From Bradyrhizobium sp. 195 (GTDB lineage Bacteria > Pseudomonadota > Alphaproteobacteria > Rhizobiales > Xanthobacteraceae), in assembly GCF_023101665.1 (NCBI RefSeq), contig NZ_CP082162.1:248001-312000 (forward strand): a DNA stretch of 64,000 nucleotides, written 5' to 3'. Positions 1-64,000 of this stretch are shown piece by piece (within the stretch, counting starts at the first letter, position 1; each line of letters opens with the position of its first letter). The position numbers and the translations under genes were made by a program. Under the pieces are notes generated by a model. That model was given only the letters and a program-made list of their open reading frames with translations, ran no database searches and was not told where the DNA came from.

Positions 1-121
1 TTGAACCTTTGGATCAATGCGGCATGACTCCGCGTCGGCGGAGGCAGCGAAGTTCTCGCTTCTCATCGCACATTAACGGGAGATACTTCGATACTGGACG
101 CACATCGGAACGTCGGTGAGC

Positions 122-412
122 TCATTGGACTGGCGTTTTCGGCCGCACGTTGAGCCGTGCGAGCTCTCGGCGCTCGTCATCCGACAATTGCCAATCCTCG
201 CATTGATTGTAGAGCTGCTTAAAAGCGTCGTGCAGCTTGCTTCGGGCGACCTTTACCATCTCAGTGTCGTCAAATTCGCGCGAGTTGAGGAAGATCGGTA
301 AGGTAAAACTGGTTTGATCGCGGTCAAATCGAAACGTCAAACCCATATCCTCACCTCGCTCATTAGGCGAAATCATCTCAATGCGTGCGAGTGTGATTTT
401 GAATTTGCCCAT
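122..412 (-). CDS. Conserved hypothetical protein, MGKF family, copy 1
   Basis: A 96-residue protein with no domain I can name. It opens with MGKFKITLARIEMI, has a central segment rich in acidic residues, and ends with a charged helix-like stretch (DERRELARLN). No signal peptide or membrane segment is visible, so a cytoplasmic location is inferred. A second copy at 40823-41110 differs at only about ten positions, so both copies appear to be under selection or the duplication is recent. A GGAG ribosome-binding site sits a few bases before the ATG in both. In both copies it lies directly after a DUF1488-type gene, which is broken here and intact in copy 2. Function unknown. Confidence 0.7.
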   Translation of the reverse strand: MGKFKITLARIEMISPNERGEDMGLTFRFDRDQTSFTLPIFLNSREFDDTEMVKVARSKLHDAFKQLYNQCEDWQLSDDERRELARLNVRPKTPVQ

Positions 413-463
413 CCATTCAACTCCTGGAATCGCGGGCCAAAAGCGACTTGGGTTTATTGTTCA

Positions 464-738
464 TCAGACGCCTTTTGAGAATTGACTGGCGACAAGATCG
501 TAAGAGCCCCTGCTGCCGCGCACATAAACCTTTGCGGCTGTAGCGCAGATCGCATCGCGATTGCGATCAAACGCATTCAGGAAGTCAGCTTCGTCGTGAC
601 AGGCGCCAGGCTGAAGTCGTTTCAAGGCGTCTTCCTCAATGAAGAATGATGCCTCAATCGCACTGTCTGAGCCCCCAGAAAATGCACTGCGCGTCTCGTC
701 CGGTCATATGAGCGGCTTTGATTTGGAAACTTGATCAT
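464..738 (-). pseudogene. DUF1488-family protein, frameshifted copy
   Basis: The reading frame matches the intact gene at 40499-40771 from its ATG (MI-x-FPNQSRSYD) through the C-terminal GSYDL region to the TGA. Near codon 18, where the intact copy reads HFWG, this copy carries two extra bases in T and G runs. The frame shifts and no protein longer than about 20 residues can be made from the normal start. DUF1488 proteins are small proteins of unknown function common in rhizobia. The break is seen directly by comparing the two copies. Confidence 0.75.
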
Positions 739-956
739 ACGGCAGTCCAATCCAGATTAGCAGGCGTCTAGTCGTGCGATGTTCGAAGAGGCAGCTGCGC
801 GTCTGCTGTCACTTTCCCCTCACGCTCTCAGGGGGGCGGCAGAGCGAACCTTGCTGCAGCGCAATGGCTTCCGCGGCGATCCACCCGACGACATGAGCGT
901 ACACTCAGCTACTCTGATTCAATTGGCTTTCGACAAAGAAGTTGCTCGGTCGTGAG
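739..956. other. Spacer between broken DUF1488 gene and transglutaminase gene
   Basis: No gene is seen. About 50 bases next to the transglutaminase stop match the corresponding region of the second copy (about 40258-40335). The two copies then diverge, so the duplication is patchy here. Confidence 0.5.
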
Positions 957-1853
957 CTATGAGGTGACCAGAACCTCAACTGACATACCAGCGAAGGCAT
1001 TTGTACTGCCGATGTAGCTGCCCGACACCGGCGCTATCTGGCGGATATCGCGAGCTACCGCGATGGGAACCAAATTAAAGCCGCCTAAACTGCGGTTTGT
1101 TGGGTCAAACGTGATCCAGCCCGCTCCCGGTACGAAGATTTCGGCCCACGCATGCGTTGATCCTGTTCCGCCGGAGCCGGCACTTTGCTGGACCGGGTTG
1201 TAAAGATAGCCGGAAACGATCCTCGCTCCGAAACCCAACGCGCGGGCCGCTTCGGTGAACAACACCGCCAGATCTCGGCATGAACCCCAGCCACGACTCA
1301 AGGTCTCCAGGGGCATTTGGGTCCCTTCTTCGTCACGGCTCTGATATCGAGCCGCTTGCGAAACCCCGACGCTTAGGTCCTTGAGCAGCGCCAATGTGTC
1401 AGTCTCCCTTCCGCGAACAAACATTTGTGCCCAGTTTCGCAAGGTCCCTTCCGAGTCCGCGAATTGCGGAGTGGCCAAAGCGCCAAGATCGACCCAATCA
1501 TGATTGGAATAGAGGAAGGGGTAAGATGTTGCCGAGACTGAGATGTCGAAAATAGGCCATTCAACCGAGGCGAGCTGAAGCTTTGCAGCGCTGCAGATCA
1601 CCAAAGTGCTGGCCTTCATGGCAAACGTTGCTGTTGTAACTGCATTCCCGAACACGTCGCTGGCCCATGTCAAGACTGCATCAGGCGTCGCCGCAATTCG
1701 GCTGGATAGCAATCGAACATCACGGCTTTCGCGCGGACGCAGCATAAGGCGATGAGGAAGAAGGCTTACCGGCTCATGGAAGCGATAAGTCGTCGTATGC
1801 TGAATGTTCAAGGTGATCAACGGCAACTCCCGCCGGCGGCCGCGCCGGCTCAT
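957..1853 (-). CDS. Transglutaminase-like cysteine protease family protein, copy 1
   Basis: About 298 residues from the ATG at 1853; a TTG at 1820 directly before ITLNIQH is an equally good start by homology with the second copy. The first ~90 residues form the bacterial transglutaminase N-terminal beta domain (HTTTYRF, LMLRPRESRDV). The transglutaminase-like core follows, with the expected triad: Cys in GWGSCRDLAVLF, His in STHAWAEIF and Asp in ITFDPTN. Such proteins act as peptidases or amide-cleaving enzymes in the cytoplasm; the substrate is unknown. The degraded paralogue is at 39498-40454. The neighbouring hydrolase remnant points the other way from a shared upstream region. Confidence 0.85.
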   Translation of the reverse strand: MSRRGRRRELPLITLNIQHTTTYRFHEPVSLLPHRLMLRPRESRDVRLLSSRIAATPDAVLTWASDVFGNAVTTATFAMKASTLVICSAAKLQLASVEWPIFDISVSATSYPFLYSNHDWVDLGALATPQFADSEGTLRNWAQMFVRGRETDTLALLKDLSVGVSQAARYQSRDEEGTQMPLETLSRGWGSCRDLAVLFTEAARALGFGARIVSGYLYNPVQQSAGSGGTGSTHAWAEIFVPGAGWITFDPTNRSLGGFNLVPIAVARDIRQIAPVSGSYIGSTNAFAGMSVEVLVTS

Positions 1854-1991
1854 CGACGGCCCATTGCGGCGAAGGATGAAATGCCAGATCACAGGCTAGA
1901 GTGAGGAACGAAGTGGGGGCCTGTCGGTTCACTTCACCTGCAACATTTCTCAATGCCTGAGGCATCGTGCAGGACCCAGCGAGGTACTGCA

Positions 1992-2395
1992 ATGACCTCC
2001 CCGCATGCTCGTTGCCAGGTTACTGTCCAACTGTCTCGTCGCCTTCCGGCGACACCCTGCACTTACCACAGTTGCTGGTGCCGCTACCGGCGCCGCGCTC
2101 GTCAATCGACAGCTTGCGAAGAAGGCGCAGCGCGATAATCCTCCACAAGGGCGGTCTATCGAGGTCAACGGCGTCCAACTGCACTATGTTGAACGCGGCA
2201 GTGGTCGGCCTCTCGTTCTCTTCCATGGCAACGGATCCAGGATTTCCGGTCGAGTGGCCTGATTGATCGCGCGGCTGAAAATTACCGGGTGATCGTGTTC
2301 GACCGGCCTGGCTTCGGACATAGCCACCCCCCCGGAACGTCGTTTGGAATCCGGAAGCACAAGCAGATTTGTTCAAGGTTGTGCTGTGCGAAGTG
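1992..2395 (+). pseudogene. Alpha/beta hydrolase, broken N-terminal copy
   Basis: The sequence matches the intact hydrolase at 38108-39118, including the N-terminal membrane segment, the NRQLAKKAQRDNP stretch, the oxyanion-hole region LVLFHGNGS and DRPGFGHS. A deletion of roughly seven bases just after HGNGS shifts the frame and causes an early stop at about 2262. Homology ends near 2395, before the GHSWG nucleophile region, so the catalytic serine and histidine are absent. It cannot be a working hydrolase. It lies divergent to the transglutaminase gene, whereas in copy 2 both genes point the same way. Confidence 0.8.
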
Positions 2396-2543
2396 CTCGC
2401 GAGCCGGCTCGAGGCAGTGCATCGCAGAGGTCGATGTCACGCAAGGAATCTCGGCGTCGTCACGCATCGAGAACCGGACGATCATCTGGACATACTCTGA
2501 CAAAGCGGCCACTGGTCAATGTCATCGCCACTCCTTATTCGCC

Positions 2544-2840
2544 TCAGCCCTCCTCGCCGAGCCGGAGGAAATCGTCGAATACCGCTGCCACCAGCGCGCG
2601 GTGCCGCGTGTCCTCGTGGGGGAGGCCCGCGATATAGAGATTGAGCAGATAGCGCGCCTTCACCGCGGCCTCCGGCCACGAGGTGGCGGGCACCGTCATC
2701 AGGCGATTTTCGAGATCGGACTCGCGCTCACGCAGCTCCCTGACATTGTTCTCGACCTCGGCCAGCGCGCGGCGCAGGTCGGTTGCCTTCTGCGCGGCCA
2801 TGCCGCGGTGCTGATCGAGCTCGACCGGGATGTCGGTCAT
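2544..2840 (-). CDS. Small conserved hypothetical protein with coiled-coil middle
   Basis: 98 residues beginning MTDIPVELDQHRGMAAQKAT. Residues 20-50 are a highly charged, Leu-rich heptad-like stretch that probably forms a coiled coil (RALAEVENNVRELRERESD). A W-PEAAVKARYLLNLY motif follows. I remember similar proteins from Bradyrhizobium genomes, without a known role. Its ATG overlaps the stop of the upstream gene (TGATG), so the two are probably translationally coupled. Cytoplasmic by appearance. Confidence 0.7.
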   Translation of the reverse strand: MTDIPVELDQHRGMAAQKATDLRRALAEVENNVRELRERESDLENRLMTVPATSWPEAAVKARYLLNLYIAGLPHEDTRHRALVAAVFDDFLRLGEEG

Positions 2841-3097
2841 CAGCGGTTCACGTCGGCGCGTTGAGCGTCCGCAAGGTCCACCGAACCGATCGAGCGCACC
2901 TCCGTCGCGCCCTGCACGGCTTCGGACGGCACCGTGATCATGGTGGCGACACGGCGCCAGACCGCGAACGAGAGTCCATCGATCATCTCCTCGTCGGTGA
3001 CGACCTCATAGCCGCCAGCCGGCAACTCGCGCGCGATGCCGCGGATGTGGAACGGATGCTTGAATGTGACGGTTTCCCGCCTCGAACGGATGGTCAC
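2840..3097 (-). CDS. Small conserved hypothetical protein, coupled to next gene
   Basis: 85 residues opening MTIRSRRETVTFKHPFHIRG. The pattern (RELPAGGYEVVTDEEMIDGLSF) is of alternating short strands with no hydrophobic segment, as in small phage- or island-associated cytoplasmic proteins of rhizobia. The stop codon overlaps the start of the 98-residue gene by one base, giving a two-gene unit. Function unknown. The match to remembered Bradyrhizobium proteins supports it being real. Confidence 0.7.
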   Translation of the reverse strand: MTIRSRRETVTFKHPFHIRGIARELPAGGYEVVTDEEMIDGLSFAVWRRVATMITVPSEAVQGATEVRSIGSVDLADAQRADVNR

Positions 3098-3275
3098 GCG
3101 CGCCTACTTTCTTGTGAGAGCGGCCCCACCGACACCGGCGATCACGACCATGCGCTTTATGCGCGCTAATAGCCAGCACTATCGCGCCATCGGGGTGCGC
3201 GGCGTTTTAGTCCTCGCTAATGGCGTGATGCAGGCGTAGCGTCGCATCCATCACCGCATCTTCCACTACGGCTTC

Positions 3276-3309
3276 TACCGGTGACTGAGGGTCACGTGCG
3301 CTCACGCCG
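3276..3309 (+). promoter_or_regulatory. Leader element, copy H (diverged)
   Basis: Carries the family core TACCGGTGACTGAGGG followed by GTGCGCTCACGCC. It lies about 50 bases before the tiny membrane protein gene at 3361. It is the least conserved copy, and the second hairpin seen in other copies is not obvious. Confidence 0.5.
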
Positions 3310-3360
3310 AGAAACCAGTCATTGAAGCACGACCATGTCGTTGTCGCGCAGGAGCATGCG

Positions 3361-3453
3361 ATGTCGCGTTTTCGCGCCTCGGAATGGATCGTTCCGCCAA
3401 TCGTCGCTCCGCTGTTGCTGTTCGCTTGTGCGGCGGCGCTCTTCCATGGCTAG
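3361..3453 (+). CDS. 30-residue single-span membrane protein (WxVPP family)
   Basis: A 30-residue reading frame: a short polar N-terminus (MSRFRASE), then W-I-V-P-P and a hydrophobic helix of about 18 residues (IVAPLLLFACAAALF). It aligns with the 33-residue protein at 5886-5987 in the same order: F, acidic residue plus W, [IL]VPP, hydrophobic helix. Both follow a copy of the leader element, which supports this very short frame as a real gene. Inner-membrane location inferred. Its end overlaps the ATG at 3446. Confidence 0.5.
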   Translation: MSRFRASEWIVPPIVAPLLLFACAAALFHG

Positions 3454-3724
3454 GGCAACACGCATTCCCTATCTGGTCAGTGCAACCAACGAATATGGCT
3501 GCGCCAATCTCGGCCGCGGCACCGCCGGCCTTGCTCTGCGGCTGGCGCGAAAATTTCTGCGCGACGGCTTCATGGACGTGAAGGTCTGCACGCCGCGCGG
3601 CCGCGTGCTGCAATCGGATGAACTGGACGAACTCAAACCTTCAGATGAGACCGACGACATGGCCAAGGGACAGCAGCGCGGCAATAGCGAGACCAAGAAG
3701 CAAAGAAGGACAAGGCTAAGGTGA
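3446..3724 (+). CDS. Conserved hypothetical protein, possibly extended through the next gene
   Basis: 92 residues from the ATG overlapping the stop of the tiny membrane protein. Residues 8-60 (YLVSATNEYGCANLGRG, then KFLRDGFMDVKVCTPRGRV) look like a real rhizobial small protein. The last ~22 residues coincide with the start of a separate MAKGQ-type gene read in the same frame, so the original stop may have been lost. No known domain, no membrane segment. Confidence 0.45.
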   Translation: MARATRIPYLVSATNEYGCANLGRGTAGLALRLARKFLRDGFMDVKVCTPRGRVLQSDELDELKPSDETDDMAKGQQRGNSETKKQRRTRLR

Positions 3725-3780
3725 TCGCCGCCGCGCCGAGCCGCAAGGAAGCCGGATTTCGGGCCGGCCGAGTTGAAATA
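3659..3780 (+). pseudogene. MAKGQ-family small basic protein, frameshifted
   Basis: Starts MAKGQQRGNSETKK, the start of a Lys-rich small protein family I know from rhizobia. After 14 codons one base appears to be missing from a C/A-rich run; restoring it continues the protein as KKDKAKVIAAAPSRKEAG. As written the frame stops at 3724. The family's role is unknown. The end coordinate is approximate. Confidence 0.5.
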
Positions 3781-4485
3781 GCGGAACGCCGCCTCGACCG
3801 GACCAATGCGAATCGGCTCTCTCAGCCGAGCGCCTCTGACGTCGTCTCCTGGCCCTTAGCCGCCTCGGACTCGTTTTCCGACAATGGACATAGGTTCGGA
3901 TTTAACGTAGTGGACCGCTTCGATCCAGTTGGGTTTCGAGATGCAGCCGGTCGCCATCATTGATCTGACTTGAGCCGCTGTGTGTCGAGCGACCAAACTC
4001 GAGAGCTTCAAGGCAAGCGAGCACTGGCCGGCGTTTCTCGCCCAGCGCCAGCGAGTCTGCCAAGCACAGATGCCGGAATGAGCGCACGAGATGTTGAATA
4101 CCGCTATATGGCGGACGAGCGCCAGCAACCAGGATAGCTATCTTTTTTTGTTACTTGAGGCATCCACCAAACCAAGCGGCGGCCCCATTGGCCCATCTGA
4201 AATCGGCTCTCGCCTCTCCAAAGTGCATGAACGTTGGGCATATGCGAGAGGGCCTGGGTGAGCCTCACGATAAGTTTCCCCAAACGGGAGCTATTCACTA
4301 GGTGCTCGAACGAAAAGGGCGTACCCTTTAGTTGGTCGGGCGGATTGCTCGAGAGCTGCCTCAAGAGCGACGACACATCGGCGTTTCCGCTTCCAACAAT
4401 GGCGGCCCAGTGCCGCCGGTAGGCACACATCATTCTGAAATTAATATTCGAACAGCATCAAGATGCACTCCGGCAGCCTGCGAAA
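3781..4485. other. Region without a recognised gene
   Basis: Several frames stay open on both strands (for example minus 4104-4433), but none resembles a family I know and none has a clear ribosome-binding site. It may hold decayed coding sequence. Confidence 0.4.
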
Positions 4486-5031
4486 ATGCGCATTGCGGTT
4501 GTCTTTAGCTCTTTGTCGTTTGGAGAGAAGCACTTGGCGAAGTACGCTTACGTCACCCGCACGACGTGGCTCGGCCGTTCCGGGGTCATCAAGGTGGCGC
4601 ACATCTTTGAAAGATGTGGACTTGCCATGGTGGGCGGCGCGGGCGGCCTTTACGTGGCCATCGGACTGATGCGCATGCAAACCGCGTTGTTTCAGAACGA
4701 ATGGATGGTCCTGTTGATGATGCTTTACGGGGCCTTTGGTTTCTATCTGGGCATCGATCTGCCTAACCGTGTTGCGCACAGAGCAAGATTCCAACGGCCG
4801 GAAGAATGGAGCTTCGGTGCCGACGCGGCGGCGCTCGCCAGCGCGGCCGGCACTTTCTTTGCTGCGCTCGCTCTTTTTCTGTCCGTCAGCATGATTGTCC
4901 TCGATGAGACCGTGCACGATGGATTCAGAGTTCTGGTGGGATGCTGTTGGGCGATTGGCACGTCGCTTCAAATTGCTGCCGGTGCGATAGGCCGCAGCAC
5001 CCTCGGAGGACCTAGGCATGAGTCAAGATAA
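4486..5031 (+). CDS. Integral membrane protein of unknown function
   Basis: 181 residues from the first ATG; an internal ATG at 4627 (MVGGAGGLYVAIGL) is also possible. Four hydrophobic segments are visible: GLAMVGGAGGLYVAIGL, WMVLLMMLYGAFGFYLGI, AALASAAGTFFAALALFL and VLVGCCWAIGTSLQIAAG. A charged cytoplasmic loop with HRARFQRPEEW lies between the second and third. No catalytic motif is seen. It overlaps the next small gene by 14 bases, indicating cotranslation. Confidence 0.65.
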   Translation: MRIAVVFSSLSFGEKHLAKYAYVTRTTWLGRSGVIKVAHIFERCGLAMVGGAGGLYVAIGLMRMQTALFQNEWMVLLMMLYGAFGFYLGIDLPNRVAHRARFQRPEEWSFGADAAALASAAGTFFAALALFLSVSMIVLDETVHDGFRVLVGCCWAIGTSLQIAAGAIGRSTLGGPRHESR

Positions 5032-5209
5032 ATCCATGTCGCTTTGGACGCCCGAGAAGTTAAGCAGAAAAGCCAAGGAAGACGCTGAGAACGACAACTA
5101 CAATCCACCACATTCATGGTGGCCCGGCCGATACAGCGTAGGTACCGAAGCCCGCGACAGGTACGATCGAGCTTTTAATCTCCATCACAGCGATGAGGAC
5201 GAGTACTAG
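5018..5209 (+). CDS. Small hydrophilic hypothetical protein
   Basis: 63 residues, rich in charged residues, Tyr and Trp (SWWPGRYSVGTEARDRYDRAF, ending DEDEY). No domain recognised. Its ATG lies inside the end of the preceding membrane-protein gene, with a GGAGG-like site upstream, so the two probably form one transcription unit. Confidence 0.55.
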   Translation: MSQDKSMSLWTPEKLSRKAKEDAENDNYNPPHSWWPGRYSVGTEARDRYDRAFNLHHSDEDEY

Positions 5210-5509
5210 CCACCTCAGGCGGGCTCTTCCATTTCAGCCGACGCTGGTTTTGCATCGGATTTGCTCGGACTCGGCCATTGCGAAGTGCTTGGTGCCTGTT
5301 GGGCGCCTCAACCGGCAACGAACGGCGATCGCCATATCGGCTTACTGAGGGCGAACGGACGTCTGATGATGGATGTGCTCACCGCAGCTTTTGACCCCTA
5401 CCGCACATTCGGCGCGACGTTTTCCTGCGCCCGCAGCCCGCGCCCGGTGGCCGCTCCTTCAAGTAGGAACTGAAAGCACCGGCAGCCATTAGCCAGTGTC
5501 ATCCTCTAT
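5210..5509. other. Spacer before leader A
   Basis: An open frame from 5261 has only a TTG start and no family resemblance. I see no convincing gene. Confidence 0.4.
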
Positions 5510-5541
5510 TATCGGTGACCGAGAGCCGTATGCTCCCGCCT
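5510..5541 (+). promoter_or_regulatory. Leader element, copy A
   Basis: TATCGGTGACCGAGAGC, a short loop, then TGCTCCCGCCT. The arm AGC at 5524-5526 can pair with GCT at 5532-5534. CCCGC at 5535-5539 can instead pair with GCGGG at 5550-5554, which is the only ribosome-binding-like sequence before the ATG at 5562. Two overlapping hairpins with the second covering the Shine-Dalgarno region suggest translational control. Confidence 0.65.
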
Positions 5542-5561
5542 CAACCTGAGCGGGTGAGCCG

Positions 5562-5735
5562 ATGTGCGAAACGTGCACAGAGCTAGACGAGATAATCTCG
5601 CATTACCGGCGACTCGCGGCCTTCCCCTTCGATCCGCTCACCGCAGAGCGTATTACCGGCGTGGTCGCCGACTTGCAGCAGAAACGGAACGCAATGCACC
5701 CCACCGTTCTGCCCTCGTCGGAGTTAGGGCGCTGA
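5562..5735 (+). CDS. 57-residue MCxxC small protein, paralogue 1
   Basis: Begins MCETCTELDEIISHYRRL and continues with an amphipathic, probably helical region (RITGVVADLQQKRNAM). The CxxC directly after the start could bind a metal or form a disulfide, but a single pair is weak evidence. It resembles the 53-residue MCNKC protein at 7844-8005, and both follow the leader element. I remember many proteins of this type in Bradyrhizobium. Cytoplasmic, function unknown. Confidence 0.65.
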   Translation: MCETCTELDEIISHYRRLAAFPFDPLTAERITGVVADLQQKRNAMHPTVLPSSELGR

Positions 5736-5831
5736 CAGCCATTTCGTCGCATTGGTGTGCGCATTTTTCGATATCGCTGCGCGCTGTTGTAGCCTAGGGT
5801 ATTACCCATCACCGCCCCGATCAGTGGCATC

Positions 5832-5863
5832 TATCGGTGACTGAGAGCGTTGCGCTCCCGCCT
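5832..5863 (+). promoter_or_regulatory. Leader element, copy B
   Basis: TATCGGTGACTGAGAGCG, loop, CGCTCCCGCCT. AGCG pairs with CGCT as a tight first hairpin. CCGCC at 5858-5862 pairs with GGCGG at 5877-5881, five bases before the ATG at 5886. Confidence 0.7.
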
Positions 5864-5885
5864 CTAACTGAAAGTGGGCGGTCAG

Positions 5886-5987
5886 ATGTCCGATCCTGTC
5901 AAATTCGATATTCGTGATTGGCTCGTACCACCATTATTGGTGCCGATATTTCTTTTACTTCTGATCGCGGCCGCGGCCGTTCTATAG
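5886..5987 (+). CDS. 33-residue single-span membrane protein (WxVPP family)
   Basis: Starts MSDPVKFDIRDW, followed by LVPPLLVPIF and a run of Leu, Ile and Ala forming one membrane helix to the C-terminus. It matches the 30-residue protein at 3361-3453 in length, the W-[IL]-VPP motif and placement after a leader copy. The start is fixed by the Shine-Dalgarno-like GGGCGG just upstream. Probably a cytoplasm-facing N-terminus with one inner-membrane helix. Confidence 0.55.
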   Translation: MSDPVKFDIRDWLVPPLLVPIFLLLLIAAAAVL

Positions 5988-6051
5988 CGGTAGGTCCCCT
6001 CAACCGCGGCCGGGTGATCGAGCCAAGACTCCGGCCAGACAGGAGTCGGAA

Positions 6052-6240
6052 ATGGCAAACACAGCGATCATCAGGGACGCCTATGGAGCCCCGGCAATTT
6101 TTGTTGGTTCGAAAACAGGACGGGACGATGCGCCCTTTGTTTTCGTCAGGGTCGGAGACGAGGAGCGCCGGATGCGTTGGTCCGAATGGGATGCTCTTCC
6201 GGCCTGGACCGGCGAGCGTCCCTCTTGGGCAGGTAAGTAG
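6052..6240 (+). CDS. Conserved hypothetical protein, 62 residues
   Basis: MANTAIIRDAYGAPAIFVGS opens a small, mostly beta-like protein with an acidic/aromatic C-terminus (RMRWSEWDALPAW). A purine-rich CAGGAG lies a few bases before the ATG. No membrane segment and no recognised domain. It sits among other tiny genes, all on the plus strand, but with no overlap that would prove an operon. Confidence 0.6.
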   Translation: MANTAIIRDAYGAPAIFVGSKTGRDDAPFVFVRVGDEERRMRWSEWDALPAWTGERPSWAGK

Positions 6241-6256
6241 GAATGAGAGGTTCAGC

Positions 6257-6528
6257 ATGACGCCGGCCTAACAGGTTCATGGACGGCGGCGCTTTTCCTG
6301 GCCTCGGCACTTGGCGTCCCTACGCCAGCCGCTTTCGCCGCGGAGCCGAACTGCCGTGCGGTCGAAAGCACCAGCGCGCGCCTCTCCTGTTACGACGCGG
6401 CGTTTCCTCCAAAAACGAGGAAGCCAGCCGAGACCGTTATCGACTCATCGTCAGGCGACAAGGACCCATTCCTTGACGAAGAAGCCAGAACCGCCGCAAA
6501 GCTAAAGAATATTTGCCGCGGTCGCTGA
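6257..6528 (+). pseudogene. Secreted Cys-containing small protein, start lost by frameshift
   Basis: A frame ending at 6528 encodes a hydrophobic signal-peptide-like stretch (TAALFLASALGVPTPAAFAA), then EPNCRAVESTSARLSCYDAAFPP and a C-terminal DPFLDEEARTAAKLKNICRG. I recognise this pattern as a periplasmic protein family of Bradyrhizobium. No ATG, GTG or TTG opens this frame. The well-placed ATG at 6257 is one frame off, so one base seems to have been lost right after it. Function unknown. Confidence 0.6.
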
Positions 6529-6824
6529 GTTCGCCGACGCGTGGGCGTGTCGTGCGCTCCAATTCAGAGGCCCAATTAAAATGACGAAAGAGGATGCTAG
6601 AGGTCGCCGGGTGGTCCGCCAACGAAGGCGAGCCCTTCATTTAGCGGGGAGGCATTAGACGACAGGGCGGACAGCTCCGCGAGTTCCAAGGAGCACCAGA
6701 TGCGAAAGCAGCGCCTGCTCGAGGGCGGTCCGTGTCGATCGTTCAGTGAAGACTTCAAGCGATGCTGAGTGACGGGAATTTGAGGCTGCTTACGGGTCGA
6801 TTCGATGCAGAGTAATGATGGCGC

Positions 6825-7004
6825 ATGGAACATCAGGGAAATGAATACACGGTAGTCCAGACGATCAATCCGTCGGGCTGGAAATGGTCGTTTGAGCGAG
6901 ATGGTCGGTCCCCCAGAACCGGAATCGCCTTCAATCGAGCGCAGGCTATCAGCGCAGCTCAACGTGCGATCAGCCAATTGCTCAGAGATCAGCAGCACCA
7001 ATAG
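6825..7004 (+). CDS. 59-residue small conserved protein
   Basis: Starts MEHQGNEYTVVQTINPSGW and continues KWSFERDGRSPRTGIAFNR to a helical Ala/Gln-rich tail. The pattern of a WxW strand, a basic turn and a 'TGIAFNRAQAISAA' helix resembles small rhizobial proteins with an N-terminal beta hairpin and C-terminal helix. No leader element is visible upstream. Cytoplasmic, function unknown. Confidence 0.6.
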   Translation: MEHQGNEYTVVQTINPSGWKWSFERDGRSPRTGIAFNRAQAISAAQRAISQLLRDQQHQ

Positions 7005-7279
7005 ACACGCTCGGTTTGCAGCCCGCCTGGAGCTGAATTTAGTCCTCGGTACGTTGCCTCTCGGTGCCGATGTGGCACGGTGCAAGTGCGGATCACAAAA
7101 GATCGGCGGCAGGGCGGAGAACTGCAAGAGAGTTGCTCCCAGCCAGCACCGCATTACAGACCAGTCAGCTAGCGACTGACGCTCGGCAATTTCGCACCTG
7201 CCAGGAACCGAAACAAAGCGCTCGCTATTCGGCAGATAAAGGCGCACTGTCCCACTACCATCGAGCGGCCCTTAGCATT

Positions 7280-7314
7280 TATCGGTGGTGTGAACGCAAG
7301 TTGCGCTCCCGCTC
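7280..7314 (+). promoter_or_regulatory. Leader element, copy C (variant stem)
   Basis: TATCGGTGGTGTGAACGCAAGTTGCGCTCCCGCT. Here the first hairpin is CGCAA/TTGCG, different in sequence from the other copies but still paired. The second stem CCGCT (7309-7313) pairs with AGCGG (7323-7327), and the alternative GCTCC/GGAGC is also possible, before the ATG at 7338. Confidence 0.6.
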
Positions 7315-7337
7315 AACCCCGCAGCGGAGCGTCAAAC

Positions 7338-7537
7338 ATGCCGGCTCAACGGCCCCCAGACAATCATTGACATTCGAATACCGCCTCGCGCAAGAGGCGA
7401 TCAATCTCCGCCTTCAGGCCAAGGGGATGCCCGTTGGCGTCCGCCGTACGGAGCTTCTGCGAAAAGCCAGGCAGATCGATGTTGCCGGAGAACTGAACAA
7501 GTGGTTGACCTCGCCGGGACTACAGCCGCCATCTTGA
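7338..7537 (+). pseudogene. Small 'LRKARQ...W-L-SPGLQPP' family protein, start frame uncertain
   Basis: The frame ending at 7537 encodes YRLAQEAINLRLQAKGMP, LLRKARQIDVAGELNKWL and the hallmark C-terminus SPGLQPP of a small rhizobial family. Relatives are at 60430-60579 and in the gene cut by the IS66 element. The ATG at 7338, correctly spaced after leader C, is out of frame with this part. Either a one-base change broke the gene, or translation starts at a TTG about 35 bases later. Helical, cytoplasmic, function unknown. Confidence 0.5.
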
Positions 7538-7636
7538 ATTTAGGCCTCGTTCTTGTCCGCGTGATGAACTTCAGCACGCCACGTGGAGACCAACCTTTAT
7601 CGGGATTTTACTCTCACCTTCCCGGGGCTGGTAACC

Positions 7637-7671
7637 GCCGCCTGCGCTTTATTTAAGCGGGCGGCGTTTTT
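7637..7671 (+). terminator. Rho-independent terminator
   Basis: CGCCGCCTGCGCTT, a short T/A loop and AAGCGGGCGGCG form a strong hairpin followed by five T. It could end the transcript of the gene at 7338-7537. Confidence 0.7.
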
Positions 7672-7793
7672 GCTTGAGATGGAAAGCCGTCGGACGCGAC
7701 GTCTAGCAGCAGATCGTGATTTCCATGTGGCTTTCCAGGAACGCCGCTCGAAGAGCGGCTTTAAGCATAATCATCTTTCGAATCTTGGGCTAC

Positions 7794-7825
7794 TATCGGT
7801 GACTGAGAGCTAGTTGCTCCCGCCT
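7794..7825 (+). promoter_or_regulatory. Leader element, copy D
   Basis: TATCGGTGACTGAGAGC, loop, GCTCCCGCCT. CCCGC at 7819-7823 can pair with GCGGG at 7833-7837, immediately before the ATG at 7838 or 7844. Confidence 0.65.
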
Positions 7826-7843
7826 CCAAGCCGCGGGATGCAC

Positions 7844-8005
7844 ATGTGCAACAAGTGCGACCAGACAGACAACAAGATTGAACAGCTCCGCGGGTTGATA
7901 TCACCGGGAATGGACGCGTTTAGCCTAGCGATGATCCGATGCGCCATCCAATTGCTAGATGCTGATAAGGCGGCCTTTAAGTGCCACGGGAGCGCGCACA
8001 ATTAG
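7844..8005 (+). CDS. 53-residue MCxxC small protein, paralogue 2
   Basis: Starts MCNKCDQTDNKIEQLRGL; an in-frame ATG two codons earlier (7838) is also possible. It has the same MCxxC opening and helical body as the protein at 5562-5735, with one more Cys in the middle and one near the C-terminus. Both genes follow a leader copy with a matched anti-Shine-Dalgarno stem. Function unknown. Confidence 0.65.
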   Translation: MCNKCDQTDNKIEQLRGLISPGMDAFSLAMIRCAIQLLDADKAAFKCHGSAHN

Positions 8006-8189
8006 GTGCGCCCTCAGTTCGCAATCTTGGCCGATGTCGCCTCTTGGCCCAATGCTGACCCGTCCGATCGCGCAGGAAGTGTCCGCTTTCAAGGCGACAA
8101 CAGACAGCCGCTGACTTGGTAGCGCTCGTCCGCCTGTGACCCTGGCTGTGTGAAAACGCCGCTGCTTTGCTATGATTTCCTCGTGATTC

Positions 8190-8742
8190 AGCGGGGGACG
8201 CTGATGAGGCGCTTCGCTAAGCAGGCGGATCGTGGGCAACGAACGCTATTACCATGCCTCGATGATTTCATTGACGAGAGCAACCCTGTTCGCGTGGCCG
8301 CTTCGGCAAGCAGGACTTTGCCTATTTGCCGGGGGAAGACGCCTATCGCTGTCCGGCTGGGGAGCAACTGCCGTATCGCTTTACGAACGAGGAAGATGGC
8401 AAGCGGATAAAGCGCTACTGGACCATGGCCTGTCAAAAATGTTCACTCAAATCGCAATGCACGACAGGGCCGGAGCGACGGATTCCACGATGGGAGCATG
8501 AGCATCTGCTCGAAGCTGTGCAGCAACGCCTTGATGCAAGCGCACAAGCCATGCGCGTGCGTCGCGAGACGGTCGAGCATCCGTTCGGCACCATGAAGGC
8601 CCGCATGGGACCGACACATTTCCTCACCAAAACGCTTCCAAAAGTAGCCGCCGAGATGGCTCTTTCGGTCCTGGCCTATAACCTGACACGGGCCATAAAC
8701 ATCGTCGGGACCAAGCCGTTGATGGCCGCGATCGCGGCCTGA
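8190..8742 (+). pseudogene. IS1182-type transposase, C-terminal remnant
   Basis: From about 8326 the frame reads CPAGEQLPYRF, a C-x-x-C region (CQKCSLKSQC) and the DDE C-terminal part VEHPFGTMKARMG...LTKTLPKVAAEMALSVLAYNLTR, typical of IS1182/DDE_Tnp_1_6 transposases. Weaker traces in other frames (GNERYYHASM) lie upstream. The N-terminal half with the first catalytic aspartates is missing and frames are shifted, so this is dead. Terminal repeats were not found. Confidence 0.8.
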
Positions 8743-8922
8743 GACCAAACCGTCCTGGCTTCTCACCACCCTCCCGGGGAAGGCGTTTTTACACGACCAA
8801 GACCCTTAGCTGACTTTGAGGCTCCCACGTTGCACTTCCTTGAAGGGAGTCGACCAAGCGCCCTGAGACGCGGAGCGGACTTGTAACGTGACGGACACGC
8901 TACCGGCGGTTAGCTTTGCTGT

Positions 8923-9093
8923 ATGAGCGAGACCGAAAGCGACCTTCTCAAACGAGCCGATGACGCCATTGCCGAGAGCCGCAGGCTTGGTCGGCAGAAC
9001 CGCTCATGCATCGTAGAGACCCAATGGTGGCTCCAGCGCCTCCATTGGACGATGGAACAGTCCGCCCGACCTCAGAAGCCGAAACAACCTTGA
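8923..9093 (+). CDS. 56-residue helical hypothetical protein
   Basis: Starts MSETESDLLKRADDAIAESRRL and continues with ETQWWLQRLHWTM to a basic, Pro-rich tail. The 'RADDAIAESRRL' helix is familiar to me from small Bradyrhizobium proteins. No membrane segment. Function unknown. Confidence 0.55.
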   Translation: MSETESDLLKRADDAIAESRRLGRQNRSCIVETQWWLQRLHWTMEQSARPQKPKQP

Positions 9094-9207
9094 AGGGGCG
9101 TGGAAGGACGCGGGTTAGGCGACTGCTCATTTTGAGTAAGTAAAGCTAAACGCTCGGCGCCGGCTCGCTCGGATAGGAACGCCCCAACCAAGACAGTATT
9201 GGCCCAC

Positions 9208-9483
9208 ATGCGCTTCTACTTCGACTATCAGGACTCGGCCGGCTCCATCCTTGACGACCAGGGCGAAGAGCTTCCGAACTTAGGCGCCGCGCGGGACGCG
9301 GCGATGAGATATTTGGCCGAGGGGATACGAGATTACAGTTCTTCAAGCCTAACCGAGAAGCTGTCCGTCCACGTAAGAACGAAAGAAGCCCCGATCATGA
9401 CGGTGTCGGCGACGGTCGAAGTGGTCGCGCAGTACCGATCGGGAGAAGCAGAAGCCTTTCTTAAAGAAAGTGACGGCCTTTAG
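9208..9483 (+). CDS. DUF6894-type small protein, paralogue 1
   Basis: 91 residues from the ATG at 9208. The start MRFYFDYQDSAGSILDDQGEE, followed by the helix L-GAARDAAMRYLAEGIRD and a final beta strand with MTVSATVEV, is the DUF6894 layout. Paralogues lie at 33493-33708 and 60642-60884. Role unknown. The C-terminus is longer by about 15 residues than in the paralogues. Confidence 0.7.
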   Translation: MRFYFDYQDSAGSILDDQGEELPNLGAARDAAMRYLAEGIRDYSSSSLTEKLSVHVRTKEAPIMTVSATVEVVAQYRSGEAEAFLKESDGL

Positions 9484-9529
9484 CGTAGGTTAGTGCGCTG
9501 CTCTGGCACGCCTGGTAAATTGAGCGGTC

Positions 9530-9685
9530 ATGGCAGATGACCTTCGCCAGCTCGAGAGAATCGCGCGTGAGCAAGCCGCGCAAACAACCGAACCTCGGAC
9601 AAAAGTTGCCCTTCAAGAAATCGCGGAGGAGTACCGGACCAGAGCAGAATGGCTCGAACTTAACGCGCCAGCCCCCAAGCATTGA
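9530..9685 (+). CDS. 51-residue charged helical hypothetical protein
   Basis: MADDLRQLERIAREQAAQTT, then TKVALQEIAEEYRTRAEWLE and a short Pro-rich end. Almost entirely predicted helix with balanced charge. The stop lies two bases before the inverted leader copy G. Small rhizobial proteins of this shape are common; function unknown. Confidence 0.5.
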   Translation: MADDLRQLERIAREQAAQTTEPRTKVALQEIAEEYRTRAEWLELNAPAPKH

Positions 9686-9686
9686 A

Positions 9687-9718
9687 AGCGGGAGCATCTC
9701 GGCTCTCGATCACCAATT
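9687..9718 (-). promoter_or_regulatory. Leader-like element, copy G, inverted relative to its gene
   Basis: Read on the minus strand it matches the family (GGTGATCGAGAGCCGAGATGCTCCCGC). Read on the plus strand, towards the gene at 9734, GGGAGC/GCTCTC gives a hairpin with one G-U pair. No gene in the sense direction is apparent, so its role is unclear. Confidence 0.45.
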
Positions 9719-9733
9719 GAGGACACGAGCCCT

Positions 9734-9922
9734 ATGGAACTGGAGACGGCGATGGGAAGCGGGACTGGACCTTTTCCGACGACTGAGCTGAAGATCGTGG
9801 AGCGCTATAAGCGAGCCGCGCGTGAGCAAATGGACGGCCCCAAGCTCCTCCAGTTGCTCAAAGAAATCGAGGACGAGATAAGAAGACGGACCGCTGTGGT
9901 CTTTAAGGTCCTGCAATCCTGA
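9734..9922 (+). CDS. Small 'IEDEIRRR' helical protein, paralogue 1
   Basis: 62 residues. After a variable start, TTELKIVERYKRAAREQMDG and LLQLLKEIEDEIRRR match the gene at 41491-41667 (LGERLRQAAREDMDG, IEEIEDEIRRR). Two amphipathic helices, cytoplasmic. Both genes have a leader-family element directly upstream, but in opposite orientation relative to the gene. Function unknown. Confidence 0.6.
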   Translation: MELETAMGSGTGPFPTTELKIVERYKRAAREQMDGPKLLQLLKEIEDEIRRRTAVVFKVLQS

Positions 9923-9956
9923 AGGGACTCGACGCCAAGTTTTGGAGCGTTCTAAA

Positions 9957-10181
9957 ATGTCTGTCCGGACGGGGCACAGACCAGAGCGCAAGGTGCAAGA
10001 ATACAAAGCATATATCGTCGACAAAGACGGTCACATTACTGGCCGGATTGACCTCGTTTGTGAAGATGAGGACAGCGCCCGCCAGCGGGCCCAGCAGCTT
10101 GTTGACGGTCACGCCGTCGAGTTATGGCGGGGCAAAGAGAAGATAGAGCGGTTCGAGCCACCACCGCGCGCCCAACCCTGA
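9957..10181 (+). CDS. Small beta-rich protein, 'D-G-H-I...VELW' family, paralogue 1
   Basis: 74 residues from the ATG at 9957. YKAYIVDKDGHITGRIDLVC, an acidic helix (DEDSARQRAQQLVDGH) and AVELWRGKEKIERF. The protein at 59484-59729 has the same order (YELDLDGHIVGRW, ANGQPIELWKGARLVERF). Common in Bradyrhizobium; function unknown. The preferred start is in line with the family N-terminus. Confidence 0.65.
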   Translation: MSVRTGHRPERKVQEYKAYIVDKDGHITGRIDLVCEDEDSARQRAQQLVDGHAVELWRGKEKIERFEPPPRAQP

Positions 10182-10182
10182 A

Positions 10183-10444
10183 GCCGCATTCGCTGTCTTT
10201 GTCGTCTACGGACTACTTTGGGCTTTCGCTGGCGGTGGGCTCGGGTGGCACGATCTGGCGACGCTTTCGACGTGGGGGATGACCTTGGATTCAGCGAGCT
10301 GAGCACCGCGACACGCAAGCTCTTCATGCAAAGTTAGACGAACTGTTGAGAGTCAACGGGGATGCGAAGAACTCACTCATGACCCTCGACGACAAGGACG
10401 CCGAGGAAGTCGAGCAAGATCGGGCGGCTCTGCTCCGTTCCTGA
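10183..10444 (+). pseudogene. Low-affinity iron permease family protein, truncated and frameshifted
   Basis: An N-terminal piece reads AAFAVFVVYGLLWAFAGGGLG, ending in LATLSTWGMTL. After a small indel a second frame continues IQRAEHRDTQALHAKLDELL to the stop at 10444. This is the last membrane helix pair and C-terminal tail of the low-affinity iron permease family. The first helices are absent and the frame is broken, so it cannot function. Confidence 0.65.
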
Positions 10445-11247
10445 TGGGACAAGCCCAACATATGCAGGCCAGAAAATTTTGCAGCATGAGGTAGAGTACC
10501 GCCGGGAGGCACTACAATCACCCTCCGTCGCCTGAAGAACTTTGCAGTCCTTCTTTGTCGAGTGGTGGCGACTTGCTTTTCAGGTTGGTCTCCAGCTCCA
10601 GCTCAACCTCATCCATGACGCGCCTATTCGTCTCGGACGGCTTCTCTGGCATTGGGCTCGGCGGCGACTTGGTCATGCCGCACAATCGAGCGATGGGGCA
10701 GGGGTTCCAAAAACATCCAGTTAGCTTTGGCGATTGGATCAAATAGGACAGTACCCGACCTGCGTCCCGGGCTCCGAGAACTAGGCGATGGCCGCTTTGG
10801 GTCAAAATGCGAAGAACTCAGGTTGAGCAAATCTAGGTCGCGTACTCATAAAATCATGAATGCAGCGGGCATGTTTGATGGCCGCTTGTCACCCAACAGC
10901 GGCACAAAAGCGGACATTGTGGGAGGATCGCGAAGGGCCAACGACGGAAGTAGCCCTCTCACTTGATCACCCCGTCGGCGAGCGCGAGATGCGTCGGTGG
11001 GATAGTGACGGTGAGCGTCGTTCGGGACTCCTCACGGGCTCGCTTCCGGGTTGATCCGCGGGTTCCAACGCTTCACGAGCCAAAAAAACGTGTCTCGTCC
11101 CATGGGGTGGAGTAAACTGGCTTTCTCATTCTGGTGCGACGGTCTGATCCGCGAGCGGCTCGACCGACGACGCACGGCTGACGGACCGGCGGACGTGACG
11201 ACGGCTATGGCCAGTGGATGAGTGCGGCCAAATGTGCGGTGAATGGC
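10445..11247. other. Region without a recognised gene
   Basis: Open frames on both strands have no family resemblance. Around 10792-10840 there is a segment resembling the intergenic repeat seen at 14821 and 51431 (GGGTCAAAA...GAGC). Confidence 0.4.
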
Positions 11248-14200
11248 ATGGATATCTCTGCCTGGCTGCGCGGCCTCGGCCTGGAACGCTACGAGCAGGC
11301 ATTCCGGGAAAACGCGATCGATGAGGCAATCCTGCCCAAGCTGACCGCGGAGGACCTCAAAGACCTCGGCGTGACGGCGGTCGGCCATCGCCGTATCCTC
11401 CTCGATGCGATTGCCGCCTTGCGAGCCGAAAACTTTTTGCAAGACGACCGAACGTTCGGTCGAGCCCGACCGTCCCGGCGGCAAGGCTCCCGAAGCCGAA
11501 CGCCGCCAGCTCACGCTCATGTTCGTCGACCTCGTCGGTTCCACCGCGTTGTCGGCGCGGCTCGATCCAGAGGAGCTGCGCGACATCATTAGCACCTATC
11601 ACCGCCGTTGCGCCGAGGTGATCACCGGGTCCGGCGGCTTTGTTGCCAAATATCTCGGTGACGGCGTGCTGGCCTATTTCGGTTACCCGCAGGCACATGA
11701 GGAGGACGCCGAACAAGCGGTGCGCGCGGGCCTCGCCTTGATCGAGGCCGTGGCGAAGCTCGATGCGGGCCAGGCGAGCTCACTGCAGGCGCGGGTCGGC
11801 ATCGCCACCGGCCTCGTGGTCGTCGGTGATCTCCTCGGTGAGGGCGCCGCCCAGGAACAAGCGGTCATTGGTGAAACCCCTAATCTTGCGGCACGGCTAC
11901 AGGGGCTTGCCGAACCGAACTCGGTTGTCATCGCAGACGACACGCGCCGCCTGCTTGGCGGTCTGTTTGATTATTGCGATCTGGGCACGTTGCCGATTGC
12001 GGGAATTGACTATCCGGTGCGTGTCTGGCGGGTGGTGGGCGCGAGCCTGGTCGGCAGTCGGTTCGAGGCCCTACGCGCCGCCAGCACGCCGTTGATCGGT
12101 CGCGAGGAAGAGATCGCATTGTTGACGCGGCGCTGGGATCGGGCCAAGGCCGGCGACGGTGCCGTCGTCCTGATCGTGGGCGAGCCGGGCATCGGCAAGT
12201 CGCGCATTGCCCAAACCCTGCTGGAGCAGTTGGGCGAGGCACACACGCGGTCGCGTTATTTCTGCTCGCCACATCATCAGCACAGTGCCCTTTATCCAAG
12301 CATCACCCAGCTCGAGCAGGCGGCCGGATTTCGGCGCGAGGATACGGCCGAGACCCGCTTGGATAAGCTTATTGCGGTGCTGGCTCTGGCCAACGAGGAG
12401 CTGAGCGAAGCTGTGCCGCTTTTGGCGGACTTGCTGTCGATACCGACCGGCGACCGCTACCCGCCGCTCAATCTCACGCCGCAGAAGCGCAAAGAGAAAA
12501 CGCTTCATGTGCAACTTGCGCAGGTCGAAGGACTAGCGGCGCAGCAGCCGCTGCTGATGCTATGGGAGGACATTCACTGGAGCGACCCCACCACGCTGGA
12601 GTCGCTCGATCTGCTCATAGATCGAGCCGCGACAATGCGGGTTCTGATGATTCTCACCTTTCGACCCGAGTTCACGCCGCCCTGGGTCGGCCGTCCGCAC
12701 GTAACGTTGCTCAGTCTCAACCGCTTGCCCCCTCGGCACCGCGCCGAGATGATCGCGCACGTAACCAGGGGCAAGACATTGCCCACGGAGATTGCAGATC
12801 AGATCATCGATCGGACCGATGGCGTGCCGTTGTTCATCGAGGAGCTGACCAAGTCAGTCGTCGAGAGCGGATCGATGACCGATGCCGGAGACCATTATTC
12901 CCTGGCCGGCCCGCTGGTTCCTTTGGCGATCCCGACGACGCTCCAGGCCTCGCTTCTGGCCCGGCTCGACCGATTGGCGCCCACTCGCGAAGTGGCGCAG
13001 ATCGCAGCGGCGCTCGGGCGGCAGTTTTCTCACGAGCTGATCAGCGCCGTCGCCGAAATGTTGCCACCGCGGCTGGAGAGGGCTTTGGAGCAGCTCATGC
13101 GCGCCGAACTGGTGTTCCGGCGCGGGACGCCGCCTGATGCCACGTACACCTTCAAGCACGCGCTGGTGCAGGACGCCGCCTACAGCACCTTGCTGCGCAC
13201 CCGACGGCAGCAACTGCATGGCCGGATTGCCAGCACGCTGGAACGCCAGTTTCCAGAGATTGCAGCGGCCCGGCCTGAGCTGATGGCGCAGCATTATGCC
13301 AGCGCTGGCATGGTTGAAAAGGCGATCGCGTATTGGGACCAAGCCGGGCGGTCGGCCGTCCAACGTTCGACGATGGCCGAGGCGGCTGCGCACTTTGGCA
13401 AGGCGCTCAACCTGCTCGTCAGCCTGCCGAAAAGTCCGGAGCGAGGGTCCGACGAACTTTCGCTTCGGCTCGCCCTCGCCGGGGCTCTGACGGCAGCCGA
13501 GGGATGGGCATCGCCTAAGGCCGCTGAAGCGTATGCCCGTGCCCGCGAGCTGTGCCGTGAGGCCCCGGCGGGAGCCCAGGCCGCGATAGCCCTGAACGGC
13601 GCCCACTCGGTCTTGCACAATCACGCCGAGATCCGCGCCGCTCATCAGCTCGCGGAAGAGTTTGCCGCGCTTTCCGAAGGCCGAAATGACCGCGACACCC
13701 AGCTGATAACGCACAAGTGCTTGGGCCTCAGCCTTCTGTTTCGCGGCGAATTCAACCGTGCGCTCCACCATCTGCAGCACGCGCTCAGCTTCTATGATCA
13801 GACTGAGCACCGACCTCCGAAGCTGACGCCCCACGATCAGCGCGTTGCCTGCGAGAGCTTTGTCGGATGGACACTTCTGCTGCTGGGACAAGCGGAACAG
13901 GCGCTGGCGCAAAGCAGACGCGCGCTGGCTTGGGCGCGCGAGCTGTCGCATCCTTATTCCTTGGCATTCGCTCTGCACGTCAACTGTGTCTTTCACCAAA
14001 TTCGCGGCGACGGAGCGATCCTTGAGGAACGATCCGAGCAACTGGTGGCACTCGCCACCCAGCATGGTTTTCCGCACCTCGTGGGAACAGGGACCTGTTT
14101 CCGAGGATGGGCCACGCTCGCGATGGGAGGATCGATCGAGGAGGCCATCAGCAGGATGCGGTGGGGTCTGGCGACGAAGCGGGCGACGGGTGCCGAGATC

Positions 14201-14602
14201 AAGGTGCCTTACTATCTTGGTCTTCTGGCGGAAGCGCACCGGCGAGCGAACCGAACCGCGGAAGCGATCAGCCTGTTACATGAAGCCCTGGAGGTGGTCG
14301 AGCGAACCGACGAGCGGTGGTACGAGGCGGAGCTGTACCGGCTCATGGCGGGGGTGCTGATCACCACATCGGATCGACACGATGCCGAACGCTGGCTGTG
14401 CCGCGCGCTACGAACGGCGCAGCAACAGGACGCGAAGCTTTGGGAATTGCGCGCCGCCACCAGCATGGCCCGCCTTTGGCGCGATCAAGGCGAGCACACC
14501 GACGCCCGCGACCTGCTCGCGCCGATCTATGGCTGCTTCACTGAAGACTTCGATACGCGCGACCTGAAAGAAGCCGCCGCGCTACTCGCCGAGTTGGCCT
14601 AG
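11248..14602 (+). pseudogene. SAM domain-class III adenylate/guanylate cyclase-AAA ATPase-TPR protein, one frameshift
   Basis: Two overlapping frames make one protein of about 1,118 residues. The first frame has a SAM-like domain (WLRGLGLERYEQAFREN, ILLDAIAALR). The second begins after a T5 run at 11434-11438; with four T the two join as AENFCKTTERS. Then come a class III cyclase domain (metal Asp in MFVDLVGSTALS and YLGDGVLAYFGYP; NLAARLQG), an AAA_16 ATPase with Walker A GEPGIGKSR and Walker B LMLWEDIHW, and about 600 residues of TPR-like helices. Such proteins are thought to link cNMP synthesis to ATP-driven signalling. It is convergent with its paralogue at 15056. The shift may be a true mutation, a sequencing error or programmed slippage. 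Confidence 0.8.
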
Positions 14603-14737
14603 AAGCCCCTATTAGCCTACGGCTCGGACGCTTACTGGTGAGGTGTCCGCAATGCCCAAACCTGTCACCGTCATCGCAGATACGTATGCTGCATCTACCA
14701 GCTGATGTGACCCGTCCCATGGCCCGAACGATGCAGC

Positions 14738-14786
14738 GGCGCGCCCAAGAGATTCGAACTCTGATCCCCGGATTTGTAGGCTGGTG
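14738..14786 (-). tRNA. tRNA-Arg(ACG) 3' fragment, degenerate
   Basis: On the minus strand, CACCAG...TACAAATCCGG, then CAGAGTTCGAATCTCTTGGG and CGCGCC resemble the anticodon arm, T arm and acceptor 3' strand of rhizobial tRNA-Arg(ACG). The anticodon position is changed (ACA), and the 5' half (acceptor and D arm) is absent. It is not a working tRNA. The most likely origin is an integration scar (att remnant). Confidence 0.5.
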
Positions 14787-14820
14787 TCCGGTCAGGGTTC
14801 GGACCGTCTTGGTCTGCGAC

Positions 14821-14879
14821 TTCTGCTCCGGGTCAAAACCGGTAATACTCTGACCGAGCGGAATATTTCCGCTCAGCCG
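14821..14879 (+). repeat. Intergenic repeat R1, copy 1
   Basis: GGGTCAAAACCGGTAAT followed by a hairpin GAGCGGAA/TTCCGCTC. A related copy lies at 51431-51492, where stem bases change in a compensating way, and another on the minus strand at 59352-59400. Confidence 0.55.
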
Positions 14880-15055
14880 TCAAGACCGGACATCTGCGCG
14901 CTTATAAGTACACGCCCTAGGCCGTGTACCCATAAACCGGTGGCGTGATGCGACTAAAGCAATATCTGCTTTGCCCCTATAGCAACCGACTTCGTGCGGC
15001 AGCGCAATATGTCGCGATGGGCCAAGCTCGGAAGTCGCTAGACCATTGGACTGGC

Positions 15056-18000
15056 TCACGACGCCAAGTCGTCGAGCAACGCCTTGGCCTCTTTCAACTC
15101 GAGCGTGTCGAACCCTTCAGTGAACCAGCCGTAAACCGGAGCCAGCAGATCACGTGCCGCGGTGCGCTTGTCCTGATCGCGCCAAAAGCGGGCAAGGCTC
15201 ATCGCTGCCCGGAGCTCAAGTGATTTCGCCCGTTGCTGCCGAGCGGTCTGTACGGACTTCAGCAGCCATGCGTTGCTCCCTCCGAGCTGGCCGCGAGATA
15301 ATGCCATCAATCCTCGCAGCCGAGAGATTTCCGCATCCCACCAGTGCTCGCCGCTTTGTTCCGCAATGGCAGCAGCACCCGTCAGGGCTTCGGCTCCGCC
15401 GGGGTGGTTTCCCGTGCGACAAAGCACCTCGCAAAATAGCGCAAAGCTATAGGGAGCGTACTGGATCGTGCCTTGCTTCGCCGGATCAGCAAGCGCGGCG
15501 CGGTAGGAGGCAATCGCCGCCTCAATCGTATCTGGTGCCAACAATGCCCAGCCGCGGAGGACTCGTGGATCAAGCGGCAAGGCAACGCGCTTCTCAGCCG
15601 CTAGGGTCTCTGCGCTCTCAATGCACTGCAGCACCGAAGCTGAGTCACTTCGGAACTGGTGCAATATCGACGCATGCAGACGCGCCATAGCAAGGCTGAA
15701 GGGATGGTTCACCCGTTCCGCAAGCGCCAACGCGTCATTCACGCGAGCGAGCGCCGTGTCAGGGTAGCCGAGCAGCCAGGCGCTCCAGGCACCTAGCGTT
15801 CTTGCACAGACTCCGGGGTCGTGGCCGTAGATGTGTGCGTGCGTCCGGTGCTGCTCGAACTCATAAAGGGTTCGGCCCTTCTCGCAATGCTCCTGCGCCG
15901 GAGCAAGTTCGCCGCAGAAGAAATGTGTTGTCCAACACGTATGATGAGCTTCGAGCCGAAGGCCGACATTATTACTCTTTTCGACCAGGCTCAGGAGCCT
16001 ATTTGAAAGCTGGCGCGCCGCATTCCAATCCGACGTGCGTCGGAAAGTCCACAACCCCCATATCGCGGTGAACTGAGAATCGATGTCCCCTATCTTATCG
16101 GAAAGCTCGTGCGCGCGAGCGTGCGCTTTTGCTGCTTCGGCCGAGGAGAAGCCGTTGGCGTTACTAAGAGACACGCCTTTAGCGAGTTGCAGCTTGATCT
16201 CCTGCCGATCGCGCTGCGCATCCAAGAGAGATGGCAGCAGGGACAAACCACGATCGAAATGACTGACCGCCTCGGCGTACGCGGAGCGGGAAGCCGCAAA
16301 CTGGCCCGCTTTTAGCCATTGATCAGAGGCCCGTTCCGCCTGTCCGGCACCCGTCAGATGATGGGCCAGTATCTCGGGCTGCCGCTCGACCAGATCTGCG
16401 AAATGCTGCTCCAAGGTCGTGGCAACTCGTGCATGCAACTCCTGCCGTCTTCGGCGCAGCAGCGTGCCATAGGCCGCGTCCTGCACCAGAGCGTGCTTGA
16501 ATAGATAGCTGGAATACGGAGGCACACCTTGCCGGAACAACAAGCCAGCGGAGATCAGACGGTCTAAGGCGGATGCCAACTCTGGCTCCGGCTTGCTCGC
16601 AACGGAAAAAAGCAGGGTGTAAGAGAACTCTCGCCCGATCGCGGAGCCGATCTGGGCCACCTCCTTGGCGGGCCCGAGCTGGTCGAGCCTCGCCATAAGC
16701 GAGGCGTGCAGGCTTGCGGGGACCGCCGCCGTAGGTGACGGAATATTGCCTGTAGTTCGCCGCGCTTCGCCCTCACTATTGGTCTCCAGGACCGCCTTCG
16801 TCATCTCCTCCACGAAAAGGGGAATCCCGTCGGTGCGCTCAATGATGTCCTGCCGCACGCTCGCCGAGATAAGCCGGTTGCCCACGATGTGATCAATCAC
16901 CGTCTCGATTTCGCGCTGCGCCAGCCGATTGAGGGTGAGAGCAGTGACGTAGGGCCGCCCGATCCAGTGCGGGTCGAACTCTGGACGAAACGTCACAATC
17001 AACAGCACACGGTAGGTCCGAAGCCGGTCAACGACCCCGCTGAAAGCTTCCTGACTCGTGGGATCGGTCCAATGTGCATCCTCGACGATCATTAGCACAG
17101 GTGAGGAGCGCGACAATGCCTCCACCTGTGACCCGAGCGCTTCAAATGTCCGCTGGCGGTGCTGTTCGGAGGATACGTCGAGCGCCGCGTAGCGTCCGTC
17201 TTTTGGCAGTGACAGCATGTCGGCGAATAGCGCCGTATCCTCCAAAGAGGTTGAAGTCTGCGCCAATACTGTATCGAGCTTGTCCAGCTTTGTTTCCGGC
17301 GCGTCGTCATGCGCAAATCGTGCGGCCCGTTCCATCTGGCCGATGATCGGATAAAAAGCGCTGTCGGTATGCTGCGGCGAGCAGAAATAGCGCAATCGGG
17401 TATGCGGCTCGTTAGCGATGCTTTCCAGCAGCGCCGCCGTAAGCCGCGATTTGCCAATACCAGCCTCGCCGGAGAGCAGCACTACTTGGCCTTCACCACT
17501 CTTTGCCTTGGACCAGCGTCGCAACAGGAGTTCGAGTTCTTCGTCCCGCCCAACAAGCTCGGTCAATCCGTTCGCGTGCAAGGCCTCGAAGCGGCTTTCG
17601 ACTGAAGCCGGCCGCAACGCAGCCCATGCCCCTACGGCGCCTGAGATACCTTTGAGTTCTTTCGGCCCAAATTCTTCAAGCTCGAACAGATTGCACAACA
17701 GCTTCCGAGTACTCTCCGCAATGACGACGCTGTTCGGCTCAGCAACGCCCTGCAAACGTGCCGCAAGGTTTGGCGTTTCACCGATTATGGCGTGCTCCTG
17801 AGAAGCGCCGGACCCGATGAGGTCGCCGACAACCACCAATCCCGTTGCGATGCCGATACGCGTCTGCAGGGGCGCACGGATATTCAGAGCACCTACGCCA
17901 GCCACCAACTCCAGCCCCGCCCGGACGGCCCGTTCCGCATCGTCTTCGTGCGCCTGCGGATACCCGAAATACACCAGTACCCCATCGCCCATATACTTCG

Positions 18001-18379
18001 CAACGAAGCCGCCGAACCGCTGCACTATGTCGGCGACGCATTTCTGATACGCGGAAATGATCTCGCGTAGGTCTTCAGGGTCCATGCGTGCTGAAAGTGC
18101 TGTTGAACCCACAAGGTCCGAGAACATCACGGTGACTTGGCGACGTTCGGCGGCATCTTGGGGCTTCAACTCGGCCGTAACGCGTTGAGCTACGGCAGGG
18201 CTCCCAAGCTCCTCGATAGCCGCAAGCATTATGCGCCGATGCCCGAGCAGCACTCCGATGTCCTTAAGGTCCTGATCAGTCAGATGGCGAAGTGCTGCGA
18301 AACCAATCCCGTTTTCAGCAAAACGCTGCGCGTACTCGGACATTCCGAGCTTTTCGAGCCAGTCGGCAATTTGCTGCAT
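15056..18379 (-). CDS. SAM domain-class III adenylate/guanylate cyclase-AAA ATPase-TPR protein
   Basis: About 1,107 residues from the ATG at 18379, which has GGAGGGG upstream; a TTG eight codons earlier is less likely. Residues 1-60 are a SAM-like domain (ADWLEKLGMSEYAQRF). Residues ~77-250 are a class III nucleotide cyclase with metal-binding Asp in MFSDLVGSTALS and YMGDGVLVYFGYP. Then an AAA_16 domain with Walker A GEAGIGKSR and Walker B VLMIVEDAHW, and a long TPR-like C-terminus ending ELKEAKALLDDLAS. Expected role: cyclic nucleotide production controlled by an ATPase/TPR sensor; the ligand is unknown. It is the intact paralogue of the convergent gene at 11248. Confidence 0.88.
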   Translation of the reverse strand: MQQIADWLEKLGMSEYAQRFAENGIGFAALRHLTDQDLKDIGVLLGHRRIMLAAIEELGSPAVAQRVTAELKPQDAAERRQVTVMFSDLVGSTALSARMDPEDLREIISAYQKCVADIVQRFGGFVAKYMGDGVLVYFGYPQAHEDDAERAVRAGLELVAGVGALNIRAPLQTRIGIATGLVVVGDLIGSGASQEHAIIGETPNLAARLQGVAEPNSVVIAESTRKLLCNLFELEEFGPKELKGISGAVGAWAALRPASVESRFEALHANGLTELVGRDEELELLLRRWSKAKSGEGQVVLLSGEAGIGKSRLTAALLESIANEPHTRLRYFCSPQHTDSAFYPIIGQMERAARFAHDDAPETKLDKLDTVLAQTSTSLEDTALFADMLSLPKDGRYAALDVSSEQHRQRTFEALGSQVEALSRSSPVLMIVEDAHWTDPTSQEAFSGVVDRLRTYRVLLIVTFRPEFDPHWIGRPYVTALTLNRLAQREIETVIDHIVGNRLISASVRQDIIERTDGIPLFVEEMTKAVLETNSEGEARRTTGNIPSPTAAVPASLHASLMARLDQLGPAKEVAQIGSAIGREFSYTLLFSVASKPEPELASALDRLISAGLLFRQGVPPYSSYLFKHALVQDAAYGTLLRRRRQELHARVATTLEQHFADLVERQPEILAHHLTGAGQAERASDQWLKAGQFAASRSAYAEAVSHFDRGLSLLPSLLDAQRDRQEIKLQLAKGVSLSNANGFSSAEAAKAHARAHELSDKIGDIDSQFTAIWGLWTFRRTSDWNAARQLSNRLLSLVEKSNNVGLRLEAHHTCWTTHFFCGELAPAQEHCEKGRTLYEFEQHRTHAHIYGHDPGVCARTLGAWSAWLLGYPDTALARVNDALALAERVNHPFSLAMARLHASILHQFRSDSASVLQCIESAETLAAEKRVALPLDPRVLRGWALLAPDTIEAAIASYRAALADPAKQGTIQYAPYSFALFCEVLCRTGNHPGGAEALTGAAAIAEQSGEHWWDAEISRLRGLMALSRGQLGGSNAWLLKSVQTARQQRAKSLELRAAMSLARFWRDQDKRTAARDLLAPVYGWFTEGFDTLELKEAKALLDDLAS

Positions 18380-18621
18380 CGCGGCCCCTCCGGATTCGTG
18401 CAACCCACTCTGGACCGATAGGACCGAAAGTCTACCACGCGCGCCGACTTATTCCAGCGCCCGCCGCGAGGTTGCATGTCCGGTCATTTTCGACAGTTTG
18501 GCAGAGATTGAGGGCTGGTGATGTCCGCTCTTGTCCGTAAGCGCAGTACCAGGGTCGCGCCAAAAGCGTTGCGTTTGGCCGGACTGCCGTGATTCAAACT
18601 CTCGAACTGGGGGCTCGAATC

Positions 18622-19039
18622 ATGCACTACGAACTCGCCGACTATGAATGGTCCGCCATCAAGCCGATGCTGCCGAACAAGCCGCGTGGCGTTCCTCGGG
18701 TGAACGACGGACGAGTCCTGAATGGCATCTTCTGGGTCCTCCGATCAGGAGCACCCTGGCGTGATCTGCCGACGGCGTTTGGCCCTTACGCCACTTGCTA
18801 CAACCGCTTCGTCAGGTGGGGCGGGCCGGTGTTTGGAGCCGCATCATAGAAGCGCTTGCCACGGCCCAGGATGCTGCTGTCCAGATGATCGACACTTCCA
18901 TTGTCCGCGTGCATCAGCATGGAGCCTGCATCACAACGCACCAGCGCCAATCGATGAGAAGGTCCCGCGGCGACTTGACGAGCAAAATCCATGAGGTGCG
19001 AGCATCGTTGGATGCAACGCAGACCGAGATGTCGCGCTA
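18622..19039 (+). pseudogene. IS5-family transposase remnant
   Basis: The first part (MHYELADYEWSAIKPMLPNK, then LNGIFWVLRSGAPWRDLP and GPYATCYNRFVRW) is the DUF4096-type N-terminus of IS5-group transposases. After a frameshift near 18830, AQMIDTSIVRVHQHG follows, containing the first catalytic Asp. The rest, including the other acidic residues, is missing. Dead element; terminal repeats not identified. Confidence 0.8.
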
Positions 19040-19202
19040 AAGCCGTCATTGCCAAAACACATCTCTGCCGCCAGCCAGTCGCGCACCGGTCGGTAGAGCG
19101 CTCAATGCGCGGGCACAAGACTGAGCGTACCGAGCGCAGGCTATGGGGCAGATAGCTTTATTGCTGCCATAGCTCTCTATCGAACCCGTTCACCCCAATC
19201 TG

Positions 19203-19379
19203 TTAGCCACCAGACCGCATCAAAAACGGATCCATGGACGTAGCTATTCGGTCCGCAACTTGCGTGGCGGCCGGCGTGGACCGTGGTTCGGTAGGCAGCG
19301 AGCCGAGAGAATTGACGGTCAGCCCGAGACCAGCGGCAAGAACAGCTATTACAATCGCGGAGAGATATTCGATCCTCAT
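19203..19379 (-). CDS. 58-residue secreted or membrane-anchored small protein
   Basis: From the ATG at 19379, preceded by GGAGG ten bases upstream: MRIEYLSAIVIAVLAAGLGL is a short basic start plus a hydrophobic helix, followed by a Ser/Thr/Pro-rich stretch and VADRIATSMDPFLMRSGG. This suggests export through a signal anchor. No family recognised beyond general resemblance to rhizobial small periplasmic proteins. Confidence 0.55.
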   Translation of the reverse strand: MRIEYLSAIVIAVLAAGLGLTVNSLGSLPTEPRSTPAATQVADRIATSMDPFLMRSGG

Positions 19380-19527
19380 GGCGATGATCCTCCATCGCTG
19401 ACGACAAGACAATTGTGTTCGTTGAAGATTAGTTCCGTTGCAGGCAGGTCCATGGCTGCGGGGAACGGCGAAAAACTTTGGCCGGACGTGAGGCGTTCTC
19501 CCGGCCAAACCGCTATACGCGGGTCTC

Positions 19528-19629
19528 TCAGAACATTTCGATCGAGGCGAAAAGCGCGATGTCGATTAGGACAGTGAGGCTCATGATGGCGACTGTGAGA
19601 ATTGCTTCGCCCGGCGCCAGAGGGGTCAT
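19528..19629 (-). CDS. 33-residue putative single-span membrane peptide
   Basis: MTPLAPGEAILTVAIMSLTV continues LIDIALFASIEMF: a short N-terminus and one hydrophobic helix. The frame is open upstream, so the start is a guess, and there is no strong ribosome-binding site. It could be a real micropeptide or chance. Confidence 0.3.
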   Translation of the reverse strand: MTPLAPGEAILTVAIMSLTVLIDIALFASIEMF

Positions 19630-19720
19630 TAGCGTGCCTCGCATATTGCGAAGCCCCGACGCCCAATAGCCCGCCGAAGTCGGGAATGGTTCAGTTCCAA
19701 GCGGGTTAGGCACAAGATGC

Positions 19721-19981
19721 CTATCGCATTTCGAGTTCCTTGATCGCCAAAGCCGCAATTTGTGCCGGGGCGAGGACCTCCGTTTGCGCGATCTTGATGA
19801 TCTTGCTTGCGACCATTTCCGTGAGCGGGTCGTCGCGATCCTTGACACAAAGCGTATGGAGCGCCTGCTCGTAAGCTGCCGTGATGCGGCTGACTATTTC
19901 CGCTTTAAGTCGGCGGTTTGTAATCGCAGGTAGGTAGACATTTCTTGCCTCCTCAGCCCACGCGGGAGAGCATGATAGCAT
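19721..19981 (-). CDS. Small conserved hypothetical protein (KDRDDPL family)
   Basis: Up to 86 residues. The conserved part is RITAAYEQALHTLCVKDRDDPL, then IIKIAQTEVLAPAQIAALAI, a helical module found in many short rhizobial proteins. GGAGG lies just before an ATG at about 19943 that is out of frame with this part, so the natural N-terminus may have been changed by an indel. Otherwise translation begins at the ATG at 19981. Function unknown. Confidence 0.5.
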   Translation of the reverse strand: MLSCSPAWAEEARNVYLPAITNRRLKAEIVSRITAAYEQALHTLCVKDRDDPLTEMVASKIIKIAQTEVLAPAQIAALAIKELEMR

Positions 19982-20139
19982 GGGAACACGGTTGGCGATC
20001 GGAGGACGTGGGACGCTCGGAGCAGCGGTATCAGTGCAAAGCCAGGATCAAGGTGGCGTGTCGCACGTTACTACGGCGGCGGCAGGATTACTCGTGCACG
20101 GCAAGGAGGCGGTGCACGTCAAGGCCAACGGTGGCAGCC

Positions 20140-20421
20140 ATGGCAGATACCCCTTCAACCGCGCCCGTGGTCCATCCCCCCGGTTTAGATCATCCGGAGC
20201 ATCGCCGGGCGATCTGCAACGAGATTGGTGAGCAACTTCGCGACACCCTCACGGACGATCTCACCCCGCTACCATTGCGACTGGAAGGCATGGTGGAGCG
20301 ACTGACCGAATTGGACAGTGACGCACCGTCGGCCGCGCCGGCTCGCCAGGACGATGCGCCCTCCCGGCCACTCTGGAAATTTGTGTCGGCGCTTTGGCGG
20401 GTCCTCCGAAACGGTCCTTGA
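20140..20421 (+). CDS. Conserved hypothetical protein, 93 residues
   Basis: MADTPSTAPVVHPPGLDHPE, then a helical region (RRAICNEIGEQLRDTL; PLRLEGMVERLTELD), a Pro/Ala-rich linker and a basic C-terminus ending WRVLRNGP. No membrane segment. Its flexible ends and central helices resemble small adaptor-like proteins, but no family is recognised. Confidence 0.5.
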   Translation: MADTPSTAPVVHPPGLDHPEHRRAICNEIGEQLRDTLTDDLTPLPLRLEGMVERLTELDSDAPSAAPARQDDAPSRPLWKFVSALWRVLRNGP

Positions 20422-20925
20422 GGCGCAGGTACGCGCGATCGCGCCGTTTTCAGGAGCGGATCACGAATCCTGAAAGCTTAAAGCTCGTTTCTTCGCAAGA
20501 GGTTGATTGTAGGAGCGGATGCGGATGACGCAGGCGACGACGCGCCGTCCGCGCGCAGGACCGCTTCGGGGCAGAAGCGGCGATCAACGAGTCCCCCGCT
20601 GTCCGGTTTACTGCCGGGACGCAACTATGGCCGGGACGTCGGTCAGTTACGGGCCAGAACCAGACCTTCGTTGCTGGCTTTCTCGCGGATCACAAGTAAC
20701 GCACAGTATGCCGTATCGCTATCTCGACCTATCAAGCATCCTGCCGTCGTTCGATGCCCGGAAAGCAACATAGCACGGACGACATGGCAGGCGCCCTGCG
20801 CGGCTGCCATGGGGAGTGATCCATCTGGCCAAGCTGAAACGATCTCTCGTTCATCCACCATACATCCGACACGGCACAATACTTGCTACGGTGCGGGGAG
20901 GCGATGCGTGCGGAGTTGTTCCCAG
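20422..20925. other. Region without a recognised gene
   Basis: An open plus-strand frame from 20503 runs into the gene at 20926 but shows no recognisable protein before that point. Confidence 0.4.
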
Positions 20926-21141
20926 ATGGGACGAAAGGTCCGGGCTTCAAAGAAGCAGAAGCGTGTTACGCCGGACCTACTGATCCTGGCTGCTGAGCTT
21001 GAGAGGCTGAAGCGAAAGCGCGCATCAATCCCCGACCTCGAAAAACTCTGGAGCGAAGTGCAAGCACTCCGAGAGCAAGTTAGGAAAGCCGAAATCAGGC
21101 CGGCACTGAATCGGCTACATCGCGGCCCGGTCGATACGTAA
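20926..21141 (+). CDS. Small basic helical hypothetical protein
   Basis: 71 residues from MGRKVRASKKQKRVTPDLL; strongly basic N-terminus, then a Leu/Arg/Glu heptad-like helix (LILAAELERLKRKRASIPDL, LWSEVQALREQV). It could bind nucleic acid or form a coiled coil. It overlaps the tail of the convergent H-NS gene by 27 bases. Low recognition. Confidence 0.4.
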   Translation: MGRKVRASKKQKRVTPDLLILAAELERLKRKRASIPDLEKLWSEVQALREQVRKAEIRPALNRLHRGPVDT

Positions 21142-21438
21142 GTCATCGATCCGTTTTCCGGACTTCAACAAGTTTGTTACCCAGCGAGGCTGCTTACCGC
21201 GCCCAGCCCAAGTCTCCGATCTATTTGACGGGTTTCGATACTTTGGAAGAATCTTGGGATAGCGCCGTCGGGCGCGAACGGTATGCGGCGCAACGGCGCC
21301 GCCGAGCTTAGCCAGCCGCTCCTCTAGCGTCTTTTGTTTCGCCGCAAGTTTTCCTGGGAGAATGGCCTCGGTCTGGCGGTAGAGATCCCAAAGCTGGTCG
21401 ATCGACATCTGCGCCAGCATATCACTAGACAGTTTCAT
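21115..21438 (-). CDS. H-NS family nucleoid-associated protein (HvrA-like)
   Basis: 107 residues from the ATG at 21438. N-terminal oligomerisation helices (MLAQMSIDQLWDLYRQTEAI, KQKTLEERLAKLGG), a basic linker (RARRRYPKILPKYRNP) and the C-terminal DNA-binding motif SETWAGRGKQPRWV, which matches the H-NS/HvrA core (TWxGRGxxPxW). Such proteins bind AT-rich DNA and silence transferred genes, which fits this mobile-element-rich region. A perfect 7-2-7 palindrome lies 39 bases before the start. Confidence 0.88.
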   Translation of the reverse strand: MKLSSDMLAQMSIDQLWDLYRQTEAILPGKLAAKQKTLEERLAKLGGAVAPHTVRARRRYPKILPKYRNPSNRSETWAGRGKQPRWVTNLLKSGKRIDDLRIDRAAM

Positions 21439-21476
21439 ATCTTGCTTCCCTTCAGGAGAAGATCCCCGAAAATTAG

Positions 21477-21492
21477 GTTCCAACATTGGAAC
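21477..21492. promoter_or_regulatory. Palindrome GTTCCAA-N2-TTGGAAC, upstream of the H-NS gene
   Basis: A perfect 7-bp inverted repeat with a 2-base gap, followed on the plus strand by T6. An identical palindrome is at 25733-25748, upstream of other minus-strand genes. Candidate operator for a dimeric regulator. Confidence 0.45.
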
Positions 21493-21820
21493 TTTTTTGA
21501 GGTTTTTTAGCGACTGATCTTCGTTAAATCGGTGGTCCTTCGGGGCACGACTAGTGTCTGAGACATATTGCTTCAGCAGCGGCCCAACGCACGCGGCCTA
21601 CACAACATAATGGATCGTGATTGGGCCGCCTTTGATTTAACGCAAGACGATGCCCGCGTTCAGGGCGGCTCGATACGCTGGAGCCCGCAATGGTCAAAGG
21701 CTGCCTCAAGCCAGGCCGAATGCGCTGTTCGGCTCGCCACCCGAAAGCTGACACCTCAGTCGTCTGCGCGAAGGGCAGCCCGAGCCAATTCCGGACTCGT
21801 GCAACGCAGCAGAGGCGTCT

Positions 21821-22807
21821 CTATTCGATCACCTCGTCGGCGCGGGCGTGCAGCATCGGCGGGACAGTGATGCCCAATGCCTTCGCGGCCTTGAGGTTGA
21901 TGACCAACTCGAATTTGGTCGGCTGCATAACTGGCAAGTCGGCGGGCTTGGCGCCCTGAAGAATTTTGCCGGTATAAAGTCCAATATGCCGGTACGCGTC
22001 GGCCAGGCTGATCCCGTAGCTCATCAGGCCGCCGGCCACGGCAAACTCTCGGAACTCGTAGATTGCGGGAACGGCGTAGCGCGCTGCCAGTGTGACGATC
22101 TGCTGGCGGTGAGCGTTGAAGAACGGATCGGCCGCGACAAGGAGAGCGTCGGCATGCTGGTCGGCCAGGATCGCGAAGGCCCTGTCGAGTTCCGGCTCGT
22201 TGTGTGCCCTTAGAACGTGAATCTTCCGCGCGAGGCTTTGCGCAGCCGTGTTCGCTTCCGTCAACTGGGTGTTGGCGCCGGGGGTACCCGGATTGACCAG
22301 CATGGCGATGGTCGCGGCGTTTGGCACCAGGTCGTGCAGCAGGTCCAGCCGCTTGGCTTCCAAAGAGTTGGTCATCACATGAACGCCGGTGGCGTTTCCG
22401 CCGGGTCGGTTTAGGCTAACAACAAGGCCCAGCTCGACAGGATCAGTGGCTGAGGAAAACACGATCGGAATTGTGGTGGTCGCAGCCCTTGCGGCTAGCG
22501 CCGAGGCGCCACCGCCGGTCGCAACAATCACAGCAACCTTGCGCCGGACCAGATCGGCAGCCAGCGCGGGCAAGCGATCATTGTGATTCTCGGCCCAGCG
22601 ATATTCGATCACGAGGTTGTGGCTTTCGATAAACCCGGCTTCCTTCAGGCCATCGCGGAACGCGGCTACGGGGCGGGCGATCACATCAGGCGACAGGTTG
22701 TTGAGGAATCCAATGACCGGTGTGGCCGGCTGCTGTGCGCTTGTCGAGAGCGGCGCGACGACGATGGCCGCTCCCATCAAACTTATAAAACACCGGCGCC
22801 CAATCAT
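21821..22807 (-). CDS. ABC-type substrate-binding protein (ABC_sub_bind family)
   Basis: About 328 residues from the ATG at 22807; another ATG lies five codons earlier. The N-terminus has an Arg pair and a hydrophobic signal sequence (MIGRRCFISLMGAAIVVAPL) ending in STSAQQ. The mature protein shows the family marks VIGFLNNLSPD, RDGLKEAGFIESHNLVIEYRW, ALAADLVRRKVAVIVATGG, IVFSSATDPVELGLV and LNRPGGNATGV. Periplasmic binding protein of unknown ligand. No permease or ATPase gene is adjacent, which is common for this orphan family in Bradyrhizobium. Confidence 0.88.
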   Translation of the reverse strand: MIGRRCFISLMGAAIVVAPLSTSAQQPATPVIGFLNNLSPDVIARPVAAFRDGLKEAGFIESHNLVIEYRWAENHNDRLPALAADLVRRKVAVIVATGGGASALAARAATTTIPIVFSSATDPVELGLVVSLNRPGGNATGVHVMTNSLEAKRLDLLHDLVPNAATIAMLVNPGTPGANTQLTEANTAAQSLARKIHVLRAHNEPELDRAFAILADQHADALLVAADPFFNAHRQQIVTLAARYAVPAIYEFREFAVAGGLMSYGISLADAYRHIGLYTGKILQGAKPADLPVMQPTKFELVINLKAAKALGITVPPMLHARADEVIE

Positions 22808-23037
22808 GATCGCTCCGATCATGTCATTTCCGATTTCGGCAGTGCGCGACGTGCCATCATAGCCACTGAAATGATGGGATTAAAGGTTGGTGATGTCGGG
22901 TCCGGGTCAAAGGCTGCTCTCGGCAGCTCCATGAAGCTTATTTCGCTCAGCCCTCGATAGCGGACACTGCGAGCCCGACCGGAGACTATCAAGAATGGCT
23001 GCAACGCCAAGACCGAGGCCGACTTGCAGCATGGGTC

Positions 23038-23391
23038 TTACTTCTTCTTTAGAATGCCAATATCGGTGTTGCCCAAGTTCTCTATGGCGCGTTCGGCGGC
23101 GGGCGTATCCACAGCGTTGTCGTGGGAAGTTGGGGCCGGACTAACGGAGGAAGCATCCGCGTCGCCGGTCGCTGCGTGGCTGAGCGCGTTGCCGAGCTTG
23201 GGACCGGAGGAGCCTCTAGTGCCGCTGATGGCGTGCCCGGTCGATAACGTGCTGCCCGCATAGCCGGTAGACCCAACAGCCGCAGTTCCACTGGCCGCCG
23301 GGCCACCGCTGCTCGATCCACCCGTACTCTGGGCCAAGGCGAGCGAAGAGCCGCTGATGAATAGAATCAAAATAACGGCGATGTGGTTCAT
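23038..23391 (-). CDS. Secreted Gly/Ser/Thr-rich protein
   Basis: 117 residues. MNHIAVILILFISGSSLALA is a clear signal peptide with an ALA-Q cleavage site. The mature part is low-complexity Gly, Ser, Ala and Thr, ending with an acidic then Lys-rich tail (GNTDIGILKKK). Probably periplasmic or surface exposed and unstructured. No family recognised. Confidence 0.6.
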   Translation of the reverse strand: MNHIAVILILFISGSSLALAQSTGGSSSGGPAASGTAAVGSTGYAGSTLSTGHAISGTRGSSGPKLGNALSHAATGDADASSVSPAPTSHDNAVDTPAAERAIENLGNTDIGILKKK

Positions 23392-23722
23392 TTAGCGGTC
23401 CTTTAAACCGCTCAATGAGCTGCACGTCAGATAGTTCCGTGGCGCCGACCTCTCCCCCAGATCGCTTGCTGAACGTGGTGCGTCTGACAGACCCCAGCGC
23501 TGGCGACGGCTGGGCTCGCCCCTGAAAGGCGAGCATGCGCTTGTCATGCTTCGCAGGCGAGCCGGTCGGCCCGGACGTAGATCCTCTCTCGCGACTTGCT
23601 CCCCATGCGCACGTCAAAGCTCTACGGCGTGCCATAGGCAAATTATCAATCCGTCGGGAGCGGCCCCGGAGCGCCATGCTGCGCGTCGTCGGTGTGGATA
23701 CATGTGCAGTCTGGTCAACAAA
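23392..23722. other. Spacer without a recognised gene
   Basis: Open frames here are shadows of GC-rich sequence. No ribosome-binding site plus plausible protein was found. Confidence 0.4.
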
Positions 23723-23746
23723 AAGGCCGCCAACTGAGGCGGCCTT
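23723..23746 (-). terminator. GCCGCC palindrome, terminator-like on the minus strand
   Basis: AAGGCCGCC-AACTGAG-GCGGCCTT hairpin, followed on the minus strand by TTTTTG. Two shorter relatives lie at 24265-24288 and 24556-24578 with the same loop core. Confidence 0.55.
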
Positions 23747-23997
23747 ACAATTGAGAAACTAGCAAGGTGACACACGCGATCAGTGTTGCTGTACTGAACG
23801 TCACGACCACGAGAGCCTATTCACTGCGGGCTTGCAGCTCTTTGTCATCCATATGGCTCAACGCCGGTTCGCGCCGTGGGTTTCAAGTCGGCGGTCTTTG
23901 ACCCAGCGAATTCAGTCCACTTCGCCTTGAAGCTGCGTCCCGAGGAACCACTGCGCACTTGTTGGGCTGGTCAACCGGACAGCAAAGGAACACGATC

Positions 23998-24189
23998 ATG
24001 GACCGCGAACACGTGAAGGGCGCTGCGGACAAAGCAAAAGGCGCCATCAAAGAAGGTGCTGGTAAACTTACTGGCGACAAAGACATGGAAACCGAAGGCA
24101 AAATCGATAAAGCCAAGGGGTCCGCCCACAACGCGGCAGGAGATGTGAAGGATGCGGCGCGGGACGCCGCTGACGCCCTCAAAAAATAA
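23998..24189 (+). CDS. CsbD-family stress protein
   Basis: 63 residues: MDREHVKGAADKAKGAIKEG, KLTGDKDMETEGKIDKAKG, then AAGDVKDAARDAADALKK. This is the standard CsbD repeat-like sequence, hydrophilic, Lys/Ala/Asp-rich and probably unstructured or helical. CsbD proteins accumulate under general stress; in Alphaproteobacteria they are often in the EcfG regulon, but no convincing EcfG promoter was found here. A hairpin terminator follows at 24211. Confidence 0.9.
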   Translation: MDREHVKGAADKAKGAIKEGAGKLTGDKDMETEGKIDKAKGSAHNAAGDVKDAARDAADALKK

Positions 24190-24210
24190 CGACGATTTAG
24201 ACAAAGCGAC

Positions 24211-24232
24211 TAGCCGCCTGCGGGCGGCCATT
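24211..24232 (+). terminator. Terminator after CsbD gene
   Basis: GCCGCC-TGCG-GGCGGC hairpin followed by CATTTTC. Confidence 0.55.
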
Positions 24233-24245
24233 TTCTTCGGCAGGA

Positions 24246-24470
24246 CTACTCTAGGTTGGAGACAGGAGGCCGCCAAGTGAGGCGACCTACTCTTGGTCTC
24301 GCTTGTTCGGCTGATCCCAAAAAACGCTTCTTGCAGTCGAGACACCGAAAGATAGCAATCGGCCCGTCCGGAGAACCAACAACGTCAACGAAGTGCATGG
24401 GCTTATGACACGCCGAGCAGGTCGGCAGATGCTTGGTTGGTTGCTTGGTTTCCTGCTCTTGCTTCGCCAT
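24246..24470 (-). CDS. Small zinc-ribbon-like protein
   Basis: 74 residues with two CxxC knuckles, CSACHKP near residue 18 and CLDCKKRF near residue 43, a spacing typical of a zinc ribbon. The start is hydrophilic (MAKQEQETKQPTKH). The C-terminal 20 residues are encoded by one of the GCCGCC palindromes, so the tail may be a later extension. Possibly nucleic-acid or protein binding. Confidence 0.6.
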   Translation of the reverse strand: MAKQEQETKQPTKHLPTCSACHKPMHFVDVVGSPDGPIAIFRCLDCKKRFLGSAEQARPRVGRLTWRPPVSNLE

Positions 24471-24813
24471 CCCGCTGGAACGCGGCGACAGAGGCAGTGG
24501 CTTCTACGCTGATCAGGAACCGAAACGAACTGAGCTTCTAGGCTAGTGATGAGCTAGAGAGGTCGCCAACTGAGGCGCCTCACTCCCGCGAGCCTATAGA
24601 CCTCCGTGGTCCGAGGTTGAGTTCCTGAAACAGCTTTTGCTGCTTTGCAGCGAGACCCGCTGGGTTCGGCCGCCAGGAACAGCCACGAGAACTAGTGTCA
24701 ACGCCTGACTGGGCTTAGCTAAGGCCAGCCACATCTGCTTCATTGGGCCGCGCGTCGTCTGAGGTCCCGGAACCCTCGAAAAACACAAAGGTTAATCAAC
24801 TGAGGAGCCGGCT
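24471..24813. other. Spacer with third GCCGCC palindrome
   Basis: No gene recognised. A degenerate copy of the AGGCCGCCAACTGAGGCGGCC palindrome is at 24556-24578. Confidence 0.4.
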
Positions 24814-25158
24814 ATGAAACACACTGTTTTGGTCGTCGATGACGATGCCGACGTGCTGGACGTGATCGCAAGCATGCTTGAAGAACTGGGTTGCGACGTG
24901 GTCCGCGCAAGCAGCGGCGTCGAAGCATTGGACACGTTGACGGGCAATAAGAAGATTTCCATTTTGATAACGGACATCAACATGCCAAGCATGGATGGAC
25001 ATGAACTCGCCGAGCGGGCCATACGCATCCGTCCGAAGCTGAAAATTCTGCAACTATCGGGTCGCGAAAGGAGGCGGGATGGTTTTCCTATGATCAGGAA
25101 GCCGTTTTCTGAAGATGACCTTGCCCGCGTCATACGAGAAACGACGGGGGTTTGTTAG
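24814..25158 (+). CDS. Single-domain response regulator (CheY-like)
   Basis: 114 residues, receiver domain only. Acidic pair DDDADV near the start, phospho-acceptor Asp in LITDINMPSMDG, Thr/Ser replaced by the LSGRE segment and Lys in IRKPFSEDD. No output domain, so it probably relays phosphate to a kinase or phosphotransferase. GAGGAG-like sequence precedes the ATG. Its end overlaps the tail of a convergent broken receiver gene. Confidence 0.85.
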   Translation: MKHTVLVVDDDADVLDVIASMLEELGCDVVRASSGVEALDTLTGNKKISILITDINMPSMDGHELAERAIRIRPKLKILQLSGRERRRDGFPMIRKPFSEDDLARVIRETTGVC

Positions 25159-25489
25159 CGCTTTAGGGAAAGCAGACAGCGCTCAAGTTCTTCGATCTGA
25201 AATGGCTTGCGAAGAGTTGGGTGATCTTTGTATTTGGCTGGAACCCCGTCCGCACCATACCCAGTCGCGAAAACGAATGGGATGTTCCGGCTTCGCAACG
25301 CTTCTGCGATAGCCTCGGCGCCAAGCCTCACGTCTAAGAAGCTATGTCAATCTCCGCTTCGGAGGCGAGCGCCACGCCAGTCTGCAGATCGCCAGCTTCC
25401 CCAGCAATCTTATGACCAAGCTCGACAATCATGTCGGCGATCATCATTCGAATAAGTGCTTCATCTTCAACCAAGAGCACTGAAGCCAT
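25155..25489 (-). pseudogene. Response regulator receiver, one-base frameshift
   Basis: Starts MASVLLVEDEALIRMMIAD and runs to EAEIDIA, then stops. Restoring one T gives LDVRLGAEAIAEALRS, which contains the phospho-acceptor Asp, and then FATGYG and the conserved Lys in TLRKPFQIEEL, ending at the TAA at 25155. It is thus a receiver gene inactivated by a single deletion in the middle of the phosphorylation strand. Confidence 0.75.
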
Positions 25490-25700
25490 AAGCACCTCGT
25501 CGGCTACCCTGCCCGACCCGTCCATTTGAATGCTTCGGCAAAGGTGGCGAAGCCCCACGGCGCGAAGCTCCGCGAGCGAATGTTGACCGGTTTGCGCAGC
25601 TTCCAAAAGCTGCTCCGCGATCCTCTTGCGAAGCTCGTGGTCTCCGCCGTTAGGAGTTGGCGGCACACCTCGTCGAGCACCACTTCCAAATTCGCCCTAA
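25490..25700 (-). pseudogene. Small rhizobial protein, frameshifted (LDEVCRQL...RKRIAEQLL family)
   Basis: One frame reads EVVLDEVCRQLLT; the next continues PNGGDHELRKRIAEQLLEAA, then LAELRAVGLRHLCRS. This is the pattern of a small helical rhizobial family often placed beside receiver genes. The two parts are in different frames. It lies directly upstream of the broken receiver. Confidence 0.45.
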
Positions 25701-25732
25701 CACCGTCCGCTAGACCATGGTCCCTCGTCTAC

Positions 25733-25748
25733 GTTCCAACTTTGGAAC
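25733..25748. promoter_or_regulatory. Second GTTCCAA-N2-TTGGAAC palindrome
   Basis: Same 7-2-7 inverted repeat as at 21477-21492, here upstream of the minus-strand fragments at 25155-25700. Confidence 0.4.
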
Positions 25749-25876
25749 CTATGTTGATCCGGCGCGCTCCGGTGTCAAGGTGAGCAAGCTCTAAGTTGCG
25801 GTGCAGTATAGGAGGGAGGTAGCCATGAGTGAACGTCGGCGTCGTATCAAGCATACGAAACGTTCAAGGAATCCTC

Positions 25877-25974
25877 ATGGATGGGGCTGCCAAGTGTCGA
25901 GAAGCGGCAGAGCGACTGCCACCCGGTCGTGAGCGTGAGCTTCTGATGAAGCGAGTGCAACAAGCTGAAAAAAC
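25877..25974 (+). pseudogene. 5' part of a small 'LPPG...L' gene cut by IS66
   Basis: MDGAAKCREAAERLPPGRER, then LLMKRVQQAEK runs into the IS end. Removing the element and one target copy joins it to 28565-28642 as QQAEKTAQISDWLNPGPAP. Relatives are at 7338 and 60430. The original N-terminus may be an upstream ATG at about 25826 in another frame. Confidence 0.7.
25967..25974. repeat. IS66 target-site duplication, left copy
   Basis: GAAAAAAC, repeated exactly at 28565-28572. Confidence 0.9.
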
Positions 25975-26050
25975 GTAAGCGCGATTTTCCCCGCACGATG
26001 ACGCCGGCGGTTTTGATGGATTGCCCTAGTATCGGGCGATACCGGGCCGT

Positions 26051-27622
26051 TCAGGCAGTGGCGGCTTTGTGGAAGTTGAAGGGCAGCAGGTCGGTAATAT
26101 CGGCGTCGCCGGCGCGCTGAGGCGATTCGGTGAGGACGTGGCGCAACCACGCTAACGGCTCGACACGTGAGGCGCGGCAGGTCAGCATCAGGCTGTAGAC
26201 GACGGCACTGGCCTTGGCTCCGTCCACGGTATCGCTGAACAACCAACTCTTCCTGCCAGTTGCAAAAACCCTGATGTCGCGCTCCAGAAGATTGTTGTCG
26301 ATCGGCATGCTGCCGTCCCCGGTGTAGCGCGTCAGATATTCCCATTGGTTTCGGGTGTAGGATACGGCGTCGCCGAGCTTGCTGTCAGGCAAGACCTTCG
26401 GGGCCATGTCATCGAGCCATACCTTGAGAGCATTGAGGATGGGGACACTATGTTGCTGGCGGAAGCGGCGAATGCAGTCGGCCTGTGTTTCACCCTTCTC
26501 CGGTATTCCGTCCCGCGCCTGCCTTTCAACCCGGTAGAGCTGGTCGAAGAACCGCAGCGCCTGCTCGGGCGGACCGCCGCCCTTCTTCCTCGCCCTGAGG
26601 GCATCGACAAAGCGCCGCCGGGAGTGGGCCATGCAGCCGATGTGGGTGGCCAGTTCCAGCGTGCGCCATGCGGTATAGCCGTCACTCATCACGATGCCGC
26701 GGTAATCGCCGAGGAAGGCCTGCGGGTGGATTTGGCCGCGGCCCGGCTGATAATCCAGAAGAACGATGGGCTCGTGACTGCCCTTGCCGCTGCGATAAGC
26801 CCACATATACGATGTGCTGGTGGCCTTTTTGTCCTTCTCCTTGAGGACCTGAACCGTCGTCTCGTCGCCATGGATGAGAGGCTGCGATCTGAGCCGCAGC
26901 TTCAGGGCGTCATAGATGCGGGAGAGATGTTTCTCGCTCGAGCCGATCACCCAGCGACCCAAAGCGCCGCGGCTGACCGGAACACCGGCGCGTTCGAAGG
27001 CCTGCGCCAGGCGGTAGAGCGGCGTGCCATCGACATATTTATGAACCAGCGCGAACGCCAGCGTTGAGGCCGTGGCAACGCTGCCCGGCAGCGGCTGCGT
27101 CGGCATCGGCGCGGTCACGACAGGGGCGTTGATCCCGGTGCGATCGCAATGGCGGCACGCATATTTGAAGCGTACGTTCTGTAAAACCTTCGCCTTCACC
27201 TCGATATGAAGTTGCTCGGTGACAGCCTCGCCCATGCGATGCATCTGGCCACGGCAGCAAGGACACGCCTTCTGATCGTCGGGCAGGTCATACTCGACGC
27301 GCTCACGCGGCAGGTTCGCCGGCAGCGGCCTGCGGCCGCGCTTCTTTCCCGTTGTGTTTTCGACGGGTGGCAAGCCCGTGTCCGGAAGTTCGGCGATATT
27401 GTTCGTTTCACTGCCGGCGTCATCCTCATCGGCGGCCTGCTCGGCTTCATTGAAGAGACGATCGACGTGCTTTTCGCTGCGTGGCGCAAAACGATGCAGG
27501 CGTGCCAGCGCCAGTTCTTCCTCGAGTTTGACGACGCGGTCGGCGAGTTGATGGTTATCCGCCTGCAGCGCAGCAATGCGCGCCAACAGCACTTCAACAC
27601 TCGGATCGCCGGTTCGATTCAT
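26051..27622 (-). CDS. tnpC: IS66 transposase TnpC
   Basis: 523 residues. N-terminal Leu-zipper-like region (ADNHQLADRVVKLEEELALA), then a zinc-binding segment (CPCCRGQMHRMG, CRHCDRTG), a central IS66 DDE domain with LIHGDETTVQVL, IVMSDGYTAWR and the final acidic residue in NNLLERDIRVFATGRKSWLF. The C-terminal LTCRASRVEPLAWLRHVL is also typical. Length and motifs are those of a full IS66 transposase. Third gene of the IS operon. Confidence 0.93.
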   Translation of the reverse strand: MNRTGDPSVEVLLARIAALQADNHQLADRVVKLEEELALARLHRFAPRSEKHVDRLFNEAEQAADEDDAGSETNNIAELPDTGLPPVENTTGKKRGRRPLPANLPRERVEYDLPDDQKACPCCRGQMHRMGEAVTEQLHIEVKAKVLQNVRFKYACRHCDRTGINAPVVTAPMPTQPLPGSVATASTLAFALVHKYVDGTPLYRLAQAFERAGVPVSRGALGRWVIGSSEKHLSRIYDALKLRLRSQPLIHGDETTVQVLKEKDKKATSTSYMWAYRSGKGSHEPIVLLDYQPGRGQIHPQAFLGDYRGIVMSDGYTAWRTLELATHIGCMAHSRRRFVDALRARKKGGGPPEQALRFFDQLYRVERQARDGIPEKGETQADCIRRFRQQHSVPILNALKVWLDDMAPKVLPDSKLGDAVSYTRNQWEYLTRYTGDGSMPIDNNLLERDIRVFATGRKSWLFSDTVDGAKASAVVYSLMLTCRASRVEPLAWLRHVLTESPQRAGDADITDLLPFNFHKAATA

Positions 27623-27674
27623 CGGATTCTTGAATCTGAACCGTACCGACGCGTCAACCGCTCAACTCGAGAGC

Positions 27675-28028
27675 TCAGCCGGCAACCTGATATTGCCGCA
27701 CCGGATGGCGGACCATCGCATCGATATCGATGCCGTCAAGGATCCAGTGCAATTGCTCGGTCGTCAGCGTGACGACCGCCTCCTGGCGGCGCGGCCATCG
27801 GAACTTGTCCTCGGTCAGCCGCTTCAGGACCAGCACAAAGCCGGACCGGTCGAAGAACAGCAACTTCATCCGGTCGCAACGGCGATTGCAGAACGCAAAA
27901 ACCGCCGGAGTGAATGGATCGAGCGCCATCGTCTCCTGGACCAGGACCGCAAGGCTGTTGATGCCAGCCCGGAAGTCGATCGGCTCACGGTGCAGATAGA
28001 CCTGCAGGTCACCGCCCAGTCTGAACAT
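27675..28028 (-). CDS. tnpB: IS66 accessory protein TnpB
   Basis: 117 residues with the IS66 Orf2 hallmarks VYLHREPIDFRAGINSL, FAFCNRRCDRMKLLFFDRSG and LKRLTEDKFRWP. Required with TnpA and TnpC for transposition of IS66 elements; the biochemical role is unclear. Overlaps the end of tnpA by 20 bases, as usual. Confidence 0.93.
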   Translation of the reverse strand: MFRLGGDLQVYLHREPIDFRAGINSLAVLVQETMALDPFTPAVFAFCNRRCDRMKLLFFDRSGFVLVLKRLTEDKFRWPRRQEAVVTLTTEQLHWILDGIDIDAMVRHPVRQYQVAG

Positions 28029-28482
28029 GGCCCAGTGCTCCGATGATCGCCGTCAATGCATCCACATCGCCGCATTCCAGCGCGAGCTTCACGCCGTTCG
28101 GCAGCGACACGCTCACTTTGGCCGGAGAACAAAAAGCTGGAGTCCCTTTGGGTTCCGAACCACGCATTTCATCGCAAGTCGCCGGCAAATCCACCGTCGC
28201 CACGCTGTCTTGCCGCGACAGGGCTCGATCGGCGGACCCCTCAAGCTGAACCGGGATGAACGCCGGGCGTGAGGACGGCGGCAGCGACCTGGTGGCGGTG
28301 TGCTTCTTGATCCACTTCCGAAGGAGGTTCGCGTTGACCCCATGTTCGAGTGCAAGCCTCGATACCGAAACCCCAGGCTCAAGGCAGGCCGTGACAAGAC
28401 GCTCTTTCGATGCCGCCTCGTAGCGCCGGCGACCGTTCCGGCCAACAAGCCTGACCCGCAGTTTCTGATCATCCGCTGCCAT
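28009..28482 (-). CDS. tnpA: IS66 accessory protein TnpA (helix-turn-helix)
   Basis: 157 residues from the ATG at 28482, chosen because MAADDQKLRVRLVGRNGRRR is the family start; an open extension reaches 28539. The Tnp_1-like HTH (ASKERLVTACLEPGVSVSRL, GVNANLLRKWIKKH) would bind the IS ends. The C-terminal part (KVSVSLPNGVKLALECGD) precedes the tnpB overlap. First gene of the IS66 operon. Confidence 0.9.
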   Translation of the reverse strand: MAADDQKLRVRLVGRNGRRRYEAASKERLVTACLEPGVSVSRLALEHGVNANLLRKWIKKHTATRSLPPSSRPAFIPVQLEGSADRALSRQDSVATVDLPATCDEMRGSEPKGTPAFCSPAKVSVSLPNGVKLALECGDVDALTAIIGALGHVQTGR

Positions 28483-28564
28483 CACAAGGTGTCCACCTAT
28501 TTTGGTGGACACCTCATGCATCAGAGCACTCAAAAGCAAAAGGTGCGGAGAAATTCGCGCTTAC

Positions 28565-28642
28565 GAAAAAACCGCGCAGATCAGCGACTGGTTAAACCCA
28601 GGCCCGGCACCTTCGCTCGGCGGTCTTCTGAAGATCTCTTGA
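28565..28642 (+). pseudogene. 3' part of the small gene cut by IS66
   Basis: Begins with the second target copy and reads on as TAQISDWLNPGPAPSLGG to a TGA at 28642. The QISDWL-P pattern matches the HISEWL/NKWL C-termini of its relatives. Confidence 0.7.
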
Positions 28643-29180
28643 TCCGCGCAATTTGTTGCATGCGATCTGCGTAAGCCGAGAAGCGGATGCCAGTTGTGGG
28701 TCACGAGCGGCCGTTCCACGGTCGCACGAGACAGACCTGTTCACGCCCGCGCTCAGTATTCCAGCGCGCCAGCGCGCACGGCCGCGCGTCTGGTCCTGCT
28801 TGAAAGGCGCTAAAACCTACAGCCCAAAGCCCGGGCCAATCTCCCGCATAAGCCTGAGCGCGGCGGCAGTATTGCGGCCATAGAAGAGTGCCTGATCAAA
28901 CTGAGAAAAGATGCCCATTTCGAATAGAGCTATAGCAACGCCTCTAAGCATGGTTGTGGACCGGGTTGAACGATGCCGCGCAAGTTCAAAAACGGCCCCA
29001 GCCGCAGATGTTCGGTCCGATCAAGGAGCCGCGCCATCCTATCATTTTTCGAGAGGCTGGCCCCTTGATCTCACGCAGCGGATGCGAGTCGGCTTACTGC
29101 CCGCAAGACCTACGTTTCAGTTGCTGCCTCCGCCCGTTAGGCGCGAAAGCCGGTCACGACGAACGACTCTCGGGTAGGCG
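28643..29180. other. Spacer between IS66 and IS21
   Basis: No gene recognised; open frames look like shadows. Confidence 0.4.
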
Positions 29181-29345
29181 CTATTTTCCACTCGGCGCGT
29201 TCCCCGTTGTAGTCGCCGTGGTCCCCGCTTGTTGCGGCTGCGGCGGCGGTGCCTTAGGAGCCGACGTCAGCATACGAATCCTCCATTGCCCATTCTCACG
29301 AACATCAAGAGCAGTCCAAATAGCGCTTATTTCTAGGGGTGTCAT
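29181..29345 (-). pseudogene. C-terminal fragment of a SnoaL/DUF4440-like protein cut by IS21
   Basis: ISAIWTALDVRENGQWRIRM, then a Pro/Gln/Thr-rich tail. The W-x-x-x-D-V-R-x-N-G-Q-W-R-I-R pattern is the last strand of SnoaL-like/SgcJ-type proteins. The fragment begins at the IS21 edge; I could not find the N-terminal part beyond the other end of the element. Confidence 0.4.
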
Positions 29346-29347
29346 TC

Positions 29348-29351
29348 GGCC
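29348..29351. repeat. IS21 target duplication, left copy
   Basis: GGCC, repeated at 31804-31807. Confidence 0.6.
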
Positions 29352-29452
29352 TGCAATATTGACCCCCTAAGCCGGGGGATCGGCGTCCAAAATTGACCCC
29401 CTACAGGTTGGTCTTTGCGCTGCCTGCTTCGTAACAAAGCAGGTGGTGGAGG

Positions 29453-30952
29453 ATGCTGGTCGTGGAGACGATTGCGCGGATTCGGCGCGAGCACTTCATC
29501 AAGGGCAAGACGATCAAGGAGATCGCCCGTGATCTGAAGGTATCACGGAACACGGTCCGGAAGGTTCTGAGGTCGGGAGAGACCTCCTTCGAGTATGAGC
29601 GGCAAGTGCAGCCGCGACCAAAGCTCTGACGATGGTCAGTCGAACTTGACGGGCTGCTTGCGGCGAACGTGACTAAATCAGCTCGTGAACAGCTGACGCT
29701 GATCCGGATCTTCGAGGAGCTGCGCGGGCGGGGCTATGACCGCGGCTACGATGCCGTGCGGCGTTACGCCAGGCGGTGGAGCAAGGAACGCGGGCAATCG
29801 ACCGCAGCGGCCTATGTCCCGCTGAGTTTTGCGCCAGGCGAAGCCTACCAGTTCGACTGGAGCCATGAGGTGGTGCTGTTGAGCGGAACCACCGTGGTCG
29901 TGAAGGTCGCTCACGTTCGGCTCTGCCACAGCCGTATGCTGTTTGCCCGGGCGTATCCGCGAGAGACGCAGGAGATGGTGTTCGATACTCATGACCGGGC
30001 GTTCGCGCTGTTCAAGGGCACCTGCACCCGCGGCATCTACGACAACATGAAGACCGCCGTGGAGACGATCTTCGTCGGTAAAGGGCGTCTTTACAATCGC
30101 CGGTTCCTGCAGATGTGCAGCCACTATCTAGTCGATCCAGTCGCCTGCACGCCAGCGTCTGGCTGGGAGAAGGGGCAGGTCGAGAACCAGGTCGGGCTGG
30201 TCAGGGAACGCTTCTTCACGCCGCGGCTGCGGTTCAAAAACCTCGACGAGTTAAACGCCTGGCTACTCGACAAATGCATCGCCTACGCCAAGGCTCATCG
30301 CCATCCGGAGCTGGCCGATCAGACGATCTGGGACGTGTTCGAAGCCGAACGCCCCAAACTCGTTCCCTATGCCGGCCGGTTCGACGGCTTCCATGCGGTG
30401 ACGGCATCGGTCTCGAAGACCTGCCTGGTGCGCTTCGACAACAACAAATACTCGGTAGCAGCCAGCGCAGTCGGACGACCGGTCGAGGTTCAAGCCTATG
30501 CCGATCGCATCGTGATCCGTCAGGATGGACGCATCGTTGCCGAGCACCCGCGATCCTTTGGCCGCGGCGATACCGTCTAAGACCCTTGGCATTTTGTGCC
30601 GGTGCTCGCCCGCAAACCCGGCGCCTTGCGCAACGGTGCTCCCTTCAAGGACTGGGTGCTGCCGGCCGCGATCGAGCGGATCCGGCGCAAGCTTGCCAGC
30701 ACCGACGATGGCAATCGGCAGATGGTCGACATCCTCAACGCGGTGCTGACTGACGGTCTGCCCGCGGTGGAAGCGGCCTGTGCCGAAGCGCTCGGTCATG
30801 GCGTCCATTCCGCCGATGTCGTGCTCAACATCCTGGCTCGTCAACGCGAACCCACCCCACCGGCCAACATCATGACGCCGGCCGCACTGACGCTCCGCCA
30901 TGCGCCGATCGCCGATTGTGCCCGCTACGACAACCTCCGGAGGACCATCTGA
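29453..30952 (+). pseudogene. istA: IS21 transposase IstA, two nonsense codons
   Basis: Frame begins MLVVETIARIRREHFIKGKT with an HTH (IKEIARDLKVSRNTVRKVLR). A TGA at 29627-29629 interrupts it. It resumes with the rve integrase core (YQFDWSHEV, TRGIYDNMKTAV, GWEKGQVENQVGLVRERFF) until a TAA at 30578-30580 where a Tyr is expected (GDTV-Y-DPWH). The C-terminal part then runs to 30952, where TGA overlaps the istB ATG. Apart from the two stops, the sequence is well preserved. Confidence 0.88.
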
Positions 30953-31788
30953 TGGAACGAACCCAAATCTTCGACCTCATGGGCGAGCTCAAGCTCTACG
31001 GCATGAAGGCTGCCTTCGACGAGATCATGGCAACTGCCGTCAAGCGCCAGCACGAACCCCAGCGCATTGTCGGCGACTTGCTCAACGCCGAGATCAACGA
31101 GAAGCAAGCCAGGTCGATCAAATACCAGCTCACCATTGCCAAGCTGCCGTTGGCCAAGGACATCGCCGACTTCCAGTTCGACGGCACGCCGATCAATCAG
31201 ACTCTCGTCAATGATCTCGCTGGCGGCGGCTTCATCGCCCAACAGCGCAACGTCGTGCTGGTTGGCGGCACCGGCACAGGCAAACCCACCTGGCCATTGC
31301 CATCGCCAGAAGCTGCATCCGATCCGGAGCTCGCGGCCGCTTCTTCAACGTCGTCGACCTCGTCAATCGCCTCGAGACCGAGACCCGCAATGGACGGCAA
31401 GGTCGGCTCGCCGAGCATCTGACCCGCATGGACTTCATCGTGCTGGATGAACTCGGCTATTTGCCCTTCGCCCAATCCGGTGGCCAGCTTCTCTTCCACC
31501 TCGTCAGCCGGCTCTATGAGCGCGCCTCCGTCATCGTGACCACCAATCTCGCATTCGGCGAATGGCCGACCGTGTTCGGCGACGCCAAGATGGGCCACCG
31601 CGCTGCTCGACCGGTTGACCCATCACTGCGACATCGTCGAGACCGGCAACGATAGCTGGCGGTTCAAAAGCCGAGACGACGATCACGCCACCCGCGCTCG
31701 TCTCGCCTCCTATCCCGGCCAGCTCCGACGAGACGAGCGCTACCAGCAAACCCCGCCGCGCAAAGGGGTCAAAATTGGACGCCGATGA
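30952..31788 (+). pseudogene. istB: IS21 ATPase helper IstB, frameshifted
   Basis: MERTQIFDLMGELKLYGMKA to the Walker A GGTGTGK is in frame. A small indel immediately after the Walker lysine shifts the frame; the third part ([19 protein letters not shown], the Walker B region) is in another frame. A second indel lies after GDAKM. IstB normally loads the transposase complex with ATP; this copy cannot. Confidence 0.85.
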
Positions 31789-31803
31789 GGGGTCAAATTT
31801 GCA

Positions 31804-32365
31804 GGCCGATTGACACGCGAGCTTTCGTAACCGCCAGCATTGGACTGAGTGGCTCGCACCGATGGTGTCCCGTCCTCCTTCTTCGCATGAATGCTGAACG
31901 TCATCCCATCCTCAAAAGGGAAAGGTCGGCTGGCGTTGCGCCGCTCTGAGGACTATTCACCACTGGATATGACAGTCACACACTGACTTACGACAGCTTG
32001 GTCACTGCAAGGGTCGATTCGGTGTCACGACTGAATGACCATTGTCTCAAATGGGTCAGAAGCGGCCCTCTGCGGGCATCGCCGGGAAGGTCAACTACGG
32101 GCCATGTGTGGACGGCTCCGGGTTGGCAAGAAGAATCTTCACGTCGCAGTATTGGTCGGAGCAGCCATGTGTTCGGCCTTTTCGCGCGGTACACGTGACC
32201 GCTGGCCATAATGCCCTCCGCGGATCAGGTCCCGGTCAACAGCACGCATTCGATGATGCCCTGGCCCGTGTGGGTTGTCCTGATCGCCGGATCGACCGGC
32301 ACTGCATTACGTGCTGTTCGCCTCCCAACCGTTACGTCACGCCGGCGATGTCGGCGCGATCTCGT
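31804..32365. other. Spacer between IS21 and IS110 remnants
   Basis: No gene recognised; contains repeat R2 at 32053-32102. Confidence 0.4.
32053..32102 (+). repeat. Intergenic repeat R2, copy 1
   Basis: GGGTCAGAAGCGGCCCTCTG and following bases (GCGGGCATCGCCGGGAAGGTC) match 42136-42187 with few differences. Confidence 0.6.
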
Positions 32366-33397
32366 TTAGGCCGCCAGCGCGGCCGGCTCCTGATAGCGTT
32401 CGTTCCTGGCCATCATTGCCCAAGCCATCCTGGCGAGCTTATTGGCGAGCGCAATGGCGGCAACCTTGGTCGGCCGCCGCGCCAGCAGTCCAGTGAGCCA
32501 AGGCCGGTGGCCAGTACCATGGATCTTGGCATAGCGGATCACGGCGAGTGCGCCAGCCGTGAACAGGCTGCGCAAATAACGGTCGCCTTGCTTACTGATG
32601 CTGCCGAGCTTGTCCTTGCCCCCGCTCGAGTTCTGCTTTGGTACGAGCCCGACCCACGCTGAGAAGTCCCGCCCCGATCGAAAGGCCTTGGGATCAGCAA
32701 TACTGGCAACCAGCGCTGTTGCCAGCGCCGGCCCGACGCCCGGGATCGCATCCAGCCGTTTGCTCGTCGCATTTGAACGATGCCAGGCGATGATGCGGCG
32801 GTCAAACTCAAGGATCTGAACTTTCAGGGCGCGCAATTGACCACCGAGAGCAGTAAGACATGCTCGGGCCACCTCGGGCAGACGATCGTCGGCTGGATCA
32901 GCGACAACTTCCAGCAATTGCTCGACACCTCGGCGCCCGACAGGGGCAACGATCCCGAACTCGGCAAGATAGGCACGGATCGAGTTGATCACTGCTGTCC
33001 TTTGACGGATGAAAAGATGGCGCCCTCGATGCAGCATCAGGCAGCTCTGCTGCTCGACTGTCTTGGTCGGCACAAATCGCATGTTGGGTCGCGTGACCGC
33101 TTCACAGATCGCCTCCGCGTCCATCGCGTCGTTCTTCTGCCGCTTGACGTAGGGCTTCACATAGGCCGGAGGCATCAATCGAACCGTGTGCCCCAACGCC
33201 TGCAGCTCGCGCGACCAATAGTGCGATGATGCGCAAGCCTCGATCCCCACCAGGCATGGCGGCAACTTCTGGAAAAACGCCAAGACGTGGCGGCGCCTCA
33301 ACTGACGGCGTACGACCACTTGGCCGGCTGCATCAACGCCGTGCACTTGGAAGACCGACTTCGCATATCAAGACCAATCGTCGAAATTGACTGCATA
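32366..33397 (-). pseudogene. IS110-family transposase, N-terminal frameshift
   Basis: The ATG at 33397 starts MQSISTIGLD; the next codons are shifted by loss of one T near 33366. Restoring it gives GLDIAKSVFQVHGVDAAGQ and a 343-residue protein. The rest is intact: IGIEACASSHYWSREL-like DEDD region, VKPYVKRQKNDAMDAEAICE, and the C-terminal transposase_20 domain (IPGVGPALATALVASIAD, FSAWVGLVPKQNSSGGK). The first Asp of the DEDD catalytic set is in the shifted part, so the remaining 326-residue frame should be inactive. Confidence 0.85.
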
Positions 33398-33492
33398 GGC
33401 TGCTCCTCCGAATCGTGGGAACCTCAAAACAGCACCCACTCCTTGGCACTCTCGTGCCGGTGGAGGAGCCGTCCACAGCATCAACAGCGGAC

Positions 33493-33708
33493 TCACGGTG
33501 CAGGCGTTCGGGCGATGGAAACCTTAATAGTCACGGTGCCAATTGCCTCGTCCGATGAGGCCGTCAGAGTGAGGGGTTCTCTCACATCCTGCTGGTCGCG
33601 GGCGAGCAACAGCGCAGTCTGCGCGGCCTCTTCGACGGCCGCCTCAGCGTCAAACTCGACCCCCTCTTGATCGGGAGGGTCCCCGAGTTGAGAGAAATAA
33701 AAGCGCAT
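33493..33708 (-). CDS. DUF6894-type small protein, paralogue 2
   Basis: 71 residues: MRFYFSQLGDPPDQEGVEFD, helix AEAAVEEAAQTALLLARDQQ, final strands LTASSDEAIGTVTIKVSIA. Same layout as the genes at 9208 and 60642. Cytoplasmic, function unknown. Confidence 0.65.
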   Translation of the reverse strand: MRFYFSQLGDPPDQEGVEFDAEAAVEEAAQTALLLARDQQDVREPLTLTASSDEAIGTVTIKVSIARTPAP

Positions 33709-33796
33709 GGCTGACTAAAGCTCTTATGGAAGAGGGAACGTTCCTAGTCAGGTACAGATAGCTCTCGTCGAAACCCGACGCTTGGACGACTTCTCA

Positions 33797-34213
33797 TCAT
33801 AAATCCTCGATAGTCACAAAGTTCTTCTGGAGGTCGAGAACCCGCTCTGCACGGCTTGCCTGCAAGACTCTGTTGACATGAACCGTGCTTAATCCAAGCG
33901 CTTCCCCCAGCTCAGATTGCGTCACTGGAAACTCGAACTCTTCTCCGTTCGACAGCCCAACTGCGGCCATCTGCTGCCGCAACTCCGCGAGAAGGTGCGC
34001 CATACGTGCGGCGGCTGGTCGCACCCACATGTTGACGATCCACTCGCGGAAGATAGCAACGTCTACCAGCGTTTCCCGCCACAGCGCCCGGCACTCGAAC
34101 GCCGATGATTGTTCCAGGGTTCGTCGGCCGGCAAGCGCCAAGATGGCAGCGAGCCCGCCGAGATAGGGCGCAACTTGGATCATCACGGAGCTAACGAGTG
34201 GGGTGGTCGACAA
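33797..34213 (-). CDS. Crp/Fnr-type regulator, DNA-binding part only (truncated)
   Basis: 138 residues. From residue ~43 it matches Crp-family proteins: CRALWRETLVDVAIFREWIV, AAARMAHLLAELRQQM, then the HTH FPVTQSELGEALGLSTVHVNRVLQ. The N-terminal ~40 residues do not look like a cyclic-nucleotide/effector barrel, which is missing. It may be a fragment, or a free DNA-binding module. It lies downstream of the PAS histidine kinase on the same strand. Confidence 0.7.
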   Translation of the reverse strand: MSTTPLVSSVMIQVAPYLGGLAAILALAGRRTLEQSSAFECRALWRETLVDVAIFREWIVNMWVRPAAARMAHLLAELRQQMAAVGLSNGEEFEFPVTQSELGEALGLSTVHVNRVLQASRAERVLDLQKNFVTIEDL

Positions 34214-34242
34214 AACTAGCCAGTTTGCATGCCATTAGAACT

Positions 34243-35367
34243 TCACCCCTCTGCCGACAGGGGCATGGTGAACATGAACCGAGTTTCCTCACTCGTCGAA
34301 CTGACCGTCAATTCGCCACCGTGCGCTTTGGCGATCTGGGAGGCGATGTAGAGGCCTAGTCCAAGTCCTTGCCGGCTGCCGTGAGCGTTCCCGCGGAAGA
34401 AGGGCTCGAACAGCTTGTCCATCGCGGCTTGTGGGATCGGCTGGCCAGCGTTGGAGACCCAGAGCTCGAATGAACTCTCGCCTGTTTCCGCGTGAACGAT
34501 TACGGGCTTGCTCGACGCTCCATGCGTGAGGGCGTTTCCGACGAGGTTAGACAGCATCTGCCCAAGCCGCTGGCCATCACAGTTCACGGGTCGCCCGATC
34601 TTGAACTGGGCGTCGATGACTCGGCCGGGCGAGGCCAGTCTCAGTTCGTCTACGACGCCCATGAGCACCGGCTCCAGCGGTTTTCCGACATCGCGGTTCA
34701 GTCCGATCCCGCCGCCCAGCCGGCCACGGGCAAGATCAAGTACGTTGTCGATCAGTCCTGCCATTCGCATGACGGTGGTCTGCATCATGGCGATAACCTG
34801 CCGCTCTTTCTCGGTCTGCACACTCCTGTCGAGGATACGGACACCGGCACTGATCGAAGCGAGCGGATTGCGCAGGTCATGCCCGAGAACCGCGATGAAC
34901 TGCTCTCGGAGCTCCGAGGTTTCGTGCTCTCGTTGCAAATTGACCTCGGCAGATCTTTCGCCTGTTTTAGCTGCCTCACGGGCTCGAAGAAGCTCCTGTT
35001 CGTAGCGGCGCCGATCAGCCGCTCTGATGAGCACCAGGCGGATGGAAACGGGTTTGCCGTCGGCGTCCCGACGCTCGGTTGCGTTAGCGATCATCTGGAG
35101 CGGCTGCCCGTCCGCCTTGATGACGTCGATGGCGAATTCCTCGAACGAACCTTGCATTCGCAATAGCGGCGCGATGTGAGTTTCGTAATAGATGCGCCCC
35201 GCCATGGTCAGAAAGTCGCTGAAGCGCTTTCCGATCATCTGGTACGCGGCATAACCGCTCCAGCCGGACAAAGTTTGATTCACATACTCCAGCCGGCCGC
35301 CGGGCGACAGCGAAACGTAACCGCAAGGGGCGTTCTCGACCATGTCGGTGAAGCCGAGCGAGACCAT
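34243..35367 (-). CDS. PAS-domain sensor histidine kinase
   Basis: 374 residues, no membrane segment. PAS domain at ~10-125 (FTDMVENAPCGYVSLSPGGR, YVNQTLSGWSGY, MIGKRFSDFL), a short coiled linker, HisKA with H-box VLGHDLRNPLASIS, then HATPase with N-box MLSNLVGNALTHG, and G boxes QGLGLGLYIASQIAKAHGG. Cytoplasmic kinase likely activated through the PAS domain. Its start lies five bases after the stop of the RsbQ-like hydrolase gene, indicating coupling; RsbQ-type hydrolases are known to feed signals to PAS partners. Confidence 0.9.
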   Translation of the reverse strand: MVSLGFTDMVENAPCGYVSLSPGGRLEYVNQTLSGWSGYAAYQMIGKRFSDFLTMAGRIYYETHIAPLLRMQGSFEEFAIDVIKADGQPLQMIANATERRDADGKPVSIRLVLIRAADRRRYEQELLRAREAAKTGERSAEVNLQREHETSELREQFIAVLGHDLRNPLASISAGVRILDRSVQTEKERQVIAMMQTTVMRMAGLIDNVLDLARGRLGGGIGLNRDVGKPLEPVLMGVVDELRLASPGRVIDAQFKIGRPVNCDGQRLGQMLSNLVGNALTHGASSKPVIVHAETGESSFELWVSNAGQPIPQAAMDKLFEPFFRGNAHGSRQGLGLGLYIASQIAKAHGGELTVSSTSEETRFMFTMPLSAEG

Positions 35368-35371
35368 GCGG

Positions 35372-36158
35372 TCACACGAAGGTTCGCATCGCGGACACCA
35401 CTTCTTCCGGTGCGCTGAGGTTCGGACAATGACCGGTCGCCTTGAGAACGATCATCCGGCTGTTCGGGATGGTGCGGTTGACGAAGTCGCCGACCACCTG
35501 GCTGGCGATAATGTCCTCGCTGCACTGAAGGACGAGTGTTGGCACGGCCACGCGGGCAAGGTCCTCGCGATTGTCCGAGGTGAAGGTCACGCGAGCGAAT
35601 GCCTTGGCGATTTCGGGATCAGTTCGGCAGAAGCTGTTGGTCAGCTCCTCGCCGAGCTCGGGGCGGCCCGGGTTGCCGATGATCATCGGCGCCATCTGCG
35701 CGGACCAGCCCATGTGGTTGGATTCCAGAAATTCCAGCAATTCGTCGATCTGCTTTGCGCTGAAGCCGCCGGTGTATCCCTCGTCGTCAATATAGCGGGC
35801 CGAAGGGCCGATCAGCACCAGCTTGCCGAACATGCCCGGCGCCTTTTCGGCCGCCATCACGCCGATCATGCTGCTCACGGAATGGCCGACGAAGACGGCG
35901 CCCGAAAAGTCCAGCTCGCGGCCGATCTCCACGACGTCGGTCGCGTAGCCTTCAAGGCTCGAATATTTGGCTCTGTCGTACGCGCTTAGATCCGAACTCC
36001 CGGCACCGACGTGGTCGAACTGTCCGGAAGTCCGCTTCGAAAGACGGAGCCACGAAGCGCCACATGTTCTGGTCGCAGCCGAAGCCATGGGCAAACATCA
36101 TCGCTTTTGAGCCGAGACCCCGAATATGCACGTTGTTTCGTTCGAGTACTTTCGACAT
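35372..36158 (-). pseudogene. RsbQ-like alpha/beta hydrolase, frameshifted
   Basis: First frame MSKVLERNNVHIRGLGSKAM, MFAHGFGCDQNMWRFVAPSF; after a small deletion near 36020 the second frame continues FDHVGAGSSDLSAYD, GHSVSSMIGVMAAEK (nucleophile Ser), CSEDIIAS (Asp) and ATGHCPNLSAPEEV (His). All catalytic residues remain, but the N-terminal oxyanion part is out of frame. RsbQ makes or hydrolyses a small ligand for a PAS-domain partner; the PAS kinase is directly downstream. Frameshift could also be a sequencing error. Confidence 0.75.
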
Positions 36159-36250
36159 GGACGATCTTGTGTTCCCTTGCGCAGTTTAGCTGGCTTGCTC
36201 AGCGGGGCACGCGATCCCTACGCAAGCCGGATACCCGATGGAGTGGTCAG

Positions 36251-36622
36251 TTACGTAGTTCCGGTCAGCTCCCGCAGAACCCCGACGACTTGGGCACTGC
36301 GATACGGTTTAGGCAAGAACACGCTGCCGGCCGGCAAATCGTCATCTTCGATGGGGACGTGACCGGAGGTCGCGACGATCTTGATCGGTGGCCAGCGGTC
36401 GCGGACGAACCGGGCAAGCTTCAACCCGTCCATCGAACCCGGCATCTGAATATCGGTGAAGACAACGTGTATGTCGGAGCGGGCTGAGAGAATGGCGATG
36501 GCTTCGTCGGCATTGACCGCCGGGATGACTTCAAAGCCGGCGTCTTCGAGCACCTCGACGGAATCCATCCGCAGTAGGAATTCGTCCTCGACGATCAATA
36601 TGACAGGGCTTGAACGCGCCAT
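36251..36622 (-). CDS. Single-domain response regulator
   Basis: About 123 residues from MARSSPVILIVEDEFLLRMD; an open extension reaches 36640. Acidic pocket VEDE, phospho-Asp in VVFTDIQMPGSMDG, Thr-equivalent Ser in VATSGHV, and Lys in VFLPKPYRSAQVV. Receiver only. It lies between the RsbRD-type kinase and the RsbQ-like/PAS kinase pair, so it may accept phosphate from either. Confidence 0.88.
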   Translation of the reverse strand: MARSSPVILIVEDEFLLRMDSVEVLEDAGFEVIPAVNADEAIAILSARSDIHVVFTDIQMPGSMDGLKLARFVRDRWPPIKIVATSGHVPIEDDDLPAGSVFLPKPYRSAQVVGVLRELTGTT

Positions 36623-36714
36623 TCCAGTGCAATCCTCCACGCTGGCAAGCGAGTTACCAAGATATTGTTCCTAAAGATCAAGCAGTTGCGTTTGGCCGGA
36701 AAACCCGCGAGCAG

Positions 36715-37878
36715 TTAGGTGCGAGGAAGTTGAATTGTGAACGTTGTGCCGGTCTTTTCGTCGGAAGTGACGGCGATCTCGCCGCCATGGGCTTCAACGA
36801 TCAGCCTCGCGATGTAGAGGCCGAGCCCGAGATGGGCGCGGTCCCCCAAGTCCTGCACTTGGCCACGCATCCACGACTGGAAAATCGCCCTTTGGCTTTC
36901 AGCAGGTATGGCAGGACCGAAATTGTGAACGCTCACGACCAAAGTGAGGGGATCGTTGCCGGATATCGTCACCGAGACGGGTCTCATTCCGTCGCTGTAT
37001 TGGACCGCGTTGCCCATCAGGTTGGACAGCACCTGTCCCATTCTTGCCGGGTCCCAAAGCCCATTTGGATCGCCTTCCTGAGTGACTGTGAGAGTTTGCT
37101 TTTCGTTGACGCTTCGCAGTTCGTCGGCGATTGCGTGACATAGCGACGCCATGTCGGTTTGGGACTTTGCGACCGGGATGTCGGTTCCGAAAGATGAGCG
37201 GGCGAGATCGAGGAGATCATCCAGAATTCGCGTCGCACGGTCCGTAGTCCGGACGAGATCGGAGACCACTTTGGCCTGCTTGGGATCCGATGTCCCAGAC
37301 CGCTTCATCCATTGCGCTGCCATGGAAGCGGCGCCTATCGGGTTCCGCAGATCGTGGCCGAGGATGCCCAGAAACAGGTTTCGGGAGTTATTGATCGTTT
37401 TGGTGTAGTGGGCGACCGACTCCGTCACAGCCTGATCGATCGCTTCGTTGAACCGGGTCAGATCCGCCAGATCGGTGCTTTCAAGTCTCCTGTGGTGCGC
37501 CACCCATTGCTTGATCACGCTCGCCCGCAAGGCTCGATATTCCGAGACCATTTGATCGATGTCGAAGCCGTCCGCAAGGCGGAGGGCCGCGTGTATCTCT
37601 GCCGCGCTCTTGCGAAACAATCCGTCTCCGACGTCCATGCCGCGCGACTTGTCGACCTGTTCGGCCGGCGTTTGAGGAGACTCCAGGTCCGTGGCGATGA
37701 ACCTGAGAATATCGACGATGTGGTCTTTGAGCGCGAGCTTCGACATCCCCTCGCTCGCCGGTGAACGCGTCCGCGCAAAATCGATCCATTCCTCGATGAT
37801 GGCGGATTGGTTGTTGCGGATGAAATCCGCTAGGCGCTTATGGCGTTGGCCAGGGTCCTTAGCGTCCGGATTGCTCAA
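36715..37878 (-). CDS. RsbRD-type sensor histidine kinase
   Basis: 387 residues, soluble. Residues ~15-165 form an all-helical RsbRD N-terminal domain (LADFIRNNQSAIIEEWIDFA, LRLADGFDIDQMVSEYRALR), as in stressosome-linked sensors. HisKA H-box LGILGHDLRNPIGAASM, then HATPase (VLSNLMGNAVQYSDG, HLGLGLYIARLIVEAHGGEI, GTTFTIQLP). Probably a cytoplasmic kinase responding to a small ligand or stress. Heads a minus-strand signalling cluster. Confidence 0.9.
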   Translation of the reverse strand: MSNPDAKDPGQRHKRLADFIRNNQSAIIEEWIDFARTRSPASEGMSKLALKDHIVDILRFIATDLESPQTPAEQVDKSRGMDVGDGLFRKSAAEIHAALRLADGFDIDQMVSEYRALRASVIKQWVAHHRRLESTDLADLTRFNEAIDQAVTESVAHYTKTINNSRNLFLGILGHDLRNPIGAASMAAQWMKRSGTSDPKQAKVVSDLVRTTDRATRILDDLLDLARSSFGTDIPVAKSQTDMASLCHAIADELRSVNEKQTLTVTQEGDPNGLWDPARMGQVLSNLMGNAVQYSDGMRPVSVTISGNDPLTLVVSVHNFGPAIPAESQRAIFQSWMRGQVQDLGDRAHLGLGLYIARLIVEAHGGEIAVTSDEKTGTTFTIQLPRT

Positions 37879-38107
37879 ATCTGCACCATCGCTTGCTCCG
37901 CTTGGACCAAGCCTAACTCAGTTCTTTCGGGATTACTGCGCCGAATGCTTCGGCGAACCAGTCTTTTTGGTTCATGGAACCTCAGGAGGTAGGCGGGGCG
38001 TCAAATGTCCCACTTTGTGGAACGAAGCTACGACGCTGTTGTTCTAAACCCCTGCAACATTTCTCACTGTCCTGGGGCATCGTGCAGACCATTCAGAGGT
38101 GTTGCAC

Positions 38108-39118
38108 ATGGCTCCGAACCGAGACCGCCTACCGTCACGACCGTTCCAATTTGAGCGCAAGGCTTCGTTGCGTAGGCAACCCGTCATTACGATTGCCGCA
38201 GTAGCAGCTGTCGTTCTGGCCGCGACGGCCCTCATAAACCGGCAGCTTGCCAAGAAGGCGCAGCGCGATAATCCGCCCAAGGGGCAGTTCATTGAGATCG
38301 ACGGGGTTCGGCTTCACTATGTGGAGCGCGGCAGCGGTCGGCCGCTCGTTCTCTTTCATGGCAACGGCAGCATGATTCAGGACTTCGAATCGAGCGGCCT
38401 AATCGATCTGGCAGCCAAAACGTATAGGACGATCGTGGTCGATCGCCCCGGCTTCGGACATAGCTCGCGCCCCCGGGACGTCGTCTGGACACCGGCGGTG
38501 CAGGCGGATCTGTTCAGGAAGGCGCTTGAGCGCCTCGGGGTCGAGCGCGCCATCGTTCTCGGACATTCTTGGGGAGCGGCGGTCGCGTTGGCACTAGCCA
38601 CGAGGCATCCCTCGTTGGTAGAAGCACTGGTGCTCGCATCCGGGTACTACTATCCCTCCGCCCGCACCGACGCAGCGACCTCTTTGCCGTCGGCTTTGCC
38701 GGGGCTCGGCGATATCCTCAGCTACACTTTATCGCCGATTGCGGGGCGCCTGATGTGGCCGACGATGTTGCGCAAGATGTTCGGACCGAGCCAAGTCCCC
38801 CAGAAATTCGCCGGCTTTCCCATGGAAATGAGCGTGAGGCCGTCACAGATGCGCGCTGCCGCCGCGGAGGCTTCAATGATGGTGCCGTCCGCCTTCGTAG
38901 CATCGAAGGGTTATGGTGGACTGAAGATGCCGACGGTCATCATCGCAGGGGAAGGCGATCGGCTGATCGATATCGACAAGCAATCGGCCAGGCTGCACGA
39001 TGAACTCAAGCAGAGCTCCCTGCGGCGTGTTGCCGGGGCAGGACACATGATCCACCAGTCGGCAACTTCGGACGTGATGGCGGCTATCGATGAGGCCGCG
39101 GTCCGGACGCTGCACTGA
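38108..39118 (+). CDS. Membrane-anchored alpha/beta hydrolase, intact copy
   Basis: 336 residues from the ATG at 38108; TTG at 38099 is less likely. Basic N-terminus and one membrane helix (VITIAAVAAVVLAATALI), then an alpha/beta hydrolase fold: LHYVERGSGRPLVLFHGNGS (oxyanion region), DRPGFGHSSRP, nucleophile elbow GHSWG, acid in IIAGEGDRLIDI and His in GAGHMIHQS. Substrate unknown; related to epoxide hydrolase/esterase types. The first 130 residues have a broken copy at 1992-2395. Confidence 0.85.
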   Translation: MAPNRDRLPSRPFQFERKASLRRQPVITIAAVAAVVLAATALINRQLAKKAQRDNPPKGQFIEIDGVRLHYVERGSGRPLVLFHGNGSMIQDFESSGLIDLAAKTYRTIVVDRPGFGHSSRPRDVVWTPAVQADLFRKALERLGVERAIVLGHSWGAAVALALATRHPSLVEALVLASGYYYPSARTDAATSLPSALPGLGDILSYTLSPIAGRLMWPTMLRKMFGPSQVPQKFAGFPMEMSVRPSQMRAAAAEASMMVPSAFVASKGYGGLKMPTVIIAGEGDRLIDIDKQSARLHDELKQSSLRRVAGAGHMIHQSATSDVMAAIDEAAVRTLH

Positions 39119-39497
39119 ACCGTCGAACTTGGCGCCCGACCAAACCTCGACTTTTCGATCTAGAAGGTGAATTTCACCTGCATCATGCCACTTGCTCTAA
39201 GCACCGATTGGCGGTTGAGACAATCCTAGGGAGACCACGGCTTTTTTCCGATCTTCTCATCGACTCCAGGGCTCGCGGATCGAGGGCCATCCGGCCCTGA
39301 GACCAACCGCCAACACCCAGGGCAACCGAGGTCGGCTTCGGGTCACAAGCGGACCAATTCAGGCGTTCGCCGAAGGGGAGCAGAACGACATGTCCACTTC
39401 GGCCCATCTGGTGTTTTATTCCCGCAGCCTTACATAGAAGCCTGTCTGCATTGGATGGCCAACTAGGACATCAGCGTTGCTGCCAGCGGAGTTGTCC
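39119..39497. other. Spacer between hydrolase and transglutaminase remnant
   Basis: No gene recognised. A small palindrome GAAGGTGAATTTCACCT sits near 39165. Confidence 0.4.
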
Positions 39498-40454
39498 TTG
39501 ATCACGTTGGAAATTCAGCATAGGACGACTTACCGCTTCAACGAGCCAGTAAGCCTTCTTCCACATCGCCTGATGCGGTCTTGACCTGGGCCAGTGATGT
39601 GTTCGGGAACGCAGTTTTCGGTGAAAGCCAGCAACTTGGTGATCTCCAGCGTTGCAAAGCTTGAGCTCGCGTCAGTTGAATGGCCCATTTTTGACATCGC
39701 GGTCTCGGCAGCATCCTACCCCTTCCTTTATTCCGATCATGATTGGACTGATCTAGGTGCTTTGGCCATTCCGCAGTTCCCAGACACCGTAGGGACTTTG
39801 CGAAACTGGGAACAAATGTTTGTTTGCGGAAGCCAGACTGACACATTAGCGCTGCTCAAGGACCTAAGCGTTGGCGTTTCTGAAGCAGCTCGATATCAGA
39901 GCCGTGACGAGGAGGGTACACAGACGCCGCTGGAGACTTTGAGCCGCGGCTGGGGCTCATGCCGGGATCTGGCGGTGCTGTTCACTGAGGCCGCCCGCGT
40001 ATTGGGTTTCGGGGCCAGGATCGTTTCTGGCTATCTCTACAATCCGAACCAACAAAGAGTGGGCTCCGGTGGAACAGGATCAACGCATGCGTGGGCGGAG
40101 ATCTTCGTACCGGGAGCAGGCTGGATTACGTTTGACCCAACAAACCGCAGCTTAGGCGGCTTCAACTTAATTCCCATCGCGGTAGCACGCGATATCCGCC
40201 AAATAGCGCCTGTATCTGGCAGCTACATCGGCGGCACCAATGCCTTCGCTGGGATGTCAGTTGAGGTTCTGGTCACCTCATTGCTCGCGACCGAGCAACT
40301 CCTTTGTTGCAAGCCAATTGTATCAGAGCAGCCCAGGGCTGCTCAACGGCGGGGATCAATCAAGTCCCCAATTGCAATTGCGCTGCAACAAGCGTTTGCT
40401 TTGCCCGCCTCTCGACATATAGGGACATCGCAGCAGCCGAGCAGCGATTTTTGA
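39498..40454 (+). pseudogene. Transglutaminase-like protein, copy 2, two deletions and lost stop
   Basis: Homologous to 957-1853 but altered. A 64-base deletion between near-identical CGCCTxATGC repeats shifts the frame into a TGA just after SLLPHRLM. A 14-base deletion about 40 bases on restores the original frame. From there the core is intact, including Cys (GWGSCRDL), His (STHAWAE) and Asp (FDPTN). The normal stop after VLVTS is replaced by Leu, adding about 55 unrelated residues. An N-truncated protein could start at the GTG at 39594, but it lacks most of the N-terminal domain. Confidence 0.85.
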
Positions 40455-40498
40455 ACAGCGCACGACGACACGCCTGCTAACCTGGATTGGACCGCCGT

Positions 40499-40771
40499 AT
40501 GATCGAGTTTCCAAATCAAAGTCGCTCCTATGACCGGACGAGACGCGCAGTGCATTTCTGGGGATCAGACAGTGCGATTGAGGCATCGTTCTTCATTGAG
40601 GAAGACGCCTTGAGACGACTTCAATCGGGTGCCTGTCACGATGAAGCTGACTTCCTGAATGCGTTTGATCGCAATCGCGATGCGATCTGCGCTACAGCCG
40701 CAAAGGTTTATGTGCGCGGCAGCAGGGGCTCTTACGATCTTGTCGCCAGTCAATTCTCAAAAGGCGTCTGA
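40499..40771 (+). CDS. DUF1488-family protein
   Basis: 90 residues from the ATG at 40499; TTG at 40487 also possible. MIEFPNQSRSYDRTRRAVHF, WGSDSAIEASFFIEEDAL, CHDEADFLNAFDRNRD, KVYVRGSRGSYDL: the conserved DUF1488 pattern. Small cytoplasmic protein of unknown function. Precedes the MGKF gene by about 50 bases, as in the broken copy at 464-738. Confidence 0.85.
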   Translation: MIEFPNQSRSYDRTRRAVHFWGSDSAIEASFFIEEDALRRLQSGACHDEADFLNAFDRNRDAICATAAKVYVRGSRGSYDLVASQFSKGV

Positions 40772-40822
40772 TGAACAATAAACCCAAGTCGCTTTTGGCC
40801 CGCGATTCCAGGAGTTGAATGG

Positions 40823-41110
40823 ATGGGCAAATTCAAAATCACACTCGCACGCATTGAGATGATTTCGCCGAATGAGCGAGGTGAGGATATGGGTTTGACG
40901 TTTCGATTTGAGCGCGATCAAACCATTTTTACCTTACCGATCTTCCTCGACTCTCGTGAATTTGACGACACGGAAATGGTCAAGGTCGCCCGGAGCAAGC
41001 TACACGACGCTTTTCAACAGCTCTTCAGTCAATGCGAGGATTGGCAATTGTCGGATGACGAGCGCCGCGAGCTCGCAAGGCTCAACGTCCGGCCGGAAAT
41101 ACCGGTCTAA
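40823..41110 (+). CDS. Conserved hypothetical protein, MGKF family, copy 2
   Basis: 95 residues, the near-identical paralogue of 122-412. Differences are mostly conservative (D to E, K to Q), which suggests constraint. CAGGAG lies just before the ATG. It closes the duplicated block; similarity between the two copies ends right after the stop codon. Confidence 0.72.
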   Translation: MGKFKITLARIEMISPNERGEDMGLTFRFERDQTIFTLPIFLDSREFDDTEMVKVARSKLHDAFQQLFSQCEDWQLSDDERRELARLNVRPEIPV

Positions 41111-41490
41111 TGAGCCGATTCGAAGTGCTTCCTACATCAAGATCTTCGTTGATGTGTGATGAGAAGCTAGGGCTTCGTCAGGCTGCTGGTCGGACCATGA
41201 CGGCGGCCTCACTATCGAATGCACGGGCGAGCCCTCACGACCGCTCGCCTCGTGAACGGTCGAAGGTCCGCAAGGTTCAAGAGCAGACCTCGCCAGTTCT
41301 ATCCCTTCAGCGCGTTTAACGACAAAGGGCCGCCAAAGGCGGCCCTCCCGGGTTTCAAACAATCCGAACTAAAAGTTACAGGCATCCCCGGATTGCCAAG
41401 TTTTCCCGACTATGCTGGCTCCGGCAAGAACATATGTGAATCGATACGGACGCCAGGCGGCTGTCTTGAAGCCCAGGCCCGTCCGCTCCC
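41111..41490. other. Spacer, with a GGCCGCC hairpin
   Basis: No gene recognised. GGGCCGCC-AAA-GGCGGCCC at about 41328-41345 may be a terminator. Confidence 0.4.
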
Positions 41491-41667
41491 TCAGCGGCAC
41501 CGGTACACTTCTCTCGGAACTGAAAAGCCCCGTCGTCTGATCTCATCCTCGATTTCTTCGATGAGCTTGAGCATTTCGAGACCATCCATGTCCTCACGCG
41601 CGGCTTGCCTAAGGCGCTCCCCGAGTGTCAGCTCAGTCTTCGAAAAAGGTCTGTAGCCGTTTTCCAT
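41491..41667 (-). CDS. Small 'IEDEIRRR' helical protein, paralogue 2
   Basis: 58 residues from the ATG at 41667. MENGYRPFSKTELTLGERLR, AAREDMDGLEMLKLIEEIED, EIRRR. Two amphipathic helices. The start is supported by GGAG seven bases upstream, the arm that leader F can pair with. Paralogue at 9734-9922. Function unknown. Confidence 0.65.
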   Translation of the reverse strand: MENGYRPFSKTELTLGERLRQAAREDMDGLEMLKLIEEIEDEIRRRGFSVPREVYRCR

Positions 41668-41689
41668 CAACCGTCTCCATTCCTTAGGA

Positions 41690-41721
41690 GGCGGGAGCAT
41701 TTCGGCTCTCAGTCACCGATA
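41690..41721 (-). promoter_or_regulatory. Leader element, copy F
   Basis: Minus strand: TATCGGTGACTGAGAGCCGA, then TGCTCCCGCCT. CTCC can pair with the Shine-Dalgarno GGAG before the ATG at 41667; AGC/GCT gives the alternative hairpin. Confidence 0.65.
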
Positions 41722-41765
41722 AAGGCCACGGACCATGCGGTGATACTGAAAATAGCACTGCGCCG

Positions 41766-42071
41766 ATGACGTTGTCTGGACCAAAATTTAGGCACCCATT
41801 CACAGACGCTTATGTGCCGGCCTACTGCCTAGAGTCTGCGCACGATCAGAGAATTGACTCGCTCCCCGCCTTGGTCGTCAAGGCGGGCCCGCACGTGATG
41901 ATTGTCGGGGATGCAGCACGTGAGATGCTCAGTCCCTATCCGCGCGATCTGGGCGTCAAGAACGCGACCCCGCCTTACGTCATGTTCCCCGGCAACCCCA
42001 ATGAGCACCTGATGACCTCGGTGCACTCACAAGAGCTAACCACGGGCAGCGCGCGGCGAACGTCAGCTTGA
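41766..42071 (+). CDS. Hypothetical protein, uncertain
   Basis: 101 residues without a recognised domain. The middle (LPALVVKAGPHVMIVGDAAR) looks protein-like, but no clear ribosome-binding site is seen. Could be a fragment. Confidence 0.3.
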   Translation: MTLSGPKFRHPFTDAYVPAYCLESAHDQRIDSLPALVVKAGPHVMIVGDAAREMLSPYPRDLGVKNATPPYVMFPGNPNEHLMTSVHSQELTTGSARRTSA

Positions 42072-42135
42072 AGCTCCAATGGCGTAAAGTCGAGTTGATC
42101 GGCTGCACGACGACACACGTTGCCATGTCGGAGTC

Positions 42136-42187
42136 GGGTCACAAGCGGCCCTCAGCGGGCATCACCGTGAAGGTCGGCTAGGGGCCA
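42136..42187 (+). repeat. Intergenic repeat R2, copy 2
   Basis: GGGTCACAAGCGGCCCTCAG, GCGGGCATCACCGTGAAGGTC: second copy of the element at 32053-32102. Confidence 0.6.
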
Positions 42188-42214
42188 GAAGGCGACGTGA
42201 ATTCAAAACAGCGA

Positions 42215-43045
42215 TTACACCTTTCGAGCGATCAATTCGACGGGCGCGATCTTTCCGCCTGAGATGTTCGCAATCATGTTCTGAACCTTATCCGGCGTGT
42301 TCCTGCCCATCAAAATGTGAAGTCCCAAAGGTGGCGGGCCACCCGCTGCCGCGGTCCTGGCACGCAATTGGTCAAAGAACGCCAGCGCAAAGTCGCGTCG
42401 GTTCCGTTCGGCAACCACTGTGAAGCCCGCCTGTTGTAGCGCGTCACGGTATTCGGCGGGCTTGGCCACCGCGCTGGACGAAGCCGTCGTTGCCCACGGA
42501 ACGGGATATGTAAGCTCGCCGTCGCCGGTCCTCATGACATCGTAGATCCCGAAAAGAGAGTTACCTTTTAGGACTCGATTGACCTCCGAGCAGAGCTTCA
42601 TTTTATCATCAATATTCATTCCGACATGCAGCATATACGCGCGATCAAAGCTGCCGTTGGCAAAAGGCAATGCAAGCGCGCTTCCTTGATGCAGGAAGAC
42701 GCGATCGTCAAGGCCAACCCATCCGCAAACTACCTTTGCGGTCTCAATGTACTCTGGCGTCAAATCGATACCTGTCACCTGGCAGCCGTAGCGGCTGGCT
42801 GCAAAACGTGCCGCTCCTCCGAGCCCGCATCCAACGTCGAGCGCGTGCCTTTCTGGGTTAAGCTCGAGTTGGTCGAGAAAATCTTCAGAAGCCTGACGGC
42901 CGCCAATGTGGAATTCATCTACCGGCGCGAGATCATCGACAGTTACCGAGTCTATCTTTTTTCCTAGCGACTCAATTCCCTTGCGGATCGCAGTGACCAG
43001 ATCGCCATGCGTATAGTGTTGGGAAACATCCTGCTGCGTTGGCAT
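42215..43045 (-). CDS. SAM-dependent methyltransferase
   Basis: 276 residues. Class I Rossmann methyltransferase: motif I HALDVGCGLGGAARFAAS, acidic motif II region VTGIDLTPEYIE, motif IV-like FDRAYMLHVGMNIDDK, post-motif ITYPVPWATT. N-terminal helical lid (YTHGDLVTAIRKGIESLG). Overall closest to the UbiE/glycine-sarcosine methyltransferase group; the substrate is not clear. Preceded by GGAGG. No neighbouring pathway genes. Confidence 0.85.
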   Translation of the reverse strand: MPTQQDVSQHYTHGDLVTAIRKGIESLGKKIDSVTVDDLAPVDEFHIGGRQASEDFLDQLELNPERHALDVGCGLGGAARFAASRYGCQVTGIDLTPEYIETAKVVCGWVGLDDRVFLHQGSALALPFANGSFDRAYMLHVGMNIDDKMKLCSEVNRVLKGNSLFGIYDVMRTGDGELTYPVPWATTASSSAVAKPAEYRDALQQAGFTVVAERNRRDFALAFFDQLRARTAAAGGPPPLGLHILMGRNTPDKVQNMIANISGGKIAPVELIARKV

Positions 43046-43508
43046 TGTCCGTCCTCCGAAAAGGAGCGTCTGACATTAGCAGCGGGCACTTAATTGCGTA
43101 ATGCGGCGAGAAGTCCGGTTTGGGTCAATCGCGTCAGTTAGGCCCTTCCCCATAAACTTCTGGTCTTCCCCTACTAGCGGACCCGTGACTCTAGCGCCTC
43201 TACAGCACCGATGAGCCACAAGCAGACCCCGGCCGGCTCTCCATCAGGGAGTGACCGCGTTGGCTCAGCTGCCAGGTACAGGATGTACCCAGTCGCTCAG
43301 GCATCCAAAGATAGACTCCAGCGAGCAGACACTCCGACGATCGAGGGTATTGCGGTCCCGAATCAGGCCTGACGGCGCCGCGGGCAACACGTCGAGTGTA
43401 GGTCTAGCAATCGCCGCCGCAGCCGCAGGTGCTTCCAGCGAAGGCCCCGCAGCCAACAAAGGGTGGCAAACACCAATACCGCGCTCAAAGCGCGCGACAG
43501 CCGGGTAG
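43046..43508. other. Spacer without a recognised gene
   Basis: Low-complexity Ala-rich frames on both strands; nothing convincing. Confidence 0.4.
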
Positions 43509-43577
43509 TCAGCGCAGAAGCATGATCAGGATAATCAGCGGGATCGGAATTCCGACGAGCCAAAGCAGAATGGGCAT
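43509..43577 (-). CDS. 22-residue MPILLW-type membrane micropeptide
   Basis: Encodes MPILLWLVGIPIPLIILIML plus LR: one hydrophobic helix. GAGGAGGT lies about seven bases before the ATG, an unusually strong ribosome-binding site. It begins 12 bases after the stop of the membrane protein at 43590-44456, so the two are almost certainly cotranscribed. I recognise near-identical micropeptides widely in rhizobia and other proteobacteria. Inner-membrane location inferred. Confidence 0.8.
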   Translation of the reverse strand: MPILLWLVGIPIPLIILIMLLR

Positions 43578-43589
43578 GGTTCTACCTCC

Positions 43590-44456
43590 TCAGTTTCTTG
43601 CCAGTGATGATTGAGCGGTCGCGGAGCGTTTCTTCCCCCATGTCCCGTCGCGAAGTCCGCCGCCTTCCATGGCGGCGAGGGTCGCGGAAAATGCACCGAT
43701 AAACAGTGACAGCGTCAGCCAAATGGCCGTTTGCATCGCGGCCTTGCGAGCGGCATCGAGGTCGGCCTGGGCTTGAGTCATGACGTCGTTCACGCGCTTC
43801 TCGGCATCGGCCTGGCTGAGGCCAGTGCGCGCGGCCACCACTTTAGCAATGTAGGCCTTGTCGTTCGCGTTCACATTGCTTCCACTGCGGAAGCTGGCCG
43901 TCAACAAACGCACCATCTCCGGCCGCAGATCGGACTGTCCTTGTGCCTGTGCGGACGGATCGTTGGGACGCAGTAGCGTGTCGACGTAACCCGCCATTGG
44001 TTCGGAAATTGCCGCGCTTGCCGCGCCCTGGGCGGCGCCGCCGAGGGCATTGCCGAGAAGCGTGCTGGCAGGCGAGGCAAGCAGCACCGCTCCGAGCACG
44101 GACGCGACGGCCCAGACCAGAAAGCCATGGGCAGTATCCCTGAACTGGACCTCGGTCGTGTGGACGCCGATCCACTTCGTCCGGAGACGTCCGGCAAGAT
44201 AGCCGCCGATCGCGGACGACAACATTGCCATTACGATGAAATAAAGACCGGTACCGATCTTGAACGTCGTGGCCGACACTCCGGAATTGCCCCACGGCGA
44301 CACGACCGCGAAGCCCATGCCCATGCCGAAGGATAGCAGGACGAGGGTAATAGCGAGCGAAGCCGCCGCGCCCGCCAATACGGCCGCCCAGGACACGCCG
44401 GCAACCGATGGTTCGACGATCTCCCCTGCCGCCGTCCGCGCGAATCCTTCTGCCAT
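43590..44456 (-). CDS. Integral membrane protein (annotated elsewhere as PhnA-like)
   Basis: 288 residues with four hydrophobic segments: AAVLAGAAASLAITLVLLSF, a second at GLYFIVMAMLSSAIGGYLAG, a third at FLVWAVASVLGAVLLAS, and a last at IWLTLSLFIGAFSATLAAM. Between the third and fourth lies a soluble helical region (AKVVAARTGLSQADAEKRVN). I recall such proteins named PhnA-like in rhizobia, but they share no phosphonate chemistry. It forms a short operon with the MPILLW peptide. Confidence 0.75.
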   Translation of the reverse strand: MAEGFARTAAGEIVEPSVAGVSWAAVLAGAAASLAITLVLLSFGMGMGFAVVSPWGNSGVSATTFKIGTGLYFIVMAMLSSAIGGYLAGRLRTKWIGVHTTEVQFRDTAHGFLVWAVASVLGAVLLASPASTLLGNALGGAAQGAASAAISEPMAGYVDTLLRPNDPSAQAQGQSDLRPEMVRLLTASFRSGSNVNANDKAYIAKVVAARTGLSQADAEKRVNDVMTQAQADLDAARKAAMQTAIWLTLSLFIGAFSATLAAMEGGGLRDGTWGKKRSATAQSSLARN

Positions 44457-44785
44457 CTCGCTTCCTTCCGTGGGTCGTTGATGCCCAAGAAATGCGCTGC
44501 TTGGCGGTAAGTTCCTCGGATGAAACCAGGAAGCCTGGGGTTAGCGAGAGCAGCCAGAAGCCCAGGATAACAGAGAGGGTGGGAACGCTTCTCAAAAGAA
44601 GTCATGCGGGCTGGCGGAGAATAGCCATGCCGGTGGGAATCTCGCGAGCCATTCGCCGTCGGGAAGGACTGCTCTCCTCGCCAACTCCGTCCGCTCGCGT
44701 TCGCGCCGAGGTGGCCGACCAGTGGAACTCGCGAGCGCGACCGTCGTTTGCTTGGCCGCGGCAGGAGCAACGAGTAGGAGAGCAC

Positions 44786-46297
44786 GTGAACCGACGCCAG
44801 CTTGTTCAAGGGTCGGCGGTGCTGCCGGCATTGCTGATCGCCTCGCGAAGCGGCTCCGCCGCTGCGGGCCCGTCGGATGACGCTTTCGGGCCGTCCATCG
44901 TGAGGGACTTGGCCCGCAAGCTGGCCGGCAAACCGTACGAGGCGCCGGACGAGAAGCTGCCGAGCGGCTTGAAGGACCTCGACTACGATCAGTACCGTTC
45001 GATCCGATACCTGCCCGAGCGAGCACTCTGGCGCGGCAAGAATGTTCCGTTCGAAGCCCAGTTCTTCCATCGCGGCTTCTTCTACAAGAACAGGGTGACC
45101 GTCTTCGAGGTCGCGGACGGAAAGGCAACCGAACTCAAGTACCGCAAAGCGGATTTCTCCTTCGGCGAGAAGGTCCCGACGTTCGAAGAGGCCGACCTCG
45201 GCTTTGCCGGCTTCCGCGTACACGCGCCGATGAACCGCGCCGACTATTACGACGAAGTCTGCGTCTTCCTGGGCGCAAGCTATTTTCGCGCCGTCGCCAA
45301 AGGACAGACGTACGGGCTTTCCGCCCGGGGGCTTTCCATCGATACCGGCGAGGCCAAGGGCGAGGAGTTTCCGCTCTTCAAGGCTTTCTGGCTCGAGCGG
45401 CCTGCGCCTGGCGCGACCTCGCTGGTGATCCACGCTCTGCTCGACAGCAAGAGCTGCGCAGCGAGCTACCGGTTCACGGTGCGGCCGGGGGACACGACGG
45501 TCTTCGACGTCGAGATGTCGGTCTACCCGCGCGTCGAGATGCAGCGGGCCGGGCTCGCGCCGATGACCAGCATGTTCTTCTACGGTCCCAACGACCGCAA
45601 CGACATCGACGATTTCCGCCCATCGGTCCACGATTCCGACGGGCTTACGGTCTTCAACGGCAAGGGCGAAAGCCTGTGGAGGCCGCTCAGCAATCCCCGT
45701 GATCTCCAGATCAGCACCTTTCAGGATCTCAATCCGCGCGGCTTCGGCTTGATGCAGCGGGAGAGAAACTTCTTCGCCTATCAGGACATCGAATCCAGCT
45801 TCGAAAAACGCCCAAGTCTCTGGATGGAGCCGATTGGAGATTGGGGCGAGGGCGGGGTCATGCTGTTCGAGATCCCGACAAAGGAGGAGGTCCACGACAA
45901 CATCGCCGCATTCTGGCGGCCGAAAAATCCGCTGCAATCCAAGGGCGAGCACAACTACACCTATCGGCTGCATTGGGGGCCGGACAGTCCCAAGGCGCAC
46001 TCGCTTGCCAGGTTCACGCGAAGCGGGATCGGGGCGAGGGGCGAGGACGCGCGCCTCTTCGTCCTTGACCTGGTCGGCGACAGCCTGAAGGGCGTCGATC
46101 CTGCGGGGGTCAAGGGCGTGGTGACGGCGGAGAAGTCCGAAGTGAAGAACATCGTCACGCAGCCCAATCCTTACACCGGTGGTTGGCGGCTGAGCTTCCA
46201 GTGCCAAGTGAAGGGGGAGCCAATCGAGCTGCGCGCGTTTCTGGCCGAAGGCGACAAGCCGCTGTCGGAAGTCTGGGTCTACCGATGGGCACCCTGA
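44786..46297 (+). CDS. opgG: Periplasmic glucan biosynthesis protein OpgG/OpgD
   Basis: 503 residues from the GTG at 44786 with GTAGGAG upstream. Start (NRRQLVQGSAVLPALLIASR) has twin arginines and a hydrophobic core, suggesting Tat export, as in OpgD; the frame is open further upstream but without resemblance. The mature protein is the MdoG family: LDYDQYRSIRYLPERALWRG, FHRGFFYKNRVTVFEV, FPLFKAFWLERP, LNPRGFGLMQRERNFFAYQD, PSLWMEPIGDWGEG. It shapes the osmoregulated periplasmic beta-glucan backbone. Its stop overlaps the opgH start by 13 bases. Confidence 0.92.
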   Translation: MNRRQLVQGSAVLPALLIASRSGSAAAGPSDDAFGPSIVRDLARKLAGKPYEAPDEKLPSGLKDLDYDQYRSIRYLPERALWRGKNVPFEAQFFHRGFFYKNRVTVFEVADGKATELKYRKADFSFGEKVPTFEEADLGFAGFRVHAPMNRADYYDEVCVFLGASYFRAVAKGQTYGLSARGLSIDTGEAKGEEFPLFKAFWLERPAPGATSLVIHALLDSKSCAASYRFTVRPGDTTVFDVEMSVYPRVEMQRAGLAPMTSMFFYGPNDRNDIDDFRPSVHDSDGLTVFNGKGESLWRPLSNPRDLQISTFQDLNPRGFGLMQRERNFFAYQDIESSFEKRPSLWMEPIGDWGEGGVMLFEIPTKEEVHDNIAAFWRPKNPLQSKGEHNYTYRLHWGPDSPKAHSLARFTRSGIGARGEDARLFVLDLVGDSLKGVDPAGVKGVVTAEKSEVKNIVTQPNPYTGGWRLSFQCQVKGEPIELRAFLAEGDKPLSEVWVYRWAP

Positions 46298-48399
46298 GCA
46301 CGGCACCGCGGCCGATCGCCGGCGATATCGCGACCCAGCGGCTGCTACCGCGCGAATCTCCGCTTCCGATGGCTCCTGGCGATCTGGGAAAGAGCCGCGC
46401 GTTGGACCGAGTTCCTGAGCCGGTCGCCACCACCATGGCTTGGCGGCGCGGCCTCATCCTCCTCTCGACGGCGGCGCTGACGGCGGCCGGCGGGTACGAG
46501 ATGTATCGCGTGCTGGAGGTCGGCGGCGTTACCGTTCTCGAAGCCATGGTGCTTGTCCTTTTCTTGGTCCTGCTCGCTTGGGTCGCCTTTTCCTTCTCGT
46601 CCGCGCTGGCAGGCTTCTTTGTGCTGCTGAGCCGTTCGCACCCGGCACCTAGTGTGGAACTGCCCGTGGTCGCAAGCCGCACCGCCATGCTGCTTCCAAC
46701 CTATAACGAAGACCCGCACCGCTTGACGGCCCGGCTTCGCGCGATCATCGAATCCTTGGAGGCAACCTCGCACGGAGAGCTGTTCGACTGGTTCGTTCTG
46801 AGCGACAGCACCGATCCGGACATCTGGGTCGCCGAGGAAAAAGCGCTGCTCGCGCTGCGCCATGCCGTCGGAACGCCTCGGCTGTACTACCGTCACCGCG
46901 CCGACAACACCGCGCGCAAAGCCGGCAATATTTCCGAGTGGATCACGCGGTTCGGCGGCGTGTACGACTTCATGATCGTGCTCGACGCCGACAGTCTCAT
47001 GAGCGGGCAGACCATCGTGCGGTTGGTCCATGCCCTGGAGACCAATCCGACGGCGGGGCTCGTCCAGACGCTTCCCATGATCGTGAATGCGCGAAGTCTA
47101 TTCAGCCGCGTCCAGCAATTCGCGGGCCGCCTGTACGGTCCGCTGATCGCGGCCGGCGTCGCCTGGTGGCACGGCTCAGAAGGCAACTACTGGGGACACA
47201 ACGCGATCATCCGGGTGAGGGCGTTCGCCGAAGCGGCCGCGCTGCCGCAGCTTCGGGGTCGGAAGCCGTTCGGCGGGCACATCCTTAGCCACGATTTCGT
47301 CGAGGCCGCGCTGATGCGGCGGGCCGGATGGGGCATCTACATGCTGCCGACGCTGGACGGAAGCTACGAAGAGGTGCCGCCCTCTCTGCTCGATTTCGCG
47401 GCGCGCGACCGCCGCTGGTGTCAGGGCAATCTTCAGCATCTGGCCGTGGTGCCTGCCCGAGGCCTCCATTGGGTGTCGCGCCTGCATTTCATGGTGGGCA
47501 TCGGTGCGTATCTCACTGCGCCTTTGTGGTTGCTTTTCCTGCTGCTGGGAATGTTGATCTCGCTGCAGGCGCGTTTCGTGCGTCCAGAGTATTTCCCGAA
47601 AGGCTTCTCGTTGTTTCCGACTTGGCCGGCCCAGGATCCCGTGCTCGCCATCTGGGTGTTCGTCGCCACCATGGGGCTGCTGTTGTTGCCAAAGCTGCTC
47701 AGCCTGGTCTTGCTTTGGACGCGGCGGTCGGTGTCACGTCAATTCGGCGGCGCATTCCGGGCCTTGGCCGGAGTTCTTGCGGAGATCGTCGTCTCGGCCT
47801 TGATGGCACCGGTGATGATGATCTTCCAGTCGATCGCGGTCGTCGAGATTCTGGCCGGGCGCGACGCGGGTTGGCAGACTCAAAGGCGGGACGACAGCAC
47901 GGTAGAGCGCGGGGAGCTCTACCGAAAGTACGGCATCCCGACCTTGTGCGGTATTGCGATGGCGGTAAGCGCATACGCATTTTCACTGCCCCTTCTGCTC
48001 TGGATGTCGCCGGTCATCATAGGGCTGCTGTTCGCCGTACCCATCGGGGCCCTTACGGCCAGGCCCGCGCCTGGCACACTCTTTGCCACCCCTGAAGACC
48101 GCGAGCCGCCTGCGGTGCTGCGCCGGGCCAACGAGTTGAGCGCTGGGGCGGAGGTTGGTATCAAACCCGCTCTGGTGCAGCTTCGCGAAGCCCCCGAGCT
48201 GCTGGCGTTTCACGTCGCTCAGTTGCCGCCTCCTCGCGCCGCCCGGCCCGACACGGTCGACGTCAACCTTGCGGTCGGCCGTGCACGGGTGGATGTGAGC
48301 GAGACGTTCGAGGAGGCCGCCGCGCATCTGTCTTCGCGGGAGGTGCTTTCGTTCTTGAATGACGGTTCGGCGCTGTCGGCGTTGTTGCAGAAGCGATGA
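46285..48399 (+). CDS. opgH: Glucan glucosyltransferase OpgH
   Basis: 704 residues from the ATG at 46285, inside the end of opgG. Two membrane helices near residues 50-115, then a GT2 domain: LLPTYNEDPHRL, DWFVLSDSTD, MIVLDADSLMSG, GHILSHDFVEAALMRRAG and the RRWCQGN signature of processive transferases. Further helices follow (LWLLFLLLGMLISL, LLLPKLLSLVLLW, LMAPVMMIF). It polymerises glucose from UDP-glucose across the inner membrane, with OpgG acting on the periplasmic side. The C-terminal ~100 residues are a soluble tail. Confidence 0.93.
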   Translation: MGTLSTAPRPIAGDIATQRLLPRESPLPMAPGDLGKSRALDRVPEPVATTMAWRRGLILLSTAALTAAGGYEMYRVLEVGGVTVLEAMVLVLFLVLLAWVAFSFSSALAGFFVLLSRSHPAPSVELPVVASRTAMLLPTYNEDPHRLTARLRAIIESLEATSHGELFDWFVLSDSTDPDIWVAEEKALLALRHAVGTPRLYYRHRADNTARKAGNISEWITRFGGVYDFMIVLDADSLMSGQTIVRLVHALETNPTAGLVQTLPMIVNARSLFSRVQQFAGRLYGPLIAAGVAWWHGSEGNYWGHNAIIRVRAFAEAAALPQLRGRKPFGGHILSHDFVEAALMRRAGWGIYMLPTLDGSYEEVPPSLLDFAARDRRWCQGNLQHLAVVPARGLHWVSRLHFMVGIGAYLTAPLWLLFLLLGMLISLQARFVRPEYFPKGFSLFPTWPAQDPVLAIWVFVATMGLLLLPKLLSLVLLWTRRSVSRQFGGAFRALAGVLAEIVVSALMAPVMMIFQSIAVVEILAGRDAGWQTQRRDDSTVERGELYRKYGIPTLCGIAMAVSAYAFSLPLLLWMSPVIIGLLFAVPIGALTARPAPGTLFATPEDREPPAVLRRANELSAGAEVGIKPALVQLREAPELLAFHVAQLPPPRAARPDTVDVNLAVGRARVDVSETFEEAAAHLSSREVLSFLNDGSALSALLQKR

Positions 48400-48736
48400 A
48401 CATCCTCTGGATTGGCGACCCGGCCTGGGCTCGAACCAGGATAGGAAGTAGTGCGCTACTTCTGCGTTGAGTTCCGCTTCCGCCAGCGCCGAGCTGATCT
48501 CACCCCATGCTGGAAACCCTTGGTGCAGATTGGCGTCTTGGGTCGTTAGCAGGCACCTAGGCTGGGGACGCACAATAGGTGTCGAACGGGACTCTAAAAC
48601 TTAAGCCGCGTACCGGTGGACGAATGTTAGACGGCCGTAACGCCTAAGGGACACGTTGGCGATAAAAATCTGTTGCCTATGCTATGGCAAGCAATATTCA
48701 AGTTGACGCATGAGTAGGCGTCCGGCCGCCCGCCTT
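48400..48736. other. Spacer with a tRNA-like T arm
   Basis: No gene. The minus strand of 48412-48440 reads CCTGG-TTCGAGC-CCAGG followed by a possible acceptor and GCCA, but no other tRNA parts match. The palindrome GAAGTAGTGCGCTACTTC is at about 48444-48461. Confidence 0.4.
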
Positions 48737-50707
48737 CTAAGCTGCCGTCGAAGTTGAAACGTTACCTTCAAGGGTCGTTGGCGATTCTTGCCAGCCTGTT
48801 GACTCGATGCATAGTTTAAGTGCTCCCCCCAGGCTGGCGGCTGCCAAATCGGCTTTCGCTCCTCCCCGAAGATTTTCTAGCACCGCCGGATCGATGTCCC
48901 TCATCCAGCAGCCCAAAATGATCGTAGCTTCCGGCAATTTGCGACGAAGACGTCGGACCGAGTAGCGCATGCGAGCCGGGCCATTGGCGTCCATGTAGAC
49001 GATACAGACGATCGCTACGCCGGCGGTATCCAGCCGAAAGAGGTTCGCCGTTGACAAAGCTTCGCTACCCTCTACGCGCGACGGCAAGCCATGCGCCGTC
49101 GTAAGTTGGCCTAGCATAATCGCAGCAGCTTCATCGATCGGACTGCGTCCAGCCAAGCATAAGACGGGATGTTCGCCTTGCCATTGCGAAGGGAGATCTT
49201 GCTTGCGGAGGACCGGCAAATTTTCAAAAGGTGCATCTTCAGCCACGGTCTCCAGCGCAGATGCCGCTTCTACATCGTTGGTAGGCTTGCTCTTTGGCGG
49301 CGGGCGATCATCCCTTTCCGAAAGGTTATTCGTGAATTCGATGACAGAATCCTTGATCTTAATAAGACGCTCCGGATCTAGAGCACCGCGCTCGGCATCC
49401 GCCTGAGCCAGCTGCAATCCTTTCAAAGCGACCTCGTCATAATAGGAGCTTAGGGATCGCTCCTTCAAAAACTCCTCCGCCTTCTCGGACGCTTCAGTAG
49501 GATCTCCAGCAAGCATCCGCTGGTAAAAAATCTCGGGTGGAGAGAGCGCGGGTCGATCACCAAACATGACGTCGAGAAATTCCAGGCGTTCGACGTGGCG
49601 TCCTAGTACGACCAAACAAACGGTGAGGGGCGTGGCCAGGACGAGGCCAATCGGTCCCCAGAGCGCCGTCCAGAACGTTGCAGATGCCACCACTGCGACC
49701 GGTGAGAGACCGGTGCTGTGTCCATAGACCATGGGTTCGACAACATGTCCTACAATCGGTTCGACTACGATAAACAGCGCAACCGTCCACAGCAGCATCG
49801 ACCAGGTCGGATCAACGGCAACTGCCAAAACGAGAGGGAACGCGGCGGCAATAACTGCTCCTATATACGGTACAAAGCGCAAGACAGCTGCCAGGATCCC
49901 CCACAGAATCGCGCTTGGAATGCCGATCAGCCAAAGACCCGTTCCAATAACGATGCCGAAGCTTCCGTTCAGCAACAGCTGCGTCAGGAACAGTCGGCTG
50001 AGGCGGCGCGCCGCGTCATCAAGGGCAGCTGTAGTCCGATGTAGATCCTGCGAACCCGCCAGACGGATTAAACGATTACGCAGGTCCTCGCGCTGAAGCA
50101 AAATAAAGATAACGAAAATGACAATGATGCCCGTAGTCGCAAGCGGATGAAGTAGTGGTGAAATCAGGCTTTGCAAACTTTCTAACGCACCGGGATCTGG
50201 CTGGAGAACCTCCACTGGTAGAGGCTTAGGCATTGCTCCTTTGGCGCCTGTGCCTGGCGCCAACGCGCTTGCGCCTTCCTTGGGCTTGTCCAGTTCCTTG
50301 CTCAGGTCTTTCAACATGCCAGATGCACGTTCAAGCGTACCCCGTCCCGCGGTTGTGTCGCGAAATGATTGGATCTTCTCGCTGATTGTAGACTGGTATC
50401 GCGGCAAATCGCCGGCCAGCTGCGCCAACTGGGTGGCAAGCAGACTACCCATCGCGAATATGAATGCGAAGGCGATTATGACCACGCTAACAACGGCCAG
50501 CCCACGCGGAATGCTCAGTCGCTGAAGCAGAACAACCAGAGGCGCCAGCACGAAGCTTAACAAGATAGCCAGCGCGACCGGAATGATGATCTCTCGACCG
50601 AAATACAGCACCATCACGATCATTGCAGCGAGGACAGCTGTTGCCACCGCGCTCAGTAAAGCAATCAGCTCTTCCTGTGTTCGTGCTTTGAAGGACGGAT
50701 TAATCAC
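48737..50707 (-). CDS. AI-2E/PerM-family membrane protein with C-terminal extension
   Basis: 656 residues. Residues ~1-400 are the AI-2E transporter (UPF0118/PerM) fold: N-terminal helix pair (IIIPVALAILLSFVLAPLVV), soluble helical insert (ISEKIQSFRDTTAGRGTLER), then helices IIVIFVIFILLQREDLRNRL, GILAAVLRFVPYIGAVIAA, PIVGHVVEPMVYGHSTGLSP. Family members export small molecules or ions. The last ~250 residues are soluble with an alternating strand-helix pattern (VLCLAGRSPIDEAAAIMLGQ, IVCIVYMDANGPARMRYSVR, IILGCWMRD), not typical of plain AI-2E proteins. Confidence 0.85.
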   Translation of the reverse strand: MINPSFKARTQEELIALLSAVATAVLAAMIVMVLYFGREIIIPVALAILLSFVLAPLVVLLQRLSIPRGLAVVSVVIIAFAFIFAMGSLLATQLAQLAGDLPRYQSTISEKIQSFRDTTAGRGTLERASGMLKDLSKELDKPKEGASALAPGTGAKGAMPKPLPVEVLQPDPGALESLQSLISPLLHPLATTGIIVIFVIFILLQREDLRNRLIRLAGSQDLHRTTAALDDAARRLSRLFLTQLLLNGSFGIVIGTGLWLIGIPSAILWGILAAVLRFVPYIGAVIAAAFPLVLAVAVDPTWSMLLWTVALFIVVEPIVGHVVEPMVYGHSTGLSPVAVVASATFWTALWGPIGLVLATPLTVCLVVLGRHVERLEFLDVMFGDRPALSPPEIFYQRMLAGDPTEASEKAEEFLKERSLSSYYDEVALKGLQLAQADAERGALDPERLIKIKDSVIEFTNNLSERDDRPPPKSKPTNDVEAASALETVAEDAPFENLPVLRKQDLPSQWQGEHPVLCLAGRSPIDEAAAIMLGQLTTAHGLPSRVEGSEALSTANLFRLDTAGVAIVCIVYMDANGPARMRYSVRRLRRKLPEATIILGCWMRDIDPAVLENLRGGAKADLAAASLGGALKLCIESTGWQESPTTLEGNVSTSTAA

Positions 50708-51430
50708 AGCTCCTCGCTAACTCGGCAAGTGACCCGCTAAATGCAGTTTACGTTTCGGAGCGGGGCGTGCGATATTGCGGCATCTATTCGCCAAGACGTA
50801 TTGGAGAGCGCATCCCGGTGGCGCTGCAGCCATCTATGCAGTGCACCCTGAACGCGCAGAAAATTTCCAACCCGAGTATTGTTGCAGCGCAATCAACCGT
50901 CGCTTGTCAGGTTAGTTCCAGCACGCATAGAAGATTGACAAACGACGCAGGCGTCGCCAAAGGCGGAATTGAGAGCGGGCATCACCTGGACGAAGCATCC
51001 GCCTAGAGGGGCCCGAGCGTCGCTGCCATGCCGTGCGCGTCGTTCCCCCCGAAGCCGAGCTTAGGCTTAGCGCAAGGGATGGTGGAATAGAGGACGCGCC
51101 TGCTAAGGAGCCCTAATCGTCCCAGATGCGCTGGCCACTGGCATCGATACAGTCGGACCGTCCGGCCGGTGCGAGTGTCCAGCATGGATTGAGCTACGCG
51201 CGGCGGGGCGGCGCAAATGGGCAGCGAGGACCAGGGTCTTGGGGCTGCTATTATTGTTGCCTTGGCAGCTCGACTTCGTTGTCGTTTGTCACACCGAACC
51301 CCGTGACGAGGTTCCTAAGTACCAAAGTGTACATACGGCGCAATAGCATAGGCTAATCGGGTCTAGGCTCCCAAACGGCCCAGCGCTGGCAAACATTGTC
51401 ACAGGCGCAGCCGGCGGTCCGGAGACCCCC
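50708..51430. other. Spacer without a recognised gene
   Basis: No frame with both a ribosome-binding site and family resemblance. Sequence is of lower coding quality. Confidence 0.4.
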
Positions 51431-51492
51431 AACGTCCGCTTTGGGTCAAAACCGGCAATGCTCTGACTGAGCAGAGGATTTCTGCTTAGCCA
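51431..51492 (+). repeat. Intergenic repeat R1, copy 2
   Basis: GGGTCAAAACCGGCAATG, then GAGCAGA...TCTGCTT. Compared with 14821-14879, two stem bases changed together, which keeps the hairpin. Confidence 0.55.
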
Positions 51493-51871
51493 CCAGCAGC
51501 CGACTTCTGCGCCTCAGCCTCGGCCAGCGCGCGATCGACCAGCGACTCGACGAACGAGGCGACCAACAGCCCCGCATCGCGGCGGCCCGCTCCAGGGCCG
51601 CCCTGCGCGAATATGGAATCCGAATCCCGATCGGGAAATTATTCTCCGAATTGCCGCTCATTCGCTGCCGCTTTCGCACGCCGAAGGGCGCGCAAACGTC
51701 GACGATCGCGGTCGTAATCGGTCTGCGGGACTGTCTTGATCCACTCTTCCGCGCGCGCTGCTCCCGTTCTTTCAATGCAGCCCCATCGGCAGTCAACCGG
51801 GCTGCACGAAGCCGGGCACCGTAACGACCATGTTTTAGGACGCCCAGCTCACATGGAATTTGCAATGGCAT
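51446..51871 (-). pseudogene. 'NALKHGRYGA' phage-associated protein, degraded copy
   Basis: Reads LKHGRYGARLRAARLTADGA, ALKEREQRA, then other frames matching the gene at 59091-59386 (ADEWIKTVPQTDYDAI, NDFPIG). Such short proteins follow terminase or capsid genes in rhizobial prophages. Indels scramble the frame. It may mark another remnant of the same prophage type. Confidence 0.5.
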
Positions 51872-52306
51872 CCGGGCAACGGGAGCAACGCCCAGGCGTG
51901 CATCCCCAACGGGCCTCCAGTATCAGCTAGCCACGCGCCAGCTCCGCGATGGCTCGGTGGAGCTTGTATTTCAATGTGCCGAGCGCAGATCAACTCGCCG
52001 TCCCCGGCCGGTGGCGCAAGAACGGTCAGTTCTTCAGGCGTTCTTCGCAGTGATCGCAAGGGATTTCGAGCATCTGCCGTGGCGGAATTCAGTAGGCTCT
52101 TCACACTCGACTGCCGCGCAAGAATTTGATCAAACTCCAAATTCACGGCCGAGCTTGCGCCGCTCGTTCCTAATCCGGAACAGGATGAAGAACTCCCGGA
52201 CGTTGCACATTTACAACCCGCACAGCCAAGCGAGATACTAAGCTCGTCCCTACTGAGACAACCGAAACATATTTCTTGTTTAGTTCATACGAACTGCGGG
52301 GCAAAA
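51872..52306. other. Spacer without a recognised gene
   Basis: An open minus frame (51835-52146) is not recognised. Confidence 0.35.
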
Positions 52307-52537
52307 ATGTTTGATGTCTATCGCAATGACGAGCGGGACTTGCTCGTTCTAAGTACAGGCTCTGCCGTACCCGTGCTTTACCCTGCACATAAGTGGCGCA
52401 AGAGCAGAAAACGCGTTCTCAAGGTCAGCGATGAAATCAAGTCAGCTGTTCAGGCACGAGGCTATTACCTTCGTCGCCCCGTCCAACCGCGCCAGCCCAG
52501 CCTGTCACGACGATGTCCTCCTCGATCTGCCGGATAG
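52307..52537 (+). CDS. Small hypothetical protein (SDEIKSAVQ family)
   Basis: 76 residues as open. [20 protein letters not shown], then [20 protein letters not shown] and GYYLRR. Family proteins I remember end shortly after GYYxRR, so the last ~15 residues may come from a small frameshift into neighbouring sequence. AT-rich upstream region with a possible promoter. Function unknown. Confidence 0.5.
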
Positions 52538-52669
52538 TACCCGTGCAGTCGATCCCGGTGCACCGTTGAGGTTTGTGATAAGTTTCCGGCGCTGGATCCG
52601 AAGCTCATCGAGAGACTTCTGGTCCTTGAGCGAAACGTATCCCTCCACGATCAGCCCACTCGCTCCTGA
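52505..52669 (-). pseudogene. Small 'RRKLITNLNGAPGS' protein, frameshifted
   Basis: MSGASGLIVEGYVSLKDQKS, LDELRIQRRKLITNLNGAPG, then the frame departs; another frame holds [13 protein letters not shown], which looks like the intended continuation. Small helical rhizobial protein. It lies after the gene at 52694 on the same strand. Confidence 0.45.
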
Positions 52670-52693
52670 CATCTCCCGTACCCCAAGCCTCAT

Positions 52694-52915
52694 TCATACC
52701 TTCAAGCTGCAATCACGCGCCCGGAGTTCGTTTAAAACAACTCCCCTCCGCAACTCGTGCGCAGCAGCCGTCAAATGCGAGCCCACGACTAGACCGAGCC
52801 GCCTTAACGTTAGGAGAGCAACGGGGTCACAGAGTTCGATAGAAAGTCCCGCTCCCAATACCGCAATAGCGCGTTGCTCATTCGCGTCGAGATCAGCCCA
52901 TGAGATGCTTTCCAT
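52694..52915 (-). CDS. Small conserved helical protein
   Basis: 73 residues: MESISWADLDANEQRAIAVL, GAGLSIELCDPVALLTLRRL, GLVVGSHLTAAAHELRR. The repeated short helices and the 'CDP-ALLTLRRLGLV' core resemble a small winged-helix-like family common in Bradyrhizobium. Possibly DNA binding, not proven. Confidence 0.6.
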   Translation of the reverse strand: MESISWADLDANEQRAIAVLGAGLSIELCDPVALLTLRRLGLVVGSHLTAAAHELRRGVVLNELRARDCSLKV

Positions 52916-52943
52916 CGTGCGCCATTTGCCCCGGGGGACAATC

Positions 52944-53078
52944 TCAAAACCCGAACGCGTGCCTGATTTGCCGCAGCATAGGCATGGCCGCGTCGGTGTA
53001 TCGAGCGTTGGTTAGGTATTGATCCAGTTGCGCTGTACTAATTAGCGCCACAACTGCCACCGTGAAGCCCTTAAACAT
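52944..53078 (-). CDS. 44-residue membrane-anchored small protein
   Basis: MFKGFTVAVVALISTAQLDQ, YLTNARYTDAAMPMLRQIRH, AFGF. Ribosome-binding site CAGGAG lies about nine bases before the ATG. A short N-terminal hydrophobic helix suggests membrane anchoring or export; the 'RYTDA-MLRQIRH-FG' tail matches small proteins I know from Bradyrhizobium. Function unknown. Confidence 0.65.
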   Translation of the reverse strand: MFKGFTVAVVALISTAQLDQYLTNARYTDAAMPMLRQIRHAFGF

Positions 53079-53281
53079 TGGGGCTTCTCCTGAAAGAGAC
53101 CGCCAACCGGGCGTGTCGAAGTATCAAACCGTTCTAGAATGCGCTGCCCCATATGGCGACACCCATATGTAAATGGTGACAGGGACTAGTAACCAAGACC
53201 TTAATGGTGCGCGACATCTGGATGCGCGCGCCGCGCGGGATGCGGGCGGAGGCGTTGCAGCGGCCAATGGCGGCTTTCGAG

Positions 53282-53960
53282 ACAGCCGACTTGGCGAACT
53301 CGCCATCGCACGCGCCGAAATCCTCCTCAAGGCCAACAACTTCAAGCTCGAGACGGTCCCGATCCATTCTCACCCGGATGACGCGTGTCTTATCGGCGCA
53401 CTTTATCTCGCTCGCTTCCTGGATCTTCGAAGCTCACGATTCCATCCTTGCCGTTGACATCGGAGGTACGAACATCCGCTGCGGCGTTGTGGAAACACGA
53501 CGTAAAAAGGCGCCGGACCTCTCCAAGGCATGCGTGTGGAAGTTCGAACTGTGGCGTCATGCCGACGACGAGCCGTCCCGTGAGAACGCCGTGAAAACGC
53601 GCTATCAAGATGCTCAAAGAACTGATCGCGAAGGCGGAAGACGAGGGTTTCAAGCTCGCGCCGTTCATCGGCATCGCGTGCCCAGGCGTCATCCAGAGCG
53701 ACGGCTCGAACAAGAAGGGCGCGCAAAACTTGCCGGGGAACTGGGAGAGCAGCAGGTTCAATTTGCCAGTTTGTCTCGCTGAAGCGATCCCTCAGATCAG
53801 GGAGAACGACACGGCCGTCATCATGCACAACGATGGCGTCGTGCAGGGGCTGTCTGAGGTCCCATTCATGCAGGACGTGAGGCGTTGGGGCGTACTGACG
53901 ATCGGCACCGGCCTCGGCAACGCCCGCTTTACCAACCGCAATGGAAAAGGCGAACGCTGA
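53282..53960 (+). pseudogene. ROK-family sugar kinase/regulator, several frameshifts
   Basis: Three frames in succession: LGELAIARAEILLKANNFKL with HSHPDDACLIGALYLA; then DSILAVDIGGTNIRCGVVET (ROK phosphate-binding motif); then IKMLKELIAKAEDEGFKLAP, FIGIACPGVIQSDG, LPGNWESSRFNLP, VIMHNDGVVQGLSE, LTIGTGLGNARFTNR. Joining them gives an acetate-and-sugar-kinase-fold protein. The breaks near 53430 and 53594 destroy it, and the C-terminal end is lost. Confidence 0.7.
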
Positions 53961-54296
53961 GATTATCGAGAGAACGTGGCCTCTATCTCGGCTGAAATGA
54001 GGGGCCGATCCTTGGCCGGGTTGTGGATCGGGGTCTTGGAGGAGACCAAGATCAGCATGTCAGGAAGCAGGTCGGCGTAGGCCGCGGTCAGCACCGCGAT
54101 TTTCTCGGCCCCCAAGGCGACTTTTTGCCGCTTATAAGGCGAGGTTTCAACGGAGGAACCTCGCTGACTTCGCGGGTTTATCACCGGAGATAAGGAATAC
54201 GCGCTGGCGAGCGGAAATACGGCTGTGGTAGCAGGCCGCCCAGCGCGTCGCTGATGGCTAACCCCACGATCCCTATAGAGTTGAAGGAGGCACGTG

Positions 54297-54458
54297 GTGA
54301 CCCAACCGACTGAAAAGGAACTCGAGAAGCGCGCCTATGAGATATGGGAGCGGAGCGGCAAACCCGAAGGCAGGGAGGAAGACTTCTGGCAGTTGGCGGA
54401 GCAGGAGCTGCGAAACGAGGATAAGTCATCTCCCCTCCGCACTCCAGACAGCCTGTAA
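54297..54458 (+). CDS. DUF2934-family small protein
   Basis: 53 residues from the GTG at 54297 (a second GTG just before it is possible), with AAGGAGG upstream. ELEKRAYEIWERSGKPEGRE, EDFWQLAEQEL is the DUF2934 signature. Small cytoplasmic protein of unknown function, frequent in rhizobia. It heads the plus-strand run of genes to 56808. Confidence 0.8.
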   Translation: MTQPTEKELEKRAYEIWERSGKPEGREEDFWQLAEQELRNEDKSSPLRTPDSL

Positions 54459-54477
54459 CAGAAGACGTGATTACCAG

Positions 54478-55032
54478 ATGTCTCATTCCGCAGCAGCAGA
54501 AGCCGTATTGCTGTACTTTGTGATGCCCCTTTGGCTATTGGCGGGCTTTGCTGATTACCTCTGCCATCGCGCTTCTCGGATTGAGATCACGAGCGGTTAT
54601 AAGGAAACTCTGCTTCATCTGTTGATGTTGATCGAGCTGGCGATACCGCTGCTGGCGGCGATTTTTTTTGAAATCAACGCTCTTATTATTGCGGCTATGA
54701 TCGCGGGCTTTATTGCGCATCAGCTGACAGCCCTCTGGGACACAACGTTCGCCAGCCATAAGCGCCTCATCACGCCCGTCGAACAGCAGGTCCATAGCTT
54801 TCTTGAACTGATGCCGCTCATGGCGATGCTTATCGTCATTATCTTGAACTGGCCGCAATTTCTTAGCCTTTGGGGGTTGGGTTCTGAGCCCGGACATTAC
54901 GAACTCGTCCTGAAGCGAGAGCCATTGCCTTGGATGTACGTGGCGACGTTCTTATTCGCAGTCTTGCTGTTTGAAGTCCTTCCCTACATGGAGGAATTCA
55001 TTCGAGGCTTGCGGTCGCGGAAGAGGGCTTAA
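54478..55032 (+). CDS. Integral membrane protein, 184 residues
   Basis: From the ATG at 54478. About five membrane helices: VLLYFVMPLWLLAGFADYL, LLHLLMLIELAIPLLAAIFF, INALIIAAMIAGFIAHQL, a fourth at LMPLMAMLIVIILNW and a last at MYVATFLFAVLLFEVLPYM. Conserved-looking polar residues (HRASRIEITSGYKET, ALWDTTFASHKRLITP) lie between them, including several His that could bind metal. Similar proteins accompany SDR/DUF2269 genes in rhizobia. Function unknown. Confidence 0.75.
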   Translation: MSHSAAAEAVLLYFVMPLWLLAGFADYLCHRASRIEITSGYKETLLHLLMLIELAIPLLAAIFFEINALIIAAMIAGFIAHQLTALWDTTFASHKRLITPVEQQVHSFLELMPLMAMLIVIILNWPQFLSLWGLGSEPGHYELVLKREPLPWMYVATFLFAVLLFEVLPYMEEFIRGLRSRKRA

Positions 55033-55054
55033 CTCCGAACGCGGAGGACCATCA

Positions 55055-56332
55055 ATGAAGGTTGCCGTCATCGGAGGGACAGGACTGTTGGGATCCGCTA
55101 TTGTGGCTGACCTATCCTCGCGCGGCCATTCAGTTGTTTCCATGAGTAGAAGCGCCGACATTGGGTGTCCAGGCGCGATCTCGGTCGATCTCAACGAGGC
55201 GACGTCGCCCTCTTACTGGCTGACCCATCTTGACGGCGTAGAGGCCGTAGTGAATTGCGCCGGGGTGCTCCAGGATAGCCCAAGAGAGTCCACGTCAATG
55301 GTCCATCACCAAGGCATTGCGACTCTTTTTGCCGCCTGCGAGCAACTTAAACTCCGCCGCGTCATCCATTTCTCAGCAATCGGCGTAGACCGGCACACCC
55401 CCAGCGCGTTTTCAGAATCGAAATTATCTGGCGACAAGGCTCTGATGGGGCGTGACCTCGACTGGATCATCTTGCGTCCGTCCGTCGTGATCGGTCGAGC
55501 GGCCTATGGGGCCAGCGCGCTCATGCGAGGTCTAGCTGCCCTCCCGGCTCTGCCAGTGATGCCGAACACGGGACAGCTCCAAATCGTCCTGCTTGAGGAC
55601 GTCGTGCATACTGTGAATCGTCTTCTAGAACCCGGTGCACCCGCACGGGCAATTATCGAATTGGTCGGCCCGCATCGCCTTTCTTTTCTCGAAGTCATTG
55701 CACTGATCCGCTGTTGGTACCGTTGGCCTCCTGCGCATGAGATTCGCTTGCCGAACTTTGCTTCGAGCGTGATGTACAAATTCGGTGACCTGATTTCGCT
55801 TTTGGGATGGCGGCCTCCCGTACGCAGCACTGCCGAGCGGGAGATCAGGCGAGGCGCGGTTGGCGATATTGAAGATATGCAGCGGCTTGGGCCGCATCCA
55901 AAAAGCCTGCCGGAGTTCTTCGCCTCCGAACCTGCGTCTGTGCAAGAACGCTGGTTTCCGCGTATGTATTTGCTTAAGCCAGCGATATTTATCGTGTTGT
56001 CTCTGTTCTGGATCTCGACTGCCTTTGTCTCATTGGGGCCTGGCTGGGGCTACGGTATGGGTCTCATGGGCGAGGGCGGCGTCGAAGGAGCGAGTGCGGC
56101 GCTCACGGTAATCGCCGGCGCATTATCCGACCTGGTGATTGGACTCGCGATTGCCTATCGACCTGCCAGCCGGTACGGACTCTATGCGGCCATCGCTATC
56201 TCCTTCACTTACGCGGTCATCGGGACCATACTTGTGCCTCGCCTATGGGCCGATCCTCTAGGGCCGATGCTGAAGATCTGGCCGATTATCGTCCTGCATT
56301 TCGCAGCGCTTGCTGTTCTTGATGATCGATAA
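55055..56332 (+). CDS. SDR-family NAD(P)-binding protein with C-terminal DoxX-like membrane domain
   Basis: 425 residues from the ATG at 55055, with CGGAGGA upstream. N-terminal Rossmann fold: KVAVIGGTGLLGSAIVADL, VNCAGVLQDSP, IHFSAIGVDRHT, WIILRPSVVIGR, an atypical extended SDR. From ~300 there are four membrane helices (AIFIVLSLFWISTAFVSLGP, LSDLVIGLAIAYRP, YAAIAISFTYAVIGTILV, IVLHFAALAVL), DoxX-like. Probably a membrane oxidoreductase of unknown substrate. Its stop overlaps the next ATG (TAATG). Confidence 0.85.
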   Translation: MKVAVIGGTGLLGSAIVADLSSRGHSVVSMSRSADIGCPGAISVDLNEATSPSYWLTHLDGVEAVVNCAGVLQDSPRESTSMVHHQGIATLFAACEQLKLRRVIHFSAIGVDRHTPSAFSESKLSGDKALMGRDLDWIILRPSVVIGRAAYGASALMRGLAALPALPVMPNTGQLQIVLLEDVVHTVNRLLEPGAPARAIIELVGPHRLSFLEVIALIRCWYRWPPAHEIRLPNFASSVMYKFGDLISLLGWRPPVRSTAEREIRRGAVGDIEDMQRLGPHPKSLPEFFASEPASVQERWFPRMYLLKPAIFIVLSLFWISTAFVSLGPGWGYGMGLMGEGGVEGASAALTVIAGALSDLVIGLAIAYRPASRYGLYAAIAISFTYAVIGTILVPRLWADPLGPMLKIWPIIVLHFAALAVLDDR

Positions 56333-56808
56333 TGCTGTACTTCGTTCTCAAATACTTACATGTCGTCGGCGCCGCGGTCTTGCTTGGCACAGGATCCGGC
56401 ATTGCGTTTTTCATGCTTGCTGCTCACCTCGGCGGAAAACCCTCCGTCATCGCGGGCGTCGCCCGAATTGTTGTGATTGCGGACTTTATCTTCACAGCCA
56501 CTGCCGTCGTTGCACAGCCCATCACAGGTTCGCTGCTTGTGCTGCACGTCGGCTACTCCTTCTGGGAAGGATGGATCGTTTGGTCGATGGTGCTGTATGT
56601 CATCACGGGGGCACTGTGGATGCCCGTCGTTTGGATGCAAATGCGCCTTAGGGATCTTGCCTCAATTGCAGCGGCAAAAGGCTCGCCTTTGCCTCTTGAA
56701 TATTACCGAATTTTCTGGCTGTGGATTGCCTTCGGCATTCCAGCGTTCATCGCTGTGTCCGCTATACTCTGGCTGATGATAGCCAAGCCTCAACTTGCGC
56801 TTTTTTGA
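56332..56808 (+). CDS. DUF2269-family membrane protein
   Basis: 158 residues, four membrane helices: FVLKYLHVVGAAVLLGTGSG, IVVIADFIFTATAVVAQP, WIVWSMVLYVITGALWMPVV, IFWLWIAFGIPAFIAVSAIL. The KYLHVVGA start with a conserved His is typical of DUF2269. It is translationally coupled to the upstream SDR-DoxX gene, and I remember this pair together in many bacteria, so they probably form one membrane complex. Confidence 0.85.
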   Translation: MLYFVLKYLHVVGAAVLLGTGSGIAFFMLAAHLGGKPSVIAGVARIVVIADFIFTATAVVAQPITGSLLVLHVGYSFWEGWIVWSMVLYVITGALWMPVVWMQMRLRDLASIAAAKGSPLPLEYYRIFWLWIAFGIPAFIAVSAILWLMIAKPQLALF

Positions 56809-57291
56809 AGTGTGGTAGCAATTGGGGATCAGACCAGGATGTTTCCGCTCGGTTGCCTAGGCGAGGGCATGCCAGCTTGCAGTAGTTGCCAGGACAGGGC
56901 GCAGCCCTCCGGGCACGGTCGAGCGGCTAGGAGAGGATGCCTGTTAGGTCGCCAATCATCTCAAGAGCGCCTGATGCTCAGGTGCGCCCGTGTTATTGAC
57001 CAAACACTCTGCAAGTCCGGTTTTTGTAGCGTTCGGGTACGTTCGCTTCTTGCAAAATGAATGCTCCCTTGCCGTCCTGACAAAGGCACCAGTGATGCTC
57101 AGTAGACAGCCGAAATCCAAGGCGGTCCGGTGCCAGCGCCAGTCCAGGTCCAGTCCTCCGCCGACTTCTTGAGTGCGAAAGCGAGGACCGCCAGGAGATC
57201 GGTGCCGCGATCGCGGCAGTGCTGACGGACATCGCAGAAAACATGTCACGCGTGGACATACAAATGAGTCCGCGCGTGGTGAAGTTGTCAA
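56809..57291. other. Spacer at the edge of the prophage remnant
   Basis: No gene recognised. Probably decayed phage sequence. Confidence 0.35.
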
Positions 57292-58346
57292 ATGACCCCG
57301 CGCCCCAATCCCATTTCCCTCCGTCCCGCTCTCGGACAGCCGAAGCACAAACCACTTTTCCACGCCTGCTTCGCCAGCGTGATGGCGGTAGCAACAGGCC
57401 GCGATCCGGAAGAACTGCTTGCGAGAATGTATCCCGACGACCGCATTGCGCCGCTGATGCTGGCACGGGCGTCGCTCAGTCCTGGCGGTAGCGCAACGTC
57501 CGGCAATGCGACCGAATTGACGCAGAACGCTGTAGCCGACTTCGTCGGAAGCCTGATCCCGTTAAGCGCCGCAGCGGCGCTGGTCCCAAAAGGGTACAGC
57601 TTACGGTCGACGACGCTGGCGTGAATTCCGCCAGCGTGCCGATGCGACCTGGAGCACCTAGCGCCCCCGTTTTCGTGTCCGAACTGTCTCCGATTCGTGT
57701 CCGCTCGGGCACAACGACCGGCGTCATGGTTCGGCGAACCCGGAAGTGCGGCAGCATGGTCGTGGTGTCGAAGTCGCTTCTGAAACGAAGCGAAGGCGAG
57801 CGAGTTTTTACCACGCTGCTGACGGAAGACGCATCCGCTGGTTTCGACGCAGCGGTATTTTCCTCGGAGGATGGTCTTAGAGATGCGCCGGAAGGGCTTC
57901 TCCACAGCGCAACGTCTGTTTCAGGCGCCAGCAGCTTGCTTGGCGACATGCAGGCACTTGCCGCCGCGGTCTCGGCGAATGGCTCAGGCCAGGTCGTGTT
58001 CGCCGGTTCGCCATCGTTTGCCGCTGCGGTCGGGGTTGATGCGGCGATCAGGGCGACTGTCTTGTCGTCGTTGGCAGTGCCAGACAGTCGCCTGATCGCG
58101 GTCGATCCGGCCTCGCTGATTTGGGGCTATGGTCTCGCTCCTGAAATCGACGCCGCCACTGATGCCGTGGTTCACATGGATTCTGATCCCGATCAGGCCG
58201 TCGAATCTGGCGTCACGGCCGTGCCGACGCGCTCCGTTTTCCAAACGGACGCAGTGGCTTTTAGGATGCTGTTGCCCGTCGCATTCGCGAAGGCGCACGG
58301 GTGCGGTTGCGGTCATCGACGGCGGGTCGTGGGTGTGATTCAATAG
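57292..58346 (+). pseudogene. HK97-like phage major capsid protein, frameshifted
   Basis: First frame to 57624: RPALGQPKHKPLFHACFASV, TELTQNAVADFVGSLIPLSA, VPKGYSL. Second frame from 57621: TGVMVRRTRK, MVVVSKSLLKRSEG, LRDAPEGLLHSATSVSGASS, LAVPDSRLIAVDPASLIWGY, TRSVFQTDAVAFRMLLPVAF. This order is a capsid-type protein I know from Bradyrhizobium prophages. Frameshifts near 57610 and 58290 break it; the normal end (AVAVIDGGSW) is in a third frame. Confidence 0.65.
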
Positions 58347-58360
58347 ACTTCTCGGATGAC

Positions 58361-58552
58361 ATGTCCGAAACGGATGATGACGTTCGCCGTTAGCGGATTC
58401 TCTGCCAAGCCCGCGAGACGCTCGATCGCCTGGAACTCCGGGCCATCGCGCATGAACGATGGCGCGTCGATCCCCAGCGCCTCGCTTCAGCCGAAGCGGC
58501 ACAGTGGTGGATTGACGATCGTAACGAACGCGAACGCGATGGCACGGCGTGA
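58361..58552 (+). pseudogene. Small phage-associated protein with an in-frame stop
   Basis: MSETDDDVRR, a TAG, then ILCQARETLDRLELRAIAHE, ERWRVDPQRLASAEAAQWWI. Helical, charged. Overlaps the next gene by one base (TGATG), so it was once part of the phage operon. Confidence 0.5.
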
Positions 58553-58791
58553 TGACATTGATGCAAGCTGATCTTGAGGACCTCGCGGGCCTGCTCGGCG
58601 AGGAAGTTGGCCGCGCGCAGAAAACCGAACGCGAGGAAGTCGGGCGACAATTCGAGCTGATGCGCTACGCGCTCGAAAAGCAGGCCAACAGGATCGCCGA
58701 TCTCGAAGCGATGATTGCGACGCCTCGACGTTCTGTTATGGCGCTCGCTGAGAATGTGACCGACAGCTTGATCGCAGGCCGCGCGTCATGA
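58552..58791 (+). CDS. Small phage-associated helical protein
   Basis: 79 residues from the ATG at 58552: MTLMQADLEDLAGLLGEEVG, a coiled-coil-like stretch (EEVGRQFELMRYALEKQANR, IADLEAMI) and a short tail. Probably part of the decayed prophage operon, since it overlaps genes on both sides (TGATG, ATGA). No function known. Confidence 0.45.
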   Translation: MTLMQADLEDLAGLLGEEVGRAQKTEREEVGRQFELMRYALEKQANRIADLEAMIATPRRSVMALAENVTDSLIAGRAS

Positions 58792-59157
58792 CCGAGAAGG
58801 AAATTGCAAGCAAAGCCGCCGATAAAGATCTTTCGGTTTCTCTCGGCGCAGATAACGCCGCAGGTCGTTGCCGACGCGAAGATCGTCGCTGCCGTCGCCG
58901 AGATGGTCGCCGCCTTCGGCCGCCCAGGAGCAGCCGATATGCTGCGGCGACTTGCTGACCGCGTCGAAGCTGAAAAGCCGCCCGCTGTTCAGACCGATGA
59001 CCGGGGGCGCGGTTCAATCTGGCGCGCGGGACCGCTCGGACCGCTCGGGGGGTCAAATTTGGACGCCGCAGGTTCTGGAAAAAGGGTCGGGAACGAATGC
59101 CCAGGAGACGAGGCCCCAGCCCGGCAACCAAAACGCCCTAAAACTTGGTCGTTATAG
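58788..59157 (+). pseudogene. Phage-associated protein fragment
   Basis: ATG at 58788 overlaps the previous stop but leads into a wrong frame after MTEKEIA. The recognisable part is PPIKIFRFLSAQITPQVVAD, AKIVAAVAEMVAAFGRPGAA, DMLRRLADRVEAEKP. A TTG at 58804 could start it. Beyond ~59060 the frame is meaningless. Confidence 0.4.
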
Positions 59158-59386
59158 CGTCCCGCTCTGTGCAGCGCGGTCGGCGGCCAATAGGACTGCA
59201 TTGAAAGAACGAGAGCAGCGCGCGGACGAGTGGATCAAGACAGTCCCGCAGACCGATTACGACGCGATCGTCGACGGGTTGCGTGCCTTCGGCAATCGAA
59301 AGAGGCGATCGTTGTGTAGCCGCTCGCAGAATGATTTCCCGATCGGGAATTCATTCTTCGCTCAGCTAGGACATTGCCCGTTTTAA
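59091..59386 (+). pseudogene. 'NALKLGRYSV' phage-associated protein
   Basis: QPGNQNALKLGRYSVPLCAA, ALKEREQRADEWIKTVPQTD, YDAIVDGLRAFGNRKR, then tail coded by repeat R1 (minus-strand copy at 59352-59400). A short ATG frame at 59099 is out of phase, so the start is lost. Related degraded copy at 51446-51871. Confidence 0.5.
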
Positions 59387-59400
59387 ACCCAAAGGGGACT
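59352..59400 (-). repeat. Intergenic repeat R1, copy 3 (diverged)
   Basis: Minus strand CCTTTGGGTTTAAAACGGGC, AATGTC, GCTGAGCG: aligns with 14821 and 51431 beside a relative of the same phage gene as at 51446. Confidence 0.45.
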
Positions 59401-59483
59401 ACGACGCTTCCGCTATTAACCCTTGTGATTGTCGCGATTTCCACGGCGTGCTCGACTTAGCTAAGCTAAGCTGATGGATCGTG

Positions 59484-59729
59484 ATGACCGAACGTTCGTT
59501 TAGAGCCTATGAGCTTGATCTGGACGGTCATATCGTTGGCCGCTGGGCCCTTGTGGGTTGCGCATGTGACAATGAAGCGCGCCAACTTGCCAGTCATCGG
59601 GCCAACGGACAACCCATAGAGCTATGGAAAGGGGCTCGTTTGGTCGAAAGGTTTCCGCCTGCTGCCGGTGACCGGGAGGGTTGGCTTCATCCGCCTGAAG
59701 CCGGAGCCAGACAGCGCAAAGCGCGATGA
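59484..59729 (+). CDS. Small beta-rich protein, 'D-G-H-I...IELW' family, paralogue 2
   Basis: 81 residues from the ATG at 59484: MTERSFRAYELDLDGHIVGR, WALVGC, helix NEARQLASHRANG, QPIELWKGARLVERF, then a longer basic tail. Same layout as 9957-10181. Function unknown. Confidence 0.65.
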   Translation: MTERSFRAYELDLDGHIVGRWALVGCACDNEARQLASHRANGQPIELWKGARLVERFPPAAGDREGWLHPPEAGARQRKAR

Positions 59730-59841
59730 GAGCTGCCCCGAGCGTAGCGTCTTCCCCAAGACTTTGCGCCTTCTGATGTTACCGCCGGCGGCTTTTAACT
59801 CACCGTTTGAAACCTACAGTTCCCTGCGTCGTTAGCTGGCT

Positions 59842-60057
59842 ATGGACCGGGCAATGCAACTCCGCCATTTAGAAGAAGCTCGAAGGCATGTCGCCCAAGG
59901 CGAGAGGCATATTGCCGAACAAGAAGAGCGCATTGAGCGCCTAGCCATGCACGGGGCGGACCTGACAGGGGCCAAGAAGCTCTTGGAGAACTTCTACACT
60001 ACACAGATGCTGCACGTCCGGCATCGCGAGCGCATCTTGCGCGAACTCGAGAAATAG
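59842..60057 (+). CDS. Small coiled-coil protein, 71 residues
   Basis: MDRAMQLRHLEEARRHVAQG, ERHIAEQEERIERLAMHGAD, LTGAKKLLENFYTTQMLHVR, HRERILRELEK. Entirely helical with heptad periodicity and many His/Arg/Glu. I recall closely similar small proteins across Bradyrhizobium. Probably a cytoplasmic oligomer. Confidence 0.7.
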   Translation: MDRAMQLRHLEEARRHVAQGERHIAEQEERIERLAMHGADLTGAKKLLENFYTTQMLHVRHRERILRELEK

Positions 60058-60092
60058 CAGCGCGCCGCCCAAGGTCGGCTGCCTTTTGCCCT
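60057..60092 (+). terminator. Possible terminator
   Basis: GCAGC...GCTGC around 60058-60085 followed by CTTTTGCCCTTTTG. Confidence 0.4.
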
Positions 60093-60161
60093 TTTGCATA
60101 GCAACCTTTCGTCAAAAGGTATATTGTTCTGTCATCACCGGCCGAGGCTCTGCCCGTAGGC

Positions 60162-60195
60162 GTCGGTGGCTGAGAGTCATCGTGTGCTCCCGCCT
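60162..60195 (+). promoter_or_regulatory. Leader element, copy E
   Basis: GTCGGTGGCTGAGAGT, loop, GTGCTCCCGCCT. CTCCC at 60187-60191 pairs perfectly with GGGAG at 60203-60207, the Shine-Dalgarno sequence seven bases before the ATG at 60215. Confidence 0.65.
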
Positions 60196-60214
60196 ATCAT
60201 CAGGGAGTGCCGTT

Positions 60215-60538
60215 ATGGCTCGATTTCCTTTTTTTCGCCCGCAAGGCCACACCGATATGATGCACCTCAAGCAAATGCGTGAGTGTATTCAGACATGTCG
60301 CGAAGTGCTCGACGCCAACCCGCTCCCAAGCACGTTTGTGGGACGGAAGACACAAGGGCCAGTCCGGACAGAAGAAGCGGCCGGGGAGCGGGGAAGCTTC
60401 CAAATTATTGTGAAGGCCGAACAGGACCCGCCCACGAAGCGAAGCGCCTCCGTAAAGAAGCCAAATCGCTTCCCCCCGGAATTCGCAAAGAGGCGCTCTT
60501 ACGGAAAGCTCGGCAAGCTGAAACTGGCTCGCACATAA
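60215..60538 (+). CDS. Small protein with 'TFVGRKTQ' motif, tail uncertain
   Basis: 107 residues as open. MARFPFFRPQGHTDMMHLKQ, MRECIQTCREVLDANPLPST, FVGRKTQGPVRTEE is the recognisable part of a small rhizobial family. The tail after ~70 residues overlaps the module at 60430 in another frame, so the two were probably neighbouring genes now fused by an indel. Preceded by leader E. Confidence 0.55.
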   Translation: MARFPFFRPQGHTDMMHLKQMRECIQTCREVLDANPLPSTFVGRKTQGPVRTEEAAGERGSFQIIVKAEQDPPTKRSASVKKPNRFPPEFAKRRSYGKLGKLKLART

Positions 60539-60579
60539 GCGAGTGGTTGCGCTCTCCGGGAATGCAGCCTCCTAAGTAG
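60430..60579 (+). pseudogene. 'LPPGI...HISEWLRSPGMQPP' family protein, start lost
   Basis: HEAKRLRKEAKSLPPGIRKE, ALLRKARQAETGSHISEWLR, SPGMQPPK. Matches 7338-7537 and the gene cut by IS66. The frame has no suitable start and overlaps the preceding gene, so it is probably a damaged copy. Confidence 0.5.
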
Positions 60580-60641
60580 CCGCACGCGACTAGGATTACG
60601 CCCTTTCCGCCCGCCGTTTCCATAGAAAGCGGGAACGCCCA

Positions 60642-60884
60642 GTGTCATGCTACTATTTTGACTTGCGAGATGACGATGGCTTCGCTCCCGATGACGACGG
60701 GCTAGAGTTACCGAATGTCCAAGCGGTCCAGGAAGAGGCGGCAAGGACATTGACGGACGTGACCCGAGATGCCCTTCTCCGGCCGATCAATCCAGTTCGG
60801 ATCGCGGTAGAGGTTCGCGACGACAGCGGCCCAGTGATGCAAATTCGGTTCACAATCGAAGTCGAGATCGCTAGAAAGAATTAA
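60642..60884 (+). CDS. DUF6894-type small protein, paralogue 3
   Basis: 80 residues from a GTG: SCYYFDLRDDDGFAPDDDGL, ELPNVQAVQEEAARTLTDVT, IAVEVRDDSGPVMQIRFTIE. Classic DUF6894 layout (aromatic strand, DDxG loop, helix, two strands). Paralogues at 9208 and 33493. Function unknown. Confidence 0.72.
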   Translation: MSCYYFDLRDDDGFAPDDDGLELPNVQAVQEEAARTLTDVTRDALLRPINPVRIAVEVRDDSGPVMQIRFTIEVEIARKN

Positions 60885-60975
60885 CGCGTCTCACCTGGGG
60901 CGCCGCGCGTGGAAGTGCTCAGACAAGCGGTTGCGAAGCTACCCCGCGGTGATAACTGATTATCCCGACGCATCA

Positions 60976-61990
60976 TCAAATTCTGCGAATCAGGGTTTTG
61001 ATCCAGACCATGGAGTTCTCGATAGCCCAGTCGGTCTGTTGATCAGAGAGGCTCGGCATGGGCGCGGCACCGGGGCCGTGTCCAAAAGGATTGCGCACCT
61101 TCGTAAAGAAGTGCTTCAGCGACTCCATCTCCCAAACCTCAATGAGTTTCGCGCCCATCAGGTTATCGATGTAGTTGTAAGCTCCTTTTTCCTTCCCGTG
61201 GTCAATAGCTTGCCGCCCGAGATGATCTTGATGGTGCTCTCTAGTGAGCGGGCAGCATAGAAGGCTGGGTCGCGCCCGCCGTTATCCCGCAGATCAATAG
61301 CCTCCTTCATGTCGTGATCTACGTTGTGCCACTTCGGCTCCGCCACCAGCTTCCAAAAAGGCGTCTCAATCTCCTGCGCGACCGTTTGGTCCTCAGAGAG
61401 TTGAATAAAGCCGTTGTGGTAGTGCGGTTGGCAGTCCGCTTGACGGAAGCGGGCATTTAGCTCGTTCACCGCCATGTGAAAGTTAGCGTTCAAACTGGCG
61501 TTCGCCGCTCGACACCATCGGCGCTGTTGCCGGATATCCGCAAGCCGGTGCATGGATTGACCCTCTGGGCAAACTTCTCAGCTACTGCGATATTCTCCGC
61601 AAGCTTAGCGTTTAGGCCAGCCAAAAACTTCTCGTGTTGGCGGAAGCCAATTTCGACGAGGCTGAGACGCTCCTTGATAATGCGGTCAGCCGATATTTTG
61701 CCATCGAAAGACGTCAGCATCCACGCCTCGCACATCTTTACCGTGGTGTTCTGACCGCTCAGCCATTGATTTTGGGGTTGTAGAAGCCCCAGTACTGCGG
61801 AGACAGTTCCTTCAGGCCAAGCTCTCTGGCCGGCAAGTCGTGTATCCGCGCCCAAAAAAAACTTGCCACGCTCGTTCTCTTTGCCGTCCACATAGTACGG
61901 GCAAACATGGTTCAGGAGTTGGAAGCCTTGCAGGAGAAGGCGGCGCTACTCCTCGTAAAACGTCTCCCAAATCCAAGGCTGTGCGTAACG
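60976..61990 (-). pseudogene. HEPN-like (AbiJ/DUF7014-type) protein, several frameshifts
   Basis: Four pieces in different frames join as: LLNHVCPYYVDGKENERGKF; SLVEIGFRQHEKFLAGLNAK; NELNARFRQADCQPHYHNGF, MKEAIDLRDNGGRDPAFYAA; ESLKHFFTKVRNPFGHGPG. The final RNPFGH fits the Rx4H motif of HEPN ribonuclease-type domains common in abortive-infection systems. A TAG and at least two indels destroy the gene. It lies just inside the tRNA-Arg scar, consistent with defence cargo of an integrated element. End points approximate. Confidence 0.6.
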
Positions 61991-62149
61991 GAAAGCAAAA
62001 ATATCAGTCAACATCCGTGAGTTTCCGCTATCTCCTTGCGAATCGGGAGGCTAAACGGGTGGCACAGTGCAGGGTAGTAATACGAGGGTTGGGATGTTTG
62101 TCCCGGTTATTCACAGGGCAGGGCAACCAATGCCCATGCTGGAGCTGGA

Positions 62150-62183
<34 letters not shown>

Positions 62184-62279
62184 AAGACGCTGACGAAACA
62201 GCCAGGATGTGAAGCTTCCGGTGTGCTTCCGGCAAGGTTTTTTTCGGGAAGCGAAAAGATAAGGATACCCTTATTTTAC

Positions 62280-62330
62280 TGGCGCACCCGACACGATTCG
62301 AACGTGTGACCTTTGCCTTCGGAGGGCAAC
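62280..62330 (-). tRNA. tRNA-Arg(CCG) 3' half, integration scar
   Basis: Minus strand: TTGCC-CTCCGAA-GGCAA is an anticodon stem-loop with anticodon CCG. AGGTC, CACACG-TTCGAAT-CGTGT (T arm), CGGGTGC and GCCA follow. The 5' acceptor and D arm are missing. Such 3' halves are left where integrases use tRNA genes as att sites. Confidence 0.75.
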
Positions 62331-63119
62331 GGCCGCCGGAATGGAAGCTGCTTGGCGCAATGCAGACGATTTTTCTGCTCCTGCTTTGCCCTAGATAGCT
62401 CAAATTGGCTCATGATGGATTGGAGCGAGAGTTCAAGTTTCTCAAGTGGTTGGTAGGCTGTGTGTGCACGACGTGTGCACCGGGAGATCAAGGAAACTCT
62501 GGGGACGGCCATTGTTGAGCAGGCGTTTTTGAAGCGAGCCGATTGGTTGCGGAATGCGCCACCCTTTGTACTCCCGAGGCAGGGTTTCAGAAACTGCTTT
62601 CAGCGGACGACGCCGAATGCCGCGCGCAAACCAACAACGCGCCGAAACGAAGCGTCCAAGCCCTCCAGTTCGTCAGAGGCTGAGCTCGAGAAAACAGAAA
62701 TGTTGTCACGTGCATTATGGAGCAGTCCTCTGAAGAGAAGACGGCCACATTCACCGAACCAGTAGCCGACCAATCCAAAAAGACGTGTACACACACGATG
62801 GTCGTCCGCTTTTGCCTAAACCGACTTGGCCGCCACGGAATTGAAAGTGACGGCCATTGCCCAACAATGCGTCCATTCGACCGACGAGATCAGGATCCTT
62901 CGGCGTGGCCGCTGGGCCGAGCAGGCAGTGCAGAACACCAGATAGGCTAGGACAATGGCTGCCTGCCGCACGGAATAGCTAATCCGGCGCGGCGAGACGG
63001 AGCCACGGTGAACTGTCGGTGCCAGTGAGACGACTGCATCCTCGACGATCACGTGGTAACATACCCCCTTCTTCGATGCGCGGTTTAGGTTCTGGGAGAT
63101 TTGGCGAACGCTTGAACGT
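62331..63119. other. Region without a recognised gene
   Basis: Several open frames, none recognised. Confidence 0.35.
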
Positions 63120-63435
63120 CATGGCGATCCTCCTGCAACCATACGCCGAGCGGCGCAAGCGTCGCCGCGCGGCGCCAGAGACCAGAAGTCCAGTCCGACC
63201 TCCCAGACGGCCCAAGCGATCGTGCTGAGCAGCAGGGCGGCGTAGACCCAGAGCGCCTCGGCGCAGCGGACAGCGAGCAGCCAACTCGTCAGGCAGAAGC
63301 ATGGCCCCGGCGACAGCTAATAGAGGAGCCGCCAAGGACCGCGAGCCACACCCCGCCGCCGGCAAGCACCAATCATGAAGGCGACCACCACAATGGTGAT
63401 GGTCAGCAAAGGTGCGTCACGAACCAGGCCGTTGA
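63120..63435 (-). pseudogene. Membrane PQQ glucose dehydrogenase, N-terminal fragment, frameshifted
   Basis: Pieces in three frames read LLTITIVVVAFMIG, GVWLAVLGGSSY, LTSWLLAVRCAEALWVYAAL and LLSTIAWAVWEVGLDFWSLA with PRGD. These are the N-terminal membrane helices of the membrane-bound PQQ dehydrogenase family. The PQQ beta-propeller is absent; homology ends near 63120. Confidence 0.65.
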
Positions 63436-63457
63436 GCGATGTGTCGGAAACATGATG

Positions 63458-63826
63458 CTACTTCAGCGTATAGAGAAAAGCCGCAATGTCGCGCGCGTCC
63501 TTTTGCGGGATTCCCATTTTGGGCATGGCGTTACCAGGCAACGCCTTCTGCGGGTCTTCGATCCAGTCAGCCATGTTGTCCGGCGAGTTCCAGATGTAGC
63601 CGGCAATGTAGGTGCGCGTGCCGATCCGATGCAGCGGCGGGCCGACATTGCCGTTGGCGCCCGCAATACCGGGAATATCGTGACAAGCACCGCATTTATA
63701 TTGTTTGACCAGGTCCGCGCCGCGCCGAGCATCGCCCTCGAAATTGTCCGGACCGGCGGCCTCGCAGGCGGCGGGCGCAACGGCCAGCAGCGCGGCGGTG
63801 AGCAATCGTGTTACGTGCCTCGCCAT
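63458..63826 (-). CDS. Class I cytochrome c
   Basis: 122 residues. Signal peptide MARHVTRLLTAALLAVAPAA-CEA; heme motif CGACH at ~45-49 (QYKCGACHDIPG), axial Met in GNAMPKMGI, C-terminal RDIAAFLYTLK. Periplasmic electron carrier. It lies between a dehydrogenase remnant and the partial gene at 63846, with a 20-base gap to the latter, so it is likely the second gene of a respiratory operon running in from the right edge. Confidence 0.88.
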   Translation of the reverse strand: MARHVTRLLTAALLAVAPAACEAAGPDNFEGDARRGADLVKQYKCGACHDIPGIAGANGNVGPPLHRIGTRTYIAGYIWNSPDNMADWIEDPQKALPGNAMPKMGIPQKDARDIAAFLYTLK

Positions 63827-63845
63827 CGGCTGCTCCGCTCGGCGA

Positions 63846-64000
63846 TCAAGGCTTTTGGCCGAAGTTGAACTTCTTGGTCGCCGACCAGGGATCAGTCGTC
63901 GAGGCCTGCTCGGCCGGGACTTGCTCGACCTCGGGTGAGAGCGGGTTCATCGAAAAGCTGCGGCCCCATTGGCGGTTAGGCTCGTTGCTGATCTTGCCGA
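63846..64000 (-). CDS. Unidentified protein, C-terminal part only
   Basis: The last 50 residues of a gene that starts beyond the window: ISNEPNRQWGRSFSMNPLSP, EVEQVPAEQASTTDPWSATK, KFNFGQKP. Soluble and polar. I do not recognise the family. Same strand and 20 bases upstream of the cytochrome c gene, so probably cotranscribed. Confidence 0.6.
   Translation of the reverse strand, partial: GKISNEPNRQWGRSFSMNPLSPEVEQVPAEQASTTDPWSATKKFNFGQKP

Follow-up and report, generated by a model that had tools for sequence, protein, structure and literature searches.

Translation-controlling riboswitches and riboswitch candidates have a structured 5′ leader, a conserved core, predicted sequestration of the ribosome-binding site (RBS) and alternative pairings, all of which recur in the leader described here. 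Unlike them, this leader is found ahead of numerous orphan genes for unrelated small proteins and ahead of genes for Crp/Fnr regulators, matches no Rfam family at threshold, and has a switch between two pairings (P2 and P3, below) that is a candidate only. RNA thermometers of the ROSE and fourU types are RBS-hiding leaders found in rhizobia, and ROSE elements are known from Bradyrhizobium. The present leader is likewise predicted to hide the RBS but has no predicted melting at 20 to 55°C and differs in its genes and its sequence. Alphaproteobacterial anti-Shine-Dalgarno (anti-SD) sRNAs carry CCUCC-type loops, a C-rich segment able to pair with SDs; here the comparable segment, CUCCCGCC, lies in cis, upstream of the gene and inside a leader that bears a further stem, P1. 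Br-REP1 and Br-REP2 are palindromic, multicopy elements of Bradyrhizobium and its relatives located in 3′ untranslated and intergenic regions (PMC5082802). The leader is likewise palindromic and multicopy in these bacteria, but its identity with Br-REP1/2 was rejected on the consensus as quoted in that paper, which differs from the leader.

The window analyzed is a 64,000-nt stretch of Bradyrhizobium sp. 195 (NZ_CP082162.1, positions 248,001 to 312,000), and all coordinates below are window based. We consider it reasonably probable (about 0.6) that the leader represents an undescribed class of cis-acting leader RNA through which a group of small-protein genes shares posttranscriptional control. 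The original prediction described a conserved leader of about 32 nt. The conservation was confirmed, but the segment is only the 3′ half of a unit of about 80 nt that begins about 25 nt earlier, where ATCACCG and a loop (farther upstream in the 5472 copy) precede a pairing CGGTGA. The unit opens with P1 (UCACCG...CGGUGA), located where transcription is predicted to start. CUGAGAG follows, and a brief segment of variable sequence separates it from GCUCCCGCC, after which come the RBS and the start codon. Loop lengths in P1-bearing leaders range from 12 to 27. Among the P1-bearing copies, 184 of 194 have GGC at the loop end and 189 of 194 have GCC. A GGC:GCC loop contact is hypothesized; read by eye, its variants are partly compensatory, partly wobble, and partly mismatched. 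GCC variants had matches, some of them by chance, in 12 of 242 genus genomes and 4 of 149 family genomes, both sets including the window's own genome.

R1, a covariance model whose 58 rows comprise the window's own 5805 copy and 57 copies taken from other genomes, recovered all eight copies named originally. Seven are clear, with E values of <1e-5 (5805, 41747 on the minus strand, 7767, 3247, 60131, 5472, and 7254), whereas the copy at 9687 is weak. The copies and their associated open reading frames (ORFs) are as follows.

3247 to 3312, plus strand, leader copy, P1 arms intact, P2 and CUCACGCC decayed (37.3 bits, E = 4e-11)
3361 to 3453, plus strand, WxVPP ORF of 30 aa after the 3247 copy, spacing longer than usual
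5472 to 5544, plus strand, leader copy before the MCETC ORF (31.1 bits, E = 6e-9)
5562 to 5735, plus strand, MCETC ORF of 57 aa (an MCxxC small ORF), leader target
5805 to 5866, plus strand, best leader copy, P1 arms at 5809-5814 and 5835-5840 (73 bits, E = 1.5e-23; as a row of R1, it owes this score partly to construction)
5886 to 5987, plus strand, WxVPP membrane-peptide ORF of 33 aa, target of the 5805 leader, SD GGGCGG
7254 to 7317, plus strand, leader copy, type B-like (22.1 bits, E = 8e-6)
7767 to 7828, plus strand, leader copy before the MHMCNKC/MCNKC ORF (44 bits, E = 2e-13)
7838 or 7844 (ATG) to 8005 (end of stop), plus strand, MHMCNKC/MCNKC ORF after the 7767 copy
9683 to 9756, minus strand, weak, degenerate leader copy (16.8 bits, E = 5e-4)
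41686 to 41747, minus strand, leader copy before the IEDEIRRR ORF (58 bits, E = 3e-18)
41667 to 41491, minus strand, IEDEIRRR ORF of 58 aa after the 41747 copy
60131 to 60198, plus strand, leader copy, type C with a longer P2 region (35.9 bits, E = 1e-10)
60215 to 60538, plus strand, STFVGRKTQ ORF of 107 aa after the 60131 copy, SD GGGAG

Exact or one-mismatch forms of TATCGGTGACTGAGAGC occur at 5510, 5832, and 7794 on the plus strand and at 41705-41721 on the minus strand. Together with 3276 (three mismatches), the window holds five matches versus 0.15 expected, and none of 100 shuffles reached at least five. Five copies are followed, 14 to 24 nt 3′ of the leader, by an intact small ORF; one of the remaining clear copies has a longer spacing to its ORF and the other precedes a broken one. 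The latter, the 7254 copy (P1 arms CCAUCG/CGGUGG, loop AGC, CUCCCGCU), lies before an SPGLQPP gene whose reading frame is broken near the start and differs from that of the ATG at 7338. The weak minus-strand copy at 9683 to 9756 is inverted relative to an IEDEIRRR gene at about 9750 on the plus strand, has no convincing ORF, and is probably a remnant.

The proposal of a common cis-acting RNA leader ahead of unrelated small genes is supported. The targets are mostly orphan small proteins, including CxxC zinc-ribbon-like proteins, WxVPP membrane peptides, and SPGLxxP, MCxKC, and DUF6894 proteins, and Crp/Fnr regulators are also among them. The downstream ORFs are conserved as proteins, with 55 to 74% of single-change codons being synonymous in five clusters, and homologs of the WxVPP peptide carry the same leader. 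Some leader-linked small proteins are absent from public annotation. The leader offers a shared handle on orphan small proteins that predicts gene starts and suggests cocontrol.

Rather than lying equally often far from start codons, the copies keep a near-fixed spacing. In 165 of 171 leaders, the start codon lies 16 to 26 nt past CTCCCGC, with starts picked by script within 10 to 44 nt and an SD preferred; when the first ATG was simply taken, 142 of 153 lay at that distance. Upstream, A occupies position −1 in 94% of the 171 leaders, a −10-like box with A is present in 60%, and TTG rises near −42. The element therefore stands between a promoter and a start codon, as a leader RNA does, with the transcription start deduced from the promoter. 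Transcription from a sigma-70-like promoter would begin at the A directly before UCACCG and would place P1, itself defined by covariation, at the extreme 5′ end, judging from the promoter position.

Among 59 diverse leaders, P1 has double changes in five of its six pairs, with 22 doubly changed cells versus 2.9 in shuffles (0 of 500 as high), in rows chosen for a full P1. Slid registers of these leaders pair in 61% at most; the register slid by +3 also gives 16 doubly changed cells, with a covariation score of 0.119 versus 0.332. Free of the full-P1 choice, 22 of 49 matches with a 3′ arm unable to pair with UCACCG had a full complement of their own arm, compared with a mean of 5.2 and a maximum of 14 in 2,000 permutations. 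Compensated arms include UCAUCG/CGAUGA, UCACAG/CUGUGA, UCGGCG/CGCCGA, UCGCUGA/UCAGCGA, and, in Methylobacterium nodulans, UCACCAGC/GCUGGUGG. Such changes were found in Bradyrhizobium, Microvirga, Methylobacterium, and other alphaproteobacterial genomes. P1 is therefore a stem supported by compensatory changes, as in a structured cis-regulatory leader RNA. Counting against the model, mean pairing in Vienna ensembles is only 0.59 for P1 and 0.26 for P2. A feature acting at the DNA level (a repeat, a mobile cassette, or a protein operator) would suit a multicopy, clustered, palindromic element rich on smaller contigs. However, P1 is compensatory at loop lengths of 12 to 27, a wobble pair is kept in 20 of 27 single 5′-arm changes against an unchanged 3′ arm (a retention that transitions alone favor), the element lies between promoter and start codon, and it is unlike Br-REP1/2 as quoted in PMC5082802, which makes a DNA-level feature very unlikely.

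For the stems originally proposed, a small hairpin (P2) and a pairing of the C-rich segment with the SD, no supporting covariation was found, whereas P1, unseen in that prediction, does covary. P2 lacks covariation where it was free to vary: the collecting pattern fixed GAGAG and CTCCCGC, which left no room for change in the outer pairs, and at one of the two inner positions a single cell is doubly changed while 28 of the 58 copies are unpaired. The C-rich segment and the SD had been said to change together between copies. This copy-by-copy covariation was tested twice and not found, with −12.02 kcal/mol for own partners versus −11.85 for permuted ones, 102 of 2,000 permutations as good, and a flank test P value of 0.54; the complementarity of CUCCCGCC to the SD is generic. 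In that generic form, the claimed complementarity to the next gene's SD region exceeds that of control genes. With no SD criterion on either side, the duplex of SD window and anti-SD segment is −10.4 kcal/mol (n = 145) versus −7.25 kcal/mol in 539 control genes (P = 4e-23) and −10.65 kcal/mol without WxVPP rows (P = 5e-20), and C follows GGAG in 40 of 75 leader genes versus 12 of 67 controls (P = 1e-5), P values that are overstated because the 171 leaders are phylogenetically nonindependent and include a few chance rows (e.g., L289). With SD criteria, the values are −11.1 versus −8.6 kcal/mol, an uneven comparison since start picking favored SD-like words including GGCGG and controls needed a canonical SD. 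GGCGG SDs belong mostly to the WxVPP family (36 of 145 overall, 9 of 116 without it), and 39 of 171 leaders lack every listed SD type. The predicted unpaired probability of the SD is 0.29 in leaders versus 0.42 in controls. Compared with those of control genes, the SD regions of leader genes show greater complementarity to CUCCCGCC and lower predicted accessibility, so that RBS sequestration by the leader is likely. Mutually exclusive stems, GAG:CUC versus GGGAG:CUCCC, are possible, but with a GGCGG SD, CCGCC:GGCGG and P2 could coexist.

Under the proposed leader RNA class, GCUCCCGCC would act as an anti-SD mimic: by base pairing with the SD of its gene (P3), it would reduce translation in the default state. 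The excess of pairing is statistically supported, and lower translation is its presumed consequence. A common factor (a small ligand, an RNA-binding protein, or an sRNA) would read the surface formed by the P1 loop, CUGAGAG, and CUCCCGCC. Its binding may free the SD, possibly via the alternative GAG:CUC pairing (P2), and would turn on a small-protein regulon including Crp/Fnr-type regulators. We give slightly less than even odds to the broader reading that this is a new switching leader class across alphaproteobacteria, which puts orphan small-protein and Crp/Fnr genes under one signal that a novel ligand, protein, or sRNA would read through the P1-loop/CUGAGAG core, the dispersed regulon being defined by RNA and not by a transcription factor. 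A substantial, though not the favored, possibility is a trans-acting sRNA or RNA-binding protein that binds CUGAGAG, CUCCCGCC, or both in every copy and thereby exposes or occludes the SD; a single regulon of unrelated genes whose short core is identical would suit such a factor, as do the 24 model matches in the own genome. In a strict riboswitch, the loop GGC, CUGAGAG, and GCC would form a small-molecule pocket whose ligand would select either P2, with the SD free, or P3, with the SD hidden. Near-invariant GGC, GCC, and CUGAGAG around a covarying stem, with RBS complementarity, resemble riboswitch anatomy, but the leader serves numerous orphan small proteins that are unrelated and do not form one metabolic pathway, the core is small, and the GGC:GCC contact is mixed, so that this reading appears doubtful.

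Temperature bears on two further readings. Between 20 and 55°C, predicted SD accessibility in the 171 leaders rises only from 0.289 to 0.310, a smaller shift than that of 137 control genes (0.394 to 0.464). A ROSE-like thermometer, as also suggested originally, could draw on the RBS occlusion and on the ROSE elements of Bradyrhizobium, but this flat predicted response and the lack of an Rfam match at threshold render it highly improbable. Barely temperature-dependent occlusion and the predicted 5′-terminal position of the stem are in line with a constitutive leader, in which a terminal hairpin stabilizes the mRNA while partial pairing of the SD limits small-protein synthesis to a low level, without switching; it would leave the strict conservation of CUGAGAG, the loop GGC, and GCC unexplained, and we regard it as rather unlikely.

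No Rfam 15 family covers the element at its threshold. The window had 0 matches at the gathering threshold, and 40 loci with variants, searched at E values up to 10, had none; the two matches that touch an element, Plant_U3 over L300 (16.8 bits, E = 1.0; gathering threshold, 80) and, on the other strand, Leu_leader at the L306 edge (25.8 of 50 bits, E = 0.11), are at chance level. Literature searches by leader sequence strings and for DUF6894 returned no relevant paper. Since related leaders in other alphaproteobacteria match no RNA family in the standard catalogue, they probably mark an undescribed gene-control system. Across the class, R1 matched 37 of 289 genomes at E ≤ 0.001, most of the weak ones lacking GAGAG and CTCCCGC by eye, and R2 matched 17 of 289, several weak ones being chance-like. 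A loose pattern, GAGAGN{4,14}GCTCCCGCC, matched 80 of 386 in the class and 124 of 297 in the order and was discarded, control counts being about equal outside the family by eye. The leader is widespread in the family to which the window belongs: matches at E ≤ 0.001 are present in 103 of 149 genomes, and a count of the listing puts about 67 of these at E ≤ 1e-6. In the genome of Bradyrhizobium sp. 195 itself, most of the 24 model matches lie directly before tiny genes, and 14 are on C2 and 3 on C3, both smaller contigs.

The repeated leader motif of the original prediction is real. Five matches with at most three mismatches were found against 0.15 expected in shuffles, and all eight copies noted earlier were recovered by covariance model R1 (seven with E values of <1e-5 and the 9687 copy with 5e-4), which was built from 58 copies, one row being the window's own 5805 copy. 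As first described, the leader covered the 3' half of the unit and not the whole of it; most copies begin about 25 nt further upstream with ATCACCG, which pairs with CGGTGA within TATCGGTGAC, as read from the upstream sequence of related loci. This 5' stem is designated P1. No Rfam 15 family matched the window at its curated score, and the same held for 40 loci searched to an E value of 10, where Plant_U3 (E = 1.0) and Leu_leader (E = 0.11, at the element's edge) each touched the element on one locus at chance level. No description of the leader was found in the literature searched, which lay outside subscription journals and supplements.

Leader copies in the window, named by position
3247, plus strand, WxVPP ORF downstream at a longer spacing
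5472, plus strand, 14 to 24 nt upstream of an intact small ORF
5805, plus strand, 14 to 24 nt upstream of an intact small ORF
7254, plus strand, downstream frame broken
7767, plus strand, 14 to 24 nt upstream of an intact small ORF
9687, minus strand, inverted, probably a remnant
41747, minus strand, 14 to 24 nt upstream of an intact small ORF
60131, plus strand, 14 to 24 nt upstream of an intact small ORF

The frame that begins at the ATG behind the 7254 leader is 10 codons long, and the SPGLQPP coding sequence runs on in another frame (7338 to 7537), a probable decayed gene. At 60283 to 60579, an SPGMQPPK-family frame, distinct from that of the STFVGRKTQ ORF, runs across the 3' portion of this ORF, which suggests that two leader-target genes were fused, with decay. 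The leader cluster is adjoined by a region (about 8160 to 8740) that by eye resembles a broken transposase gene. Two clusters of leaders plus tiny genes of related families on the 602-kb contig, at 108.6 to 113.4 kb and 251.2 to 255.8 kb (about 3.2 to 7.8 kb of the window), look like duplicated arrays, and close leader pairs are present in other genomes too.

Anchor patterns (GAGA[AG]...GCTCCCGC or GAGAG...ACTCCCGCC) gave 286 matches in the collected loci. Those with a full 6-bp P1, at most two G-U pairs, and a downstream ORF of at least 25 aa were kept (196), and removal of near-duplicates left 171 leaders, among which persist a few chance rows from loci collected by a loose pattern (60 of the 286 matches, L233 to L292, 5 with full P1). 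An A precedes P1 in 94% of the leaders, a −10-like box lies at −13 to −8, and TTG rises at about −42 relative to P1, so the transcript probably starts at this A. The P1 loop is mostly 18 to 20 nt long (range, 12 to 27). Start codons comprise 153 ATG, 15 GTG, and 3 TTG; they lie 16 to 26 nt from CTCCCGC in 165 of 171 leaders when chosen by script within 10 to 44 nt, and the near-fixed distance persisted when the first ATG was used (142 of 153). Among 194 P1-bearing copies matched by a relaxed pattern, 184 carry GGC near the P1 loop end and 189 carry GCC behind the CTCCC-like segment. The stretch between GAGA and CTCCCGC defines three leader types, A (≤9 nt; 122), C (≥10 nt; 42), and B (GAGAA; 7).

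The first alignment contained no doubly changed P1 pair, since the pattern used to collect the copies had fixed the 3' arm. When 59 leaders of all types were aligned, five of the six pairs were changed on both sides, with 22 doubly changed cells versus 2.9 in shuffles (reached by 0 of 500). Slid registers were at most 61% paired, and a +3 slide gave 16 doubly changed cells and a covariation score of 0.119 versus 0.332 for the unshifted register. Since these rows had been selected for a full P1, a fairer test used 49 candidates picked without that criterion, chance matches included, whose 3' arm cannot pair with UCACCG. The full complement of their own arm was present in 22 (permuted mean, 5.2; sd, 2.0; maximum, 14 in 2,000), and 15 also contain a sequence complementary to the consensus arm, in part since an arm like UCAUCG can pair with either. 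In a wider set, the own-arm complement occurred in 39 of 106 and the consensus-arm complement in 31 (permuted, 11.2; maximum, 22 in 500). Distant loci carry other arms at the P1 place, for example UCAUUGGC/GCUGAUGA (two G-U), UCGCUGG/CCAGCGG (one G-U), UCGCUGA/UCAGCGA, AUCGCAA/UUGCGAU, and, on Methylobacterium nodulans plasmid pMNOD02, UCACCAGC/GCUGGUGG (one G-U). A wobble pair was kept in 20 of 27 single 5'-arm changes facing an unchanged 3' arm, an outcome that plain transitions would favor too on that arm. The leader is a conserved, covarying element with a nearly constant position, after a promoter-like sequence and ahead of the start codon. The small upstream hairpin proposed to compete with ribosome-binding-site pairing (P2, GAG:CUC plus inner pairs) showed no covariation where its pairs were free to vary, and it was predicted less often than P3, the C-rich segment paired with the Shine-Dalgarno (SD) region (indices of 0.26 versus 0.57).

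The claim that the C-rich and SD partners change together was not supported: own pairing averaged −12.02 versus −11.85 kcal/mol permuted (102 of 2,000 as good), and the flanking base showed no association (P = 0.54). Such covariation could hardly appear because the pattern fixed CTCCCGC. Complementarity between the C-rich core and the ribosome-binding site is nevertheless statistically supported. When neither leaders nor controls were selected by SD, the first ATG was used, and ORFs of the same loci served as controls, duplex energy between SD window and segment was −10.4 kcal/mol (n = 145) versus −7.25 in 539 control ORFs (P = 4e-23; this and the following P values overstate significance because leaders are nonindependent and control starts are predicted). 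Without the WxVPP rows the mean was −10.65 (n = 116; P = 5e-20), and an earlier comparison, in which the criteria were uneven, yielded −11.1 versus −8.6. SD windows contained GGGAGC in 19 of 145 leaders versus 2 of 539 controls, GGAGC in 41 versus 13, and GGCGG in 36 versus 22; C followed GGAG in 40 of 75 leaders versus 12 of 67 controls (P = 1e-5). The listed SD types are absent from 39 of the 171 leaders. Predicted SD accessibility was 0.29 in leaders versus 0.42 in 137 SD-bearing controls.

From 225 anchor matches, 203 distinct downstream ORFs (median, 59 aa) fell into 36 single-linkage clusters; those beyond the six below are smaller, with chance matches among the singletons.

Largest clusters of downstream ORFs
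CxxC zinc-ribbon-like, 55 ORFs
WxVPP membrane peptides, 48 ORFs
SPGLxxP, 21 ORFs
MCxKC, 13 ORFs
Crp/Fnr family, 13 ORFs of 228 to 255 aa
YFFD/DUF6894, 7 ORFs

Single-change codons were synonymous in 55 to 74% of cases in five of these six clusters (41 of 48 WxVPP members entered; the sixth cluster had no usable pair), where about 25% is expected by chance, so the ORFs of the five look like real proteins. Three of ten representatives reached Pfam cutoffs (those of Crp/Fnr and DUF6894 and a zf-CHCC singleton), weak similarity to zinc-ribbon, RNA_pol_A_CTD, and HHH families lay below them, and none matched NCBIfam at cutoff. In the plasmid records examined, two of them almost bare of annotation, the match or its following ORF is listed as a hypothetical protein, in one case as a helix-hairpin-helix protein, or is unannotated. 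Under leader control, translation would be low by default and would be released by a common factor. Because the targets are so unlike one another, a trans-acting protein or small RNA is somewhat more likely to be this factor than a small ligand. Regulator genes from at least two Crp/Fnr subfamilies lie behind the leader at L095, L120, L027, L320, L364, and other loci, reaching distant alphaproteobacteria (L095 by Pfam; L320 and L364 by eye).

In the window's own genome, a second covariance model, R2, found 24 matches at E ≤ 0.1, 7 on the 8.3-Mb contig, 14 on the 602-kb contig, and 3 on the 221-kb contig; R1 at E ≤ 1 gave 35, the weak ones doubtful. The motif pattern with at most three mismatches occurred in 18 of 41 genomes, every one within the genus. 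At E ≤ 0.001, R1 matched 103 of 149 genomes in the family and R2 matched 17 of 289 in the class, several of which show an evident P1 along with small ORFs. Among the named taxa with the leader are Bradyrhizobium, Afipia, Microvirga, and Methylobacterium nodulans, and leader-bearing contigs in unrelated metagenome-assembled genomes may be misbinned. Three of four matched viral contigs from IMG/VR (L141, L142, and L144) carry a P1-bearing copy, and the leader may travel on prophages or be caught in prophage flanks.
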